Origin: a virus
Direction: 5' to 3' (one strand)
Length of the DNA: 38,040 bases
Virus record (IMG/VR): IMGVR_UViG_3300030233_000166
Location: 1 to 38,040 of that record
The notes beneath the pieces were generated by a model, which saw only the letters and a list, made by a program, of their open reading frames with translations, did not search any database and had not been told where the DNA came from. Both the position numbers and the translations under genes were made by a program. Position 1 is the stretch's first letter; every line of letters starts with the position of its first letter. Positions 1 through 38,040 of the stretch are shown here, one piece after another.

Positions 1-50
1 AATCACCCCTTGAATCTGCCCGCCGCTTTTGTCTATCACCTGACCTCAGC

Positions 51-140
51 GGAGAGGTGGCCGAGTGGTCGAAGGCGCACGCCTGGAAAGTGTGTATACG
101 GGAGACCGTATCCAGGGTTCGAATCCCTGTCTCTCCGCCA
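51..140 (+). tRNA. tRNA-Ser (anticodon GGA)
   Basis: A complete serine tRNA of 90 nt including an encoded CCA end. The acceptor stem GGAGAGG at the 5' end pairs with CTCTCC near the 3' end. The anticodon stem CACGC/GTGTG encloses the loop CTGGAAA, with GGA at 85-87. The long variable arm (about 94-110) is the class II hallmark of tRNA-Ser, and the T loop GTTCGAATC is canonical. It reads UCC/UCU serine codons. tRNA-Ser 3' ends are common attachment sites for islands. I saw no second copy of this 3' end elsewhere in the window, so its use as attB is only a possibility. Confidence 0.97.
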
Positions 141-166
141 CTTGACCCTGCGAAAGCGTTCTCCCG

Positions 167-188
167 ATCCGGCCGCGGCCGGATTTTC
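167..188 (+). terminator. Rho-independent terminator after tRNA-Ser
   Basis: A perfect GC-rich inverted repeat (ATCCGGCC-GC-GGCCGGAT, 167-184) is followed directly by TTTTC. It lies 27 bp after the tRNA end and fits an intrinsic terminator for the tRNA transcript. Confidence 0.8.
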
Positions 189-440
189 TCGTTGTTTTCG
201 AGGGTTATGCGGGTGGGGCTGAACACTGGCCCTGATGCCAGGTGGCCCGGAAGCGGTCTCTCAGGGCCGATATTCTCTGGACCTCATGACTGCGCGGATC
301 TGGTGAATAGGTCGCAAGCCTCTGAAATCAAATGGCTTTGCGAGGCTCCCGGCTAAACACTTCGACGCCAGTGGCGTGCGCAAGAAGACACTCAGATCGA
401 ACATTCAACCGGTGCATTATACCCTGCCGGGCTGAATTAA
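189..440. other. Intergenic region without recognisable genes
   Basis: Together with the terminator this is a stretch of about 300 bp between the tRNA and the end of the Vsr gene. Short open frames here have no protein-like composition. A small imperfect hairpin (CGCCAGTGGCG near 366-376) is visible. I see no integrase remnant and no repeat of the tRNA 3' end. If an island joins the chromosome next to the tRNA, the junction would lie here, but nothing in the sequence marks it. Confidence 0.4.
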
Positions 441-944
441 TCAGCTGCACGAGCTGACATCTTCGCCTTCTCCTGTAGGTGACGAGACCTCGCGCTCGCC
501 GAGCTCGAGCGTCTCCGTTTCGGAGAGCAACCATGTCGAAAGTTGGTCGGCCGCTGCCGCGACCTTCTCCGGTTTTCGAAGGGCACACTCCCAGATCGTC
601 GCTACGCACCAGCCCGCCGCAAGCAGCGCGTCCCGAACCGTGCTGTCTCGCGCAACGTTCGCGTCGAACTTTGCCTGCCAGAACGCGACGCGCGTCGCGG
701 GAGTGGTAGCGTAACGGCATCCCTCATGCCGATGCCAGAAACACCCGTGCACAAAGATGGCCGCGCGGTGCTTCGGGAGGACGAGGTCGGGCCTACCGCG
801 GACGTTCTTCGAGTGGAGCCGGTAGCGGAACCCGCGTGCGTGCAGAGCCCGCCGAAGCGCCAGCTCAGGCTTCGTGTTCTTTCCCTTGATCCCTGCCATC
901 ATGCGGGATCGGGTCTGCTGATCCACAATATCTGTCACTTGCAT
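441..944 (-). CDS. vsr: Very short patch repair (Vsr) endonuclease
   Basis: This 167-residue protein matches the Vsr family along most of its length. It has the N-terminal RSRMM...GKNTKPE segment, RGRPDLVLP with the catalytic Asp (about D53), the signature HGCFWHRH (66-73) with metal and zinc-binding His/Cys, and GW...IWECALR near the end. Vsr nicks DNA 5' of the T in T:G mismatches that arise when 5-methylcytosine deaminates. It lies divergently from the cytosine methyltransferase at 1006 with about 60 bp between them, the expected partner. In E. coli Vsr a Thr precedes the HGCFW motif, and here it is Val. The last 25 residues are an acidic, low-complexity tail of unknown role. In systems with MORC ATPases a Vsr-like protein could instead act as the restriction nuclease. 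That is inference. Confidence 0.93.
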   Translation of the reverse strand: MQVTDIVDQQTRSRMMAGIKGKNTKPELALRRALHARGFRYRLHSKNVRGRPDLVLPKHRAAIFVHGCFWHRHEGCRYATTPATRVAFWQAKFDANVARDSTVRDALLAAGWCVATIWECALRKPEKVAAAADQLSTWLLSETETLELGEREVSSPTGEGEDVSSCS

Positions 945-1005
945 CCTGGTTTTCGTCCCTGATCTTGGTATACACCGACTGACTGAAGATCGTCAGGAGC
1001 CTGAT

Positions 1006-2643
1006 TTGCCTTCCACTTTCGGCATCGTTGATCTGTTCGCCGGTCCAGGCGGACTTGGCGAGGGATTTGCGTCCTTCGTCGCGGACGGCCACTCGCCGTT
1101 CCGGATCGGCATTTCGGTAGAGAAGGAGGCCTCGGCTCACCGGACACTGACGCTGCGTGCATTCCTGCGTGAGTATCGGTCGCGGCACGGCGCCTTACCG
1201 GTGCAGTTCATTGATTTCCATGCAGGACACGCTCCCGAACCGGACTGGTCAGAAGTTGACGCCGACGCGTGGCGACTCGCTATCGAGGAAGCGCGTGCCC
1301 TCGAACTCGGAACCGAGACAGCCGCGGACGCAATTGACGCCGCCATCGACAGCCTCAAGGCCAGTTACGACGATACGATCCTGATCGGCGGGCCGCCCTG
1401 TCAGGCCTATTCCCTCGTCGGTCGGGCGCGTTCGAGGGGCAAGGTCGGCTACGTGCCTGAGCAGGATGAGCGGCACTACCTGTTTCGCGAGTACATTCGG
1501 GTGCTTGATGAACTTCGTCCTGCCGCGTTCGTCATGGAGAACGTCAAGGGCATGCTCTCCTCGACGGTCGAAAGCCGCCTCGTGTTCGAGATGCTGATGG
1601 AAGACCTCTCCTCGCTTGGGACGGGCCACGGCCATAAGTACGAGATACGCGCCATCCTTATCCAGGATGGCAGGGCCAGCTTGCGGGAGGCCATGCGACC
1701 ATCGGATTTCATCGTCCGTGCGGAAGAGTTTGGCATTCCCCAGAAACGGCATCGAGTGATCATCATCGGGATCCGTTCCGACCTTGCAGATCGGGCTGCT
1801 CGAGCCGAAGTGGACGTGCCTCGTAACGTCAGGACCGTCGGCAGTACCATCCTGACTCTACCGGCATTGCGCAGTGGAATTAGCCGCGGCGGAGACGACG
1901 TTACGGTTTGGCGACAAGAGGTGGTCCAAGCAGCCGAGTTGCTTGCAGAGCTCACGAAGGGAAAAGACGACGTTCGACTTCATGAAGCGTTTGCCTCCTT
2001 GATTGAACGGCTGGAGGCGGAGATGCCCAGCCCCCGGGATTCGTCGGCTCTGCCAGACCAGTATGGTCACTCAAACGACGAACTGCTGAATTGGATTGAA
2101 CGGCTCGAGCTGCGTGCAGTTGCCCAGCACGCGACTCGAGGGCACATGAAGTCAGACCTTGGCCGCTATCTTTTCGCGTCGGTGTTTGGCTCAGTGCACG
2201 GTTACAGCCCCAAGGCCGCAGACTTTCCCTCAGCCATCAGCCCGGACCACCGCAACTGGCACACCGGCGTCTTCAATGACCGGTTCCGCGTCCAGGTTGC
2301 CGGGCAGCCTTCGAGCACCGTGACCAGCCACATCTCCAAGGATGGCCACTACTTCATACACCCCGACCCGGTCCAATGTCGCAGCCTGACTGTCAGGGAA
2401 GCCGCCCGTCTTCAGACATTTCCGGATGACTACGTCTTCCTTGGCAATCGCACTCAGCAATATGTGCAAGTCGGGAATGCCGTGCCGCCGTTCCTCGCGC
2501 GCCATATCGCGGCGTTGCTACATGAGGTTCTGGTGCCTGAAATCGGGGAAGAAAACGATCTCGACGACGATGCTTCTACCTTGAAGCCGGTTCCGGGTGC
2601 CTCAGAGCTTGAACTTCTCGAGCAAAACGAGGCCAAGAGTTGA
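1006..2643 (+). CDS. DNA (cytosine-5-)-methyltransferase
   Basis: A 545-residue C5-methyltransferase with the motifs in standard order: motif I DLFAGPGGLGEGF (SAM binding, residues 8-20), motif IV GPPCQAYS with catalytic Cys132, motif VI MENVKGM, motif VIII QKRHRVIIIG, and C-terminal motif X QVGNAVPPFLARH. It would transfer a methyl group from SAM to C5 of cytosine in a target set by the region between motifs VIII and X. That region is long here, about 150 residues. The start is TTG at 1006, preceded by AGGAG at 995-999. The gene is divergent from vsr and convergent with the operon ending at 2648, leaving only 4 bp between stop codons. The target sequence cannot be read from the protein. It is the modification half of the defence-type locus. 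Confidence 0.95.
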   Translation: MPSTFGIVDLFAGPGGLGEGFASFVADGHSPFRIGISVEKEASAHRTLTLRAFLREYRSRHGALPVQFIDFHAGHAPEPDWSEVDADAWRLAIEEARALELGTETAADAIDAAIDSLKASYDDTILIGGPPCQAYSLVGRARSRGKVGYVPEQDERHYLFREYIRVLDELRPAAFVMENVKGMLSSTVESRLVFEMLMEDLSSLGTGHGHKYEIRAILIQDGRASLREAMRPSDFIVRAEEFGIPQKRHRVIIIGIRSDLADRAARAEVDVPRNVRTVGSTILTLPALRSGISRGGDDVTVWRQEVVQAAELLAELTKGKDDVRLHEAFASLIERLEAEMPSPRDSSALPDQYGHSNDELLNWIERLELRAVAQHATRGHMKSDLGRYLFASVFGSVHGYSPKAADFPSAISPDHRNWHTGVFNDRFRVQVAGQPSSTVTSHISKDGHYFIHPDPVQCRSLTVREAARLQTFPDDYVFLGNRTQQYVQVGNAVPPFLARHIAALLHEVLVPEIGEENDLDDDASTLKPVPGASELELLEQNEAKS

Positions 2644-2647
2644 AGCA

Positions 2648-3409
2648 TCAGGCAGCATTTTTCGCCATGTGAGCCTGAGCTCGAGAGGCACAGGTGTCCA
2701 TGAGTGCGTCGGCCTCGTCGTCAGAGAGAGCCTCGAACAGGATCCCTCCGCCGTCTCGATTGAGAGCGATCATGAATTCCCTGAAGGCTCTCTCGCTTGA
2801 CGTGATCCATGGCTCCCGTCGCATTGCTCGGACGACGGCTCTGGCAAGAGGCTTCCGAGCGGCGGTGTTCGTGCGTTCGACGAAGTTGCTCCGAATGTCC
2901 GCGGTCTTCAGGATTAGTCGCAGCGCACCCTCGGGATCATCCGGATCTGCGATGCTCGCGATGTGCATGTTCCACCAGAGACGGGATAATGCATTGTCGT
3001 CGCGGATCGCGGTAAGTCCGGGAGCGAACATGTGGATTCGGACCTGGCCGTCGAGCTGCTCACCGATGTTCCCTGAAAGCCACCTGTCCCGCGAATAGCC
3101 AAGGCATTCGATGTGCGCCAGTCTGGCCCAGACACGCTCCTCCCGCGCGAGAGCAGGCGTCATCCCTTGAAGGGCCCGGAACAGGATCAGGGAGTTGTCG
3201 ATGTCGGCAGCTGCCGTCCTCGCTGTACCATCGAGCGTCGCCAGCAGGTCATGATCAACCTGAACCGTGCTGGTCTCGACTGCCCAGCCGTTATCATGCT
3301 CGAGATCAAGGAAGTCTCCTGCCTCATACCGGTCGCGGTTGGCGACGATGCTCTCCTTGAGCTCGGAAAGCTTCTTTTCCGAGAGATATTTGAGCGGCGA
3401 TACCGTCAT
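2648..3409 (-). CDS. DUF6339-like protein of the MORC-linked locus
   Basis: A 253-residue protein that I recognise as probably DUF6339. The segments EERVWARLAHIECLGYSRDRWL and, later, DDNALSRLWWNMHIA and GGGILFEALSDDEADALM are of the type conserved in that family, which has no established function. It is mostly alpha-helical, with no signal peptide, membrane segment or obvious nuclease motif. It is the last gene of the minus-strand operon and its ATG overlaps the stop of the preceding gene by 4 bp, so it is probably translationally coupled. DUF6339 genes tend to sit beside restriction-modification-type genes, which matches this context. The family name is from memory, and the function is unknown. 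Confidence 0.75.
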   Translation of the reverse strand: MTVSPLKYLSEKKLSELKESIVANRDRYEAGDFLDLEHDNGWAVETSTVQVDHDLLATLDGTARTAAADIDNSLILFRALQGMTPALAREERVWARLAHIECLGYSRDRWLSGNIGEQLDGQVRIHMFAPGLTAIRDDNALSRLWWNMHIASIADPDDPEGALRLILKTADIRSNFVERTNTAARKPLARAVVRAMRREPWITSSERAFREFMIALNRDGGGILFEALSDDEADALMDTCASRAQAHMAKNAA

Positions 3410-4242
3410 CTGTCTGCCTCCGCTACCAGCTGCGCCAGTCCGCTTGCCGGGCCGTCGAGGAGTTTCTGAGCGCTCTCGAGTATTGAAGTATCCGTCTTTG
3501 GATCAACGCCGCGCGCGTCGCAGCGGGCCGTGAAAGGAGCATGCCAGCGATATGGCTCGTATTGCTCTCCTTCGCTTCGCAGCGCATCAAGGACTTCCAT
3601 CACTGCCGGAAGATAGACAGAGTTCATGACCACAGGCTTTCCGGCCTTCTGCTCGCGCAAGAGCATGATCGTCTCGTGCGTCTTCTCTCCTGCGAGAATG
3701 GTGATGCGGTCTAGGTCCAGCTGAACTTTCAACATCCCTTCCGGAATACCCGTCGATCGGTCCAGTGCGAAGATGCTTTCAATGGGAGCAAGCTTCGCCT
3801 GTCCGACCGAGATGATGTGCTCCTCCCCGATCGCGATGATATCCCCATTTCCGAGATCAACCGGCGGCGAGAACTCCGGGTGAATGGTCCCCGGGTCCCA
3901 GCCAGCCAACTTTTCGTTCAACCAGACGATAGGTCGCAACGATACCCTGTTCAGCAGAACTCCGGCTGCGAAGTCGGTGCGGCCAGAGGGCCACGCTAAT
4001 GTACGAAGTTCAGTATGATACGTGTCCGCGCAGCGGACGAAGCAGCCCACCGACGCCTTTCCGGTCTCGATAAGTTGCCGGATCCCGTCTTCCGTCAGGG
4101 TGGTTTCGTGCTGAATGGAAAGCGCCCCCGTAGCGATGTCTTCGCTCAGGGTAAAGGCCATATCGAATTCACCGGCGGTGAAATCCCCTGTGTCGTGCGC
4201 AAGGACCGGATGCGGATAGCGCGTTTCTTCCGAGAACCTCAT
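3406..4242 (-). CDS. Conserved protein of unknown function between MORC ATPase and DUF6339 genes
   Basis: A 278-residue protein with no domain I can name. It opens with RYPHPVLAHDTGDFTAGEF and has alternating hydrophobic and charged stretches suggesting a beta-rich N-terminal half. A helical C-terminal half carries the conserved-looking EGMLKVQLDLDRITILAGEK and VVMNSVYLPAVMEVLDAL. There is no signal peptide or transmembrane segment. It overlaps the MORC ATPase stop by 4 bp upstream and the DUF6339-like start by 4 bp downstream, so the three should be made in linked amounts and may form one complex. Proteins opening in this way are, as far as I recall, found only in such ATPase-linked loci. 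A role as target sensor or effector would be a guess. Confidence 0.7.
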   Translation of the reverse strand: MRFSEETRYPHPVLAHDTGDFTAGEFDMAFTLSEDIATGALSIQHETTLTEDGIRQLIETGKASVGCFVRCADTYHTELRTLAWPSGRTDFAAGVLLNRVSLRPIVWLNEKLAGWDPGTIHPEFSPPVDLGNGDIIAIGEEHIISVGQAKLAPIESIFALDRSTGIPEGMLKVQLDLDRITILAGEKTHETIMLLREQKAGKPVVMNSVYLPAVMEVLDALRSEGEQYEPYRWHAPFTARCDARGVDPKTDTSILESAQKLLDGPASGLAQLVAEADR

Positions 4243-6140
4243 GCCGACGTTTCCTCGACTGCCGCGCGGCTTACGGCGATCAATTCGATCGGGCCATCGT
4301 ATGGTTCATCGAAAGAAACGGTGACCTTGCACCGTTCGCCGTCTTTCACGTCAACAGTAAGCACGCCAGAACCGGGAGTGCCCGCGTCCGCCGCCGTTAC
4401 GTTGAGGCCCTCGGGTGCGTTCACACCCGTGGCCTGGACCATCAATTCGATCGGTCCCGAGGCTTCCGGCGTGAAGTGCAATTCACGGGATGTGGCTGCT
4501 CCTGAGCCGTCTGAACGGATTAGGTTGCGTACCTCGCGGAGAACAACCGGCTCTCGATCTCCTGCAGTGCCGCGGCCGCCCGTGCCGCGACCGGTTCCGG
4601 AGCCGCTACCACCTCCTTTACCGCCAGAACCCGTCCCGGTCTGGCTTTGACCGCCTCGTTCGCCTCCAGCAGGGCTGGGTGCTTTTCGAGACTTCGATTT
4701 CCGTCGCTTGGACTCGTAGGTGTACCGTTCGGGGTCATGTTCTGCATTCGGATCGTCGGGTTTGTCGGTCTTGCCGGTCTCCGAGAAGAAACGACCCAGT
4801 TCGTCGAGGACGACGGAACCCTCGTGCTTGACGCCGGTCGTGGCCTTGATGATGTCCCGGAGCTCCTTGCCAAGGCGTCTCATGGCCTTGGCCGCTTCAT
4901 CACGTTTTGAGGCGTCAGGGAGCCGCTCCGCCGAGAAGCCATCATGTGCCGGATTCTCAAGTTTCTTCAACAACACGCCGGAGCCTTTATCCTCCGGTTC
5001 CACCACAACCACGAAGTCGCGCGAACCGCGGAATTGCTGTAGAGGGTGCCCAAAGTGTCGAAGGTTGTCCGTGATCAGCATTCCGTTTCGTATGAAGCCC
5101 ACGCGGCAGGGCATTCCCTCTTCGATCAGCACTCTGACGCGCATCTGCCCAAGCTTCGGGATCGTCAGAATCCTCTCTTCCGCACTGTCTGAAACGAGAC
5201 AACGGTAGAGCTGTGCCGCGAAGGTCAGATCGGCTTGGTGACCTGTGCGCTCCGCTGCATCGATTATGTCCTGTCTCGAGAAAAGGCTCTCGAGCGTGTT
5301 TCGGTTGATATTGATTCTGCCATCGTCAACTTCGAACACCATCTCTTCGCGATGGACGGCGCAGAAGAAATTCGAGACGAGCGAATAGGTCATGCGCTCC
5401 GCCCAGTCTTCAGCGGCCCGGAAGCCCATGCAGAATATTGAGGTTCCGGTCTCGGTGCGCTTCATCCAGTCCGGCACCAAGGCGGGATCCGTCACGGCGC
5501 GAAAGCCATCCGGGTCACCCCAATAGCCGGTTGCCCTGTGTTTCGTGCCGTCGGGCGCAGCGTGAGAAACCAGCTTCACCTTGCCCTGAGCAGCGAAGGC
5601 TTCCACGTCTCCGTCCTTGTATGTTGTTGCGTAGAAAACGGTCTGCAGGTCCGAGACGGCGAAGGAGGCGTTCTTTCCGATCCCGAAAGAGCCGCCGGAG
5701 TCAGCGGCATCCTTTGCCGTCACTCCCGAGGCCTTGACGAGTGAATGGAAGGGGGTTCCGTCCTTGTCGGGCGGACCAACAAGGCCTGTCGTATTGTGAT
5801 CGGTTATCTCGAGCACGGGTATGGAACTCGCACCAATCACCTCGGAGGCATTGGAGAAGAACTCCTTCTCGCGATCCTGTTCGGCCTCTGCGCGGCAAGC
5901 AGCGATCGTATCGCCGAGCAGGTCATGGGACGGAAAGCTCGAGGGGTCGAGTTTCAATACATTGAAGGACATCCTGACAGGGTGCTCGGGCAGGCCCGTC
6001 GCCGCGTCGCGACTGTTCTGCCCGGCTTCTCGAGCGCAGCTGGCATAAGGCGCATCACGGAACGTCTCGATTCCGGCGTCGCCAAGCCCCTCCTTCTCGC
6101 CCGCCTCGTTGGTCAGGAATCTCAGAACTGGTTCAACCAT
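4239..6140 (-). CDS. MORC/MutL-type GHKL ATPase
   Basis: A 633-residue protein with the GHKL (Hsp90/MutL/MORC) ATP-binding fold at its N terminus. Motif N1 is REAGQNSRDA (E38 the likely general base, N42 the Mg ligand). The DxG-like motif is EITDHNTTGL (D114), and the glycine lid is SGGSFGIGKNA (about 148-158). Middle and coiled-coil-like segments follow, for example SKRDEAAKAMRRLGKELRDI near 411-430. After them comes a Gly/Ser/Arg-rich linker (about 491-528) and a beta-rich C-terminal domain of about 100 residues. Iyer, Abhiman and Aravind described prokaryotic MORC ATPases in restriction-modification loci, and they are thought to clamp or loop DNA. The start ATG at 6140 has an AAGGAG about 11 nt upstream. 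It lies 44 bp after the small gene at 6185-6406 and overlaps the next gene by 4 bp. Confidence 0.85.
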   Translation of the reverse strand: MVEPVLRFLTNEAGEKEGLGDAGIETFRDAPYASCAREAGQNSRDAATGLPEHPVRMSFNVLKLDPSSFPSHDLLGDTIAACRAEAEQDREKEFFSNASEVIGASSIPVLEITDHNTTGLVGPPDKDGTPFHSLVKASGVTAKDAADSGGSFGIGKNASFAVSDLQTVFYATTYKDGDVEAFAAQGKVKLVSHAAPDGTKHRATGYWGDPDGFRAVTDPALVPDWMKRTETGTSIFCMGFRAAEDWAERMTYSLVSNFFCAVHREEMVFEVDDGRININRNTLESLFSRQDIIDAAERTGHQADLTFAAQLYRCLVSDSAEERILTIPKLGQMRVRVLIEEGMPCRVGFIRNGMLITDNLRHFGHPLQQFRGSRDFVVVVEPEDKGSGVLLKKLENPAHDGFSAERLPDASKRDEAAKAMRRLGKELRDIIKATTGVKHEGSVVLDELGRFFSETGKTDKPDDPNAEHDPERYTYESKRRKSKSRKAPSPAGGERGGQSQTGTGSGGKGGGSGSGTGRGTGGRGTAGDREPVVLREVRNLIRSDGSGAATSRELHFTPEASGPIELMVQATGVNAPEGLNVTAADAGTPGSGVLTVDVKDGERCKVTVSFDEPYDGPIELIAVSRAAVEETSA

Positions 6141-6184
6141 CCTTACAGGAACTCCTTCTATCGCATTCCTTGAAACGGCTGCAT

Positions 6185-6406
6185 CTACAGCCTGAAATCG
6201 CTTGAACCGCTGCTTTCGCCGTCGCCGAAGCGCGATCGAGCAAGCTCGAGCTCCCGCTGCAGTGCCCTGAAGATCTTCTTCACGTCTTCGTCGGAGTAGC
6301 TGTACGCAGACCGATTCGAGAGGTTGCCAATCAGCCGGATGTCCTTGAGGGCTCGGTTCACACGCCCCTCCGCCAACCTCACGAAGCTCTCTCTCTTATC
6401 CTTCAT
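6185..6406 (-). CDS. Small conserved protein, first gene of the MORC operon
   Basis: A 73-residue helical protein with the conserved-looking segment RVNRALKDIRLIGNLSNRSA followed by YSYSDEDVKKIFRALQRELE. I recognise this as a small family that recurs beside restriction-modification and MORC-type genes, but I know of no assigned function. It has no membrane segment. It is the promoter-proximal gene of the minus-strand operon, 44 bp ahead of the ATPase. The region just upstream holds the inverted repeats at 6432-6468. Its position and size would suit a regulator or a small subunit of the complex, which is inference. Confidence 0.8.
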   Translation of the reverse strand: MKDKRESFVRLAEGRVNRALKDIRLIGNLSNRSAYSYSDEDVKKIFRALQRELELARSRFGDGESSGSSDFRL

Positions 6407-6431
6407 GTCGTGTATATAGCAACAGAACGCT

Positions 6432-6468
6432 TATGTTGCAACATAGCGCCAACATACGTGAAATGTTG
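6432..6468. promoter_or_regulatory. Inverted repeats upstream of the MORC operon, candidate operator
   Basis: Directly upstream of the small gene (start at 6406) lies a perfect 14-bp palindrome TATGTTGCAACATA (6432-6445). It is followed by a spaced inverted repeat of the same half-site, CAACAT at 6450-6455 and ATGTTG at 6463-6468, so the half-site ATGTTG/CAACAT occurs four times in 37 bp. This is the layout of a dimeric repressor operator. The surrounding 6407-6674 stretch is otherwise empty of recognisable genes. Confidence 0.5.
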
Positions 6469-6674
6469 CGGCTATGTGCGAGCGGATCGGGACGACAGCG
6501 TCAGCCTCTGTGACGCCCGACGAATTGTTCGGCCGATATCGAGCAAGAGGTTGGAGCCTTGTCGCGGCGGTACTGTCGCCGCTTCACTGCGGCTGCTTCA
6601 ACGGCATCGACACCAAGATCCGGCCAAGGGTTCCGTTTTCAGCAAAGTCCGGATGGACCAAACACTCCACGCCG

Positions 6675-7070
6675 TTACCGGCGCGCAATGCTGAAATGTG
6701 CTTCTTGTCTGCTCCACTCCAACGGAAACGGCTCAAGCACCTTTCTCAGCGTCACCTCAGGCCCCTGCTTCCCGTCCAGGATCGCCTCGACGATGTCGGG
6801 CGCGAGCAGCATGAGTCGGAGGACGCGGGTCATGTAGGAGGGCGCGATCCCCTCGCGCTCGGCCAGTTCGGCGATGGTTGCGAACTCGCCCGACTCCAGC
6901 ATGCGCTTCCAGCGGAACGCGCGGGCCATCGCCTTGACGAGCGTGTTGTCGGTCCGCCGCGGTTGCGTAGCGCTGTCCGGCAGCCGCATCTCCTTCCGCC
7001 CACCGCGCTTCACGACGCGGAACGGCGCGTGGAGTGTCACGATGTCGGGGATCGGAGCGCCGCGATTCAT
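6675..7070 (-). CDS. ParB-like HTH protein coupled to the serine recombinase
   Basis: A 131-residue protein starting MNRGAPIPDIVTL. A basic N-terminal half (VVKRGGRKEMRLPD) is followed by a helix-turn-helix of ParB/KorB type: ATIAELAEREGIAPSYMTRV, then LRLMLLAPDIVEAIL and LEPFPLEWSRQ. It should bind DNA. The ATG overlaps the recombinase TGA by 4 bp (ATGA), which fixes the start and makes coupling likely. It is the last gene of the recombinase operon. A role as recombination accessory or directionality factor is plausible from position alone. No enzyme motif is visible. Confidence 0.8.
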   Translation of the reverse strand: MNRGAPIPDIVTLHAPFRVVKRGGRKEMRLPDSATQPRRTDNTLVKAMARAFRWKRMLESGEFATIAELAEREGIAPSYMTRVLRLMLLAPDIVEAILDGKQGPEVTLRKVLEPFPLEWSRQEAHFSIARR

Positions 7071-8377
7071 GCGGCTTCTCCGATGCCGCCGGCCAGCATC
7101 TCGCGCGCGAGGCCGCCGAGCCCGTCGACGCGGAGGCGCACATTGAGGCCGTCCGCGCCGATGTCTACGCGCTCTACCAGCAAAGCCACGATGCGTGCGT
7201 GCTCGGCGGGGAAGAGTTCGTCCCACAGTGGATCGAGTTGCTGCAGGGCCGTGCGGGCGTCGGCCTCGGTGATGTCGCTGTCATGGGTGCGCGTGGCCTT
7301 CCACGTGCCCGCCACGATCTCGGGCTGTCGGAAGACGGCGCGAAGCTGGTCGATGACCGCGGCCTCGATTTCGCCCGCCGGCACACGGCCGACCGGGCAG
7401 GATCCGGCCCCGTGTTTCAGCACCGTCTGACTTACGTAGTAGCGGTAGAGTCGGTCGCGTTTGCGGGTGTGCGTCGGCGAGAACGCGGCACCATCGGGCC
7501 CGAAAAGCAGCCCCTTCAGCAACGCCGGCGTCTCGGCGCGTGCGCGTGCGGCGCGCTTGCGGGGGCTTTCCTGAAGGATGACGTGAACCCTGTCCCAAGT
7601 TTCGCCGTCGATGATCGCGTCATGCTCGCCGGGGTAGCTTTCGCCCTTGTGGACTGCCTCGCCGATATAGGCGCGGTTGTTCAGCATCCGATACAGGTAC
7701 TTCTTGTCGATCCGGTTGCCCCTTGGCGTGCGGATGCCGCGCTTGGCGACCTCGCGGGCCAGTTCCGTCCCAGATCCAGTCTCGAGGAAGCGGGCGAAGA
7801 TCCAGCGAACATGCGCGGCGGCTTCCTCGTCGACCAACAGCTTACGGTTCTCTACACGGTAGCCGAAAGGCGGCACCCCGCCCATCCACATCCCTTTCTT
7901 CCGACTGGCGGCGACCTTGTCGCGGATGCGCTCGGCGGTGACCTCGCGCTCGAATTGCGCGAACGAGAGCAGGATGTTCAGCGTCAGCCGCCCCATTGAG
8001 GTGGTGGTGTTGAACGACTGCGTCACCGAGACGAAGGTCACGCCGTTCCGGTCGAACACCTCCACCAGCTTGGCGAAATCGGCCAGCGAGCGGCTGAGCC
8101 GGTCGATCTTGTAGACCACGACCACGTCGACCAGCCCGTCCTCGATGTCCTCCAGCAGCCGCTGCAGGCCGGGGCGATCCAGCGTGCCGCCGGAGATGCC
8201 GCCGTCGTCGTACTGATCGCGGACCAGCACCCATCCCTCGGAGCGCTGGCTGGCGATGAACGCCTCGCACGCCTCCCGCTGGGCGTGGAGCGAGTTGAAC
8301 TCCTGCTCCAGCCCTTCCTCGGAGGATTTCCGGGTGTAGATCGCGCAGCGCTGCTTCCGGACGATGGGCTTGGTCAT
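7067..8377 (-). CDS. Serine recombinase (resolvase/invertase-type integrase)
   Basis: A 436-residue large serine recombinase. The catalytic domain holds AIYTRKSSEEG (nucleophile Ser in the RKS motif), YDDGGISGGTLDRPGLQ and YKIDRLSRSLADF (active-site Arg). It is followed by the Recombinase domain (PFGYR...NRAYIGEAVHKG) and a C-terminal region. The usual zinc-ribbon cysteines of large serine integrases are mostly missing: the first CxxC position reads FGPDG and only GSCPVGR remains. The ATG at 8377 overlaps the DUF2924 stop by 4 bp. The frame stays open far upstream, but that stretch is the DUF2924 tail read in another frame. It would cut and rejoin att sites to integrate or excise the prophage. 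Confidence 0.93.
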   Translation of the reverse strand: MTKPIVRKQRCAIYTRKSSEEGLEQEFNSLHAQREACEAFIASQRSEGWVLVRDQYDDGGISGGTLDRPGLQRLLEDIEDGLVDVVVVYKIDRLSRSLADFAKLVEVFDRNGVTFVSVTQSFNTTTSMGRLTLNILLSFAQFEREVTAERIRDKVAASRKKGMWMGGVPPFGYRVENRKLLVDEEAAAHVRWIFARFLETGSGTELAREVAKRGIRTPRGNRIDKKYLYRMLNNRAYIGEAVHKGESYPGEHDAIIDGETWDRVHVILQESPRKRAARARAETPALLKGLLFGPDGAAFSPTHTRKRDRLYRYYVSQTVLKHGAGSCPVGRVPAGEIEAAVIDQLRAVFRQPEIVAGTWKATRTHDSDITEADARTALQQLDPLWDELFPAEHARIVALLVERVDIGADGLNVRLRVDGLGGLAREMLAGGIGEAA

Positions 8378-8988
8378 GTCTGGCCCTCCGCTTGCGCTCC
8401 GGGCGTTGGCGGCTGCGGACGCTCCACTGGAGCCTCCGCTGGCCCGCGGCCACCGCCGCTCACCCTCCGGTTCTTCTCCCGGCCCGATGCTTGCGCATCG
8501 TGCGTACAGCGCTGCGGACGCTCCACTGGAGCCTCCGCTGGCCTGCGGCCACCGCGCTTTAACCCAAAGAAGACCCAGCCGTTCCAACGCGTGCCGGTAA
8601 TGGCGCGGGCGATGGCGGAGAGCGACCTGTAGGGTCGCCCCTGCCATTCGAAGCCATCTGCAGTGACGGTGACGACGTGCTCGACGCCTTGCCACTCACG
8701 GATCAGCCGCGTCCCGGCGATGGGCATGGTGTCGGCGCGGACGCGGCTCTTCTTGCGGTCCCCGCCGTCCAGTTCCTCACCCAGCCGTTCCAGCCGCCGG
8801 ACCGTCTCGGCTTTCAGCCCGCCATAGGCGAGTTCCTGGATGCGGTACGCCAGCCGACTCTCAAGGTAGCGGCGGTTGAACGGCGGCGGCTCGCTGTCGA
8901 ACAGGTCGCGCCACTGCGCCTTCAGCTCCGGCGTCGTCGCGGCCTTCAGCGCGGCCAGGCGCGCGGGGATGGGATCGTGGGTCGTCAT
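8374..8988 (-). CDS. DUF2924 domain protein
   Basis: A 204-residue protein starting MTTHDPIPARLAAL. The ATG at 8988 has GGAG 6 nt upstream and overlaps the previous stop by 4 bp. The body matches DUF2924: WRDLFDSEPPPFNRRYLESR, LAYRIQELAYGG, and a C-terminal DNA-binding-like module with GTRLIREWQG, VTVTADGFEWQGRPYRSLS and AIARAITGTRWNGWVFFGL. The last about 60 residues are not family sequence. They are low-complexity and contain two copies of PAEAPVERPQ, encoded by a duplicated 45-bp palindromic element. DUF2924 genes regularly precede serine recombinases in alphaproteobacterial prophages. The function is not established. Confidence 0.9.
   Translation of the reverse strand: MTTHDPIPARLAALKAATTPELKAQWRDLFDSEPPPFNRRYLESRLAYRIQELAYGGLKAETVRRLERLGEELDGGDRKKSRVRADTMPIAGTRLIREWQGVEHVVTVTADGFEWQGRPYRSLSAIARAITGTRWNGWVFFGLKRGGRRPAEAPVERPQRCTHDAQASGREKNRRVSGGGRGPAEAPVERPQPPTPGAQAEGQT
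8412..8456. repeat. 45-bp direct repeat with internal palindrome, copy 1
   Basis: First of two 45-bp copies, differing at one base from 8511-8555. The core (8415-8439) is a near-perfect inverted repeat: GCGGA-C-GCTCCA-C-TGGAGC-C-TCCGC. It lies in frame inside the 3' end of the DUF2924 gene and adds PAEAPVERPQ to the protein. Its look is that of a REP-like palindromic element. Confidence 0.85.
8511..8555. repeat. 45-bp direct repeat with internal palindrome, copy 2
   Basis: Second copy, in the same orientation, starting 99 bp after copy 1. That distance is a multiple of 3, so both copies are read in the same frame of the DUF2924 gene. The palindrome core is 8514-8538. The one difference from copy 1 is a T for a C about 34 bases in. 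Confidence 0.85.
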
Positions 8989-9212
8989 GCAGTTCTCCGG
9001 TGAGTTGGAGTTGCATGACGGCATTGGTCGGCCGGAGAGTGTAGGTGAATTTCTCCAGTAACGTCAGAAGCTTCGCCGCGCTCGCGCAGCCGCAGCCGGA
9101 TCAACCCGAGCGCAAGCAAGCCGCAAAGCTCGGCGCGGCGCTCTGCTGGAGTCATCTGGTCGGGCGGCAACGGGTTCGAGCCCAGCCGCGGATATGTCGG
9201 CGCGTTTCGCAT
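8985..9212 (-). CDS. Small conserved protein, first gene of the recombinase operon
   Basis: A 75-residue protein if it starts at the ATG at 9212 (MRNAPTYPRLGSNPLPPDQM). The frame continues upstream to a GTG at 9290, so the start is uncertain. Neither start has a clear ribosome binding site. The sequence MTPAERRAELCGLLALGLIR is helical, and the tail ends in SPADQ-HATPTHRRTA. The family recurs upstream of DUF2924 and recombinase genes in related prophages. Its stop overlaps the DUF2924 start (ATGA). No function can be assigned. Confidence 0.7.
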   Translation of the reverse strand: MRNAPTYPRLGSNPLPPDQMTPAERRAELCGLLALGLIRLRLRERGEASDVTGEIHLHSPADQCRHATPTHRRTA

Positions 9213-9311
9213 GGGGGAAACGCTATCCGCGTGACTCCGAAAAACAATCGGAATCAATGACTTGTAGGAGTTGTGCGTAAACCTGCGCACCGAGTGGGAA
9301 GTGGCGGTGTC

Positions 9312-10031
9312 TCAGTGGCGGGTCGCGGGCGTCACCTCAGCGTCGGTGTCGAGGCGCAGCGCCGATCGCCATAGCGGTGTCTTGAAGAACACCGCATCCT
9401 CGGAGCGGTACCGGCTGGCGCCGTCCTGCTTCTCCAGAAGGCCGGCCCAGCAGAGCGGTCGGAGCACCTGGACGTAGAGGCCGCTCATCATGGCGTCGAA
9501 GCCGGATTCCGGCTCGCCATAGAAAACGCGCCGCAGCTCCGCGCCGGTCGCTCCATCTTCGGTTTCGACGTTGAGCACGTTCAGGAAGATGTCCCAGTTG
9601 TTGAGTATGGGCTCGTCGTCGAAGCGCGACGAGGCGGCGTGGTCGACACGGAAGAGGAAGAAGGGAATGACGGTGCCGAAAACCTGGCCGGGGTGGCCGA
9701 CCAGCGCCTGGCCAGCCTTGGTCAGCCGGAAATGCCCCTTGTAGTGCCGGCCGAGCTTCGTCGCGATCATCAGGTCGTGCAGAACCATGAGCGGCGGGAA
9801 GTCCCACTCGTTCAGCACCTTGTTCACGGCGAAGAGGTCCGCCTCTGTGTGGCCGGGCCAGTCGAACTCGGAAGCTGCCCACTGCACGAACACCCGCTTG
9901 AATGCCTTGGACGGCGTCAGGGGGATGCCGCCATGCTCGCCGATCCAGGCGAAGGTCTTCTCGAGGCCCCGGACCATGGGAGAGTGCGCCAGCGCGGGAT
10001 CGGCGTCGTCGATCTCCCAGACGGTGATCAT
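9312..10031 (-). CDS. Conserved prophage protein of unknown function, repressor operon
   Basis: A 239-residue soluble protein. The central segment IPLTPSKAFKRVFVQWAASEFDW, then VNKVLNEWDFPPLMVLHDLM, and HYKGHFRLTKAG read like winged-helix pieces. No catalytic motif, signal peptide or membrane segment is seen. The ATG overlaps the stop of the 76-residue gene by 4 bp, and that gene follows the repressor by 2 bp, so the three are one operon and expressed in the lysogen. Such placement is typical of lysogenic-conversion or superinfection-exclusion genes, but nothing in the sequence shows this. Confidence 0.75.
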   Translation of the reverse strand: MITVWEIDDADPALAHSPMVRGLEKTFAWIGEHGGIPLTPSKAFKRVFVQWAASEFDWPGHTEADLFAVNKVLNEWDFPPLMVLHDLMIATKLGRHYKGHFRLTKAGQALVGHPGQVFGTVIPFFLFRVDHAASSRFDDEPILNNWDIFLNVLNVETEDGATGAELRRVFYGEPESGFDAMMSGLYVQVLRPLCWAGLLEKQDGASRYRSEDAVFFKTPLWRSALRLDTDAEVTPATRH

Positions 10032-10258
10032 GGCCGCCGATCCTTGCGCGCCAGATCCGCCATGGCCTTGCTCAGCAGATGCCGCGGGATGCTGACCAGC
10101 GCGAAGCGCTTTTTGTCCGATGGTGCCTCATCATGGGGCGCCTCGATGACCAGTTCCACGTGATCCTCGCCGGCATGCAGCTCCACGGTGATGTCGGCGT
10201 CCTCGAAGTCCACTTCGTGACGGCGACCGTTTCCGCCCCGGATGATGACGTGGGCCAT
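10028..10258 (-). CDS. Small acidic protein downstream of the phage repressor
   Basis: A 76-residue protein beginning MAHVIIRGGNGRRHEVDFED. The N-terminal half looks like a beta sheet (ADITVELHAGEDHVELVIEA) and the C-terminal half like a helix (RHLLSKAMADLARKDRR). I do not recognise a family. It starts 2 bp after the repressor stop and overlaps the next gene by 4 bp, so it is co-transcribed with both. Confidence 0.7.
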   Translation of the reverse strand: MAHVIIRGGNGRRHEVDFEDADITVELHAGEDHVELVIEAPHDEAPSDKKRFALVSIPRHLLSKAMADLARKDRRP

Positions 10259-10260
10259 GC

Positions 10261-10938
10261 TCAGATCTCCCGCGCGAACCAGCGGATGCGGCCGACGATA
10301 TGAATCTCGTCCGCCGTTCTTTCGTATTCGGGATAGTGCTTGTTGTCGGAGATCACGCGAACCGCTGGCGGATCGCTGTTGGCGATGTGCTCGAGCCGCT
10401 TGGCCACGAGCCCCATGCCGTCGTCGAGAACGAAGATGCCCGGCGGGTTCGGGGCGCGGCGCGTCATGTCCACGAGGACCGTGTCGCCGTCGAGCAGCGT
10501 CGGCGCCATGCTGTCCCCCTCGACATGCATGATGCGCAGCTGTGACGGGCTGGCCTTCAGGCTGCTGCGGATCCAGGAGCGGCGGAAGTGATAGGCGCGG
10601 CCGGCGGTGTCGCCATGGTCCTCCACGACCGCACCGCCGCCCATCGACGGGCGGGGGCTGGCATGCGCGATGGACACGAAGGTCTCGTCCGGGTTCTCGA
10701 CGAAGGGGGGCGTGCCTTCGACATCGCCGATCCCGTGGATCAGCCAGTCGCGATCGACCTTCAGGACGCGCGCGACCTCCGCCAGCTTGTCGATGCCGGG
10801 GCGGGTCGAGCGCCCGCGGAGAATGTCATAGACGAAGGAGCGGTTCACGCCGGCCATCTCGGCGACGTGGGCGGGACTGATGCCAAGCTGGTTGGCCCGG
10901 GCCCTGAGACGGTCGGAAAGCGTGTGGTGCTCGGTCAT
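10261..10938 (-). CDS. CI/LexA-like phage repressor (XRE HTH plus S24 peptidase)
   Basis: A 225-residue protein with an N-terminal XRE helix-turn-helix (LGISPAHVAEMAGVNRSFVY, about 18-37, then LRGRSTRPGIDKL). The C-terminal peptidase S24 domain has the Ser-Lys dyad: S143 in VEGDSMAPTLLDGD and K180 in GLVAKRLEHI. It should bind operators in the divergent region upstream and keep the prophage silent. I see no clear Ala-Gly cleavage site, so RecA-stimulated self-cleavage is uncertain. The ATG at 10938 is chosen because a promoter-like sequence (10970-10998) would lie inside the longer reading that begins at 10998. Confidence 0.92.
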   Translation of the reverse strand: MTEHHTLSDRLRARANQLGISPAHVAEMAGVNRSFVYDILRGRSTRPGIDKLAEVARVLKVDRDWLIHGIGDVEGTPPFVENPDETFVSIAHASPRPSMGGGAVVEDHGDTAGRAYHFRRSWIRSSLKASPSQLRIMHVEGDSMAPTLLDGDTVLVDMTRRAPNPPGIFVLDDGMGLVAKRLEHIANSDPPAVRVISDNKHYPEYERTADEIHIVGRIRWFAREI

Positions 10939-10969
10939 GTCATCCCCACCCAACTGTGGATGAAATAGG

Positions 10970-10998
10970 ATAAAATCGGATTGATCGGAGCCCGTCAA
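10970..10998 (-). promoter_or_regulatory. Candidate promoter for the repressor gene and shared control region
   Basis: Read on the minus strand, TTGACG (10998-10993) is followed after 17 bp by TTTTAT (10975-10970), a fair -35/-10 pair. Transcription would start about 25 nt ahead of the repressor ATG at 10938. The same stretch contains an inverted repeat TTGA/TCAA (10981-10984 and 10995-10998). The 10939-11054 gap between the repressor and the divergent gene is where operators would be expected. No repeated operator set is obvious. Confidence 0.45.
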
Positions 10999-11054
10999 GC
11001 GAATAAGAACAGAAGGTAAACATCTTGCACGGGAATCGGTGTGGAGGGCAGTGA

Positions 11055-11738
11055 ATGCATATCGACAAATCGTACTTCACGCTCCCCGAGATCCTCGAGC
11101 GGTGGCAGATCATTGAGGCCGACCTGATCTACCTCGCGGAGAACGACAAGCTGCGCCTGTCGGTCCGCGTCTTCGGCGTGCCCATGGAGTTCGGCGACAT
11201 CGAGGAGGATGATCGAGGCGAGACCTACAGGGTGCCGTGGGAGCAGAGCTACCACAGCGGCCTCCTCGATCTCCACGCCCGTGATGTGTTCCAGCTTTTC
11301 CGGTGTGGCGAAGTCCATCTCGAGAGCTTTCGGACGCCGAAGGCCGACTACGCGACAACGTGGGGCGATGCGAAGCCCGTCCTCGTCGTGATCGGCGACC
11401 TGCTGCTAAGGCGCGATGAGCGCGACCGTTTCGAGATCGAGACCGGGTTCTCGCCGGGCGGGCAGCCGATGGAGGAGGCGACCTTCATCCACTCGGCCGA
11501 CTATCTCGAGGTTCGCTGCAACGGATGCCGGTTCAAGCTCGGCCCGATCCAGGCGGAAGTCGTGCGCGCGCTGCACGAGGCGGCGCAGGCCGGCGCGCCC
11601 TGGCAGAACGGCAAGGCGATCCTGTCGCGTGCCGGCTCGAAGAGCCTGCGCATGGCCGACGTCTTCAAGTCGCAGAAGGACTGGCGGCATCTGATCCGCT
11701 CCGACCGGCGTGGCGGCTACCGTCTGAATCTCGACTGA
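11055..11738 (+). CDS. Conserved protein divergent from the repressor
   Basis: A 227-residue protein starting MHIDKSYFTLPEILERWQI, with GGAGGG 7 nt before the ATG. The first 40 residues look like a helix-turn-helix-like helical segment (LPEILERWQIIEADLIYLAE). The C-terminal 80 residues (KLGPIQAEVVRALHEAAQAG, then ILSRAGSKSLRMADVFK and WRHLIRSDRRGGYRL) resemble a winged-helix DNA-binding module. It is the first rightward gene after the repressor, the place of a Cro-like or early regulator, but it is too large for Cro. I recognise it only as a recurring alphaproteobacterial prophage protein. Confidence 0.75.
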   Translation: MHIDKSYFTLPEILERWQIIEADLIYLAENDKLRLSVRVFGVPMEFGDIEEDDRGETYRVPWEQSYHSGLLDLHARDVFQLFRCGEVHLESFRTPKADYATTWGDAKPVLVVIGDLLLRRDERDRFEIETGFSPGGQPMEEATFIHSADYLEVRCNGCRFKLGPIQAEVVRALHEAAQAGAPWQNGKAILSRAGSKSLRMADVFKSQKDWRHLIRSDRRGGYRLNLD

Positions 11739-11936
11739 CCGAGCCCCTTCCGCCCGCTCCCCTGTGGGATCGGGAGGGGGACGAGTGAGGGATGGTGGGG
11801 GATGACGGCGCCCCGCCAGCGGCCAAACGCCAGTCCCACAAGGGCCGACTGATCCCCCTCCGCATCCCCCGCCGATCCTGACGACATCCCACAGCGGAAT
11901 TTCGCATGGTCTCCTCGACAACGAGAGGAGACACCG

Positions 11937-12203
11937 ATGCTGCAGAGGCATTGCCTGAACCAGAAGGAGCTGGCCCGGCGCTGGGGGATCTCCCACCGGA
12001 CGCTGGAACGCTGGCGCTACACCGGCCAGGGGCCGGCCTTCCTCAAGCTCGGCGGACGCGTGCTCTACCGGCTCGCCGACATCGAAGCCTTCGAGCAGAG
12101 CCAGCTTCAGCGCGCCCTGAAGATCAGCGAGGCCGTCGCGCGCGTCGGTCATTCGCCCCGTCGGCTGACCGCGGATCCCGCGCGGGCCGCACGGGTATGC
12201 TGA
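11937..12203 (+). CDS. AlpA/excisionase-like helix-turn-helix protein
   Basis: An 88-residue protein with a MerR/Xis-type helix-turn-helix: LNQKELARRWGISHRTLERW, then RYTGQGPAFLKLGGRVLYR and LADIEAFE, the standard helix-turn-helix_17 layout. It should bind DNA as an excisionase or early transcription regulator. AGGAG lies 6 nt before the ATG. About 200 bp of unremarkable sequence separates it from the preceding gene. The stop overlaps the next start. Confidence 0.85.
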   Translation: MLQRHCLNQKELARRWGISHRTLERWRYTGQGPAFLKLGGRVLYRLADIEAFEQSQLQRALKISEAVARVGHSPRRLTADPARAARVC

Positions 12204-12550
12204 TGGTCGCCGCCACTCCGATCGGCGCCCGCGTGGCGACGCCGAAGCTCAGCGATGTCGAACTCTACGCCTGGATCGCGCAGGCCGAAGCCGGCGCCCG
12301 GCTCGAGTATCACCGCGGTTTCCTCGGGATCGACGTCACGCCGGTGATCTCGACCCTGCCGGAGGCTGAGCGCCGCCAGCTCGCCGACCTCGGTCAGGCC
12401 GCACTGGGCGCCTTCGAGAAGGGCCTCGTTCACCTCGTGCAGGAGCGCGTGGGCCCGGATCGCTTCGCCTACATCGCCGTCGCCCGCCCGAGACCCAAGG
12501 CCGCCAACGCCTCGCTCTCGGCGCTGCTCCTCGAAGAGCGCGCCGCGTGA
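12197..12550 (+). CDS. Small phage early protein of unknown function
   Basis: A 117-residue protein from the ATG at 12197. An ATG at 12203 that overlaps the previous stop is equally possible. The sequence LSDVELYAWIAQAEAGARLEY and GFLGIDVTPV, then LPEAERRQLADLGQAALGAF is helical and has no membrane segment. It recurs in Rhodobacteraceae prophages after the HTH gene. No function is known to me. Confidence 0.7.
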   Translation: MLMVAATPIGARVATPKLSDVELYAWIAQAEAGARLEYHRGFLGIDVTPVISTLPEAERRQLADLGQAALGAFEKGLVHLVQERVGPDRFAYIAVARPRPKAANASLSALLLEERAA

Positions 12551-12585
12551 TGGCCCAGCCATTCCCTTCCAACGGAGACCCCGCC

Positions 12586-13068
12586 ATGCCGCACCCCGAC
12601 AATGCCCCTCGCTTCGACGATCTCGAACGTCTCGCCCTCGGCGACATCGCGGCGCTGCCGCCCGAGATGCTGCTGGATCTGCAGACGACGGCGCTCGCCG
12701 AGACCGCCCGCGTGAAGCGGCTGCGGGACCGGCTCGAAGCCGGGATCGCGCAGCGCTACGAGGCCGCAGCCGCGGCGGAACGGGCCGCTCAGGGCAAGAC
12801 CAGCGGCACCGTGCGGGTCGAGGACGAGGGCGTCGTGATCGTCGCCGACTTGCCGAAGAAGGTCACGTGGGACCAGGACCGGCTCGCCGCCATGGCCGAG
12901 CGCATCCGCGCCGCAGGCGACGATCCGACCGAGTATCTCGAGATCGCCTATCGCGTGCCCGAGCGGCGCTTCGGCGCCTGGCCCGCGGCGATGCGCGAGG
13001 GTTTCGCGGACGCACGCAGCGAGACCACCGGCAAACCCGTCTTCCGGCTCGAGGCTCGAGACCGGTGA
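12586..13068 (+). CDS. Conserved phage early protein, helical N terminus
   Basis: A 160-residue protein. The ATG at 12586 is preferred over the earlier GTG/ATG at 12547-12550 because GGAG lies 8 nt before it. The N-terminal half is a long Ala/Glu/Arg-rich helix (LLDLQTTALAETARVKRLRD...YEAAAAAERAAQ), probably a coiled coil. The C-terminal half holds VTWDQDRLAAMAERIRAAGD and YLEIAYRVPERRFGAWP. It sits just ahead of the recombination ATPase gene and may belong to that module. The function is unknown. Confidence 0.75.
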   Translation: MPHPDNAPRFDDLERLALGDIAALPPEMLLDLQTTALAETARVKRLRDRLEAGIAQRYEAAAAAERAAQGKTSGTVRVEDEGVVIVADLPKKVTWDQDRLAAMAERIRAAGDDPTEYLEIAYRVPERRFGAWPAAMREGFADARSETTGKPVFRLEARDR

Positions 13069-13069
13069 C

Positions 13070-13144
13070 GCGCGGCGGCGGGACGCCCGGTCGGCAACGC
13101 CGGGCAGGTTCCCCTTCGGCACCTGGTCACCCCCGCCGCCGCGC
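13070..13144 (+). repeat. Nested inverted repeats between early genes, three-way-junction-like
   Basis: A perfect 13-bp inverted repeat (GCGCGGCGGCGGG at 13070-13082 and its complement at 13132-13144) encloses two further hairpins: GCCCGG (13085-13090) with CCGGGC (13100-13105), and CAGGT (13105-13109) with ACCTG (13121-13125). As RNA this would fold into a compact three-way junction ending 18 nt before the GGAG of the next gene. It may be a leader structure or processing site. There is no T run for a terminator. Confidence 0.5.
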
Positions 13145-13172
13145 CCCCCTAATTCACACCCCGGAGAACCCC

Positions 13173-14030
13173 ATGGCCTTCCGCATCATCACCGCCGACG
13201 AACGGCTCTCGGCCGCCGAGAACAAGACGTCCCTCGCCATCTTCGGCCCGCCCGGCGTCGGCAAGACGACGCTCCTGAAATCGCTGCCCGCCGATGACAC
13301 CGTCTGTCTCGACCTCGAGGCCGGCATGAAATCGGTGCAGGACTGGCGCGGGGACTCGATCCCGGTGCGCAGCTTCACCGATTTCCGCGACCTCGCCGTG
13401 CTGATCGGCGGGCACGATCCGGCCCAGCATCCGAAGTCCTGGTACGGCGCCGAGTATCACGCCTGGCTGCAGCAGCAGTATCTCGGCACCGGCATCGAGG
13501 AGTTCCTCGCCAGGAAGCGGATCGTCTTCGTCGACTCGATCACCGACCTGACGCGGCAGGCCATGGCCTATTCCCGCCAGCAGCCCGAGGCCTTCTCCGA
13601 GCGGACCGGCAAGCCCGATGTCCGCGGCGCCTACGGACTTCTCGGCCGCGAGGTGATCCAGGCCCTGAAGCATCTCCAGCACGCCCGCGGCAAGACGGTG
13701 ATCTTCGTGGGCGTGCTCGAGAAGGTCACCGACGAGTTCGGCGCGACGACCTGGCAGCCGCAGATGGAGGGCACGAAGGCCGGCCGCGAGTTGCCGGGCA
13801 TCGTTGATCAGGTCGTCTCCATGCAGCTCTTCGGCCGCGACGCCAAGGGCGACTGGACCCTCGACGAGACCTCCGCCGAGCGCCGGCTCGTCTGCCGCTC
13901 CGGCAACCCCTGGGGCCTTCCCGCCAAGGACCGCTCCGGCCGGCTCGATGTGACCGAGGCGCCCGATCTCGGCGCGCTGATCGCGAAGATCGACGGCCGC
14001 GCCCCCGCCCACACCGCCACCCCTTCCTGA
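13173..14030 (+). CDS. RecA-fold ATPase, Sak4-like phage recombination protein
   Basis: A 285-residue ATP-binding protein with Walker A FGPPGVGKTT near residue 25, Walker B-like RIVFVDSITDLTRQA, and a RecA-type core (TVIFVGVLEKV, then ELPGIVDQVVSMQLFG). It matches the family of phage AAA/Sak4-type single-strand annealing or recombination ATPases, usually encoded beside a DUF669-type protein, as here. The ATG at 13173 has GGAG 6 nt upstream. The frame is open for about 100 codons before it, but that part is a shadow of the previous gene and the structured gap. It should act with the next gene in phage DNA recombination. Confidence 0.85.
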   Translation: MAFRIITADERLSAAENKTSLAIFGPPGVGKTTLLKSLPADDTVCLDLEAGMKSVQDWRGDSIPVRSFTDFRDLAVLIGGHDPAQHPKSWYGAEYHAWLQQQYLGTGIEEFLARKRIVFVDSITDLTRQAMAYSRQQPEAFSERTGKPDVRGAYGLLGREVIQALKHLQHARGKTVIFVGVLEKVTDEFGATTWQPQMEGTKAGRELPGIVDQVVSMQLFGRDAKGDWTLDETSAERRLVCRSGNPWGLPAKDRSGRLDVTEAPDLGALIAKIDGRAPAHTATPS

Positions 14031-14052
14031 TCCAGACGCAAAGGACAGACCC

Positions 14053-14829
14053 ATGAGCTACGATCTCAACGACGCACAGCCGCAGATGGCCCCCATCGGC
14101 GAGCTGATCCCCGACGGCACCTTCGCCAAGGTCCGCCTGACCGTGCGCCCCGGTGGCGTCGACGGCGCCACCCCGATGGACGCGAAGCTCCTGAAGGCCT
14201 CGCAATCGAGCGACGCGAAGATGCTGGACTGCGAGTTCACAATCCTCGAGGGGCCGCATGCCCGGCGGAAGTTCTGGCAGAGTTTCACCGTCGCGGGCGG
14301 CAAGGTCGACGAGAAGGGCCAGTCGATCGGCTGGAAGATCTCGAAATCCACCTTTCGGGCGATGGTCGACAGCGCTCTCGGGCTCGATCCCAGAGACGAG
14401 AGCCCCGACGCCAAGGCCAAGCGCGTGCTGCCCGGGCTCAAGCATCTCGACGGCATCGTCTTCGCCGCTCGGATCATGGTGGAGCCCGCCTCAAACCCGC
14501 AATACCGCGACCAGAACCGGATCGCGAACGTCGTTCTGCCCAACGAGCCGCGGCACGCACCGATCATGCGCGGCGAAACCGTGCCCCCGGAGCCCGTCAA
14601 CGCCCCGCCGCGCAAGGCCGCGAGCGCGCCGGCGCCGGGCTGGCAGGCGCCCACGCCGGCATGGGGGGCGCAGCCGCAAGCGCCGTCCGCGGCTCAGGCC
14701 TGGGGCACGCAGGCGCCGGCTCCGCAGCAGCCCACGCAGCAGTCGCCCGCCCAGCAATCGCCCGCATCTCCGCCGTCCGCGCCGGGCGGAGCGCCTGCGA
14801 CCGGCATGCCCGCCTGGCTCAATGGCTGA
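14053..14829 (+). CDS. DUF669-like protein, probable ssDNA-binding partner of the Sak4-like ATPase
   Basis: A 258-residue protein. The N-terminal 170 residues fit the DUF669 pattern: IPDGTFAKVRLTVRPGG, MLDCEFTILEGPHARRKFWQ, and a later IVFAARIMVEP. These are suggestive of an OB fold. The last about 80 residues are a Pro/Ala/Gln-rich disordered tail ending in GMPAWLNG, like the flexible tails of SSB proteins. A ribosome binding site AAGGA lies 8 nt upstream. It follows the ATPase by 22 bp. I infer a single-strand-binding or recombination-mediator role from the pairing. Confidence 0.8.
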   Translation: MSYDLNDAQPQMAPIGELIPDGTFAKVRLTVRPGGVDGATPMDAKLLKASQSSDAKMLDCEFTILEGPHARRKFWQSFTVAGGKVDEKGQSIGWKISKSTFRAMVDSALGLDPRDESPDAKAKRVLPGLKHLDGIVFAARIMVEPASNPQYRDQNRIANVVLPNEPRHAPIMRGETVPPEPVNAPPRKAASAPAPGWQAPTPAWGAQPQAPSAAQAWGTQAPAPQQPTQQSPAQQSPASPPSAPGGAPATGMPAWLNG

Positions 14830-14935
14830 GGCGCGGTCGGCAGCACGCCGGCGGAGGTCTGGCCGGCCTTCGCCGCTGCCCGAGGCCCGGCGCGATCCTG
14901 CCGGGCCGATGACCCCGGATTAATGGCAGGCGCAT

Positions 14936-15139
14936 GTGACGCGCGAAGCGGCGCTGGAGATCGGACGATGGCTCGAGGCCCGAGGAAGACTGCACGCGCC
15001 CATCGCAAGCCTCGGCCTCGCCGACCTCGAAGCCATGGCCAGCAACGCGATCTCCCGCTGGATCGTGCTCCAGTCCGAAAAGCTCCAGAGGGCGGGCTGG
15101 CCGCCCGAGGACCCGATCGCGACCTTCTTGCTCGGGTAG
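14936..15139 (+). CDS. Small conserved phage protein
   Basis: A 67-residue protein starting at GTG 14936 (MTREAALEIGRWLEARGRL, then ASLGLADLEAMASNAISRWI and GWPPEDPIATFLLG). It is helical and has a natural protein composition. Relatives occur in Rhodobacteraceae prophages at this place. The 106-bp gap before it contains a perfect 8-bp hairpin, GGCCCGGC (14884-14891) with GCCGGGCC (14900-14907). The function is unknown. Confidence 0.65.
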   Translation: MTREAALEIGRWLEARGRLHAPIASLGLADLEAMASNAISRWIVLQSEKLQRAGWPPEDPIATFLLG

Positions 15140-15507
15140 CGCTCTGCGCCGTCTGCGCCCGCGAGGCGCGCGGCTTCGGCTACTGCCACGGCCTCCGCTG
15201 GGATCGCCATCCCTATCACCGCTTCTGCTCGCGCCGCTGTCAGGACGCGGGCAGCGCCATCGCCCAAAGGAACAACGGCATGATCGACAAGACCGCGCGC
15301 GAGGCCCGTGCGATCCGCGATGCGCGGACGCCCTTCGCCGAAGCGCTCACCGACCTCGGGCTCATGGAGCCCGTCTTCCACCGCAGCGCCGAGGACATCG
15401 ACCGCCTCATCGAGGCGGCCGTCGCCGGCTACATCGACAGCATGCAGGACCAGGCCGCGCGCAAGGAGCGCACCGGCACGGTCCTGGATGACCCCATTCC
15501 GTTCTGA
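15097..15507 (+). CDS. DUF6511-like protein with a Cys4/His zinc-binding module
   Basis: A clear protein runs to 15507: CAVCAREARGFGYCH, then HRFCSRRCQDAG, which is a treble-clef-like zinc-binding pattern. It is followed by GMIDKTAREARAIRDA and LMEPVFHRSAEDIDRLIEAA and ends in the DDPIPF tail typical of this family. I recognise it as DUF6511-like. The start is a problem: no ATG, GTG or TTG lies in frame close to the zinc module. Upstream candidates are a CTG at 15097 (given here) and ATGs at 14968 and 14923 that overlap the 67-residue gene almost wholly. The ATG at 15280 would lose the zinc module. Its role is unknown, perhaps DNA or RNA binding. Confidence 0.7.
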   Translation: MAARGPDRDLLARVALCAVCAREARGFGYCHGLRWDRHPYHRFCSRRCQDAGSAIAQRNNGMIDKTAREARAIRDARTPFAEALTDLGLMEPVFHRSAEDIDRLIEAAVAGYIDSMQDQAARKERTGTVLDDPIPF

Positions 15508-15518
15508 GGGGGCGTGCG

Positions 15519-15734
15519 ATGATCGACCTGAACGACGACACCGCGTCCTGCAGCTGGTCGCACCTGCTCGAGGCGGCCACCGAGAACGCCGTCACCGACT
15601 TCGAGATCGAGTTCTGCGACAGCCTCCGAGAGAAGCTGGCGCGGTTCGGCGACAGCGCCCGGCTGACGGACGCGCAGTTCCACAAGCTGACCTGCATCGC
15701 GCAGGCCGGCGGGTTCTGGGAGCGCGAGCGATGA
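15519..15734 (+). CDS. Small phage protein
   Basis: A 71-residue acidic protein beginning MIDLNDDTASCSWSHLLEAA, with ESL-type helices (FCDSLREKLARFGDSA, LTDAQFHKLTCIAQAG). It lies 11 bp after the DUF6511-like gene and overlaps the nuclease start by 4 bp. Its first codons (GATGATCGACCTGAAC) are nearly the same as those of the genes at 15731 and 18599. The function is unknown. Confidence 0.7.
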   Translation: MIDLNDDTASCSWSHLLEAATENAVTDFEIEFCDSLREKLARFGDSARLTDAQFHKLTCIAQAGGFWERER

Positions 15735-16528
15735 TCGACCTGAACCATGGCTCGGGCTTCCTCTACGGCGCCGACGCGCCGCGCCCGCCCATCGCGGAAG
15801 CGGTGTCCGCGGCCATCGACACGGCGCTGTCCTCGCGCAACCGCGCAGAGCGTCCGCGCACCTATGTCAGTTCCTCGGGTCTCGGCCGCGACTGCCTGCG
15901 CCAGATCCAGTACGACTTCCTCGCGGTGCCCAAGGACGAAGGACAGGAGTTCGCGCCACGCACGCTGCGCATCTTCGAGGCGGGCCACCGGGCCGAGGAC
16001 ATCGTCGCAGGCTGGTTCCGGATCGCCGGGTTCGACCTGCGCACCGAGCGACCCGATGGACGCCAGTTCGGGTTTGAGGCCCTCGGCGGCCGCTTCAAGG
16101 GTCACATCGACGGCTGCCTCGTCTCCGGCCCAGTCGCGATGGACTATCCCGCGCTCTGGGAGAACAAGGCGCTCGGGGCGGCCAGCTGGAAGGACGTGGT
16201 CAAGCGCGGCGTCAGCCTCGCGCGGCCGGTCTATGCTGCCCAGATCGCACTCTATCAGGCCTACATGGAGCTGCCGGCCCCGGCGCTTTTCACCGCGGTG
16301 AACCGCGACACGATGGAGCTGCACGCCGAGCTTGTGCCGTTCGATGCGCATCTCGCGCAGGAGATGTCGGATCGCGCCGTCGCCGTGGTGCGGGCCTCCG
16401 AGGCCGGGGATTGGTTGCCGCGCGCGGCGGCCGAGCCCACCGCAGTCCTCTGCCGGGGCGGCATGGCAGGCGGCAAGTGGCACGCGCCCTGTGCCTGGGC
16501 GGGTCGGTGCTGGGGAGAGCGGCGATGA
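15731..16528 (+). CDS. PD-(D/E)XK nuclease, Cas4/RecB-like, with Fe-S cysteine pattern
   Basis: A 265-residue nuclease. Catalytic positions are visible as H86 (EAGHRAED), D127 (GHIDGCL), E144 and K146 (WENKALG) and Q171 (QIALYQAYM), the RecB/lambda-exonuclease order. One cysteine lies near the N terminus (C55 in LGRDCLRQ) and three near the C terminus (C241, C254, C260), the arrangement that holds a 4Fe-4S cluster in Cas4 and AddB. No Cas genes are near, so this is a phage recombination exonuclease, acting with the Sak4-like ATPase and the DUF669-like protein. The ATG overlaps the preceding stop (ATGA) and the stop overlaps the next start the same way. Confidence 0.88.
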   Translation: MIDLNHGSGFLYGADAPRPPIAEAVSAAIDTALSSRNRAERPRTYVSSSGLGRDCLRQIQYDFLAVPKDEGQEFAPRTLRIFEAGHRAEDIVAGWFRIAGFDLRTERPDGRQFGFEALGGRFKGHIDGCLVSGPVAMDYPALWENKALGAASWKDVVKRGVSLARPVYAAQIALYQAYMELPAPALFTAVNRDTMELHAELVPFDAHLAQEMSDRAVAVVRASEAGDWLPRAAAEPTAVLCRGGMAGGKWHAPCAWAGRCWGERR

Positions 16529-17274
16529 TCCCCGACGCTTATGAGCTCAAGCGGATCGTGCGCGCGCATCGTGAGCGGTTCTGGTGCTCCGACCTTCTTG
16601 CAGCGGCGGAGTTCGCGCCGATCTATTTCTTCGGCGATCAGGCCGCCTTCGATGCCGACATCGTCGACCGCGCGATGACCCGGGTCTTTACCGGTCCGCT
16701 TCGGCTGCCGCATCCCTCCGTGATCTTCGAGGTCCGCGAGCAGCGCGCGTCTCCCTCGGGCCTGATCGTCTGCGCCCGCGCCGACGGCGACATCGTCGAG
16801 GCCACGTTCCTCATGCGCAAGCGGGCGCCGCGCGGCTGGACGGATTGCCTGGTGCGGATCTGGATGCATCCGGACGGCAAGGCGGAGATCGAGGGCAACC
16901 CGGCCGAGCGGAGCGACGAGACGGTCCGCGGTCACGGCGAAGTCGCCGCCGGCATCGTCTGGCGCGCGCTGACCATCCTCGGCGCCTCGCCTGAAATCCG
17001 CGACCGCAAGGTGTCGCTCGCGAAACGGTCCCGTCTGGCCCGCGAGGGCGTGCGCGGTTGGGTCTGGCGCCAGGTCGCCATCGATCCGGCGCGCCTGCGG
17101 GCGGCGACACCGCCGCAGGGTGGCAGTCACGCCAGCCCACGCTGGCACATTCGCCGCGGTCACTGGCGGCAGCTCGCCGACGGGCGCCGGGTCTTCGTCC
17201 GGCAGTGCGAGGTGGGCGATCCGACCCGCGGCGGGATCGTCAAGGACTACGCAGTGGAGATACCCCAGCCATGA
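16525..17274 (+). CDS. Conserved phage replication-module protein
   Basis: A 249-residue soluble protein (MIPDAYELKRIVRAHRERF). The middle part has beta-rich segments (VIFEVREQRASPSGLIVCA, VEATFLMRKRAPRGW). The C terminus carries the recurring phage motif RWHIRRGHWRQLADGRR and VFVRQCEVGDPTRGG, seen in many phage proteins of unknown function. It is coupled by 4-bp overlaps to the nuclease before it and the helicase after it, so it probably belongs to the same replication and recombination complex. Confidence 0.75.
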   Translation: MIPDAYELKRIVRAHRERFWCSDLLAAAEFAPIYFFGDQAAFDADIVDRAMTRVFTGPLRLPHPSVIFEVREQRASPSGLIVCARADGDIVEATFLMRKRAPRGWTDCLVRIWMHPDGKAEIEGNPAERSDETVRGHGEVAAGIVWRALTILGASPEIRDRKVSLAKRSRLAREGVRGWVWRQVAIDPARLRAATPPQGGSHASPRWHIRRGHWRQLADGRRVFVRQCEVGDPTRGGIVKDYAVEIPQP

Positions 17275-18590
17275 CCGAGTTCACCCCATCCGCCACGCAG
17301 GCCGCCGCGATCCGCGAGATCAAGGAGTGGTTCGAGACCCGGACCGAGCAGCAGCAGGTATTCCGCCTCTTCGGCTATGCCGGGTCCGGCAAGACCACCG
17401 TGCTGAAGTTTGCGCTCGACGAACTCGGGCTCTCGCCCCACCGCAGCGCGAAGGACGGCCGCTGCGTGCCCGGCGTCGTCACCGCCACCTTCACCGGCAA
17501 GGCCGCGCTGGTCCTGACCCGCAAGGGCACGCCCGCGCGCACCATCCACAGCCTGATCTATTCGGTGATCGAGTCGACCGAGGAGGAGATCGAGGAGGCC
17601 GCCCGAAAGATCGCGCTGGCCGAACGCGACGCCCTCCGTCTCACCGGGTTCGCGCGCACCACGGCCGATGCCGCGATCGAGGCGATGCGCCAGGGGCTCT
17701 CGGCCATGAAGCATCCGCGCTTCGCGCTTAACCCGCAGAGCGACGCGGCAGACGCCCGGCTGATCGTGCTCGACGAGGTGTCGATGGTCGGCGAGGAGAT
17801 GGCGCGCGATCTGATGAGCTTCGGCAAGCCGATCCTCGTGCTCGGCGATCCCGGCCAGCTGCCGCCGATCCGGGGCGAAGGCGCCTTCACCCGCGACGAA
17901 CCGGACGTGATGCTGACCGAGATCCACCGCCAGGCGGCCGAGAGCGCGATCATCCGTCTCGCCACCATGGCCCGCGAGGGTCGGCCCATCGGCTTCGGCG
18001 TCTACGACGATCATGTCGCCAAGCTCCGCAAGGGCGACATCACGCCGGAACAGGCCCTGCGCGGCGGCCAGCTGATATGCGGGCTGAACGCCACGCGGCT
18101 GCAGATCAACAACGCCATGCGTGCGGCGGCCGGTCTCGGCGGGACCTGGCTGCCCACGGGGCCGGCCGAGAAGATCATCTGCCTGAAGAACCAGAACGAT
18201 CTGGGGCTGATCAACGGGATGTTCGTGACGCTCGAGAACATCGTCGACGAGGGCAGCCTCTTTTTCTCGGCCGTCGTCCATGACGAGGACGGGCGCCACA
18301 TCGGCGAGCCCTATCAGGACGGGCGTCCGGGCCGGCTGCGCATCTACAAGGGGCATTTCGAGGACCACGTCGCCTACGACGACAAGCGCCACGACCGCGA
18401 CTACAAGGAGAAGCGTCTGCTGACCGAGGCGACCTTCGGCTGGGCGATCACCGCGCACAAGGCGCAGGGCTCGCAGTGGGAGAACGTGATCGTCTGGGAC
18501 GACGGGCTGGGCCGCAACGAGATTGATCGGCGTCGCTGGCTCTACACGGCGATCACCCGGGCCGAACGCGGTCTCGTGCTGCTGGCCTGA
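17271..18590 (+). CDS. RecD/Dda-like SF1B DNA helicase
   Basis: A 439-residue helicase. Walker A is LFGYAGSGKTTV (K41), motif Ia TFTGKAALVL, motif II LIVLDEVSMVGEEM, motif III LVLGDPGQLPPI, motif IV TEIHRQ, and the C-terminal motifs are GWAITAHKAQGSQWENVIV and WLYTAITRAERGLVL. It belongs to superfamily 1B (5' to 3'), like T4 Dda and the RecD motor. It would unwind phage DNA for replication or recombination. The ATG overlaps the preceding stop by 4 bp. The frame is open earlier, but there it runs through the previous gene. Confidence 0.93.
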   Translation: MTEFTPSATQAAAIREIKEWFETRTEQQQVFRLFGYAGSGKTTVLKFALDELGLSPHRSAKDGRCVPGVVTATFTGKAALVLTRKGTPARTIHSLIYSVIESTEEEIEEAARKIALAERDALRLTGFARTTADAAIEAMRQGLSAMKHPRFALNPQSDAADARLIVLDEVSMVGEEMARDLMSFGKPILVLGDPGQLPPIRGEGAFTRDEPDVMLTEIHRQAAESAIIRLATMAREGRPIGFGVYDDHVAKLRKGDITPEQALRGGQLICGLNATRLQINNAMRAAAGLGGTWLPTGPAEKIICLKNQNDLGLINGMFVTLENIVDEGSLFFSAVVHDEDGRHIGEPYQDGRPGRLRIYKGHFEDHVAYDDKRHDRDYKEKRLLTEATFGWAITAHKAQGSQWENVIVWDDGLGRNEIDRRRWLYTAITRAERGLVLLA

Positions 18591-18598
18591 GGGGCGCG

Positions 18599-21223
18599 AT
18601 GATCGACCTCAACGACATCGCGGTCCCGAAGACCCGGCACGATCTGGCGGCGGTGAAGGAGCGGCTGGCCTGCACGGCCGCCGACTGGCTGCCTGGTCTC
18701 TTCCCCGAGGCCCGGCTTGCGCGGGACCGTCGATCCTTGCGCTGCGCAGACCTCTCCGGGCGCCCGCCGCGAAAGGAGGGCTCGTGCACGATCCATCTCG
18801 ACGGTCCCTATGCCGGCTGGGGCTTCGACTACGCCACCGGCGAGCGGGCCGGTCCGATCGACCTGATCGCGCAGGCGACCGGTCTTTGTGACGGGTCGCT
18901 CTTCGACGAGGCGGCGCGGCTCGCAGGGATGGACCATCCGGCGCCGCGGTCCGCGCCGAAGTCGCCCATACGCACACGTCCCGACCACTCGGCCGAGATC
19001 GCGCGGCTGGTCCACGGGGCCGTGCCGATCGCGGGTACGCCTGGCGAGACTTATCTGCGCGCTCGCAGGCTTTCGGATCCCGGATCGCCCGACCTTCTGT
19101 TCCATCCCGATCTTCCGGACTTCGACAGCTGCCGCGGCTGGCCCGGCCTGATCGCGATCCTGCGGCTGCCGAGCGGGGAGCACGCGCCGGGCATCCACCG
19201 CACCTTCCTGCTCGATGACGGCAGCGCGAAGGCGCCTCCCGGCAAGAAGATGCTCGGCAGCGTGAAGGATGCCGTCGTCCGGCTGTTCCCGATGCCCGCG
19301 GACGGCCACATCGGCATCGCCGAGGGGATCGAGACGGCGCTCGCTGCCCGCGTGCTATTCGGCACACCGGTCTGGGCGGCGCTGTCGGCCGACGGTCTGG
19401 CGCGGTTCCAGTGGCCCGAGGGCGCCCGCCGCGTCACCATCTATGCAGATGCCGGAGACGCCGGCCGCCAGGCGGCCGCGACGCTCTCGGACCGCCTGAA
19501 CCGCGCCGACATCCCAAACGAGATCGTTGCCCCGCTGCATGGCGACGACTTCAACGACGACCTGCAGCGTGGTGCAGGCGCCAAGGATTACGAGCGCCAA
19601 GCAGGTACGGCAGCTGAACCGCAGGCCGAAGAACCGGACGCGGTCACGCCCATCGTCGCCTCCGCCGACGATCCCGCGACGCTGATCGCCGCGGCCGAGG
19701 CACTGACCAATCCACCTGAGTTCGAAGCGCTGTCCACGCTGCTTGGGCGCATCGCGCTGGCAAAGCTCGACCCGCTGCCCGAGCGGCAGGTCATCGCGCG
19801 GATCAAATCCACGACCGGCATCGGCATGTCGGTCCTGACTCAGCAGCTGGCCGAGCTCCGCCGCCGTATGAACGCCACCGGCGACCCGCACGCGCCGATC
19901 CCGAAACCCGCCTGGTTCAGGCGCCTGCGGCTCGACCTCGCCGGCGCGCCCGAGCGCAACGAGGCCAACGTCATCGTCGCCCTGACCTCAGATCCGGCCT
20001 TCGCCGGTGTGCTCGCCTTCGACGAATTCGGACAGGAGATCGTCGTGCGCCAGCCGTTGCCGTGGGACGCCGGAACCGCCTCCCTCCCGCGTCCCTGGGA
20101 GGACGCCGACGACATTCGCACCGCGGAATGGCTGCAGCTGCGCGGCATCAACGTGGCGCCGGTGGTCGTCAGCCGCGCAGTCGGCGCCGTCGCCCGCGAG
20201 CTGCGCATACACCCAGTCCGCGACTGGCTCGATACCCTGACATGGGACGGGACGCCCCGGATCGAGACCTGGACCAGCGCCTATCTCGGCGCGGAACCCT
20301 CGGCGTTCAACCACACCATCGGCGCGCTCTGGCTGATCTCGGCCGTCGCCCGCATCTACCGTCCCGGCGTGAAAGCCGACCACATGCTGATCCTCGAGGG
20401 GCCGCAGGGCGCGCGCAAATCCACCGCGATCAAGGTGCTGGCCGGCGAGGAATGGTTCACCGACGAGCTGCCGGAGCTTGGGTCCAAGGACGCCGCGCTG
20501 CACATGCAGGGCGTCTGGATCCTGGAGATCGCCGAACTCGACGCCATCGGTCGCGCTGAGGTCTCTCGGATCAAGGCGTTCCTGACCCGCACGACCGACC
20601 GCTTCCGCCCGCCCTACGGTCGCTATACTGTCGAGGTGCCGCGCCAGTGCGTCTTCGCTGGCACCGTGAACCCCGACACCTATCTGCGCGACGAGACCGG
20701 CAACCGCCGCTTCTGGCCCCTCCGCTGTGGGACGATCGACATCGCGGCGCTCGCGCGCGACCGGCACCAGCTCTGGGCAGAAGCCGTCCACCGTTTCCGC
20801 GCCGGCGCGATCTGGTGGATCGACGACCCGGCGCTGCTGGCAGAAGCCCGCGAGGAACAGGACCGCCGCTACCAGTCCGACGCCTGGGACGACCTAATCG
20901 AACACTGGCTGACGCACGAAATCCGGACCGTCTCCGACGGCTTCCCCGATTACGGCAATTCCCGCACCGAAAGCGTGCCGCGCCCCGAGCCGCTGGGCGA
21001 CGTATCGGTCGGCGAGATCCTTGAGGAGGCGATCGGGCTAGAACCTGCCCGCTGGACCCGCGGCGACCAGATGCGCGTCTCGGCCTACCTCAAGGCGAAC
21101 GGCTGGGAGCGGTACCGGCGGCGCGACGAGGGCGGGCGCGAGGCGTCGCGCGAGTGGCGGTATCGCAAAGGTCATCCTCAGTCGCCACAAGAGACGATGG
21201 CAAACGACCGATTGCGGCCATGA
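18599..21223 (+). CDS. Toprim-VapE primase/helicase-like replication protein
   Basis: An 874-residue multidomain protein. The N terminus (residues 1-110) resembles a CHC2-like primase zinc region but lacks a clear zinc set. A Toprim domain follows at about 239-320, with IAEGIETALAA (metal-binding Glu) and TIYADAGDAG. A linker leads to a virulence-associated E (VapE) ATPase domain at about 540-790, with RDWLDTLTWDG, Walker A LEGPQGARKST (about 598-609), WILEIAELDAIGR and GNRRFWPL. The C terminus is a winged-helix-like region (ANGWERYRRR). It should prime and unwind phage DNA. The ATG at 18599 lies 8 bp after the helicase stop, and its first codons match those of the genes at 15519 and 15731. 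Confidence 0.92.
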   Translation: MIDLNDIAVPKTRHDLAAVKERLACTAADWLPGLFPEARLARDRRSLRCADLSGRPPRKEGSCTIHLDGPYAGWGFDYATGERAGPIDLIAQATGLCDGSLFDEAARLAGMDHPAPRSAPKSPIRTRPDHSAEIARLVHGAVPIAGTPGETYLRARRLSDPGSPDLLFHPDLPDFDSCRGWPGLIAILRLPSGEHAPGIHRTFLLDDGSAKAPPGKKMLGSVKDAVVRLFPMPADGHIGIAEGIETALAARVLFGTPVWAALSADGLARFQWPEGARRVTIYADAGDAGRQAAATLSDRLNRADIPNEIVAPLHGDDFNDDLQRGAGAKDYERQAGTAAEPQAEEPDAVTPIVASADDPATLIAAAEALTNPPEFEALSTLLGRIALAKLDPLPERQVIARIKSTTGIGMSVLTQQLAELRRRMNATGDPHAPIPKPAWFRRLRLDLAGAPERNEANVIVALTSDPAFAGVLAFDEFGQEIVVRQPLPWDAGTASLPRPWEDADDIRTAEWLQLRGINVAPVVVSRAVGAVARELRIHPVRDWLDTLTWDGTPRIETWTSAYLGAEPSAFNHTIGALWLISAVARIYRPGVKADHMLILEGPQGARKSTAIKVLAGEEWFTDELPELGSKDAALHMQGVWILEIAELDAIGRAEVSRIKAFLTRTTDRFRPPYGRYTVEVPRQCVFAGTVNPDTYLRDETGNRRFWPLRCGTIDIAALARDRHQLWAEAVHRFRAGAIWWIDDPALLAEAREEQDRRYQSDAWDDLIEHWLTHEIRTVSDGFPDYGNSRTESVPRPEPLGDVSVGEILEEAIGLEPARWTRGDQMRVSAYLKANGWERYRRRDEGGREASREWRYRKGHPQSPQETMANDRLRP

Positions 21224-21342
21224 CACTGAACGTGAACAAAGTTCTGTTGAGCAAAGTCGTGAAGCCGATGCATGCAATGATTTTGCTAGTGATTCTGACT
21301 ACAGCACTTCAATCAAGGCAGATATTTACGCGGTGTTCGCAG

Positions 21343-22110
21343 TTATCGGCAGCGCACCCACTCAATCAGCGGATAGCAATAACTATTCGCTGATCCTGTG
21401 CCAATAAATCCCCATTTCTCGGCCGTTTCGAAAAACGAAAGATAGGAGCTTTCGTCCTCTCCTGAGCATGAAACATCGAAATCAACCGCGCGCTCGTAGC
21501 CTTTCTCTATACAAAATTGCCTAGCATTGTCATCGGCATGGCTCACGCCTTCGTCGCCGTCATAATTTCCAAAAATTCGATCCGGCTCGCGATTGCCCGG
21601 ATACAACACGACTGGCGGAACGAAGCAACCTGGTGCTCCGCATACTTCCTGCGACTCTGTGGGGATCGAGAGTCGTTCTCCTCTCTGAAGTGCCGCTTCG
21701 ATATCGGCGGCGTATGTATCGATGAGGCCCGACGCGACCAAGAATCGAAGGTTTGCGTCTGCTCGGCTCGGCTCTGCAGTGACTGATTGGAGAATCAGCG
21801 CCTGCTGCGCTGCTTCACGCTGCGCGCGCAATTCAGCCTCACCGGATGCTCTTTCGACCTCAAGCCCTTGCTCGGCTGTGAGGCGAGCATTTTTCGACTG
21901 ATAGTATTGCGACACGGCGGTGGCTAGGACGGATGCAGTCGCGCCAATCACGGCTACCAGGATCGGTCCAAATACGGCCCAATTCAATGTTCGTTTGGAT
22001 CGAAGCGATCTAAGTTCTTCCTCGACCGCCTGTCGACGCTCGTCCGCAAGTCTCTCGCGCTCGAGCGCGTTGCGTTCGCGGTTCAATAGTATCTGTTCTT
22101 GCTCAGACAT
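21343..22110 (-). CDS. Coiled-coil membrane-anchored protein, partner of the nuclease-like gene
   Basis: A 255-residue protein. Residues 5-38 form a charged coiled coil (NRERNALERERLADERRQAV). Residues about 44-66 are one transmembrane helix (AVFGPILVAVIGATASVLATAV). A second helical charged stretch follows, then a Cys-containing C-terminal domain (VCGAPGCFVPPVVLYPGN, ending in EWVRCR). No catalytic motif is recognised. It follows the staphylococcal-nuclease-like gene by 21 bp, on the strand opposite to the replication genes, and its sequence is visibly richer in A and T, so it looks like acquired cargo. The 119 bp between it and the VapE gene hold nothing I recognise. Confidence 0.75.
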   Translation of the reverse strand: MSEQEQILLNRERNALERERLADERRQAVEEELRSLRSKRTLNWAVFGPILVAVIGATASVLATAVSQYYQSKNARLTAEQGLEVERASGEAELRAQREAAQQALILQSVTAEPSRADANLRFLVASGLIDTYAADIEAALQRGERLSIPTESQEVCGAPGCFVPPVVLYPGNREPDRIFGNYDGDEGVSHADDNARQFCIEKGYERAVDFDVSCSGEDESSYLSFFETAEKWGFIGTGSANSYCYPLIEWVRCR

Positions 22111-22131
22111 GGCACGGCAACATTCAGCATA

Positions 22132-22944
22132 TCAACTGGATATTACAACCAATTCGTGAGGCTCGACGGTCATCTTGACCGTATTGTCTCCCTTTTCGAT
22201 AACATTGTCGAAGCCGGTGAAGACGCCTTGACTGGGTATACTCACCCGCTCTTCCTTTTCGTGTTCGATCCATTCCTTCAAGTTGGCGAAAGGCCTATCG
22301 GGATCGAAGAACGTATCGTCCCTTACAAACGCGTCGATCCGCCGCCAAAGCTTGGGGAAAATCGGTGCCATGCTGTCCGGGTGGCCGGTCCAGTCAGCGC
22401 CGAGTGTCGAACGATCTGCGGACCAGACACCCATGCCGCCGACCTTGGCCTTGTTCGAAACCTCTATGCAGCGTTCTCGCAGGTCGTCGAACAGCGTGTC
22501 GTAAAAGAGCGGATACGCGTGCCCGTTTTCCAACTGCTGGACATTAATGCTCTCCATGATGTCATCAGCACTCAGAAAGACATTCGCACCATCCTGAAGC
22601 GTTGTGTCACCCGCAAAGACGAATGCGATCGGTCGGCCGTGCGGGCCCAACTGAGTACTAAAAACATGACCCCGAGCGCTCTGAGTGCCACCATTCGTTC
22701 CAGCAAGATCAAGGTTGGCGGCGGTCGCATCGGAAGAAAAGGGATCAAGCGCTGAGCTTTCCATTGTATCTATGGCTTCATATCGTAGTTGAATACTCCC
22801 GTTATTCATATTGACCTTTGGTGGCTTCCCGCGCCGTCGGAGTAGAAAGAGGGGAGAAGGATCATCGGGAACAAAACGAAGCGAGTCTCCGTCCGGTCGA
22901 CCAAACGAGGGTTCGAAACGGCCCTTTATCAACGTGAATGGCAT
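22132..22944 (-). CDS. Staphylococcal-nuclease-like protein (thermonuclease fold), cargo
   Basis: A 270-residue protein whose first 170 residues fit the SNase fold. It has RPDGDSLRF (metal-binding D, 18-20), IQLRYEAIDTMESS (R54, D59 and E62 in the places of SNase R35, D40 and E43), GPHGRPIAFVF (R104 in the place of R87), then SINVQQLENGHAY and KVGGMGVWSAD, as in the C-terminal helices of SNase. About 100 residues of unknown fold follow. No signal peptide is seen, so it acts inside the cell. The ATG at 22944 with GGAG 9 nt upstream is preferred to the TTG at 22959. It is the first gene of a two-gene operon with a membrane protein. A defence or exclusion role is inference. Confidence 0.78.
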   Translation of the reverse strand: MPFTLIKGRFEPSFGRPDGDSLRFVPDDPSPLFLLRRRGKPPKVNMNNGSIQLRYEAIDTMESSALDPFSSDATAANLDLAGTNGGTQSARGHVFSTQLGPHGRPIAFVFAGDTTLQDGANVFLSADDIMESINVQQLENGHAYPLFYDTLFDDLRERCIEVSNKAKVGGMGVWSADRSTLGADWTGHPDSMAPIFPKLWRRIDAFVRDDTFFDPDRPFANLKEWIEHEKEERVSIPSQGVFTGFDNVIEKGDNTVKMTVEPHELVVISS

Positions 22945-23165
22945 AGCAAGTTTCTCCAACTGACTGAACGGTCCACGTCAACAATCCAAGACGTCAACGC
23001 ATCAATCAAGTGAAAGGTGATAGTACATCACCCAACGTATGACGGAAGCCGCCGTCGGCTGACGAGCTGTCAGGTCCGCCGAACGGTCGTTCTTGCGATC
23101 TAAAGTGCCGGGACACTTCACGCCTTCGTTGCCCTTCAGCTGTCTCCAGGCGCTGCACGCGCTGT
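22945..23165. other. Upstream region of the cargo operon, no gene recognised
   Basis: About 220 bp before the start of the nuclease-like gene. It must carry that operon's promoter on the minus strand, but no good -35/-10 pair stands out. With 23166-23591 it forms a gene-free stretch of about 650 bp. Open frames here are composed of repeat translation (VPT/VGT) and are not credible proteins. Confidence 0.4.
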
Positions 23166-23462
23166 GTCCCAACCTCCCCGATGGTCCCAACCGTGTCCCA
23201 ACCTCCGGAGGGGGTTGGGGACACGAAAAGCCATTCAAAAACAACGGTGTCCCCAACCTCACTCCGTGGTCCCAACCTTTTGCTACACATTCATGTGGGA
23301 GAACGGAAAAGGTCGGGAACATGTTTTTCTATACGAAAAGAGAAGGACCCCCGTTGGGGACACCGAGGTTGGGACCACATCCGGGCAACCCATTGGAGTG
23401 AAACGATAAAGGGCTGTCCCAACCCCCTCGAAGGTTGGGACCAGGCGGTCTGAGGTTGGGAC
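23166..23462. repeat. Cluster of a 9-bp motif GTCCCAACC in both orientations
   Basis: GTCCCAACC occurs at 23166-23174, 23184-23192, 23195-23203, 23269-23277 and 23416-23424. The complement GGTTGGGAC occurs at 23367-23375, 23433-23441 and 23454-23462. Three forms with one extra G or C lie at about 23213-23222, 23249-23258 and 23353-23361. That makes about 11 sites in 300 bp. The pair 23416/23433 is a perfect hairpin. Spacing is irregular, so it is not a CRISPR array. It lies between the replication genes and the RuvC-like gene and could be an iteron-type origin or a protein-binding array. Confidence 0.75.
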
Positions 23463-23591
23463 CGGGACGGGCAGCACGTCGATCTTCGCCGGCCGCGTCG
23501 TCCCTCGTCATTTTCGCTTTGGCCGAGGACCGCCGGATGCTACATCTTGCGGTGACCGAAGCCGAAGGCCCACAGCTTGTGAGCCTTCACG

Positions 23592-24113
23592 ATGAACACA
23601 CTGATCCCCGCGCAGGACATCCACCCCGAACCGGGTGCGATCAACCGGTCCTGCATCCTCGCCCTCGACCTCGGCACCACGACCGGCTGGGCGCTCCGCT
23701 GCCATGACGGACTGATCACCAGCGGCACGGTCAGCTTTCGCCCCGGACGCTTCGACGGTGGCGGCATGCGCTACCTGCGTTTCACCAACTGGCTGACTGA
23801 ACTCGACCGGCTGTCGGGGCCCATTGCCGCGATCTGGTTCGAGGAAGTTCGCCGCCACGCCGGGACCGACGCGGCCCACATTTACGGCGGGCTGATGGCT
23901 ACCCTGACCTCGTGGGCCGAACTGCGCGGCGTTCCCTACGAGGGCGTTCCAGTCGGCACGATCAAACGCCATGCCACTGGCAAGGGCAACGCGCCGAAGA
24001 AGGCGATGATCGCCGCGGCCCGAGCACGAGGGTTCTCACCCGCCGACGACAATGAGGCTGACGCCATCGCCATCCTGCATTGGGCCATCGAGACGAACGG
24101 TGGCCTGACATGA
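23592..24113 (+). CDS. RuvC-like Holliday junction resolvase
   Basis: A 173-residue protein with the RNase H-like fold of RuvC and phage resolvases: first strand ILALDLGTTTGWAL (D26), IWFEEVRRHAG (E84) and the C-terminal acidic motif SPADDNEADAIAIL (D153/E155/D157). It would cut four-way junctions before packaging. The ATG has no strong ribosome binding site. It follows the 9-bp motif cluster by 130 bp and overlaps the next gene by 4 bp. Confidence 0.85.
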   Translation: MNTLIPAQDIHPEPGAINRSCILALDLGTTTGWALRCHDGLITSGTVSFRPGRFDGGGMRYLRFTNWLTELDRLSGPIAAIWFEEVRRHAGTDAAHIYGGLMATLTSWAELRGVPYEGVPVGTIKRHATGKGNAPKKAMIAAARARGFSPADDNEADAIAILHWAIETNGGLT

Positions 24114-24310
24114 GATGGTACCCGAAAGGCTATGGCGGCACGCGCCGGGATCCGGACCAGGTGAAGCGCGATGGCTGGCACGATGAGGGTGTGCTCGCGG
24201 TCTCCGTCGAAGACGACCGGCTGACCTGGCCGGAACGCGAGCTGGTCCGTCAGCTTGGCGAGAAGCTGTATGGGCCACGGACGGATGAACGGGAGGCCGC
24301 CAATGGCTGA
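24110..24310 (+). CDS. Small phage protein after the resolvase
   Basis: A 66-residue protein, MRWYPKGYGGTRRDPDQVKR, then DGWHDEGVLAVSVEDDRLTW and PERELVRQLGEKLYG. The ATG overlaps the resolvase stop (ATGA) and the last 8 nt overlap the next gene. It is mixed alpha/beta and of unknown function. The same short protein recurs at this position in related prophages, as far as I recall. Confidence 0.7.
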   Translation: MRWYPKGYGGTRRDPDQVKRDGWHDEGVLAVSVEDDRLTWPERELVRQLGEKLYGPRTDEREAANG

Positions 24311-24731
24311 CTGGACGCCCACAATGGTCGAGGACCGGCTCGAGAGCGCCGCCGACGTGTTCCGGTCGCTGCCTGAGGTGAAGCCGCAGGGCTACTTCAA
24401 CGCCTGGCCCGAATACTTCCACAGCTTCGCCGATCAGGTCGGCCAGGAGCCCCGAACCCGCCGGCCCAAGCCCAGCCCGCGCGACATCACGCAGGCCGAG
24501 GATGCTCTGCTCTGGCTGCGCTGGCTCGACCCCGCTGATGCGCGCCTGCTCTGGCTCCGGGCGAACCGGAAGCCGTGGAAGCCGATCTGCTGGGAGTTGG
24601 GCATCAGCCGCGCCACGGCGAACCGGCGCTGGCAGTACGGCATCGCGATGATCGTCTGGCGGCTTAGTGGAAGAAAACCTCCGAGAAGAAGGGACATGAA
24701 CTACATTGTCCGAAAGGTGACATCACTGTAG
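24303..24731 (+). CDS. DUF6362-like helix-turn-helix protein
   Basis: A 142-residue protein: WTPTMVEDRLESAADVFRSL, GYFNAWPEYFHSFAD, then ALLWLRWLDPADARLLWLR and a helix-turn-helix (WKPICWELGISRATANRRW). I recognise it as DUF6362. In phages such proteins sit between the replication and packaging modules and probably regulate late genes or act in packaging. The ribosome binding site GGGAGG is about 9 nt ahead of the ATG. A 147-bp gap follows, before the cargo genes. Confidence 0.8.
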   Translation: MADWTPTMVEDRLESAADVFRSLPEVKPQGYFNAWPEYFHSFADQVGQEPRTRRPKPSPRDITQAEDALLWLRWLDPADARLLWLRANRKPWKPICWELGISRATANRRWQYGIAMIVWRLSGRKPPRRRDMNYIVRKVTSL

Positions 24732-24878
24732 CGCGGTTCGTCAATCGACTTCGCATTAGGTCGAACCGTTCGGGAGAACCATTTTACGTCTGTGTCGCCG
24801 CACGCGGCTAACCTTCTACAGTGACACGGTGCCGGCGAGGCGCTAGCATGCACTAGGCAGGGTCCACTGGAGGTGAGG

Positions 24879-25736
24879 ATGGAGCTCCAAAAGCTTTTTG
24901 CGGCAGTTGTAATCCTTTGTGCATTTGACCGCGCAGCACTCGCTCAACAGGTAGTCTTTGGCGATTCTTATGATAACGAGATGGCAAAATTCATTCATTC
25001 CACCAGTCAATCTGTAAGGTGGGCCAATCAAGATCTGTCGCGCCATGTTGTTTGCAACAGACACGATAGCAAGGGCTTGATCTTCACTTGGACACCACCG
25101 GGCTTTGGTTCCGGGCTAGACTGCCCATTGGCAGTGAACCAATGTGCCATATTGGAACGAGACGCAGTGGGTGAACTCGAGGAATCCGACAGCTCTATCG
25201 GCTTCATCCAAGATGATGACGGAAGCCACTCCGTAGTTGCGCTTGTTGACACGGAGAGTTCTTCTTACAACGGTGGCTGGCTTGGCAGTCGATTCTTAAC
25301 CTTCCTGTCTGGACCGCCGCAATGCGCGCCACGCGTCCTAGAGATAAACTCTTGGGCAATCCTCCAGCAGGACTCAAAAGACGTCGCAATTGATATTTCG
25401 TGGCACCCGCCCGGTGTGCGAATTGCATATGGCATCGACCGCTCAAGATACTCGGATGAGCAAATTGAATCTATCATTGAGGCTCTTTCGGAAACTGACT
25501 CAGAGGCGTCGGAGCAGTCAGTACAGGATGTAATCAGTGAGGAGGCACTGTCGTGGCTGGGTGATGACTTTTCAATTAGTGCAGTGATCGTATTTCAAAC
25601 ACCGGAAGACGGCAATAATACAGCGTCAATACGGTTCCCAACCGAGGGCGAAGTGCAGTCTGTAACGGTTCCAGTTTTTTTTCTATCTGGTGAGACCCTT
25701 CTAGCCGCTGCGCTCTTCGACGGATTGGCTCCCTAG
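24879..25736 (+). CDS. Exported protein of unknown function, cargo
   Basis: A 285-residue protein with an N-terminal signal peptide (MELQKLFAAVVILCAFDRAA, cleavage after ALA before QQ). The mature part is acidic, Ser/Asp/Glu-rich and has four scattered cysteines (VVCNRHDSK, LDCPLAVNQCAI, PQCAPRVLEIN), suggesting disulfides in the periplasm. No catalytic motif is known to me. The ATG at 24879 has GGAGG 5 nt upstream and is preferred to the GTG at 24873. Its codon use is visibly more A/T-rich than that of the phage genes, a sign of separate origin. A membrane protein gene follows after 28 bp. Confidence 0.75.
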   Translation: MELQKLFAAVVILCAFDRAALAQQVVFGDSYDNEMAKFIHSTSQSVRWANQDLSRHVVCNRHDSKGLIFTWTPPGFGSGLDCPLAVNQCAILERDAVGELEESDSSIGFIQDDDGSHSVVALVDTESSSYNGGWLGSRFLTFLSGPPQCAPRVLEINSWAILQQDSKDVAIDISWHPPGVRIAYGIDRSRYSDEQIESIIEALSETDSEASEQSVQDVISEEALSWLGDDFSISAVIVFQTPEDGNNTASIRFPTEGEVQSVTVPVFFLSGETLLAAALFDGLAP

Positions 25737-25764
25737 CGGCAAACATTAGCCGAGGTCATAAACG

Positions 25765-26148
25765 ATGTTTCTGGAGACAATTAAAACATTTAAGGGTATC
25801 GGAGGCGCGCTCGGCGGCCTTTTCTTGGTCATCTATCTTGAGAGTATTCTGCTGTTTCCTGAGGCGCTTTCATTCTATTTGGTTCCCGCCTCCTTATTGG
25901 CGGGACTGCTAGGATACGCGCTCTGCACCCAAGTGGCAGGACCGTCCCGGATCAGATGGGGGCTAATAGGTACGGCTATTTCACTCTTGATCGTTGTTGT
26001 TCTCCTGCAGGTTTTAAGCTCTGATAGGATCTTTGTAATATGGGGTATCGTTTTATTCTCAGTGACTGGGAATATTTCCCTTTTTCTTCTCCTTGGTGAG
26101 GCCATAGAGAAATTTTTAGGACCTCCACCGCCACCAGCCGCTCAGTAG
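25765..26148 (+). CDS. Four-helix integral membrane protein, cargo
   Basis: A 127-residue protein that is nearly all membrane, with hydrophobic helices at about 14-33, 37-56, 65-84 and 89-111. It has short charged loops and a C-terminal proline stretch (FLGPPPPPAAQ). No family is recognised. It lies 28 bp after the exported protein gene, with the same A/T-rich composition, so the two are probably co-transcribed cargo. Small membrane proteins of prophages often act in superinfection exclusion or lysis, and no evidence for either is seen. Confidence 0.7.
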   Translation: MFLETIKTFKGIGGALGGLFLVIYLESILLFPEALSFYLVPASLLAGLLGYALCTQVAGPSRIRWGLIGTAISLLIVVVLLQVLSSDRIFVIWGIVLFSVTGNISLFLLLGEAIEKFLGPPPPPAAQ

Positions 26149-26640
26149 AAAGCGCTGGCGAACCTGTTTTGCTTGCCTCTTTGTCAAGGCAGGCCGTCAA
26201 GGCATTACTTCTTTGAGACATTTTTCTGCGAGACACCGGACGGCGAGACGGATCGCCCCGCTGGCGCTATCCATGGCGATATACTCGGGGTCGTGCGCTC
26301 GGGCGAACCGACGCTCATTCTGAGGTGGACACCGGGGCTGGCTTCCGGGGTCCAGCGGGGGTCCAGGCCGCCAAGTCTCTGTTTTCCGGTTCCTTTTCGG
26401 GCCGAAACGTATGTTGGCGGGCTTGGCTCGGCATTTCGCCAGCGACAGGGCCGGATTTTTGGGAAGCCACCGGAGTCCAGCGTCCAGCCGCGGCGCCCTG
26501 AAACCCTCGTGAATTCATGCACCTGACCGGCCGCCCGGGGTGGATACCCAGCGGATGCCGGAGTCCAGCCGGAAACCGGTGCACCCCATCGCGCCGGAGT
26601 CCACCCGGCGGATGCCGATCGACCATCGACAGGAACCTTC
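26149..26640. other. Gene-free region with repeated GGAGTCCAGC-like motifs
   Basis: About 490 bp between cargo and methyltransferase. Related short motifs recur: GGGGTCCAGC near 26347, GGGGTCCAGG near 26357, GGAGTCCAGC near 26472 followed by GTCCAGCC, GGAGTCCAGC near 26560 and GGAGTCCACC near 26596. Two of them adjoin GCGGATGCC. An open frame on the minus strand (26205-26642) exists but is a WTP-rich translation of these repeats and not a credible protein. No tRNA, terminator or promoter is clear. Confidence 0.45.
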
Positions 26641-27963
26641 ATGACCCTCGCCTTCGCCCCCGAGCGGATCGAGATGTGGCCGCTTGCGAGCCTGCAGCCC
26701 TACGCGAAGAACGCGAAGGTGCACGGGCCCGACCAGGTCGCAAAGATCGCCGCCAGCATGGCCGAGTTCGGCTGGACTGTGCCCTGCCTCGTCGGCGAGG
26801 ACGGGGAGCTGATCGCGGGCCACGGCCGGGTGCTGGCGGCGACGCAGCTCGGGCTGACCGAGGCGCCGGTGATCGTGCTCGGCCACCTGACCGAGGCACA
26901 GAGGCGGGCGTACCGCATCGCGGACAACAAGCTGACCGAACTCGGGTCTTGGGACGAGGCGATGCTCTCGGCCGAGCTGCAGGACCTGCTGGCCGACGAC
27001 TACGACCTGTCGCTGGTCGGCTTTTCGGACGGCGAGCTGGACAAGCTTCTGGCGTTCGATCCGGACGGGGGCGGTGAAGAAGAAGGTGGCGCCGGGGGCT
27101 CCGTGCCTCCGGTGACCATCCCCGAGCCGCCGCGCAATCCGGCCTCGCGGACGGGCGACCTGTGGATCCTCGGCGATCACCGGCTGCTCTGCGGGGACTC
27201 GACCTCGCATGACGACGTGCGTCGCCTGATGAACGGCGAGCGCGCGGTGCTGTTCGCGACCGACCCGCCGTATCTCGTCGACTACGACGGCTCGAACCAC
27301 CCGACGCGCAACAAGGACTGGAGCCAGTCCTATGGCGTCACCTGGGACGACAGCTCGCAGGGCGCGGACCTCTACGACGGGTTCATCGCCGCGGCCGTCG
27401 CCGAGGCGATCACCGAGGATGCGGCCTGGTACTGCTGGCACGCGTCGCGCCGTCAGGCGATGCTCGAGGCCTGCTGGGAGAAGGCGGGCGCCTTCGTCCA
27501 TCAGCAGATCATCTGGGTGAAGGACCGCGGGGTGCTTACCCGGTCGCACTACCTGTGGAAGCACGAGCCCTGCTTCATGGGCTGGCGCCGTCCGAACCGT
27601 CCGCCGAAAGTGGCCGAGCAGACGCTGCCCTCGACCTGGGAGATGCCGTCCTTTGCGAAGGATGAGCGGCCCGACCACCCGACGCCGAAGCCGCTCGATG
27701 CGTTCGGGATCCCGATGCGCCAGCACGTCGCTCGCGGCGGCCTCTGCTACGAGCCTTTCTCGGGTTCCGGCTCGCAGATCATGGCGGGCGAGGCCAATGG
27801 CCGCCGCGTCTACGCGATGGAGATCAGCCCGGCCTATGTCGATGTCTCCGTCGAGCGCTGGCAGGCCGAGACTGGCAAGGCTGCGATCCTCGATAGAGAG
27901 GGCCGGACCTTCGCCGAGGTGAAGGCCGAGCGGTTGGGCGACAAGGCCGATGCCGCCGCCTGA
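26641..27963 (+). CDS. ParB-domain/DNA amino-methyltransferase fusion
   Basis: A 440-residue protein. The N-terminal ParB/Srx-like domain (about 1-120) has LQPYAKNAKVHGPDQVAKIA, GELIAGHGRVLAA and YRIADNKLTELGSW. A Gly/Glu-rich linker follows at about 142-152. The C-terminal methyltransferase domain has catalytic motif IV ATDPPYLVDY and later motif I CYEPFSGSGSQ, the beta-class order (IV before I), plus HPTPKPLDAF. It would methylate adenine N6 or cytosine N4, protecting phage DNA from host restriction. AGGA lies 6 nt before the ATG. The stop overlaps the next start by 1 nt. Confidence 0.92.
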   Translation: MTLAFAPERIEMWPLASLQPYAKNAKVHGPDQVAKIAASMAEFGWTVPCLVGEDGELIAGHGRVLAATQLGLTEAPVIVLGHLTEAQRRAYRIADNKLTELGSWDEAMLSAELQDLLADDYDLSLVGFSDGELDKLLAFDPDGGGEEEGGAGGSVPPVTIPEPPRNPASRTGDLWILGDHRLLCGDSTSHDDVRRLMNGERAVLFATDPPYLVDYDGSNHPTRNKDWSQSYGVTWDDSSQGADLYDGFIAAAVAEAITEDAAWYCWHASRRQAMLEACWEKAGAFVHQQIIWVKDRGVLTRSHYLWKHEPCFMGWRRPNRPPKVAEQTLPSTWEMPSFAKDERPDHPTPKPLDAFGIPMRQHVARGGLCYEPFSGSGSQIMAGEANGRRVYAMEISPAYVDVSVERWQAETGKAAILDREGRTFAEVKAERLGDKADAAA

Positions 27964-28946
27964 TGGCCGTCTACTACAACGATGCCGATCCCGCGGCCTG
28001 CGCATGGCTGCGGGAGTTGATCGCGGCTGGGCTGCTGCCGGCCGGCGATGTGGACGAGCGCTCTATCCTCGAGGTGGAGCCCGCCGACCTGCGCGGCTTC
28101 GCGCAATGCCATTTCTTCGCCGGGATCGGCGGCTGGCCCTACGCGCTGCGCCTAGCGGGCGTTGCCGAGGACCTGCCGGTCTGGACCGGCTCGCCGCCCT
28201 GCCAGCCGTTCAGCCAGGCCGGGCAGCGCAAGGGACAGGACGATGACCGCCACCTCGCACCGGCATTCCTGCGCCTCGTCGCAGCCTGCCGCCCGGAGCT
28301 CGTCCTCGGCGAGCAGGTCGCGAGCGCGGGAGTGCTCGGACCTGGTGGCGGCGCGGCTCGAACAGCGACTGAAGGTGCGACTGGCTGGGCGTGGTTCGAC
28401 GCTCTGGCGACTGACCTGGAAGCGGCATCTTACGCCGTCGCGGCGGCCGATCTACCGGCTGCGGGCATCGGCGCGCCGCACATCCGTCAGCGGCTGTTCT
28501 TCGGCGCTGTCGCCCTGGAGCTGGGCAGGCTGGGCGACAGCCTCGGCGCGGGATCACAAGGACGGATCGGAATGCCGGGCGGTGCCGATCAACGCGCTGC
28601 TCGGCCGGCAGGTCTGGCTGGCGGGCTGGCCGACGTCAATGGCGGGCTCGCCCGCGACGGCTGCGTACAACGCGGCGGGCAACACCGATGCGAGCCGCAG
28701 GACGGTGAAGCTGGTGGATTGGTCGAAGGAGCCGACCCCGCCGGGACCGATGCGACGGACGGCGTCTGGCGAGATCCGGACTGGCTCCTCTGCCGCGATG
28801 GCTGCTGGAGGCCCGTTGAACCCGGAACATTCCCGCTGGCTGATGGGATATCCGGCCGCATGGGGCTTCTGCGGGGCTACGGCAATGCGATCGTGCCGCC
28901 GCTCGCGGCGGAGTTCGTGATGGCATTCATGGAGAGCCTGCGATGA
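27963..28946 (+). CDS. Phage DNA (cytosine-5-)-methyltransferase
   Basis: A 327-residue C5-methyltransferase of phage type. It has an N-terminal MAVYYNDADPAACAWLRELI, motif I HFFAGIGGWPYALRLAG, motif IV TGSPPCQPFSQAG with the catalytic Cys, GEQVAS where cellular enzymes have ENV (motif VI), motif VIII GAPHIRQRLFF, and motif X RGYGNAIVPPLAAEF. From about 28243 a second long frame is open on the same strand over the same bases (separate entry). The middle part of this frame, about residues 195-260, is Gly-rich and less protein-like. It follows the amino-methyltransferase with a 1-nt overlap, so the two modify phage DNA together. Confidence 0.88.
   Translation: MAVYYNDADPAACAWLRELIAAGLLPAGDVDERSILEVEPADLRGFAQCHFFAGIGGWPYALRLAGVAEDLPVWTGSPPCQPFSQAGQRKGQDDDRHLAPAFLRLVAACRPELVLGEQVASAGVLGPGGGAARTATEGATGWAWFDALATDLEAASYAVAAADLPAAGIGAPHIRQRLFFGAVALELGRLGDSLGAGSQGRIGMPGGADQRAARPAGLAGGLADVNGGLARDGCVQRGGQHRCEPQDGEAGGLVEGADPAGTDATDGVWRDPDWLLCRDGCWRPVEPGTFPLADGISGRMGLLRGYGNAIVPPLAAEFVMAFMESLR
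28243..28920 (+). other. Second reading frame overlapping the C5-methyltransferase gene
   Basis: A 225-codon frame, shifted relative to the methyltransferase gene and open from ATG 28243. Parts look like a protein family often annotated in phages: GSTLWRLTWKRHLTPSRRP, LRASARRTS, RDHKDGSE, then LAGWPTSMAGSPATAAYNAA and LNPEHSRWLMGYPAAW. In the same DNA the first frame gives GAPHIRQRLFF and GYGNAIVPPLAAEF. Either both frames are coding, or the second is a GC-rich shadow that databases carry as a false family. I lean to dual coding or frameshift fusion being possible but unproven. Confidence 0.35.
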
Positions 28947-29167
28947 AGCAGAGCCGCACCATGTCGATGGTCGAGGCCGCAGCAAACGTCGTCGTCGGTT
29001 ACGTTCTTGCCATCGCCACGCAGATCGTCGTGTTCCCGTGGTTCGGGATCGAGACGGGTCTCGCGGAGCATCTCAGCATCGGCCTCGCCTTCGTCGGGGT
29101 TTCTCTGGCGCGCGGTTACCTCCTGCGACGGCTGTTCGAGGCGATCCGGATCCGGAGCTTGGAATGA
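28943..29167 (+). CDS. DUF7220-like small membrane protein
   Basis: A 74-residue protein, MKQSRTMSMVEAAANVVVGY, with a hydrophobic helix VVVGYVLAIATQIVVFPWFG and a second one at LSIGLAFVGVSLARGYLL, so probably two transmembrane segments. I recognise it as DUF7220, a common phage gene next to methyltransferases and terminase. The ATG overlaps the methyltransferase stop by 4 bp. Its role is unknown. Confidence 0.82.
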   Translation: MKQSRTMSMVEAAANVVVGYVLAIATQIVVFPWFGIETGLAEHLSIGLAFVGVSLARGYLLRRLFEAIRIRSLE

Positions 29168-29171
29168 AGGA

Positions 29172-29195
29172 CCGCCACCCAGCGTTGGGCGGCGG
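29172..29195. terminator. Hairpin between convergent genes, possible bidirectional terminator
   Basis: CCGCCACCCA (29172-29181) and TGGGCGGCGG (29186-29195) pair with one mismatch over a 4-nt loop. It lies in the 54-bp gap between the convergent genes ending at 29167 and 29222. There is no T run on either side, so its function as a terminator is uncertain. Confidence 0.35.
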
Positions 29196-29221
29196 CATGG
29201 AGTTCGGTGCCGCGGGAGGCG

Positions 29222-29809
29222 TCAGTCGCGCGGTAAGCTGTAGACCCGCCCGCGGCCCTCGACCTTCTCGGAGGTCACTTCGAGCCCAAGCTTCTTCTTG
29301 AGCGCCCCGGCGAAGGCGCCTCGGACCGTGTGCGGCTGCCATCCCGTTTCGGCGACGATCTCTTCGATGGTCGCGCCGCCGTCCGCGCGGAGCATCTCGA
29401 TCAGTTTCGCCTGCTTGGTGCCCGTGCGCGGTGTGCGTGCCTTGGGCGCGGGGTCGGCGTCGGCGGGAGCCCCCTGCGGGGGCTCTGCACTCGGCGCCTC
29501 GTCGGCGCCTGTGGGCGCGCTGTCGCCGCTCTCCGGCTCGACGCTAATGGCGGCGAGGCCCGCGTCGGTGATGTGCAGGAGAATGGCGCGCCCGTCCTCG
29601 TCGTTGCGCCAGATGCGGTTGAGCGCGGCATCGGCCTTGGTCTGGTTGTCAGTCGCCGTCTCGGCGATCAGCCCGCGCTTCAGCAACGCGCCGACCACCT
29701 TTGCGGCGGCGCCGCCGCGGAGCGAGCCGGGGAGTGGCAGGACGTTGCGGTCTTCGCGCTGAGCAGCCGCGCTGAGGATCACGAGCTGGGTATCGGAAAG
29801 CTTGGTCAT
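29222..29809 (-). CDS. DUF3489 domain protein
   Basis: A 195-residue protein with two helix-turn-helix-like parts joined by an Ala/Pro/Glu-rich linker (about 95-130). The N-terminal part is MTKLSDTQLVILSAAAQRED, then GGAAAKVVGALLKRGLIAE and ILLHITDAGLAAI. The C-terminal DUF3489 part is TKQAKLIEMLRADGGATIEE, then IVAETGWQPHTVRGAFAGAL and KKKLGLEVTSEK. Both halves resemble winged-helix DNA-binding domains. It is a common alphaproteobacterial prophage gene of unknown role, here on the minus strand against the flow of late genes, as expected for a regulator expressed separately. Confidence 0.9.
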   Translation of the reverse strand: MTKLSDTQLVILSAAAQREDRNVLPLPGSLRGGAAAKVVGALLKRGLIAETATDNQTKADAALNRIWRNDEDGRAILLHITDAGLAAISVEPESGDSAPTGADEAPSAEPPQGAPADADPAPKARTPRTGTKQAKLIEMLRADGGATIEEIVAETGWQPHTVRGAFAGALKKKLGLEVTSEKVEGRGRVYSLPRD

Positions 29810-29903
29810 GGGGTCGTCTCCGTGTTCGGGCCCGTGACATGCGGCGCCTTCTACGACCCCGAGCCGCGCGTCGGCGCGGCAGGAGTTCCGGCGGTGCCGG
29901 AGA

Positions 29904-30176
29904 TCAGCGGGCGTGTTCGCCCTCGCCGAAGGCGCTGTCTGTGATGCGCTTCAGGAGGCTGGCGTAGTGTTCTAGGGTGCCAACCATGGCCCAGCCCACC
30001 TCGTCGGGGTGGCAGTTGAAATGGTCGTCGCTGAGCGCCTGCAGGCGGGCGAGCATCTCGTCGATCTCGGCTTTCTTGCCGATGAAGGCGTTCAGGGCCG
30101 CTTCCCTGTTCCGGCGCGCCTTCTCGGCGTGGAGTTCGTGGCGCGGGGTCGTGATCGGGTTCAGTCGCGTGGTCAT
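29904..30176 (-). CDS. Small conserved protein before the terminase genes
   Basis: A 90-residue helical protein starting MTTRLNPITTPRHELHAEKA, with GGAG 8 nt before the ATG. KKAEIDEMLARLQALSDDHF then CHPDEVGWAMVGTLEHYASL suggest two long helices. It is on the minus strand, 94 bp downstream of the start of the DUF3489 gene. The frame is open far upstream on this strand, but that is a shadow of the small terminase gene. No function is known to me. The 112-bp gap to the next gene should contain divergent promoters. Confidence 0.75.
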   Translation of the reverse strand: MTTRLNPITTPRHELHAEKARRNREAALNAFIGKKAEIDEMLARLQALSDDHFNCHPDEVGWAMVGTLEHYASLLKRITDSAFGEGEHAR

Positions 30177-30288
30177 CGTGGTGGCTCCGTGGTGAGTTGC
30201 ATCGTCGTCGTGGGATGGACGTTCGCTCTGTCCGCGAGGCTTATCAACGACATAAGCGCCGGACTTTGAATGATAATCGGGGCTAGCG

Positions 30289-30873
30289 ATGCAGGGCATG
30301 AGCGAGCGCCAGTATGCCGCCCATGTCGGGCTGTCGCGCGGCGCGATCCAGAAGGCGAAGGCCGCCGGCCGGCTCGTGCTACATGAAGATGGCAGCATCG
30401 ACGCGGCGGCTTCCGACAGGTTCAGGGCCGAGACGACGGACCCGTCGAAGACCCGCAAGCCGCCCGCGCCGAAGCTTAAACCCGTGCCCGAGGCCGCCGT
30501 CGCTGCCGTGGGCGACACGTTAAGAGAACAGGGGCTGTCCGCCCCGGCCGTTGGCGGCGCTACGACCTTCCTGCAGGCCAAGACCGCGAACGAGGTGCTC
30601 AAGGCGCAGGAGCGGCGTATCCGGCTCCAGAAGCTGAAGGGGGAACTGGTCGATCGTGCCCGGGCGGAGACGCTGATGTTCCGGCTCGCGCGCGACGAGC
30701 GCGACGCGTGGGTGACCTGGCCGGCGCGGGTCGCCGCGCTGATGGCCTCGGAACTCACCGCGGCGCTGGGGGAGGCGTACGAGGTGGAAGCGGCGCTGAT
30801 GCAGAAGGTTCTGGAGGCCCATGTCCGCGCCCAGCTCGACAGCCTCGCGGAGATCCGGCCCGGGCTTGGATGA
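30289..30873 (+). CDS. Terminase small subunit-like protein
   Basis: A 194-residue protein with an N-terminal helix-turn-helix (MSERQYAAHVGLSRGAIQKA, KAAGRLVLHEDGSID), a Lys/Pro-rich linker (about 48-68) and a long helical part (ANEVLKAQERRIRLQKLKGE, then MFRLARDERDAWVTWPARVA). This is the build of Nu1/gpNu1-like small terminase subunits that bind the packaging site. It immediately precedes the large subunit and overlaps it by a few bases. Other prophages annotate such genes as elements of external origin. Confidence 0.82.
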   Translation: MQGMSERQYAAHVGLSRGAIQKAKAAGRLVLHEDGSIDAAASDRFRAETTDPSKTRKPPAPKLKPVPEAAVAAVGDTLREQGLSAPAVGGATTFLQAKTANEVLKAQERRIRLQKLKGELVDRARAETLMFRLARDERDAWVTWPARVAALMASELTAALGEAYEVEAALMQKVLEAHVRAQLDSLAEIRPGLG

Positions 30874-32815
30874 CGATCTCTTCGGGTTCGACGGCGCCGC
30901 CGCGCTGATCCGCGCCTGGTCGCGGGGGCTGCGTCCAGACCCGGATCTGACCGTCTCGAGCTGGGCGGACCGCCACCGGAAACTCGCCTCGCGCGCCTCG
31001 GCCGAGCCGGGGCAGTACCGGACCGCACGCACGCCTTACATGCGCGAGATCATGGACCGACTCTCGCCGGGCGATCCCTCGCAGCGGATCGTGTTCATGA
31101 AGGCCGCGCAGGTCGGCGCGACCGAGGCCGGGAACAACTGGATCGGCTTCGTGATCCATCAGGCGCCGGGGCCGATGCTGGCGGTCCAGCCGACGGTGGA
31201 GCTGGCGAAGCGCAACTCGCGCCAGCGGATCGACCCGCTGATCGACGAGAGCCCGGACCTGCGGGAGCGGGTGAAGCCTGCAAGATCCCGCGACGCGGGC
31301 AACACGATGCTGTCAAAGGAATTCGCGGGCGGCATCCTGATCATGACGGGGGCGAACTCGGCGGTCGGGCTGCGCTCGACGCCGGCGCGCTACATCTTCC
31401 TCGACGAGGTCGATGCCTATCCGGCGTCCGCCGACGAGGAAGGCGATCCGGTCACGCTGGCTGAGGCCCGGTCGTTGACCTTCGCCCATCGGCGCAAGGT
31501 GTTCCTGGTCTCGACGCCGACCATCCGGGGTCTGAGCCGGATCGAGCGGGAGTTCGAGGCCTCCGACCAGCGCCGGTACTTCGTGCCGTGCCCGCATTGC
31601 GACGCGATGCAATGGCTGAGGTTCGAGCGGCTGCGCTGGGAGAAGGGGCGGCCGGAGACGGCCGAGTATCTCTGCGAGGGCTGCGAGCGGCCCATCGCCG
31701 AGCACCACAAGACGAGGATGCTCGAGCGCGGCGAGTGGCGGGCGACCGCCACCGCCACCGATCCGACCACGGTCGGCTATAACCTGTCGGCGCTCAATTC
31801 GCCGGTTGGCTGGCTCAGCTGGCAGCGGATCGCGCGGGCGCACGAGGCGGCACGGGGCAGCGACGAGGCGATGCGGGCGTTCCGGAACACCATCCTCGGC
31901 GAGACCTGGATGGAGACCGGCGAGGCGCCCGACTGGCAGCGGCTGGCGGACCGGCGCGAGGCATGGGCTCCAGGTACGGTGCCCGAGCGCGGGCTGTTCC
32001 TGACCGCAGGCGCCGACGTGCAGAAGGACAGGATTGAGGTCGATGTCTGGGCCTGGGGCCGGGGTCTCGAAAGCTGGCTCGTCGATCACCTCGTGCTCGA
32101 AGGCGGCCCCGGCGATCCGGCCTGCTGGCAGCAGCTGACCGACCTGCTGGGTCGGACGTGGACGCATGCCTCGGGTCAGCCGATGGCGCTTGCCCGGCTC
32201 GCGATCGACACCGGCTACGAGACCAGCGCGGTCTATGCCTGGTCGCGCCAGGTGGGCTTTGCGCAGGTGGCGCCGGTGAAGGGCGTCGAGGGGTTCACCC
32301 GGACGAGCCCAGTGACTGGGCCGACCTATGTGGACGCGACCCTCGCAGGGAAACGGCTGCGGCGTGGGGCCCGGCTCTGGACCGTGGCAACCTCGACCTT
32401 CAAGGCCGAGACCTATCGCTTCCTGCGGCAGGACCGGCCGACGAGGGAAGAAGAGGCGGCGGGCGCGCTGTGTCCGCCCGGCACGATCCACCTGCCGGAC
32501 TGGGCGGACGGCGAATGGCTGAAGCAGCTGACCGCCGAGCAGCTGGTGACGGTCCGCACGAAACGCGGCTTCGCACGGCTCGAATGGCAGAAGCTTCGCG
32601 AGCGCAACGAAGCGTTGGACACACGGGTCTATGCCCGCGCGGCGGCGTGGATTGCCGGTGCCGATCGCTGGCCCGAAGCACGCTGGGCCGATCTGGAGGC
32701 CCAGCTTGGGGTGGCGAAGTCTGACGGGCCCGAGGCCGGTGCGGCAACGGCGCCATCCGTCCCGACACGACCAATGCCGCGCCGGCGCACGGTGCGCTCG
32801 AGCTACATGAGGTGA
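30866..32815 (+). CDS. Terminase large subunit (lambda GpA family)
   Basis: A 649-residue packaging ATPase/nuclease. The ATPase domain has IVFMKAAQVGATEAGNNW (Walker A-like, about 77-95), YIFLDEVDAYP (Walker B with catalytic Glu, about 176-186) and VFLVSTPTIRG (motif III). A zinc finger CPHC...CEGC at about 242-275 is typical of the GpA family. The nuclease domain has LTAGADVQKDRIEVDVWAWG and LARLAIDTGYETSAVY. It would cut concatemers and drive DNA into the head. The start is uncertain: TTG at 30866 is chosen because the residues after it look conserved, while an ATG at 30821 would overlap the small subunit by 53 nt. Confidence 0.93.
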   Translation: MDDDLFGFDGAAALIRAWSRGLRPDPDLTVSSWADRHRKLASRASAEPGQYRTARTPYMREIMDRLSPGDPSQRIVFMKAAQVGATEAGNNWIGFVIHQAPGPMLAVQPTVELAKRNSRQRIDPLIDESPDLRERVKPARSRDAGNTMLSKEFAGGILIMTGANSAVGLRSTPARYIFLDEVDAYPASADEEGDPVTLAEARSLTFAHRRKVFLVSTPTIRGLSRIEREFEASDQRRYFVPCPHCDAMQWLRFERLRWEKGRPETAEYLCEGCERPIAEHHKTRMLERGEWRATATATDPTTVGYNLSALNSPVGWLSWQRIARAHEAARGSDEAMRAFRNTILGETWMETGEAPDWQRLADRREAWAPGTVPERGLFLTAGADVQKDRIEVDVWAWGRGLESWLVDHLVLEGGPGDPACWQQLTDLLGRTWTHASGQPMALARLAIDTGYETSAVYAWSRQVGFAQVAPVKGVEGFTRTSPVTGPTYVDATLAGKRLRRGARLWTVATSTFKAETYRFLRQDRPTREEEAAGALCPPGTIHLPDWADGEWLKQLTAEQLVTVRTKRGFARLEWQKLRERNEALDTRVYARAAAWIAGADRWPEARWADLEAQLGVAKSDGPEAGAATAPSVPTRPMPRRRTVRSSYMR

Positions 32816-32818
32816 TCC

Positions 32819-33034
32819 ATGGCCACGGCCGCAGAGCTCCGCGCCCGCCGCGATGCGCTGACCGCGCAGCGGTCCTCGGGCGTGGCGCGGGTCAGCTATG
32901 ACGGCAAGACCGTGGACTATCGCAGTGTCGCCGAGATCGACCGGGCCATCGAGGCGCTGGATCGCGAGATCGCCATTGCCGAGGGGCGCAGGATCGTCCG
33001 GCATGTGCGTGTGACGACGGCGAAGGGGCTCTGA
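32819..33034 (+). CDS. gpW-like head-tail joining protein
   Basis: A 71-residue protein, MATAAELRARRDALTAQRSS, then VSYDGKTVDYRSVAEIDRAI and EALDREIAIAEGRR. It has the alpha-beta-alpha pattern and size of lambda gpW, which closes the filled head and receives the tail. It lies 3 bp after the terminase stop and 4 bp before the portal gene, as in lambda. Confidence 0.85.
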   Translation: MATAAELRARRDALTAQRSSGVARVSYDGKTVDYRSVAEIDRAIEALDREIAIAEGRRIVRHVRVTTAKGL

Positions 33035-33038
33035 CCCC

Positions 33039-34559
33039 ATGGGCCTCTTCGACCGCTTTCGCCGCCGGCCCACCGGCGGCCCGTCAGCCATGCGCGCCCG
33101 TCTCGAAGGCGCCATGGCGAAGCGCCGGCTGCGCGGCTGGAACCCGCCGCTCGAGAACATCAACGCGCTGGTCGCCTCGGGCGGCCCGCGTCTGCTGGCG
33201 CGGTCCCGCGAACTGGTGGTGACGAACGGATATGCCGCCAATGCTTGCGAGGCCTTCGCCGCGAACCTCGTCGGCGACGGCATCAAGCCGTCCTCGCTCA
33301 TCGGAGACTCTGATCTGCGCGACCGAGTCCAGCGGCTCTGGCTCGCCTGGACAGACGAGGCCGACGCCGAAGGGCTGACCGACTTCTACGGCCTCCAGGC
33401 CATGGCCGCGCGGGAGATGTTCGTGGCGGGCGAATGCTTCGTTCGGCTGCGTCCGCGCCGGGCCGAGGACGGGCTGCTGGTGCCGCTGCAACTGCAGCTT
33501 CTCCAGTCGGAAATGCTGCCCTTCGAAAAGACGGAGACCGCGGCCAACGGCAACCGCATCCGCTGCGGGATCGAGTTCGACGCCATCGGCCGACGCGTGG
33601 CCTACCACTTCCGCCGGCGCCATCCGGGCGACAGCACGGATCAGGGGGCGGTGATCCCGGAGACGGTGCGCGTGCCCGCGGCGGACGTGCTGCATATCTA
33701 CCGGCCGATCGACGCGGGCCAGATCCGGGGGCTGCCGCATGTCGCGCCAGCCATGGTGCGGCTGTTCCTGCTCGACCAGTACGACGACGCCGAGCTCGAC
33801 AGGAAGAAGACCGCGGCGATGTTCGCGGGCTTCATCACCAAGACCGCGCCGGAAGAGCCCATGATGGGCGAGGCGGAGGCGGATCTCGACGGCGCGGCCA
33901 TCGCGAGCCTCGAGCCCGGCACGATGCAGGTGCTTCTGCCCGGCGAGGACGTGAAGTTCTCGTCGCCGGCCGATGTCGGCAGCAGCTACGAGGCATTCCA
34001 GTATCGGACGCTGCTCTCGGTCGCGGCCTCGCTGGGGCTGCCCTATCACCTCGTCACCGGCGATGTCCGGCAGGCGAATTACTCGAGCCTCAGGGCGGAG
34101 CTCGTCGAGTTCCGGCGCCGCATCGGCCAGCTGCAGCATGGCGTCATCGTGCACCAGTTCTGCCGCGCGGTCTGGCTGCGCTGGCTGGAGACGGCGGTGC
34201 TGTCGGGCGCGCTCGACGCCGATCCGGCCGAGGTGCGGCCGGTGCAATGGATCCCGCCGCGCTGGGACTGGGTCGACCCGCTGAAGGACATCCAGGCACA
34301 GGTGCTGGCGATGGAGGCCGGCATCACCTCGCGGCGCAAGGTGGTCGAGGCCACGGGCTACGACATCGAGGAAGTCGACCGGGAGAACGCCGCCGACGCC
34401 GCGCGCGCGACGGGGCTCGGCCTGCGCTACCGCACGAGCCCCGGAGAGACGCAGGGCGCACGGGCAACGCCGGCAAAAAGGCCCGAGCCCGCTGATGGCG
34501 CAGGCGACAGACCGGACGCCGGCGCGGCGGCGGCCGATCCGGCCACCGAACAGGAGTGA
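33039..34559 (+). CDS. Phage portal protein, lambda family
   Basis: A 506-residue portal protein. Recognisable segments are LVASGGPRLLARSRELVVTN with NACEAFAANLVGDGIKP, AAREMFVAGECFVRLRPRR, VPAADVLHIYRPIDAGQIRG and YDDAELDRKKTAAMFAGFI. The lambda-family signature SLGLPYHLVTGDVRQANYSS lies in the C-terminal half, and QWIPPRWDWVDPLKD follows. It forms the ring at the head vertex through which DNA passes. The tail after about residue 470 is disordered (Ala/Asp/Pro). Confidence 0.95.
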   Translation: MGLFDRFRRRPTGGPSAMRARLEGAMAKRRLRGWNPPLENINALVASGGPRLLARSRELVVTNGYAANACEAFAANLVGDGIKPSSLIGDSDLRDRVQRLWLAWTDEADAEGLTDFYGLQAMAAREMFVAGECFVRLRPRRAEDGLLVPLQLQLLQSEMLPFEKTETAANGNRIRCGIEFDAIGRRVAYHFRRRHPGDSTDQGAVIPETVRVPAADVLHIYRPIDAGQIRGLPHVAPAMVRLFLLDQYDDAELDRKKTAAMFAGFITKTAPEEPMMGEAEADLDGAAIASLEPGTMQVLLPGEDVKFSSPADVGSSYEAFQYRTLLSVAASLGLPYHLVTGDVRQANYSSLRAELVEFRRRIGQLQHGVIVHQFCRAVWLRWLETAVLSGALDADPAEVRPVQWIPPRWDWVDPLKDIQAQVLAMEAGITSRRKVVEATGYDIEEVDRENAADAARATGLGLRYRTSPGETQGARATPAKRPEPADGAGDRPDAGAAAADPATEQE

Positions 34560-34563
34560 CGAC

Positions 34564-35579
34564 ATGGCAAGCTGGTATGCGATCCGCGCCCGGGGGACCG
34601 GTGCGGAAGTGGCGATCTATGACGAGATCGGCGCCTACGGGGTCTCGGCGAGGGGTCTTCTCGCCGAACTGGGCGCGCTGCCCGAGGGCACGCCCGTCGA
34701 TCTGCGGCTGAACAGTCCCGGCGGCTCGGTCTTCGACGCGGTCGCGATCCACAACGCGATCAAGCGCCACGAAAGCCCGGTCACTGTCTGGATCGACGGC
34801 ATCGCCGCCTCGGCGCCTCCTACATCGCCATGGCGGGCGACGAAATCGTCATGCCCGAGAACGCCTTCCTGATGATCCACGATCCCGCCGGCCTCGTGAT
34901 GGGCACGGCCGAGGACATGCGCGCCATGGCCGAGGCGCTCGACAAGGTGAAGGGCAGCCTCGTCTCCGGCTACGCAGCGAAATCCGGCCGGACGCCGGAG
35001 GAGGTCTCCGCGCTCATGGCGGCCGAGACCTGGTTCGACGCCGCGGATGCCGTGGCGCAGGGCTTCGCCGACCGGTTTATTGAGCCCGTCCGGATCGCCG
35101 CGCGCTTCGACATCGGGCGCTTCCGCAACGCACCGCCGGTGCTGGTCGAGACCATCGAAGCCGAGCCGGAGCCCGAGGAAGCGGCGGTCCGCGCGAACAA
35201 CGAGGCCACCGACGAGGCTACCGAAGGAGGTGAGCTCGCGGACGCTGAGGACTATCAGTCTGACGCTCTCGATACCTCACAGACGCCCGCCGAAACTCCG
35301 CCGCCGAGCGGCACACCGCCGGATCCTGCCGCGATCCGGGCCGAGGCCATCGGCCATGCCCGAGCCGTCATCGATCTCTGCCGCCTCGCAGGCCAGCCGC
35401 AGATGGCCGGCAAGTTCCTCGAAGAGAACGCCAGCCTCGACGAGGTGCGCGCCGCGCTCCTTGCTGCCAAGGCCGAGGCCGAGCCCGAGATCGCGCCCCA
35501 TCACCCGCAGCCCGGCCGGTCCTCCGCCGCGCGCCCCTGGGGCGAGATCGTCGCCCGCACCTTCAAGCTGAAAGGATGA
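34564..35579 (+). pseudogene. ClpP-like head maturation protease, frameshifted
   Basis: The ATG at 34564 opens a ClpP/S49-type prohead protease: VDLRLNSPGGSVFDAVAIHN, then TVWIDGIAASA with the catalytic Ser (S83). After GCG at 34813-34815 this frame turns to nonsense (PPTSPWRATK) and stops at 34872. The next frame, from about 34816, continues the family exactly (ASYIAMAGDEIVMPENAFLM, IHDP with the catalytic His, then ETWFDAADAVAQGFADRFIE) down to 35579. One missing G at about 34815-34816 (GCGCCTCC for GCGGCCTCC) explains it. No slippery heptamer is seen, so this is a mutation or a sequencing error. If real, the prohead protease is lost. The C-terminal third (about 35150-35400) is an acidic linker, perhaps scaffold-like. 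Confidence 0.88.
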
Positions 35580-35583
35580 CACC

Positions 35584-35949
35584 ATGACCACGCTGGTCGA
35601 AGGCACGCACCCCGGCGGCTTCCTCGTCTGGGAATCCTTCCGCGACTACACCCGCGAGACGATCACCATCGCCGCGGGCACGCTCGAACCCGGCACCGTG
35701 CTCGGCAAGATCACCGCCTCGGGCAAATACGCCGCCCACGACCCGGCCGCCGTCGACGGCACCGAGACCGCCGTTGCCGTGCTCTGGGGCAAGGCGGATG
35801 CGAGCGCGGGCGACGCGCCGGCCGTAGCCATCGTCCGCGGCCCCGCCATCGTCAACCGCCACGACCTCGTGTTCGCGGGCACACCCAGCGAGGGCGAGAT
35901 CGCGGCCGCGCACACGGCACTCCTCGCCGCGGGCATCCTCGTCCGCTGA
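35584..35949 (+). CDS. Head decoration protein, lambda gpD-like
   Basis: A 121-residue protein: MTTLVEGTHPGGFLVWESFR, DYTRETITIAAG, LEPGTVLGKITASGKY, then AVAVLWGKADAS and AIVRGPAIVNRHDLVFA. This matches lambda gpD, which sits as trimers on the expanded capsid. It lies 4 bp after the protease reading frame and just before the capsid gene, the lambda order C-D-E. Confidence 0.92.
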   Translation: MTTLVEGTHPGGFLVWESFRDYTRETITIAAGTLEPGTVLGKITASGKYAAHDPAAVDGTETAVAVLWGKADASAGDAPAVAIVRGPAIVNRHDLVFAGTPSEGEIAAAHTALLAAGILVR

Positions 35950-36031
35950 CGCAATCCCCTTTTCTACGCGCGCCCGGACGCAAAACCGGCGTCCACTTTT
36001 GCTGGGCGCGCTCACGACAGGAGGCATCCTC

Positions 36032-37045
36032 ATGGCCACCATGGACATCTTCGAAGGCGATGCCTTCACAATCGTCGAGCTCACGCGCGCGCTCGAGAAC
36101 ATCCCCTACAAGCCCGCGCTGCTCTCGGGCTCGGCCCTCTTCAGCCCGCGCGGCGTGCGCGCCCGCACCGTCGTGATCGAGAGCCGCGACGGCACGCTGT
36201 CGCTGATCCCGTTCTCGGAGCGCGGCTCGGCATATGAGCAGCAGGTTCCCGACCGGCGCGAGATGCGCGCCTTCGTCTGCCGTCAGTTCAAGAAGCAGGA
36301 CGTGCTCTGGGCCTCCGAGATCCAGTCCGTCCGCGACTTCGGCTCGGAAAGCGCCGCCCAGCAGGTGCAGACCGAGGTCGCCTACCGGCTCAGGAAGCTC
36401 CGCCAGGACGCCGAGACCACCTTCGAATACCACCTGCTGAACGGCATCCAGGGGCTGGTGAAGGACCCGAAGGACCACGCCACGGTCGTGAATTACTTCA
36501 CCGAGTTCGGCATCACGCCCGCGGCCGAGATCGACTTCGACCTCGACAATGCGAGCCCGGCCTCAGGCGCGCTCCGCAAGCGCTGCCAGGCGCTCATCGA
36601 GAGCGTCGAGGACTCGATGGGCGGGCTCTCGGCCGGCGCCGTGCAGGTCCGCGCGGAATGCGGCTCGGCCTTCTTCGCCGATCTCGTGGCCCACAAGGAG
36701 GTGCGGGAGACCTACCTCAACACTGCCGCGGCAGCCGACCTGCGGGGCCGCGTGGCCGACGAGGTGAGCTTCGGGGGTATCACCTTCCGCCGTTACCGCG
36801 GTGGGGTGGGCTTCACGGTGCCCACCGACAAGGCCTTCTTCTATCCCGAAGGCATCGAGGGGCTCTTCGAGATCTACTACGCTCCGGCAGACACCTTCGA
36901 GACGGTGAACACCCTCGGCCAGCCGCTTTACGCACGCACCATCCCCGACCGGGATCGCGACGAATGGGTGCGGCTCGAGATCGAGAGCAACCCGCTCCCG
37001 ATCTGCACCCGGCCGCAGGTGCTCCGCTCGGCACGGCGAACCTGA
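36032..37045 (+). CDS. Major capsid protein, lambda gpE family
   Basis: A 337-residue protein: MDIFEGDAFTIVELTRALEN, IPYKPALLSGSALFSPRGVR, VVIESRDGTLSLIPFSERGS and the later GVGFTVPTDKAFFYPEGIEG. These match the lambda-type major capsid protein family (HK97 fold). AGGAGG at 36019-36024, 7 nt before ATG 36032, is the strongest ribosome binding site seen in the head module, in keeping with high expression, and it fixes the start. About 80 bp separates it from the gpD-like gene. The stop overlaps the next start by 1 nt. Confidence 0.94.
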   Translation: MATMDIFEGDAFTIVELTRALENIPYKPALLSGSALFSPRGVRARTVVIESRDGTLSLIPFSERGSAYEQQVPDRREMRAFVCRQFKKQDVLWASEIQSVRDFGSESAAQQVQTEVAYRLRKLRQDAETTFEYHLLNGIQGLVKDPKDHATVVNYFTEFGITPAAEIDFDLDNASPASGALRKRCQALIESVEDSMGGLSAGAVQVRAECGSAFFADLVAHKEVRETYLNTAAAADLRGRVADEVSFGGITFRRYRGGVGFTVPTDKAFFYPEGIEGLFEIYYAPADTFETVNTLGQPLYARTIPDRDRDEWVRLEIESNPLPICTRPQVLRSARRT

Positions 37046-37356
37046 TGACCGCCTTCGCCGCCGCCCTCGACGCGCTCTTCGCGGACGCGCATCTCGCGCT
37101 CGATGTCGTCTACACCGCCGAGGGCGGCGCACCGTCGCTGGTGCGCGCGATCCTGCGACGGCCGGACGATGTCACCGGCTTCGGCGAGGCGCGCATCTGG
37201 TCGGAGACCACCCGGCTGGATCTGCGCCTCGCCGAGGTGTCGAGCCCGCGCCCAGGCGACCGGATCGAGATCGACGGCGAAGCCTTCCTCATCCAGGGCG
37301 AGCCCGTCCGCGACCGCGAGCGGCTCGTCTGGACCGTGGACCTGCGCCCAGCCTGA
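37045..37356 (+). CDS. Head-tail connector protein (gpFII-like position)
   Basis: A 103-residue protein: MTAFAAALDALFADAHLALD, a beta-rich VRAILRRPDDVTGFGEARIW and PGDRIEIDGEAFLIQGEPVR. Small beta-barrel proteins of this build directly after the capsid gene are head-tail attachment proteins like lambda gpFII. The start overlaps the capsid stop (TGATG). The frame open before it is the shadow of the capsid gene. Confidence 0.8.
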   Translation: MTAFAAALDALFADAHLALDVVYTAEGGAPSLVRAILRRPDDVTGFGEARIWSETTRLDLRLAEVSSPRPGDRIEIDGEAFLIQGEPVRDRERLVWTVDLRPA

Positions 37357-37361
37357 CAGCG

Positions 37362-37940
37362 ATGAAGCTGAAGCTCGACATCACCCCCGATCTCGTGGCC
37401 GCCATGGCCGCAGAGGTGAAGGCCGGCGAGAAGGCCGTCACCGCCGCCATGCGCGAGGCCGGCACCGGGCTCAAGACCGCCTGGCGCGGCCAGATCACCG
37501 GCGCGGGGCTCGGCCGACGGCTCGCCAACTCGATCCGGAGCCAGACCTACCCGAAGGCGGGCGAGAGCCTGAACGCCGCCGCACTCGTCTGGTCCAAGGC
37601 ACCCGTCATCGTCGGCGCCCACGACACCGGCCCGCTGATCCGCTCGAAGGACGGGTTTTGGCTGGCGATCCCGACCGAGGCCGCTGGCCGTGGTCTCCGA
37701 GGCGCCAAGCTCACCCCCGGCGAATGGGAGCGCCGCCGTGGCCTGCGCCTGCGCTTCGTCTACCGCCGCCGGGGGCCGAGCCTGCTCGTTGCCGACGAGG
37801 CCCGCATCAACAAACGCGGCCAGGCGGTCGCCTCGCGCTCGAAGACCGGCCGCAACCAGGTCACCGCGCCGATCTTCTTGCTGGTGCCGCAGGTCAAACG
37901 TAACCGCTGTTGTCCCCCCACCTTTCGGTTCGCGGTGTGA
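37362..37940 (+). pseudogene. DUF6441-like tail component gene, cut by IS66
   Basis: The gene opens at ATG 37362: MKLKLDITPDLVAAMAAEVK, LKTAWRGQITGAGLGRRLAN, AHDTGPLIRSKDGFWLAIPT, then ARINKRGQAVASRSKTGRNQ and IFLLVPQVK. It is recognised as DUF6441, a phage minor tail protein family acting at the tail-completion stage. At 37900 the reading runs into IS66-type DNA and picks up the foreign end RNRCCPPTFRFAV before a stop at 37940. Family members normally continue for some 20-40 residues after VPQVK, so the C terminus is lost. The 5' part (37362-37899) is original. Confidence 0.8.
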
Positions 37941-38040
37941 TCTGAGATCGGCTCCTTTATTGGCGAACGGGAAGGAGTTTCTCCATGGATGCTTCATTGG
38001 AGGTTCTCACGGTCGGTGGAGGGCGGCGGCGCCACCGGAA
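37900..38040 (+). mobile_element. IS66-family insertion sequence, left end (continues past the window)
   Basis: Starts with GTAACCGCTG at 37900, the GTAA-type terminal inverted repeat end of IS66 elements. It is followed by the usual leader and, at 37985, the first transposition gene. It interrupts the DUF6441 gene. The right end and the 8-bp target duplication typical of IS66 lie outside the window. Confidence 0.75.
37985..38040 (+). CDS. tnpA: IS66 TnpA (OrfA)-like protein, 5' end only
   Basis: ATG at 37985 after AAGGAG. The 18 visible residues MDASLEVLTVGGGRRRHR are of the kind seen at the start of IS66-family OrfA, a helix-turn-helix accessory protein of IS66 transposition. The gene continues beyond the window. 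TnpB and the transposase TnpC would follow. Confidence 0.7.
   Translation, partial: MDASLEVLTVGGGRRRHR

Follow-up and report, generated by a model that had tools for sequence, protein, structure and literature searches.

A staphylococcal-nuclease-fold gene and an orphan membrane-protein gene as candidate defence cargo in a variable slot of a temperate phage family

Why would a temperate phage carry a compact A/T-rich insert that encodes a nuclease-like protein and a membrane protein, and do the two proteins act together? The locus that raises this question lies in a 38,040-base virus record, analysed over its full length (the window), which carries temperate phage genes: Sak4-like, Cas4-like, helicase, ParB-methyltransferase, large terminase, portal and major head protein genes and a serine-type integrase gene. 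The phage family probably has its hosts among the Alphaproteobacteria. The integrase and the tRNA gene at the left end of the window together suggest a provirus end at a tRNA gene.

51-140: tRNA-Ser (GGA), left end of the window
7067-8695, minus strand: large serine-type integrase
21343-22110, minus strand: gene 2, orphan single-pass membrane protein of 255 aa
22132-22944, minus strand: gene 1, SNase-fold protein of 270 aa with an ATG start

A sequence-only reading of this DNA had described two minus-strand genes 21 bp apart within A/T-rich prophage cargo, opposite to the replication genes, and both the coordinates and the composition were confirmed: the GC content of 21170-23160 is 0.537, whereas the left and right sides have 0.687 and 0.697 (54% versus 69-70% for the phage genes around it). 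Codon scores did not separate sense from antisense for either gene, and the call of gene 1 was therefore based on conservation, its ATG agreeing with the invariant MPF start of its family, and that of gene 2 solely on its open frame, position and membrane-protein architecture. Promoter and terminator scans returned signals at or below chance. A separate cargo region at the left end of the window (1006-6140; GC 59-60%) encodes a DrmMII/MTase_II-like cytosine methyltransferase and, on the opposite strand, three genes matching the PADLOC candidate PDC-M33A/B/C, the third containing DUF6339; it was unmatched in 80 related loci, most of which end short of the region.

The context of the pair was analysed by fetching 80 of 224 primase-related viral contigs, using the primase, and aligning these related prophages to the window. 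Homology to all of them breaks off at the end of the primase gene and is found again from a repeat cluster onward, defining a variable slot (slot 1) which holds gene 1 and gene 2 in the window and a match to neither in any of the 80 relatives.

18599-21223, plus strand: DUF7146/Toprim/VapE-like primase-helicase gene, conserved left flank, its last codons entering the slot
21166-23158: variable slot 1; homology to the 80 related prophages ends at ~21165 and resumes at ~23158-23166
23160-23470: cluster of GTCCCAACC/GGTTGGGAC repeats, iteron- or operator-like, conserved right flank
23592-24113, plus strand: RuvC-like Holliday junction resolvase, next conserved gene to the right

The repeats at the right edge occur in both orientations and are possibly origin iterons or operators. 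In one relative (L062) the unit is replaced by GTCACCAACC throughout the stretch read, so that the repeat unit seems to co-evolve within the phage. Both anchors were present in 68 loci, where the slot was empty in 32 and filled in 36, the inserts being unrelated and 0.2-6.4 kb long. The sharp edges hold in prophages with a primase up to 95% identical, and the cargo is unrelated even at primase identities of at least 90%, which indicates fast turnover. A second variable slot was observed further right, where homology to the relatives ends at ~24664 and resumes at ~26214; in many relatives it measures ~90 bp, in others it reaches ~4.9 kb, and here it contains two low-GC plus-strand ORFs, at 24873-25736 (without a confident family match) and 25765-26148 (scanned against PHROGs only, with no match).

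The 35 inserts in which genes were called yielded 52 protein clusters and, with loci assigned to one type by common clusters, 19 cargo types. Seven of these types match known defence systems strongly and two more weakly (PADLOC), counts which are lower bounds as the scan took in 20 cargo proteins. By site, 16 of the 36 filled slots have a strong defence match, or 19 of 36 if the weak ones are included. The yardstick for this enrichment was simply the expectation that complete defence systems are rare in phage intervals taken at random.

Dsr1, in L038: PADLOC 3e-135
IetAS, in L041, L054, L065 and L066: IetS E=0
Lamassu, in L112: LmuA 1e-167, LmuB 3e-199
CBASS, in L050, L068, L070 and L117: cyclase 2e-121, phospholipase effector 2e-149
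RmrAT, in L048, L060, L063 and L075: RmrA 4e-173, RmrT 6e-78
AbiE, in L042: AbiEii 1e-204
PD-Lambda-2, in L061: PD-Lambda-2_B 1e-141
Lamassu-like (weaker), in L056: LmuB-like 8e-21
PD-Lambda-2-like (weaker), in L069 and L073: 1e-20

Slot 1 therefore shows the features of a hotspot, namely conserved flanks, sharp edges, unrelated inserts and several known defence systems. Its cargo also extends beyond defence, with a short-chain dehydrogenase in L051 and a glyoxalase-like protein in the L090 type. The fillings of L040, L043, L053, L072 and L103 are without a PADLOC match and represent further candidate systems, as does that shared by L077, L078, L090 and L104, for which the glyoxalase-like domain is the only Pfam match.

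The product of gene 1 had been read from the sequence as an SNase-like protein with the catalytic Arg, Asp and Glu in place, and this was borne out by structure prediction and by conservation. The AlphaFold (AF2) model reached pLDDT 94.7 and pTM 0.91 with an SNase fold present, and its PDB matches in Foldseek were without exception to staphylococcal nuclease (best E 6e-7, probability 1.0, TM ~0.7 by target). The Pfam SNase family PF00565 matches 11 of 21 gene 1 relatives (best E 8e-8), and a family profile searched against the PDB ranked thermonucleases first (E 0.004). The protein by itself gave no family match in Pfam, NCBIfam, PHROG, PADLOC or the PDB (phmmer).

Gene 1 active-site set: D18/D20, R54, D59, E62, R104

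R54, D59, E62 and R104 are invariant in 21 full-length family sequences and align with SNase R35, D40, E43 and R87 in the profile match to the PDB; D20, present in 20 of the 21, was paired with SNase D21 by motif and strand order and not by alignment. On the model, then, gene 1 encodes a true SNase-fold protein for which SNase chemistry is well supported structurally. It shares with the staphylococcal nucleases and thermonucleases of PF00565 the fold and the full catalytic positions, but differs in having insertions before and after the DGDS motif, in lying itself below Pfam detection, and in a conserved C-terminal region of ~85 residues (~185-270, from PKLWRR on) which is without a Pfam match. 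It also differs in that no signal peptide is apparent, for which reason the protein is predicted to be cytoplasmic.

Gene 2 fits the earlier description of a single-pass membrane protein with a coiled coil, in that one TM helix is predicted within a long coiled coil. An unaligned AF2 model gave a single helix of 109 residues (3-111; pLDDT 74-94 over most of it) which includes the hydrophobic stretch; the C-terminal half was modelled without confidence, and the model was kept out of the fold search because of this low confidence.

Gene 2 protein, ~1-42: coiled coil
Gene 2 protein, ~43-66: hydrophobic stretch, TM segment
Gene 2 protein, to ~111: coiled coil
Gene 2 protein, C-terminal part: contains six Cys

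The positive-inside rule predicts an N-in, C-out topology which would place the six Cys outside. Like gene 1, it gave no useful match in Pfam, NCBIfam, PHROGs, PADLOC or the PDB (phmmer); a match to flagellar FliD (E 0.6) in these searches of the two proteins was rejected as chance. A possible gene 2 relative at E 0.008 was rejected as it covered 53 residues only and contained two stops. Relatives of gene 2 were absent from the viral contigs, from plasmid and phage collections, from 21 SNase-carrying genomes, and from 385 sampled Alphaproteobacteria and 299 sampled Pseudomonadota (684 genomes, overlap possible).

The distribution of gene 1 was addressed by a scan of genome contigs, which identified 27 relatives. 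Their identities run from 78%, for one in a Rhodobacteraceae assembly, to ~32%, and they come from Alphaproteobacteria, Nitrospira, Bacteroidota, Cyanobacteria, Thermomicrobiales and others, with a single archaeal assembly among the sources. The family is thus patchy across several bacterial phyla plus that archaeal assembly. It is also rare, being found in two of 385 sampled Alphaproteobacteria, the Ruegeria query genome included, and only in that Ruegeria genome among 398 sampled Pseudomonadota. Remoter relatives annotated as thermonuclease family protein lie on Methylobacterium and Streptomyces plasmids; the slot DNA itself had no match in plasmids. No relatives in other viruses were detected by sequence, and structural matches of the gene 1 model to phage and giant-virus TNases were remote. 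In Nitrospira assemblies (L023, L026 and L027) the SNase-family gene occupies a shared locus; as assembled, three copies are interrupted by frameshifts or internal stops.

Most gene 1 relatives have a convergent gene downstream and appear monocistronic, and a search for a conserved partner of family members, membrane protein or other, found none; even the nearest relatives have no conserved neighbour in common. What lies next to the family differs between loci and is for the most part metabolic (GMC oxidoreductase, multicopper oxidase, ferritin-like, lipase, halogenase-like and TRAP transporter genes). A GMC oxidoreductase, a sugar-dehydrogenase small subunit or a ferritin-like gene adjoins the SNase-family member on the plasmids L031, L032 and L034 and in L007 and L022, a type of neighbourhood which recurs for distant members in Alphaproteobacteria and Streptomyces. 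Among ten neighbours of chromosomal SNase relatives tested, PADLOC gave only weak matches; the position of these relatives outside recognisable defence neighbourhoods weakens a dedicated-defence reading. None of the 27 SNase loci has a gene 2 relative next to it, and the adjacency of the two genes was found nowhere else in the 684 genomes, plasmids, phages and viral contigs searched. A recurring two-gene pair is consequently not supported. Outside the window nothing supports cooperation of the two proteins, which is suggested only by their adjacency in one genome.

The contents of the slot make cargo selected for defence the leading reading. We regard the pair as cargo of a defence hotspot in a temperate phage family, the full mechanism standing at about an even chance, and probably as a candidate superinfection-exclusion or abortive-infection module using an SNase. 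Such a module would defend the lysogen from other phages by cutting nucleic acid, the target of the SNase being either entering phage DNA or, as abortive infection, host nucleic acid, and the gene 2 protein would anchor, sense or restrain the nuclease at the inner membrane. The defence idea of the sequence-only reading is thereby kept, with a putative function, on the strength of known systems in the same slot, and a recurring pair is given up. Counted against this explanation are the failure of either protein to match the defence database (PADLOC), the presence of some non-defence cargo in the slot, the SNase relatives which adjoin metabolic genes, usually alone, and the single occurrence of the pair with its orphan gene 2. 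Alternatively, the slot may hold two unrelated single-gene cargoes, a stand-alone SNase of a patchy bacterial family and an orphan membrane protein which do no joint work, the latter perhaps with an exclusion-type role of its own. This account is possible, if somewhat doubtful: SNase relatives up to 78% identical lack such a neighbour and are mostly monocistronic, and gene 2 has no relative in any collection searched, but the two genes share a strand, a 21-bp gap and an equally low GC, and one insert fills the slot.

That the SNase is non-defence lysogenic cargo doing general host work (scavenging of nucleotides, turnover of damaged nucleic acid, or a function connected with the oxidases near distant relatives) appears unlikely. 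The Methylobacterium and Streptomyces plasmid relatives adjoin GMC oxidoreductase, sugar dehydrogenase small subunit and ferritin-like genes, those in L007, L015 and L022 have a GMC oxidoreductase, multicopper oxidase or ferritin-like gene as neighbour, and part of the slot cargo is metabolic; yet at least seven of the 19 cargo types are known defence systems, and the nearest relatives have no conserved neighbour in common. Two small adjacent genes, one encoding a nuclease, in a slot which also houses AbiE and RmrAT, could further bring to mind a toxin-antitoxin-like module in which the SNase toxin is sequestered by the membrane protein for maintenance and not defence. We consider this extremely improbable, since the SNase family is kept without a partner in most genomes, so that a freely toxic protein is unlikely.

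Under the defence reading, the need for an antitoxin could be removed by Ca2+ switching. The pair might form a new membrane-linked superinfection-exclusion system, in which low free Ca2+ would keep the SNase idle in the cytoplasm, the membrane protein would tether it to the inner membrane, and phage DNA entry, through an influx of Ca2+ or a disturbed membrane, would activate it at the injection site. The Ca2+ step is suggested by the known requirement of staphylococcal nuclease for Ca2+ and by the conserved metal ligands. Taken jointly, these steps are quite unlikely.

Among known systems, slot 1 resembles the defence hotspots of P2-like and P4-like prophages and satellites (Rousset et al., 2022; PMC9122126) in its fixed position between conserved phage genes and in variable cargo rich in anti-phage systems, but it belongs to another phage family, and it is bordered by a VapE-like primase on one side and by an iteron cluster with a RuvC-like gene on the other; no description of it was found in the literature searched. 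Regardless of the function of the pair, the slot is a usable discovery tool, with sharp alignable edges and with almost half of the sites empty among the anchored relatives; it also contains ~10 further cargo types without a strong or moderate defence match, each of them a candidate.

Membrane-linked anti-phage DNA targeting has precedent in SNIPE, Zorya and Kiwa (PMC13190303, PMC12904381), and the gene pair belongs to none of these. SNIPE is one polypeptide with a TM segment, DUF4041 and a GIY-YIG nuclease (PMC13190303); the combination of a nuclease with a single TM element and the idea of DNA cutting at the membrane are common to both, but here the nuclease is of SNase type, with no Pfam match to GIY-YIG or DUF4041 and no TM segment in the gene 1 sequence, and the TM element belongs to a second, orphan protein, for which an outward-facing position is predicted. 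Zorya and Kiwa (reviewed in PMC12904381) likewise combine a membrane protein with a separate DNA-targeting cytoplasmic protein, but the present pair has no motor pair and different folds, and a PADLOC scan of both proteins detected no Zor or Kwa component homologues. The literature searched, which leaves out bioRxiv preprints and many subscription papers, yielded no SNase-based defence. The pair is unique cargo within the defence hotspot of a temperate phage family and a good candidate for a new defence module; should it prove protective, it would be the first SNase-based anti-phage module as far as that literature shows, and would add a new nuclease type to the membrane-linked defences.

Follow-up and report, generated by a model that had tools for sequence, protein, structure and literature searches.

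A 38,040-nucleotide IMG/VR virus record, analysed here over its whole length (the window), carries ahead of a RuvC-like resolvase gene a dense array of a short motif in both orientations, and the question is which protein reads this array and for what function. The initial annotation had offered as its first candidate a phage replication origin with iterons, with VapE as the binder, and had named as others a binding array for a phage or host protein and a family of small mobile repeats. The first candidate is favoured by covariation of the sites with the VapE C-terminus and by a single cluster in five of five host genomes, an observation which disfavours mobile repeats. We consider it very probable, on comparative sequence grounds, that the prophage starts its replication at the array and that the C-terminal winged helix of VapE binds the sites as iterons, because changes in the sites track this winged helix better than they track the neighbouring proteins.

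The repeat array and its gene neighborhood

With its genes for terminase, portal, protease and major head proteins, the window is, judged by its sequence, all or part of a full-size tailed prophage; it also encodes a serine recombinase, a CI-like S24 repressor, a Cas4-type exonuclease and a Dda-like helicase. A tRNA-Ser (GGA) at 51-140, on the left edge of the record, is a possible integration site. A group of three minus-strand genes at 2648-6140 corresponds to the PADLOC candidate defence set PDC-M33A/B/C (E 1.8e-98, 8.1e-33 and 4.6e-25), with DUF6339 in the third, and adjoins a C5-cytosine methyltransferase gene at 1006-2643. A fusion of a ParB-like domain with a DNA methyltransferase is found at 26641-27963, followed by a second DNA methyltransferase at 27963-28946. 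The proposed initiator is a VapE-type protein with DUF7146, Toprim_3, VapE-like helicase and C-terminal winged-helix domains, encoded upstream of the array (Table 1).

Table 1. Coordinates of the array, its putative initiator gene and the adjoining resolvase gene in the window
Feature	Position	Strand	Basis
VapE-type primase-helicase gene, proposed initiator	18599..21223	+	Pfam/PHROG matches; PDB profile match 7pds E 2.4e-61
Codons of the predicted VapE C-terminal winged helix (residues ~801-857)	20999..21169	+	AlphaFold; covariation
Iteron 1, GTCCCAACC	23166..23174	+	exact match
Iteron 2, GTCCCAACC	23184..23192	+	exact match
Iteron 3, GTCCCAACC	23195..23203	+	exact match
Iteron 4, variant GTCCCCAACC (also written GGTTGGGGAC)	23213..23222	-	sequence; position conserved in relatives
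Iteron 5, variant GTCCCCAACC	23249..23258	+	sequence; position conserved in relatives
Iteron 6, GTCCCAACC	23269..23277	+	exact match
AT-richer core separating the two iteron groups, proposed melting region	23278..23352	.	56% A+T
Iteron 7, variant GTTGGGGAC	23353..23361	-	sequence
Iteron 8, GTCCCAACC	23367..23375	-	exact match
Iteron 9, GTCCCAACC	23416..23424	+	exact match
Iteron 10, GTCCCAACC	23433..23441	-	exact match
Iteron 11, GTCCCAACC	23454..23462	-	exact match
RuvC-like resolvase gene, conserved right-hand neighbor of the array	23592..24113	+	PHROG 159

The exact 9-mer occurs eight times in the whole window, five times on the plus and three times on the minus strand, always within 23166-23462, and three one-base variants with an extra C bring the array to eleven sites of 9-10 bp. 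The initial annotation had described about eleven copies in about 300 bp, in both orientations and with one perfect hairpin pair (iterons 9 and 10), a description that was borne out, as was, within the window, the confinement of the exact 9-mer to this place, which it had named as support for an origin. Along the array the strands follow the order + + + - + + | - - + - -, and the arrangement is mostly mirror-symmetric about the core. The commonest 7-mer in 23100-23500, both strands counted, has eight copies against a maximum of four in 500 dinucleotide shuffles, so this clustering is significant, whereas the whole-window count at up to one mismatch (15 against 8.7 expected) is not significant by itself. 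The core is richer in A+T than the remaining array (39%) and the flanks (40%); of the A/T-rich patches reported earlier between the sites, the enrichment thus holds and the plural does not, as it concerns mainly one central core. No DnaA box was found in the array with a 9-mer consensus and one mismatch allowed, and one weak match lies at 22802. In all 22 loci offering 8 kb on each side, the GC skew was higher to the right of the array than to its left; as centres placed elsewhere shift too, it was set aside as too weak to serve as independent evidence for an origin.

The array was also said to lie in a gene-free stretch, which indeed holds no conserved gene, an ORF at 22099-22755 being present in one of 77 non-redundant loci, the window itself; the window ORFs in 21224-23165, between vapE and the array, gave no Pfam or PADLOC match. 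On the other side of the array, a separate hairpin at 23564-23588 (GAAGGC.CAC, loop, GTG.GCCTTC) ends three bases ahead of the ruvC ATG. In relatives its stem is nearly invariant and its loop is variable in sequence and mostly 4 to 8 nt long, CAT/ATG replacing CAC/GTG in two unique leaders. This hairpin gave no Rfam match and may be an element in the 5' leader of ruvC mRNA.

Conservation of the array in relatives

Relatives were collected through VapE homologues in viral contigs and in a single genome of each species, and extra loci were added through the ruvC leader pattern. The comparison at the DNA level is based on IMG/VR and genome contigs, and a blastn search against named phages and plasmids gave no match to the window DNA. 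Judged by record titles, the relatives belong to Rhodobacterales, Rhodospirillales, Acetobacterales and Hyphomicrobiales. The ruvC gene lies downstream of vapE in 141 of 157 unique vapE loci and, in this comparison with related prophages, which the initial annotation had proposed, the array is kept before it: a significant de novo repeat cluster was found within 700 bp ahead of ruvC in 132 of these 141. The remaining nine comprise five loci with a strong array farther upstream, three with degenerate arrays (best 7-mer in four copies) and L253, in which no significant cluster was found between vapE and ruvC.

The median distance from the array to ruvC is 124 bp (given as about 130 bp for the comparison with RuvC), while vapE lies ~1.9 kb away in the window and, across 75 non-redundant loci, anywhere between 10 bp and 5.5 kb away, with 50 of them at 400 bp or less. 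The distance to vapE is variable and the array stays close to ruvC, and therefore cargo has been inserted between vapE and the array; this gap, at 21224-23165 in the window, is an insertion hot spot. Place and layout of the array are otherwise fixed across relatives down to ~60% VapE identity. Of 77 non-redundant arrays, 73 have a largest inter-site gap richer in AT than the 500 bp flanks. The core between the two groups measures 75-95 bp, and the sites are 328 plus and 120 minus to the left of the largest gap, as opposed to 108 plus and 295 minus to its right.

In the five host genomes that carry a close relative the 9-mer clusters once per genome, with 6 to 8 exact copies in each cluster. 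The totals per host are 16, 41, 11, 28 and 21, against 15, 28, 14, 26 and 13 for a reversed-pattern control, and the copies outside the cluster are scattered. Many clusters across the host chromosome, a result which the initial annotation had held against an origin, were accordingly not seen in these hosts.

Three loci (L105, L170 and L253) harbor a second repeat cluster of the GTTTCC/GTTACC type, ~2.7-2.9 kb after vapE and beyond ruvC. Its layout is different and its centre is not AT-rich, and it is not the origin-like array.

Concerted change of the sites and covariation with VapE

In divergent relatives all sites of one array share an altered motif or a near variant of it, the versions including GTCCCAACC, GTCCCACTT, GTCACCAACC, GTCACCACC, GGCCCCACTT, GTCCAACC and others. 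Such concerted change is expected of sites obliged to match one binding protein. The hypothesis about the reader was formed on 13 VapE sequences, whose last ~60 residues seemed to follow the motif. The sites are written here as GTCxCCAyC, where x and y are the two variable bases. For the code relating residues to bases, arrays were sought only between vapE and ruvC, and 137 of the 141 loci (76 non-redundant) were included; the four left out are L253 (too few exact copies), L036 (register) and L129 and L131 (unrelated C-terminus).

Glutamine at position 840 of VapE is found with x=A in 26 of 26 cases and arginine or lysine with x=C or T in 50 of 50 (Fisher 6.5e-21; 76 non-redundant loci). For y, with two undecided loci not counted, serine, threonine or alanine at position 828 goes with A (38/38) and glycine with C (27/36; 8e-13), and likewise Arg821 goes with A (41/41) and Lys821 with C (27/33). 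The nine non-redundant exceptions to the y code fall in a CCTACC group and a GTCCAACC group. Rows combining Lys821 and Gly828 have AC in 27 cases and TA in five, these being the CCTACC group in which the preceding base has changed too, and one is undecided. All four combinations of x and y bases occur among the loci. When the 847 columns of VapE were scanned over 77 non-redundant loci, position 840 was the best for x (phi 0.92, the next reaching 0.63), with 821 and 828 ranking first and second for y (0.81 and 0.76); the best column before residue 770 attained 0.58 for x and 0.43 for y.

A maximum-likelihood tree was built from residues 1-760, with the reading domain excluded, using 75 of the 76 rows (one was left out for unknown residues). 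All 8 independent pairs that differ in x go along with residue 840 (p 0.008), and of 17 pairs differing in y ~13 agree with residue 828 and ~14 with residue 821, none being opposed (median p 0.0002 and 0.0001, respectively); the crossed comparisons, which served as controls, gave a median p of 1. On this tree, shared descent does not explain the association between residues and bases, and the switches recur independently. The association also holds in the 65 non-redundant loci outside the 13 sequences of the hypothesis (3e-14 and 4.5e-9, without the rule that the array lie between vapE and ruvC).

The column scans and the AT and orientation counts are based on an array choice made before that rule, into which 139 of the 157 loci entered; seven were dropped, eight had a best 7-mer count below five (mostly contigs ending before ruvC), and the remaining loci had too little downstream DNA. 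Under this earlier, wider choice residue 840 gave the same picture, 27/29 and 47/48, and its three exceptions (glutamine in L105 and L253, arginine in L170) were traced to the second repeat cluster beyond vapE.

Predicted structure of the VapE C-terminal domain

AlphaFold models of both the fragment and the full protein display helices at 804-812 and 821-833 followed by strands at 836-841 and 852-857. The predicted fold is a winged helix, in which residues 821 and 828 would lie in the recognition helix (821-833) and residue 840 in the wing strand (836-841); the fragment was modelled with moderate confidence (mean pLDDT 70). The best Foldseek row for this domain is 7pds, a weak match (E 0.32), and VIA gave a Z of 6.2, tied with unrelated winged helices. 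A PDB profile search with VapE returned 7pds as the sole match, over residues 427-762 (Table 1), making it the only solved relative found by sequence. The entry is annotated 'Similar to D. nodosus vapE' and titled 'PriRep1 with dsDNA', PriRep1 being a protein which we take to be of SaPI origin. VapE thus appears as a putative initiator of the SaPI Rep-like (VapE) helicase type, with a predicted winged helix placed C-terminally after the helicase.

A model for initiation and alternative explanations

Binding of the array by VapE we infer from the covariation and, in a second step, its activity as an origin from layout, neighbors and precedent. Judging by the covariation, the specificity between initiator and origin would reside in the C-terminal domain. 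VapE would dock through its C-terminal winged helix on the two iteron groups, mostly inverted to each other, and form multimers on both; going by the example of SaPI Rep, these would probably be two hexamers. They would then presumably melt the AT-richer core and load onto the single strands as helicase, bidirectional replication would start with the fused Toprim domain acting as primase, and junctions arising later would be resolved by RuvC.

VapE might instead bind the array in order to control transcription (of itself, the cargo or the ruvC operon), copy number or partition, with no origin at this place, which we regard as improbable. The array does lie just upstream of ruvC, where binding could affect the promoter, and covariation demonstrates coevolution with VapE, not replication. 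Nevertheless, some eleven sites in two mostly inverted groups, with an AT-rich core and next to a helicase gene, fit the origins described in PMC6092414 and PMC7581432 better than an operator, and the array persists even where cargo parts it from vapE by up to 5.5 kb.

That the array is read by another phage protein, such as the ParB-like/methyltransferase fusion, the terminase or the repressor, or is a packaging site, seems very unlikely. The best column of the ParB-methyltransferase reaches a phi of 0.70 for x, but only 0.49 for y, and the protein is present in only 46 of the 77 loci. The best columns for x and y are 0.62 and 0.36 in RuvC (75 loci), 0.57 and 0.35 in Dda (74), 0.44 and 0.32 in the Cas4-type exonuclease (72) and 0.58 and 0.32 in DUF6362 (47). 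None of the five neighbors compared comes near the values of VapE, and all were rejected as array readers on account of this weaker covariation.

An equally slight chance is given to a structured RNA in which the inverted sites would form conserved stems. Copies in opposite orientation are able to pair, with one hairpin at 23416-23441, but the array has no Rfam match up to E 5, and complementarity in the flanks of 151 close hairpin pairs (0.373) is not higher than in 1655 other pairs of opposite orientation (0.381). Moreover, all sites change alike whatever their possible partner, with no partner-specific covariation of base pairs, and the change tracks a domain of DNA-binding type; the structured RNA was consequently rejected. 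Small mobile repeats (REP/MITE-like) gathered by chance, which the short inverted repeats with variable spacing might call to mind, are hardly credible, given the single cluster in each of the five hosts, the other copies scattered near the control level, and a place and layout fixed over such divergent relatives.

Comparison with known replication origins

The VapE-bound iteron origin proposed here has its closest descriptions in staphylococcal elements. According to PMC7581432, the C-terminal domains of SaPI Rep and SCCmec Cch2 recognize short repeats near their own genes, and in the Pri-Rep-ori arrangement of SaPI/PICI the C-terminal domain of the initiator helicase reads a short-repeat origin just downstream of the gene; here the likeness lies in specificity through that domain, as judged by covariation. 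PICI origins, as described in PMC6092414, consist of two iteron sets around an AT-rich region, and the two-group layout is found here as well. However, PICIs are satellites devoid of their own capsid genes, unlike the window with its terminase, portal, protease and major head protein, and the array of this family lies up to 5.5 kb from vapE and adjoins ruvC. PMC10516667 presents PriRep1 as a SaPI protein, that of SaPI5 being described with an AEP domain, in contrast to the Toprim/DUF7146 N-terminal primase part of VapE. For SCCmec Cch2, PMC7581432 describes binding of the C-terminal domain, in isolation, to short direct repeats lying beyond the 3' end of the helicase operon. This system differs in belonging to a staphylococcal cassette with a three-iteron putative origin and a separate polymerase-primase.

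Streptococcus thermophilus phages of the Sfi21 type have repeat-rich origins beside a helicase gene, and the phage SW6 (Moineauvirus) has an array 3' of its helicase gene, but in the Sfi21 type primase and helicase are encoded by separate genes. The origin of phage P4 is likewise an iteron origin; P4 is, however, a satellite phage, its alpha protein was not among the VapE sequence matches, and its origin-binding domain was not among the structure matches listed for the predicted VapE winged helix. The alpha protein resembles VapE as a primase-helicase with a C-terminal winged-helix origin-binding domain (cited in PMC10516667).

The kind of system is known. Within the literature searched, what appears to be new is the family itself, its occurrence in full-size prophages of Alphaproteobacteria and the relation of residues to bases. 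No described origin of this family was found in titles and abstract starts of the open-licence PMC literature on VapE/iteron and Rhodobacteraceae prophage topics.

Extension to isolated phages

The array test was applied to 20 of 1004 phage records with a VapE match, at identities down to 26%, six taken from the top of the first match list and 14 from a spread list; to pass, a repeat cluster just 3' of the gene had to exceed, at each of the two word lengths, nearly all of 100 simulations. Eleven phages passed, with the cluster directly 3' of vapE: Marinobacter PS3, Pseudomonas U5, Corynebacterium CL31 and Troy, Clostridioides phiCDKH02, Staphylococcus QT1, Paenibacillus Bloomfield, APSE-7, Streptococcus SG586P1 and SW6, and Acinetobacter Alexa. 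Among the nine that did not pass at both word lengths, Staphylococcus PHM and the satellite Javan56 passed at one and phiKTN6 was marginal at one; the test was also not passed by the Bacteroides and Phocaeicola phages, Faecalimonas NatCom_26447, Caulobacter Jess A, Pseudomonas PPpW-3 and Leuconostoc LN25. Pseudomonas U5 fits the code, with Lys821, Gly828 and Arg840 and the motif TGTCCCAC, the residues of Marinobacter PS3 do not fit it, and the fit of Caulobacter Jess A is ambiguous.

Taking these results together, we lean towards a joint proposition of three parts. The two-group iteron origin, formerly held to be specific to PICI satellites, would be used by VapE-helicase phages in general, in hosts of different bacterial phyla. 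In the alphaproteobacterial winged helix, Arg or Lys840 would specify C or T and Gln840 A, and four bases on Lys821 with Gly828 would specify C and Arg821 with Ser, Thr or Ala828 A. Finally, specificity would have been rewired repeatedly by these residues along with conversion of all ~11 sites.

If the array is indeed the VapE-bound origin, an origin would be defined at the sequence level for numerous prophages in Rhodobacterales and relatives, in which we found none described, and the satellite-type origin would be extended to full-size phages. The family would also offer a natural data set on an initiator and its whole array of binding sites switching specificity together, in which exchanging one or two residues of the VapE winged helix is predicted to change the iterons preferred, and would provide a means to sort these prophages into replication-compatibility groups.
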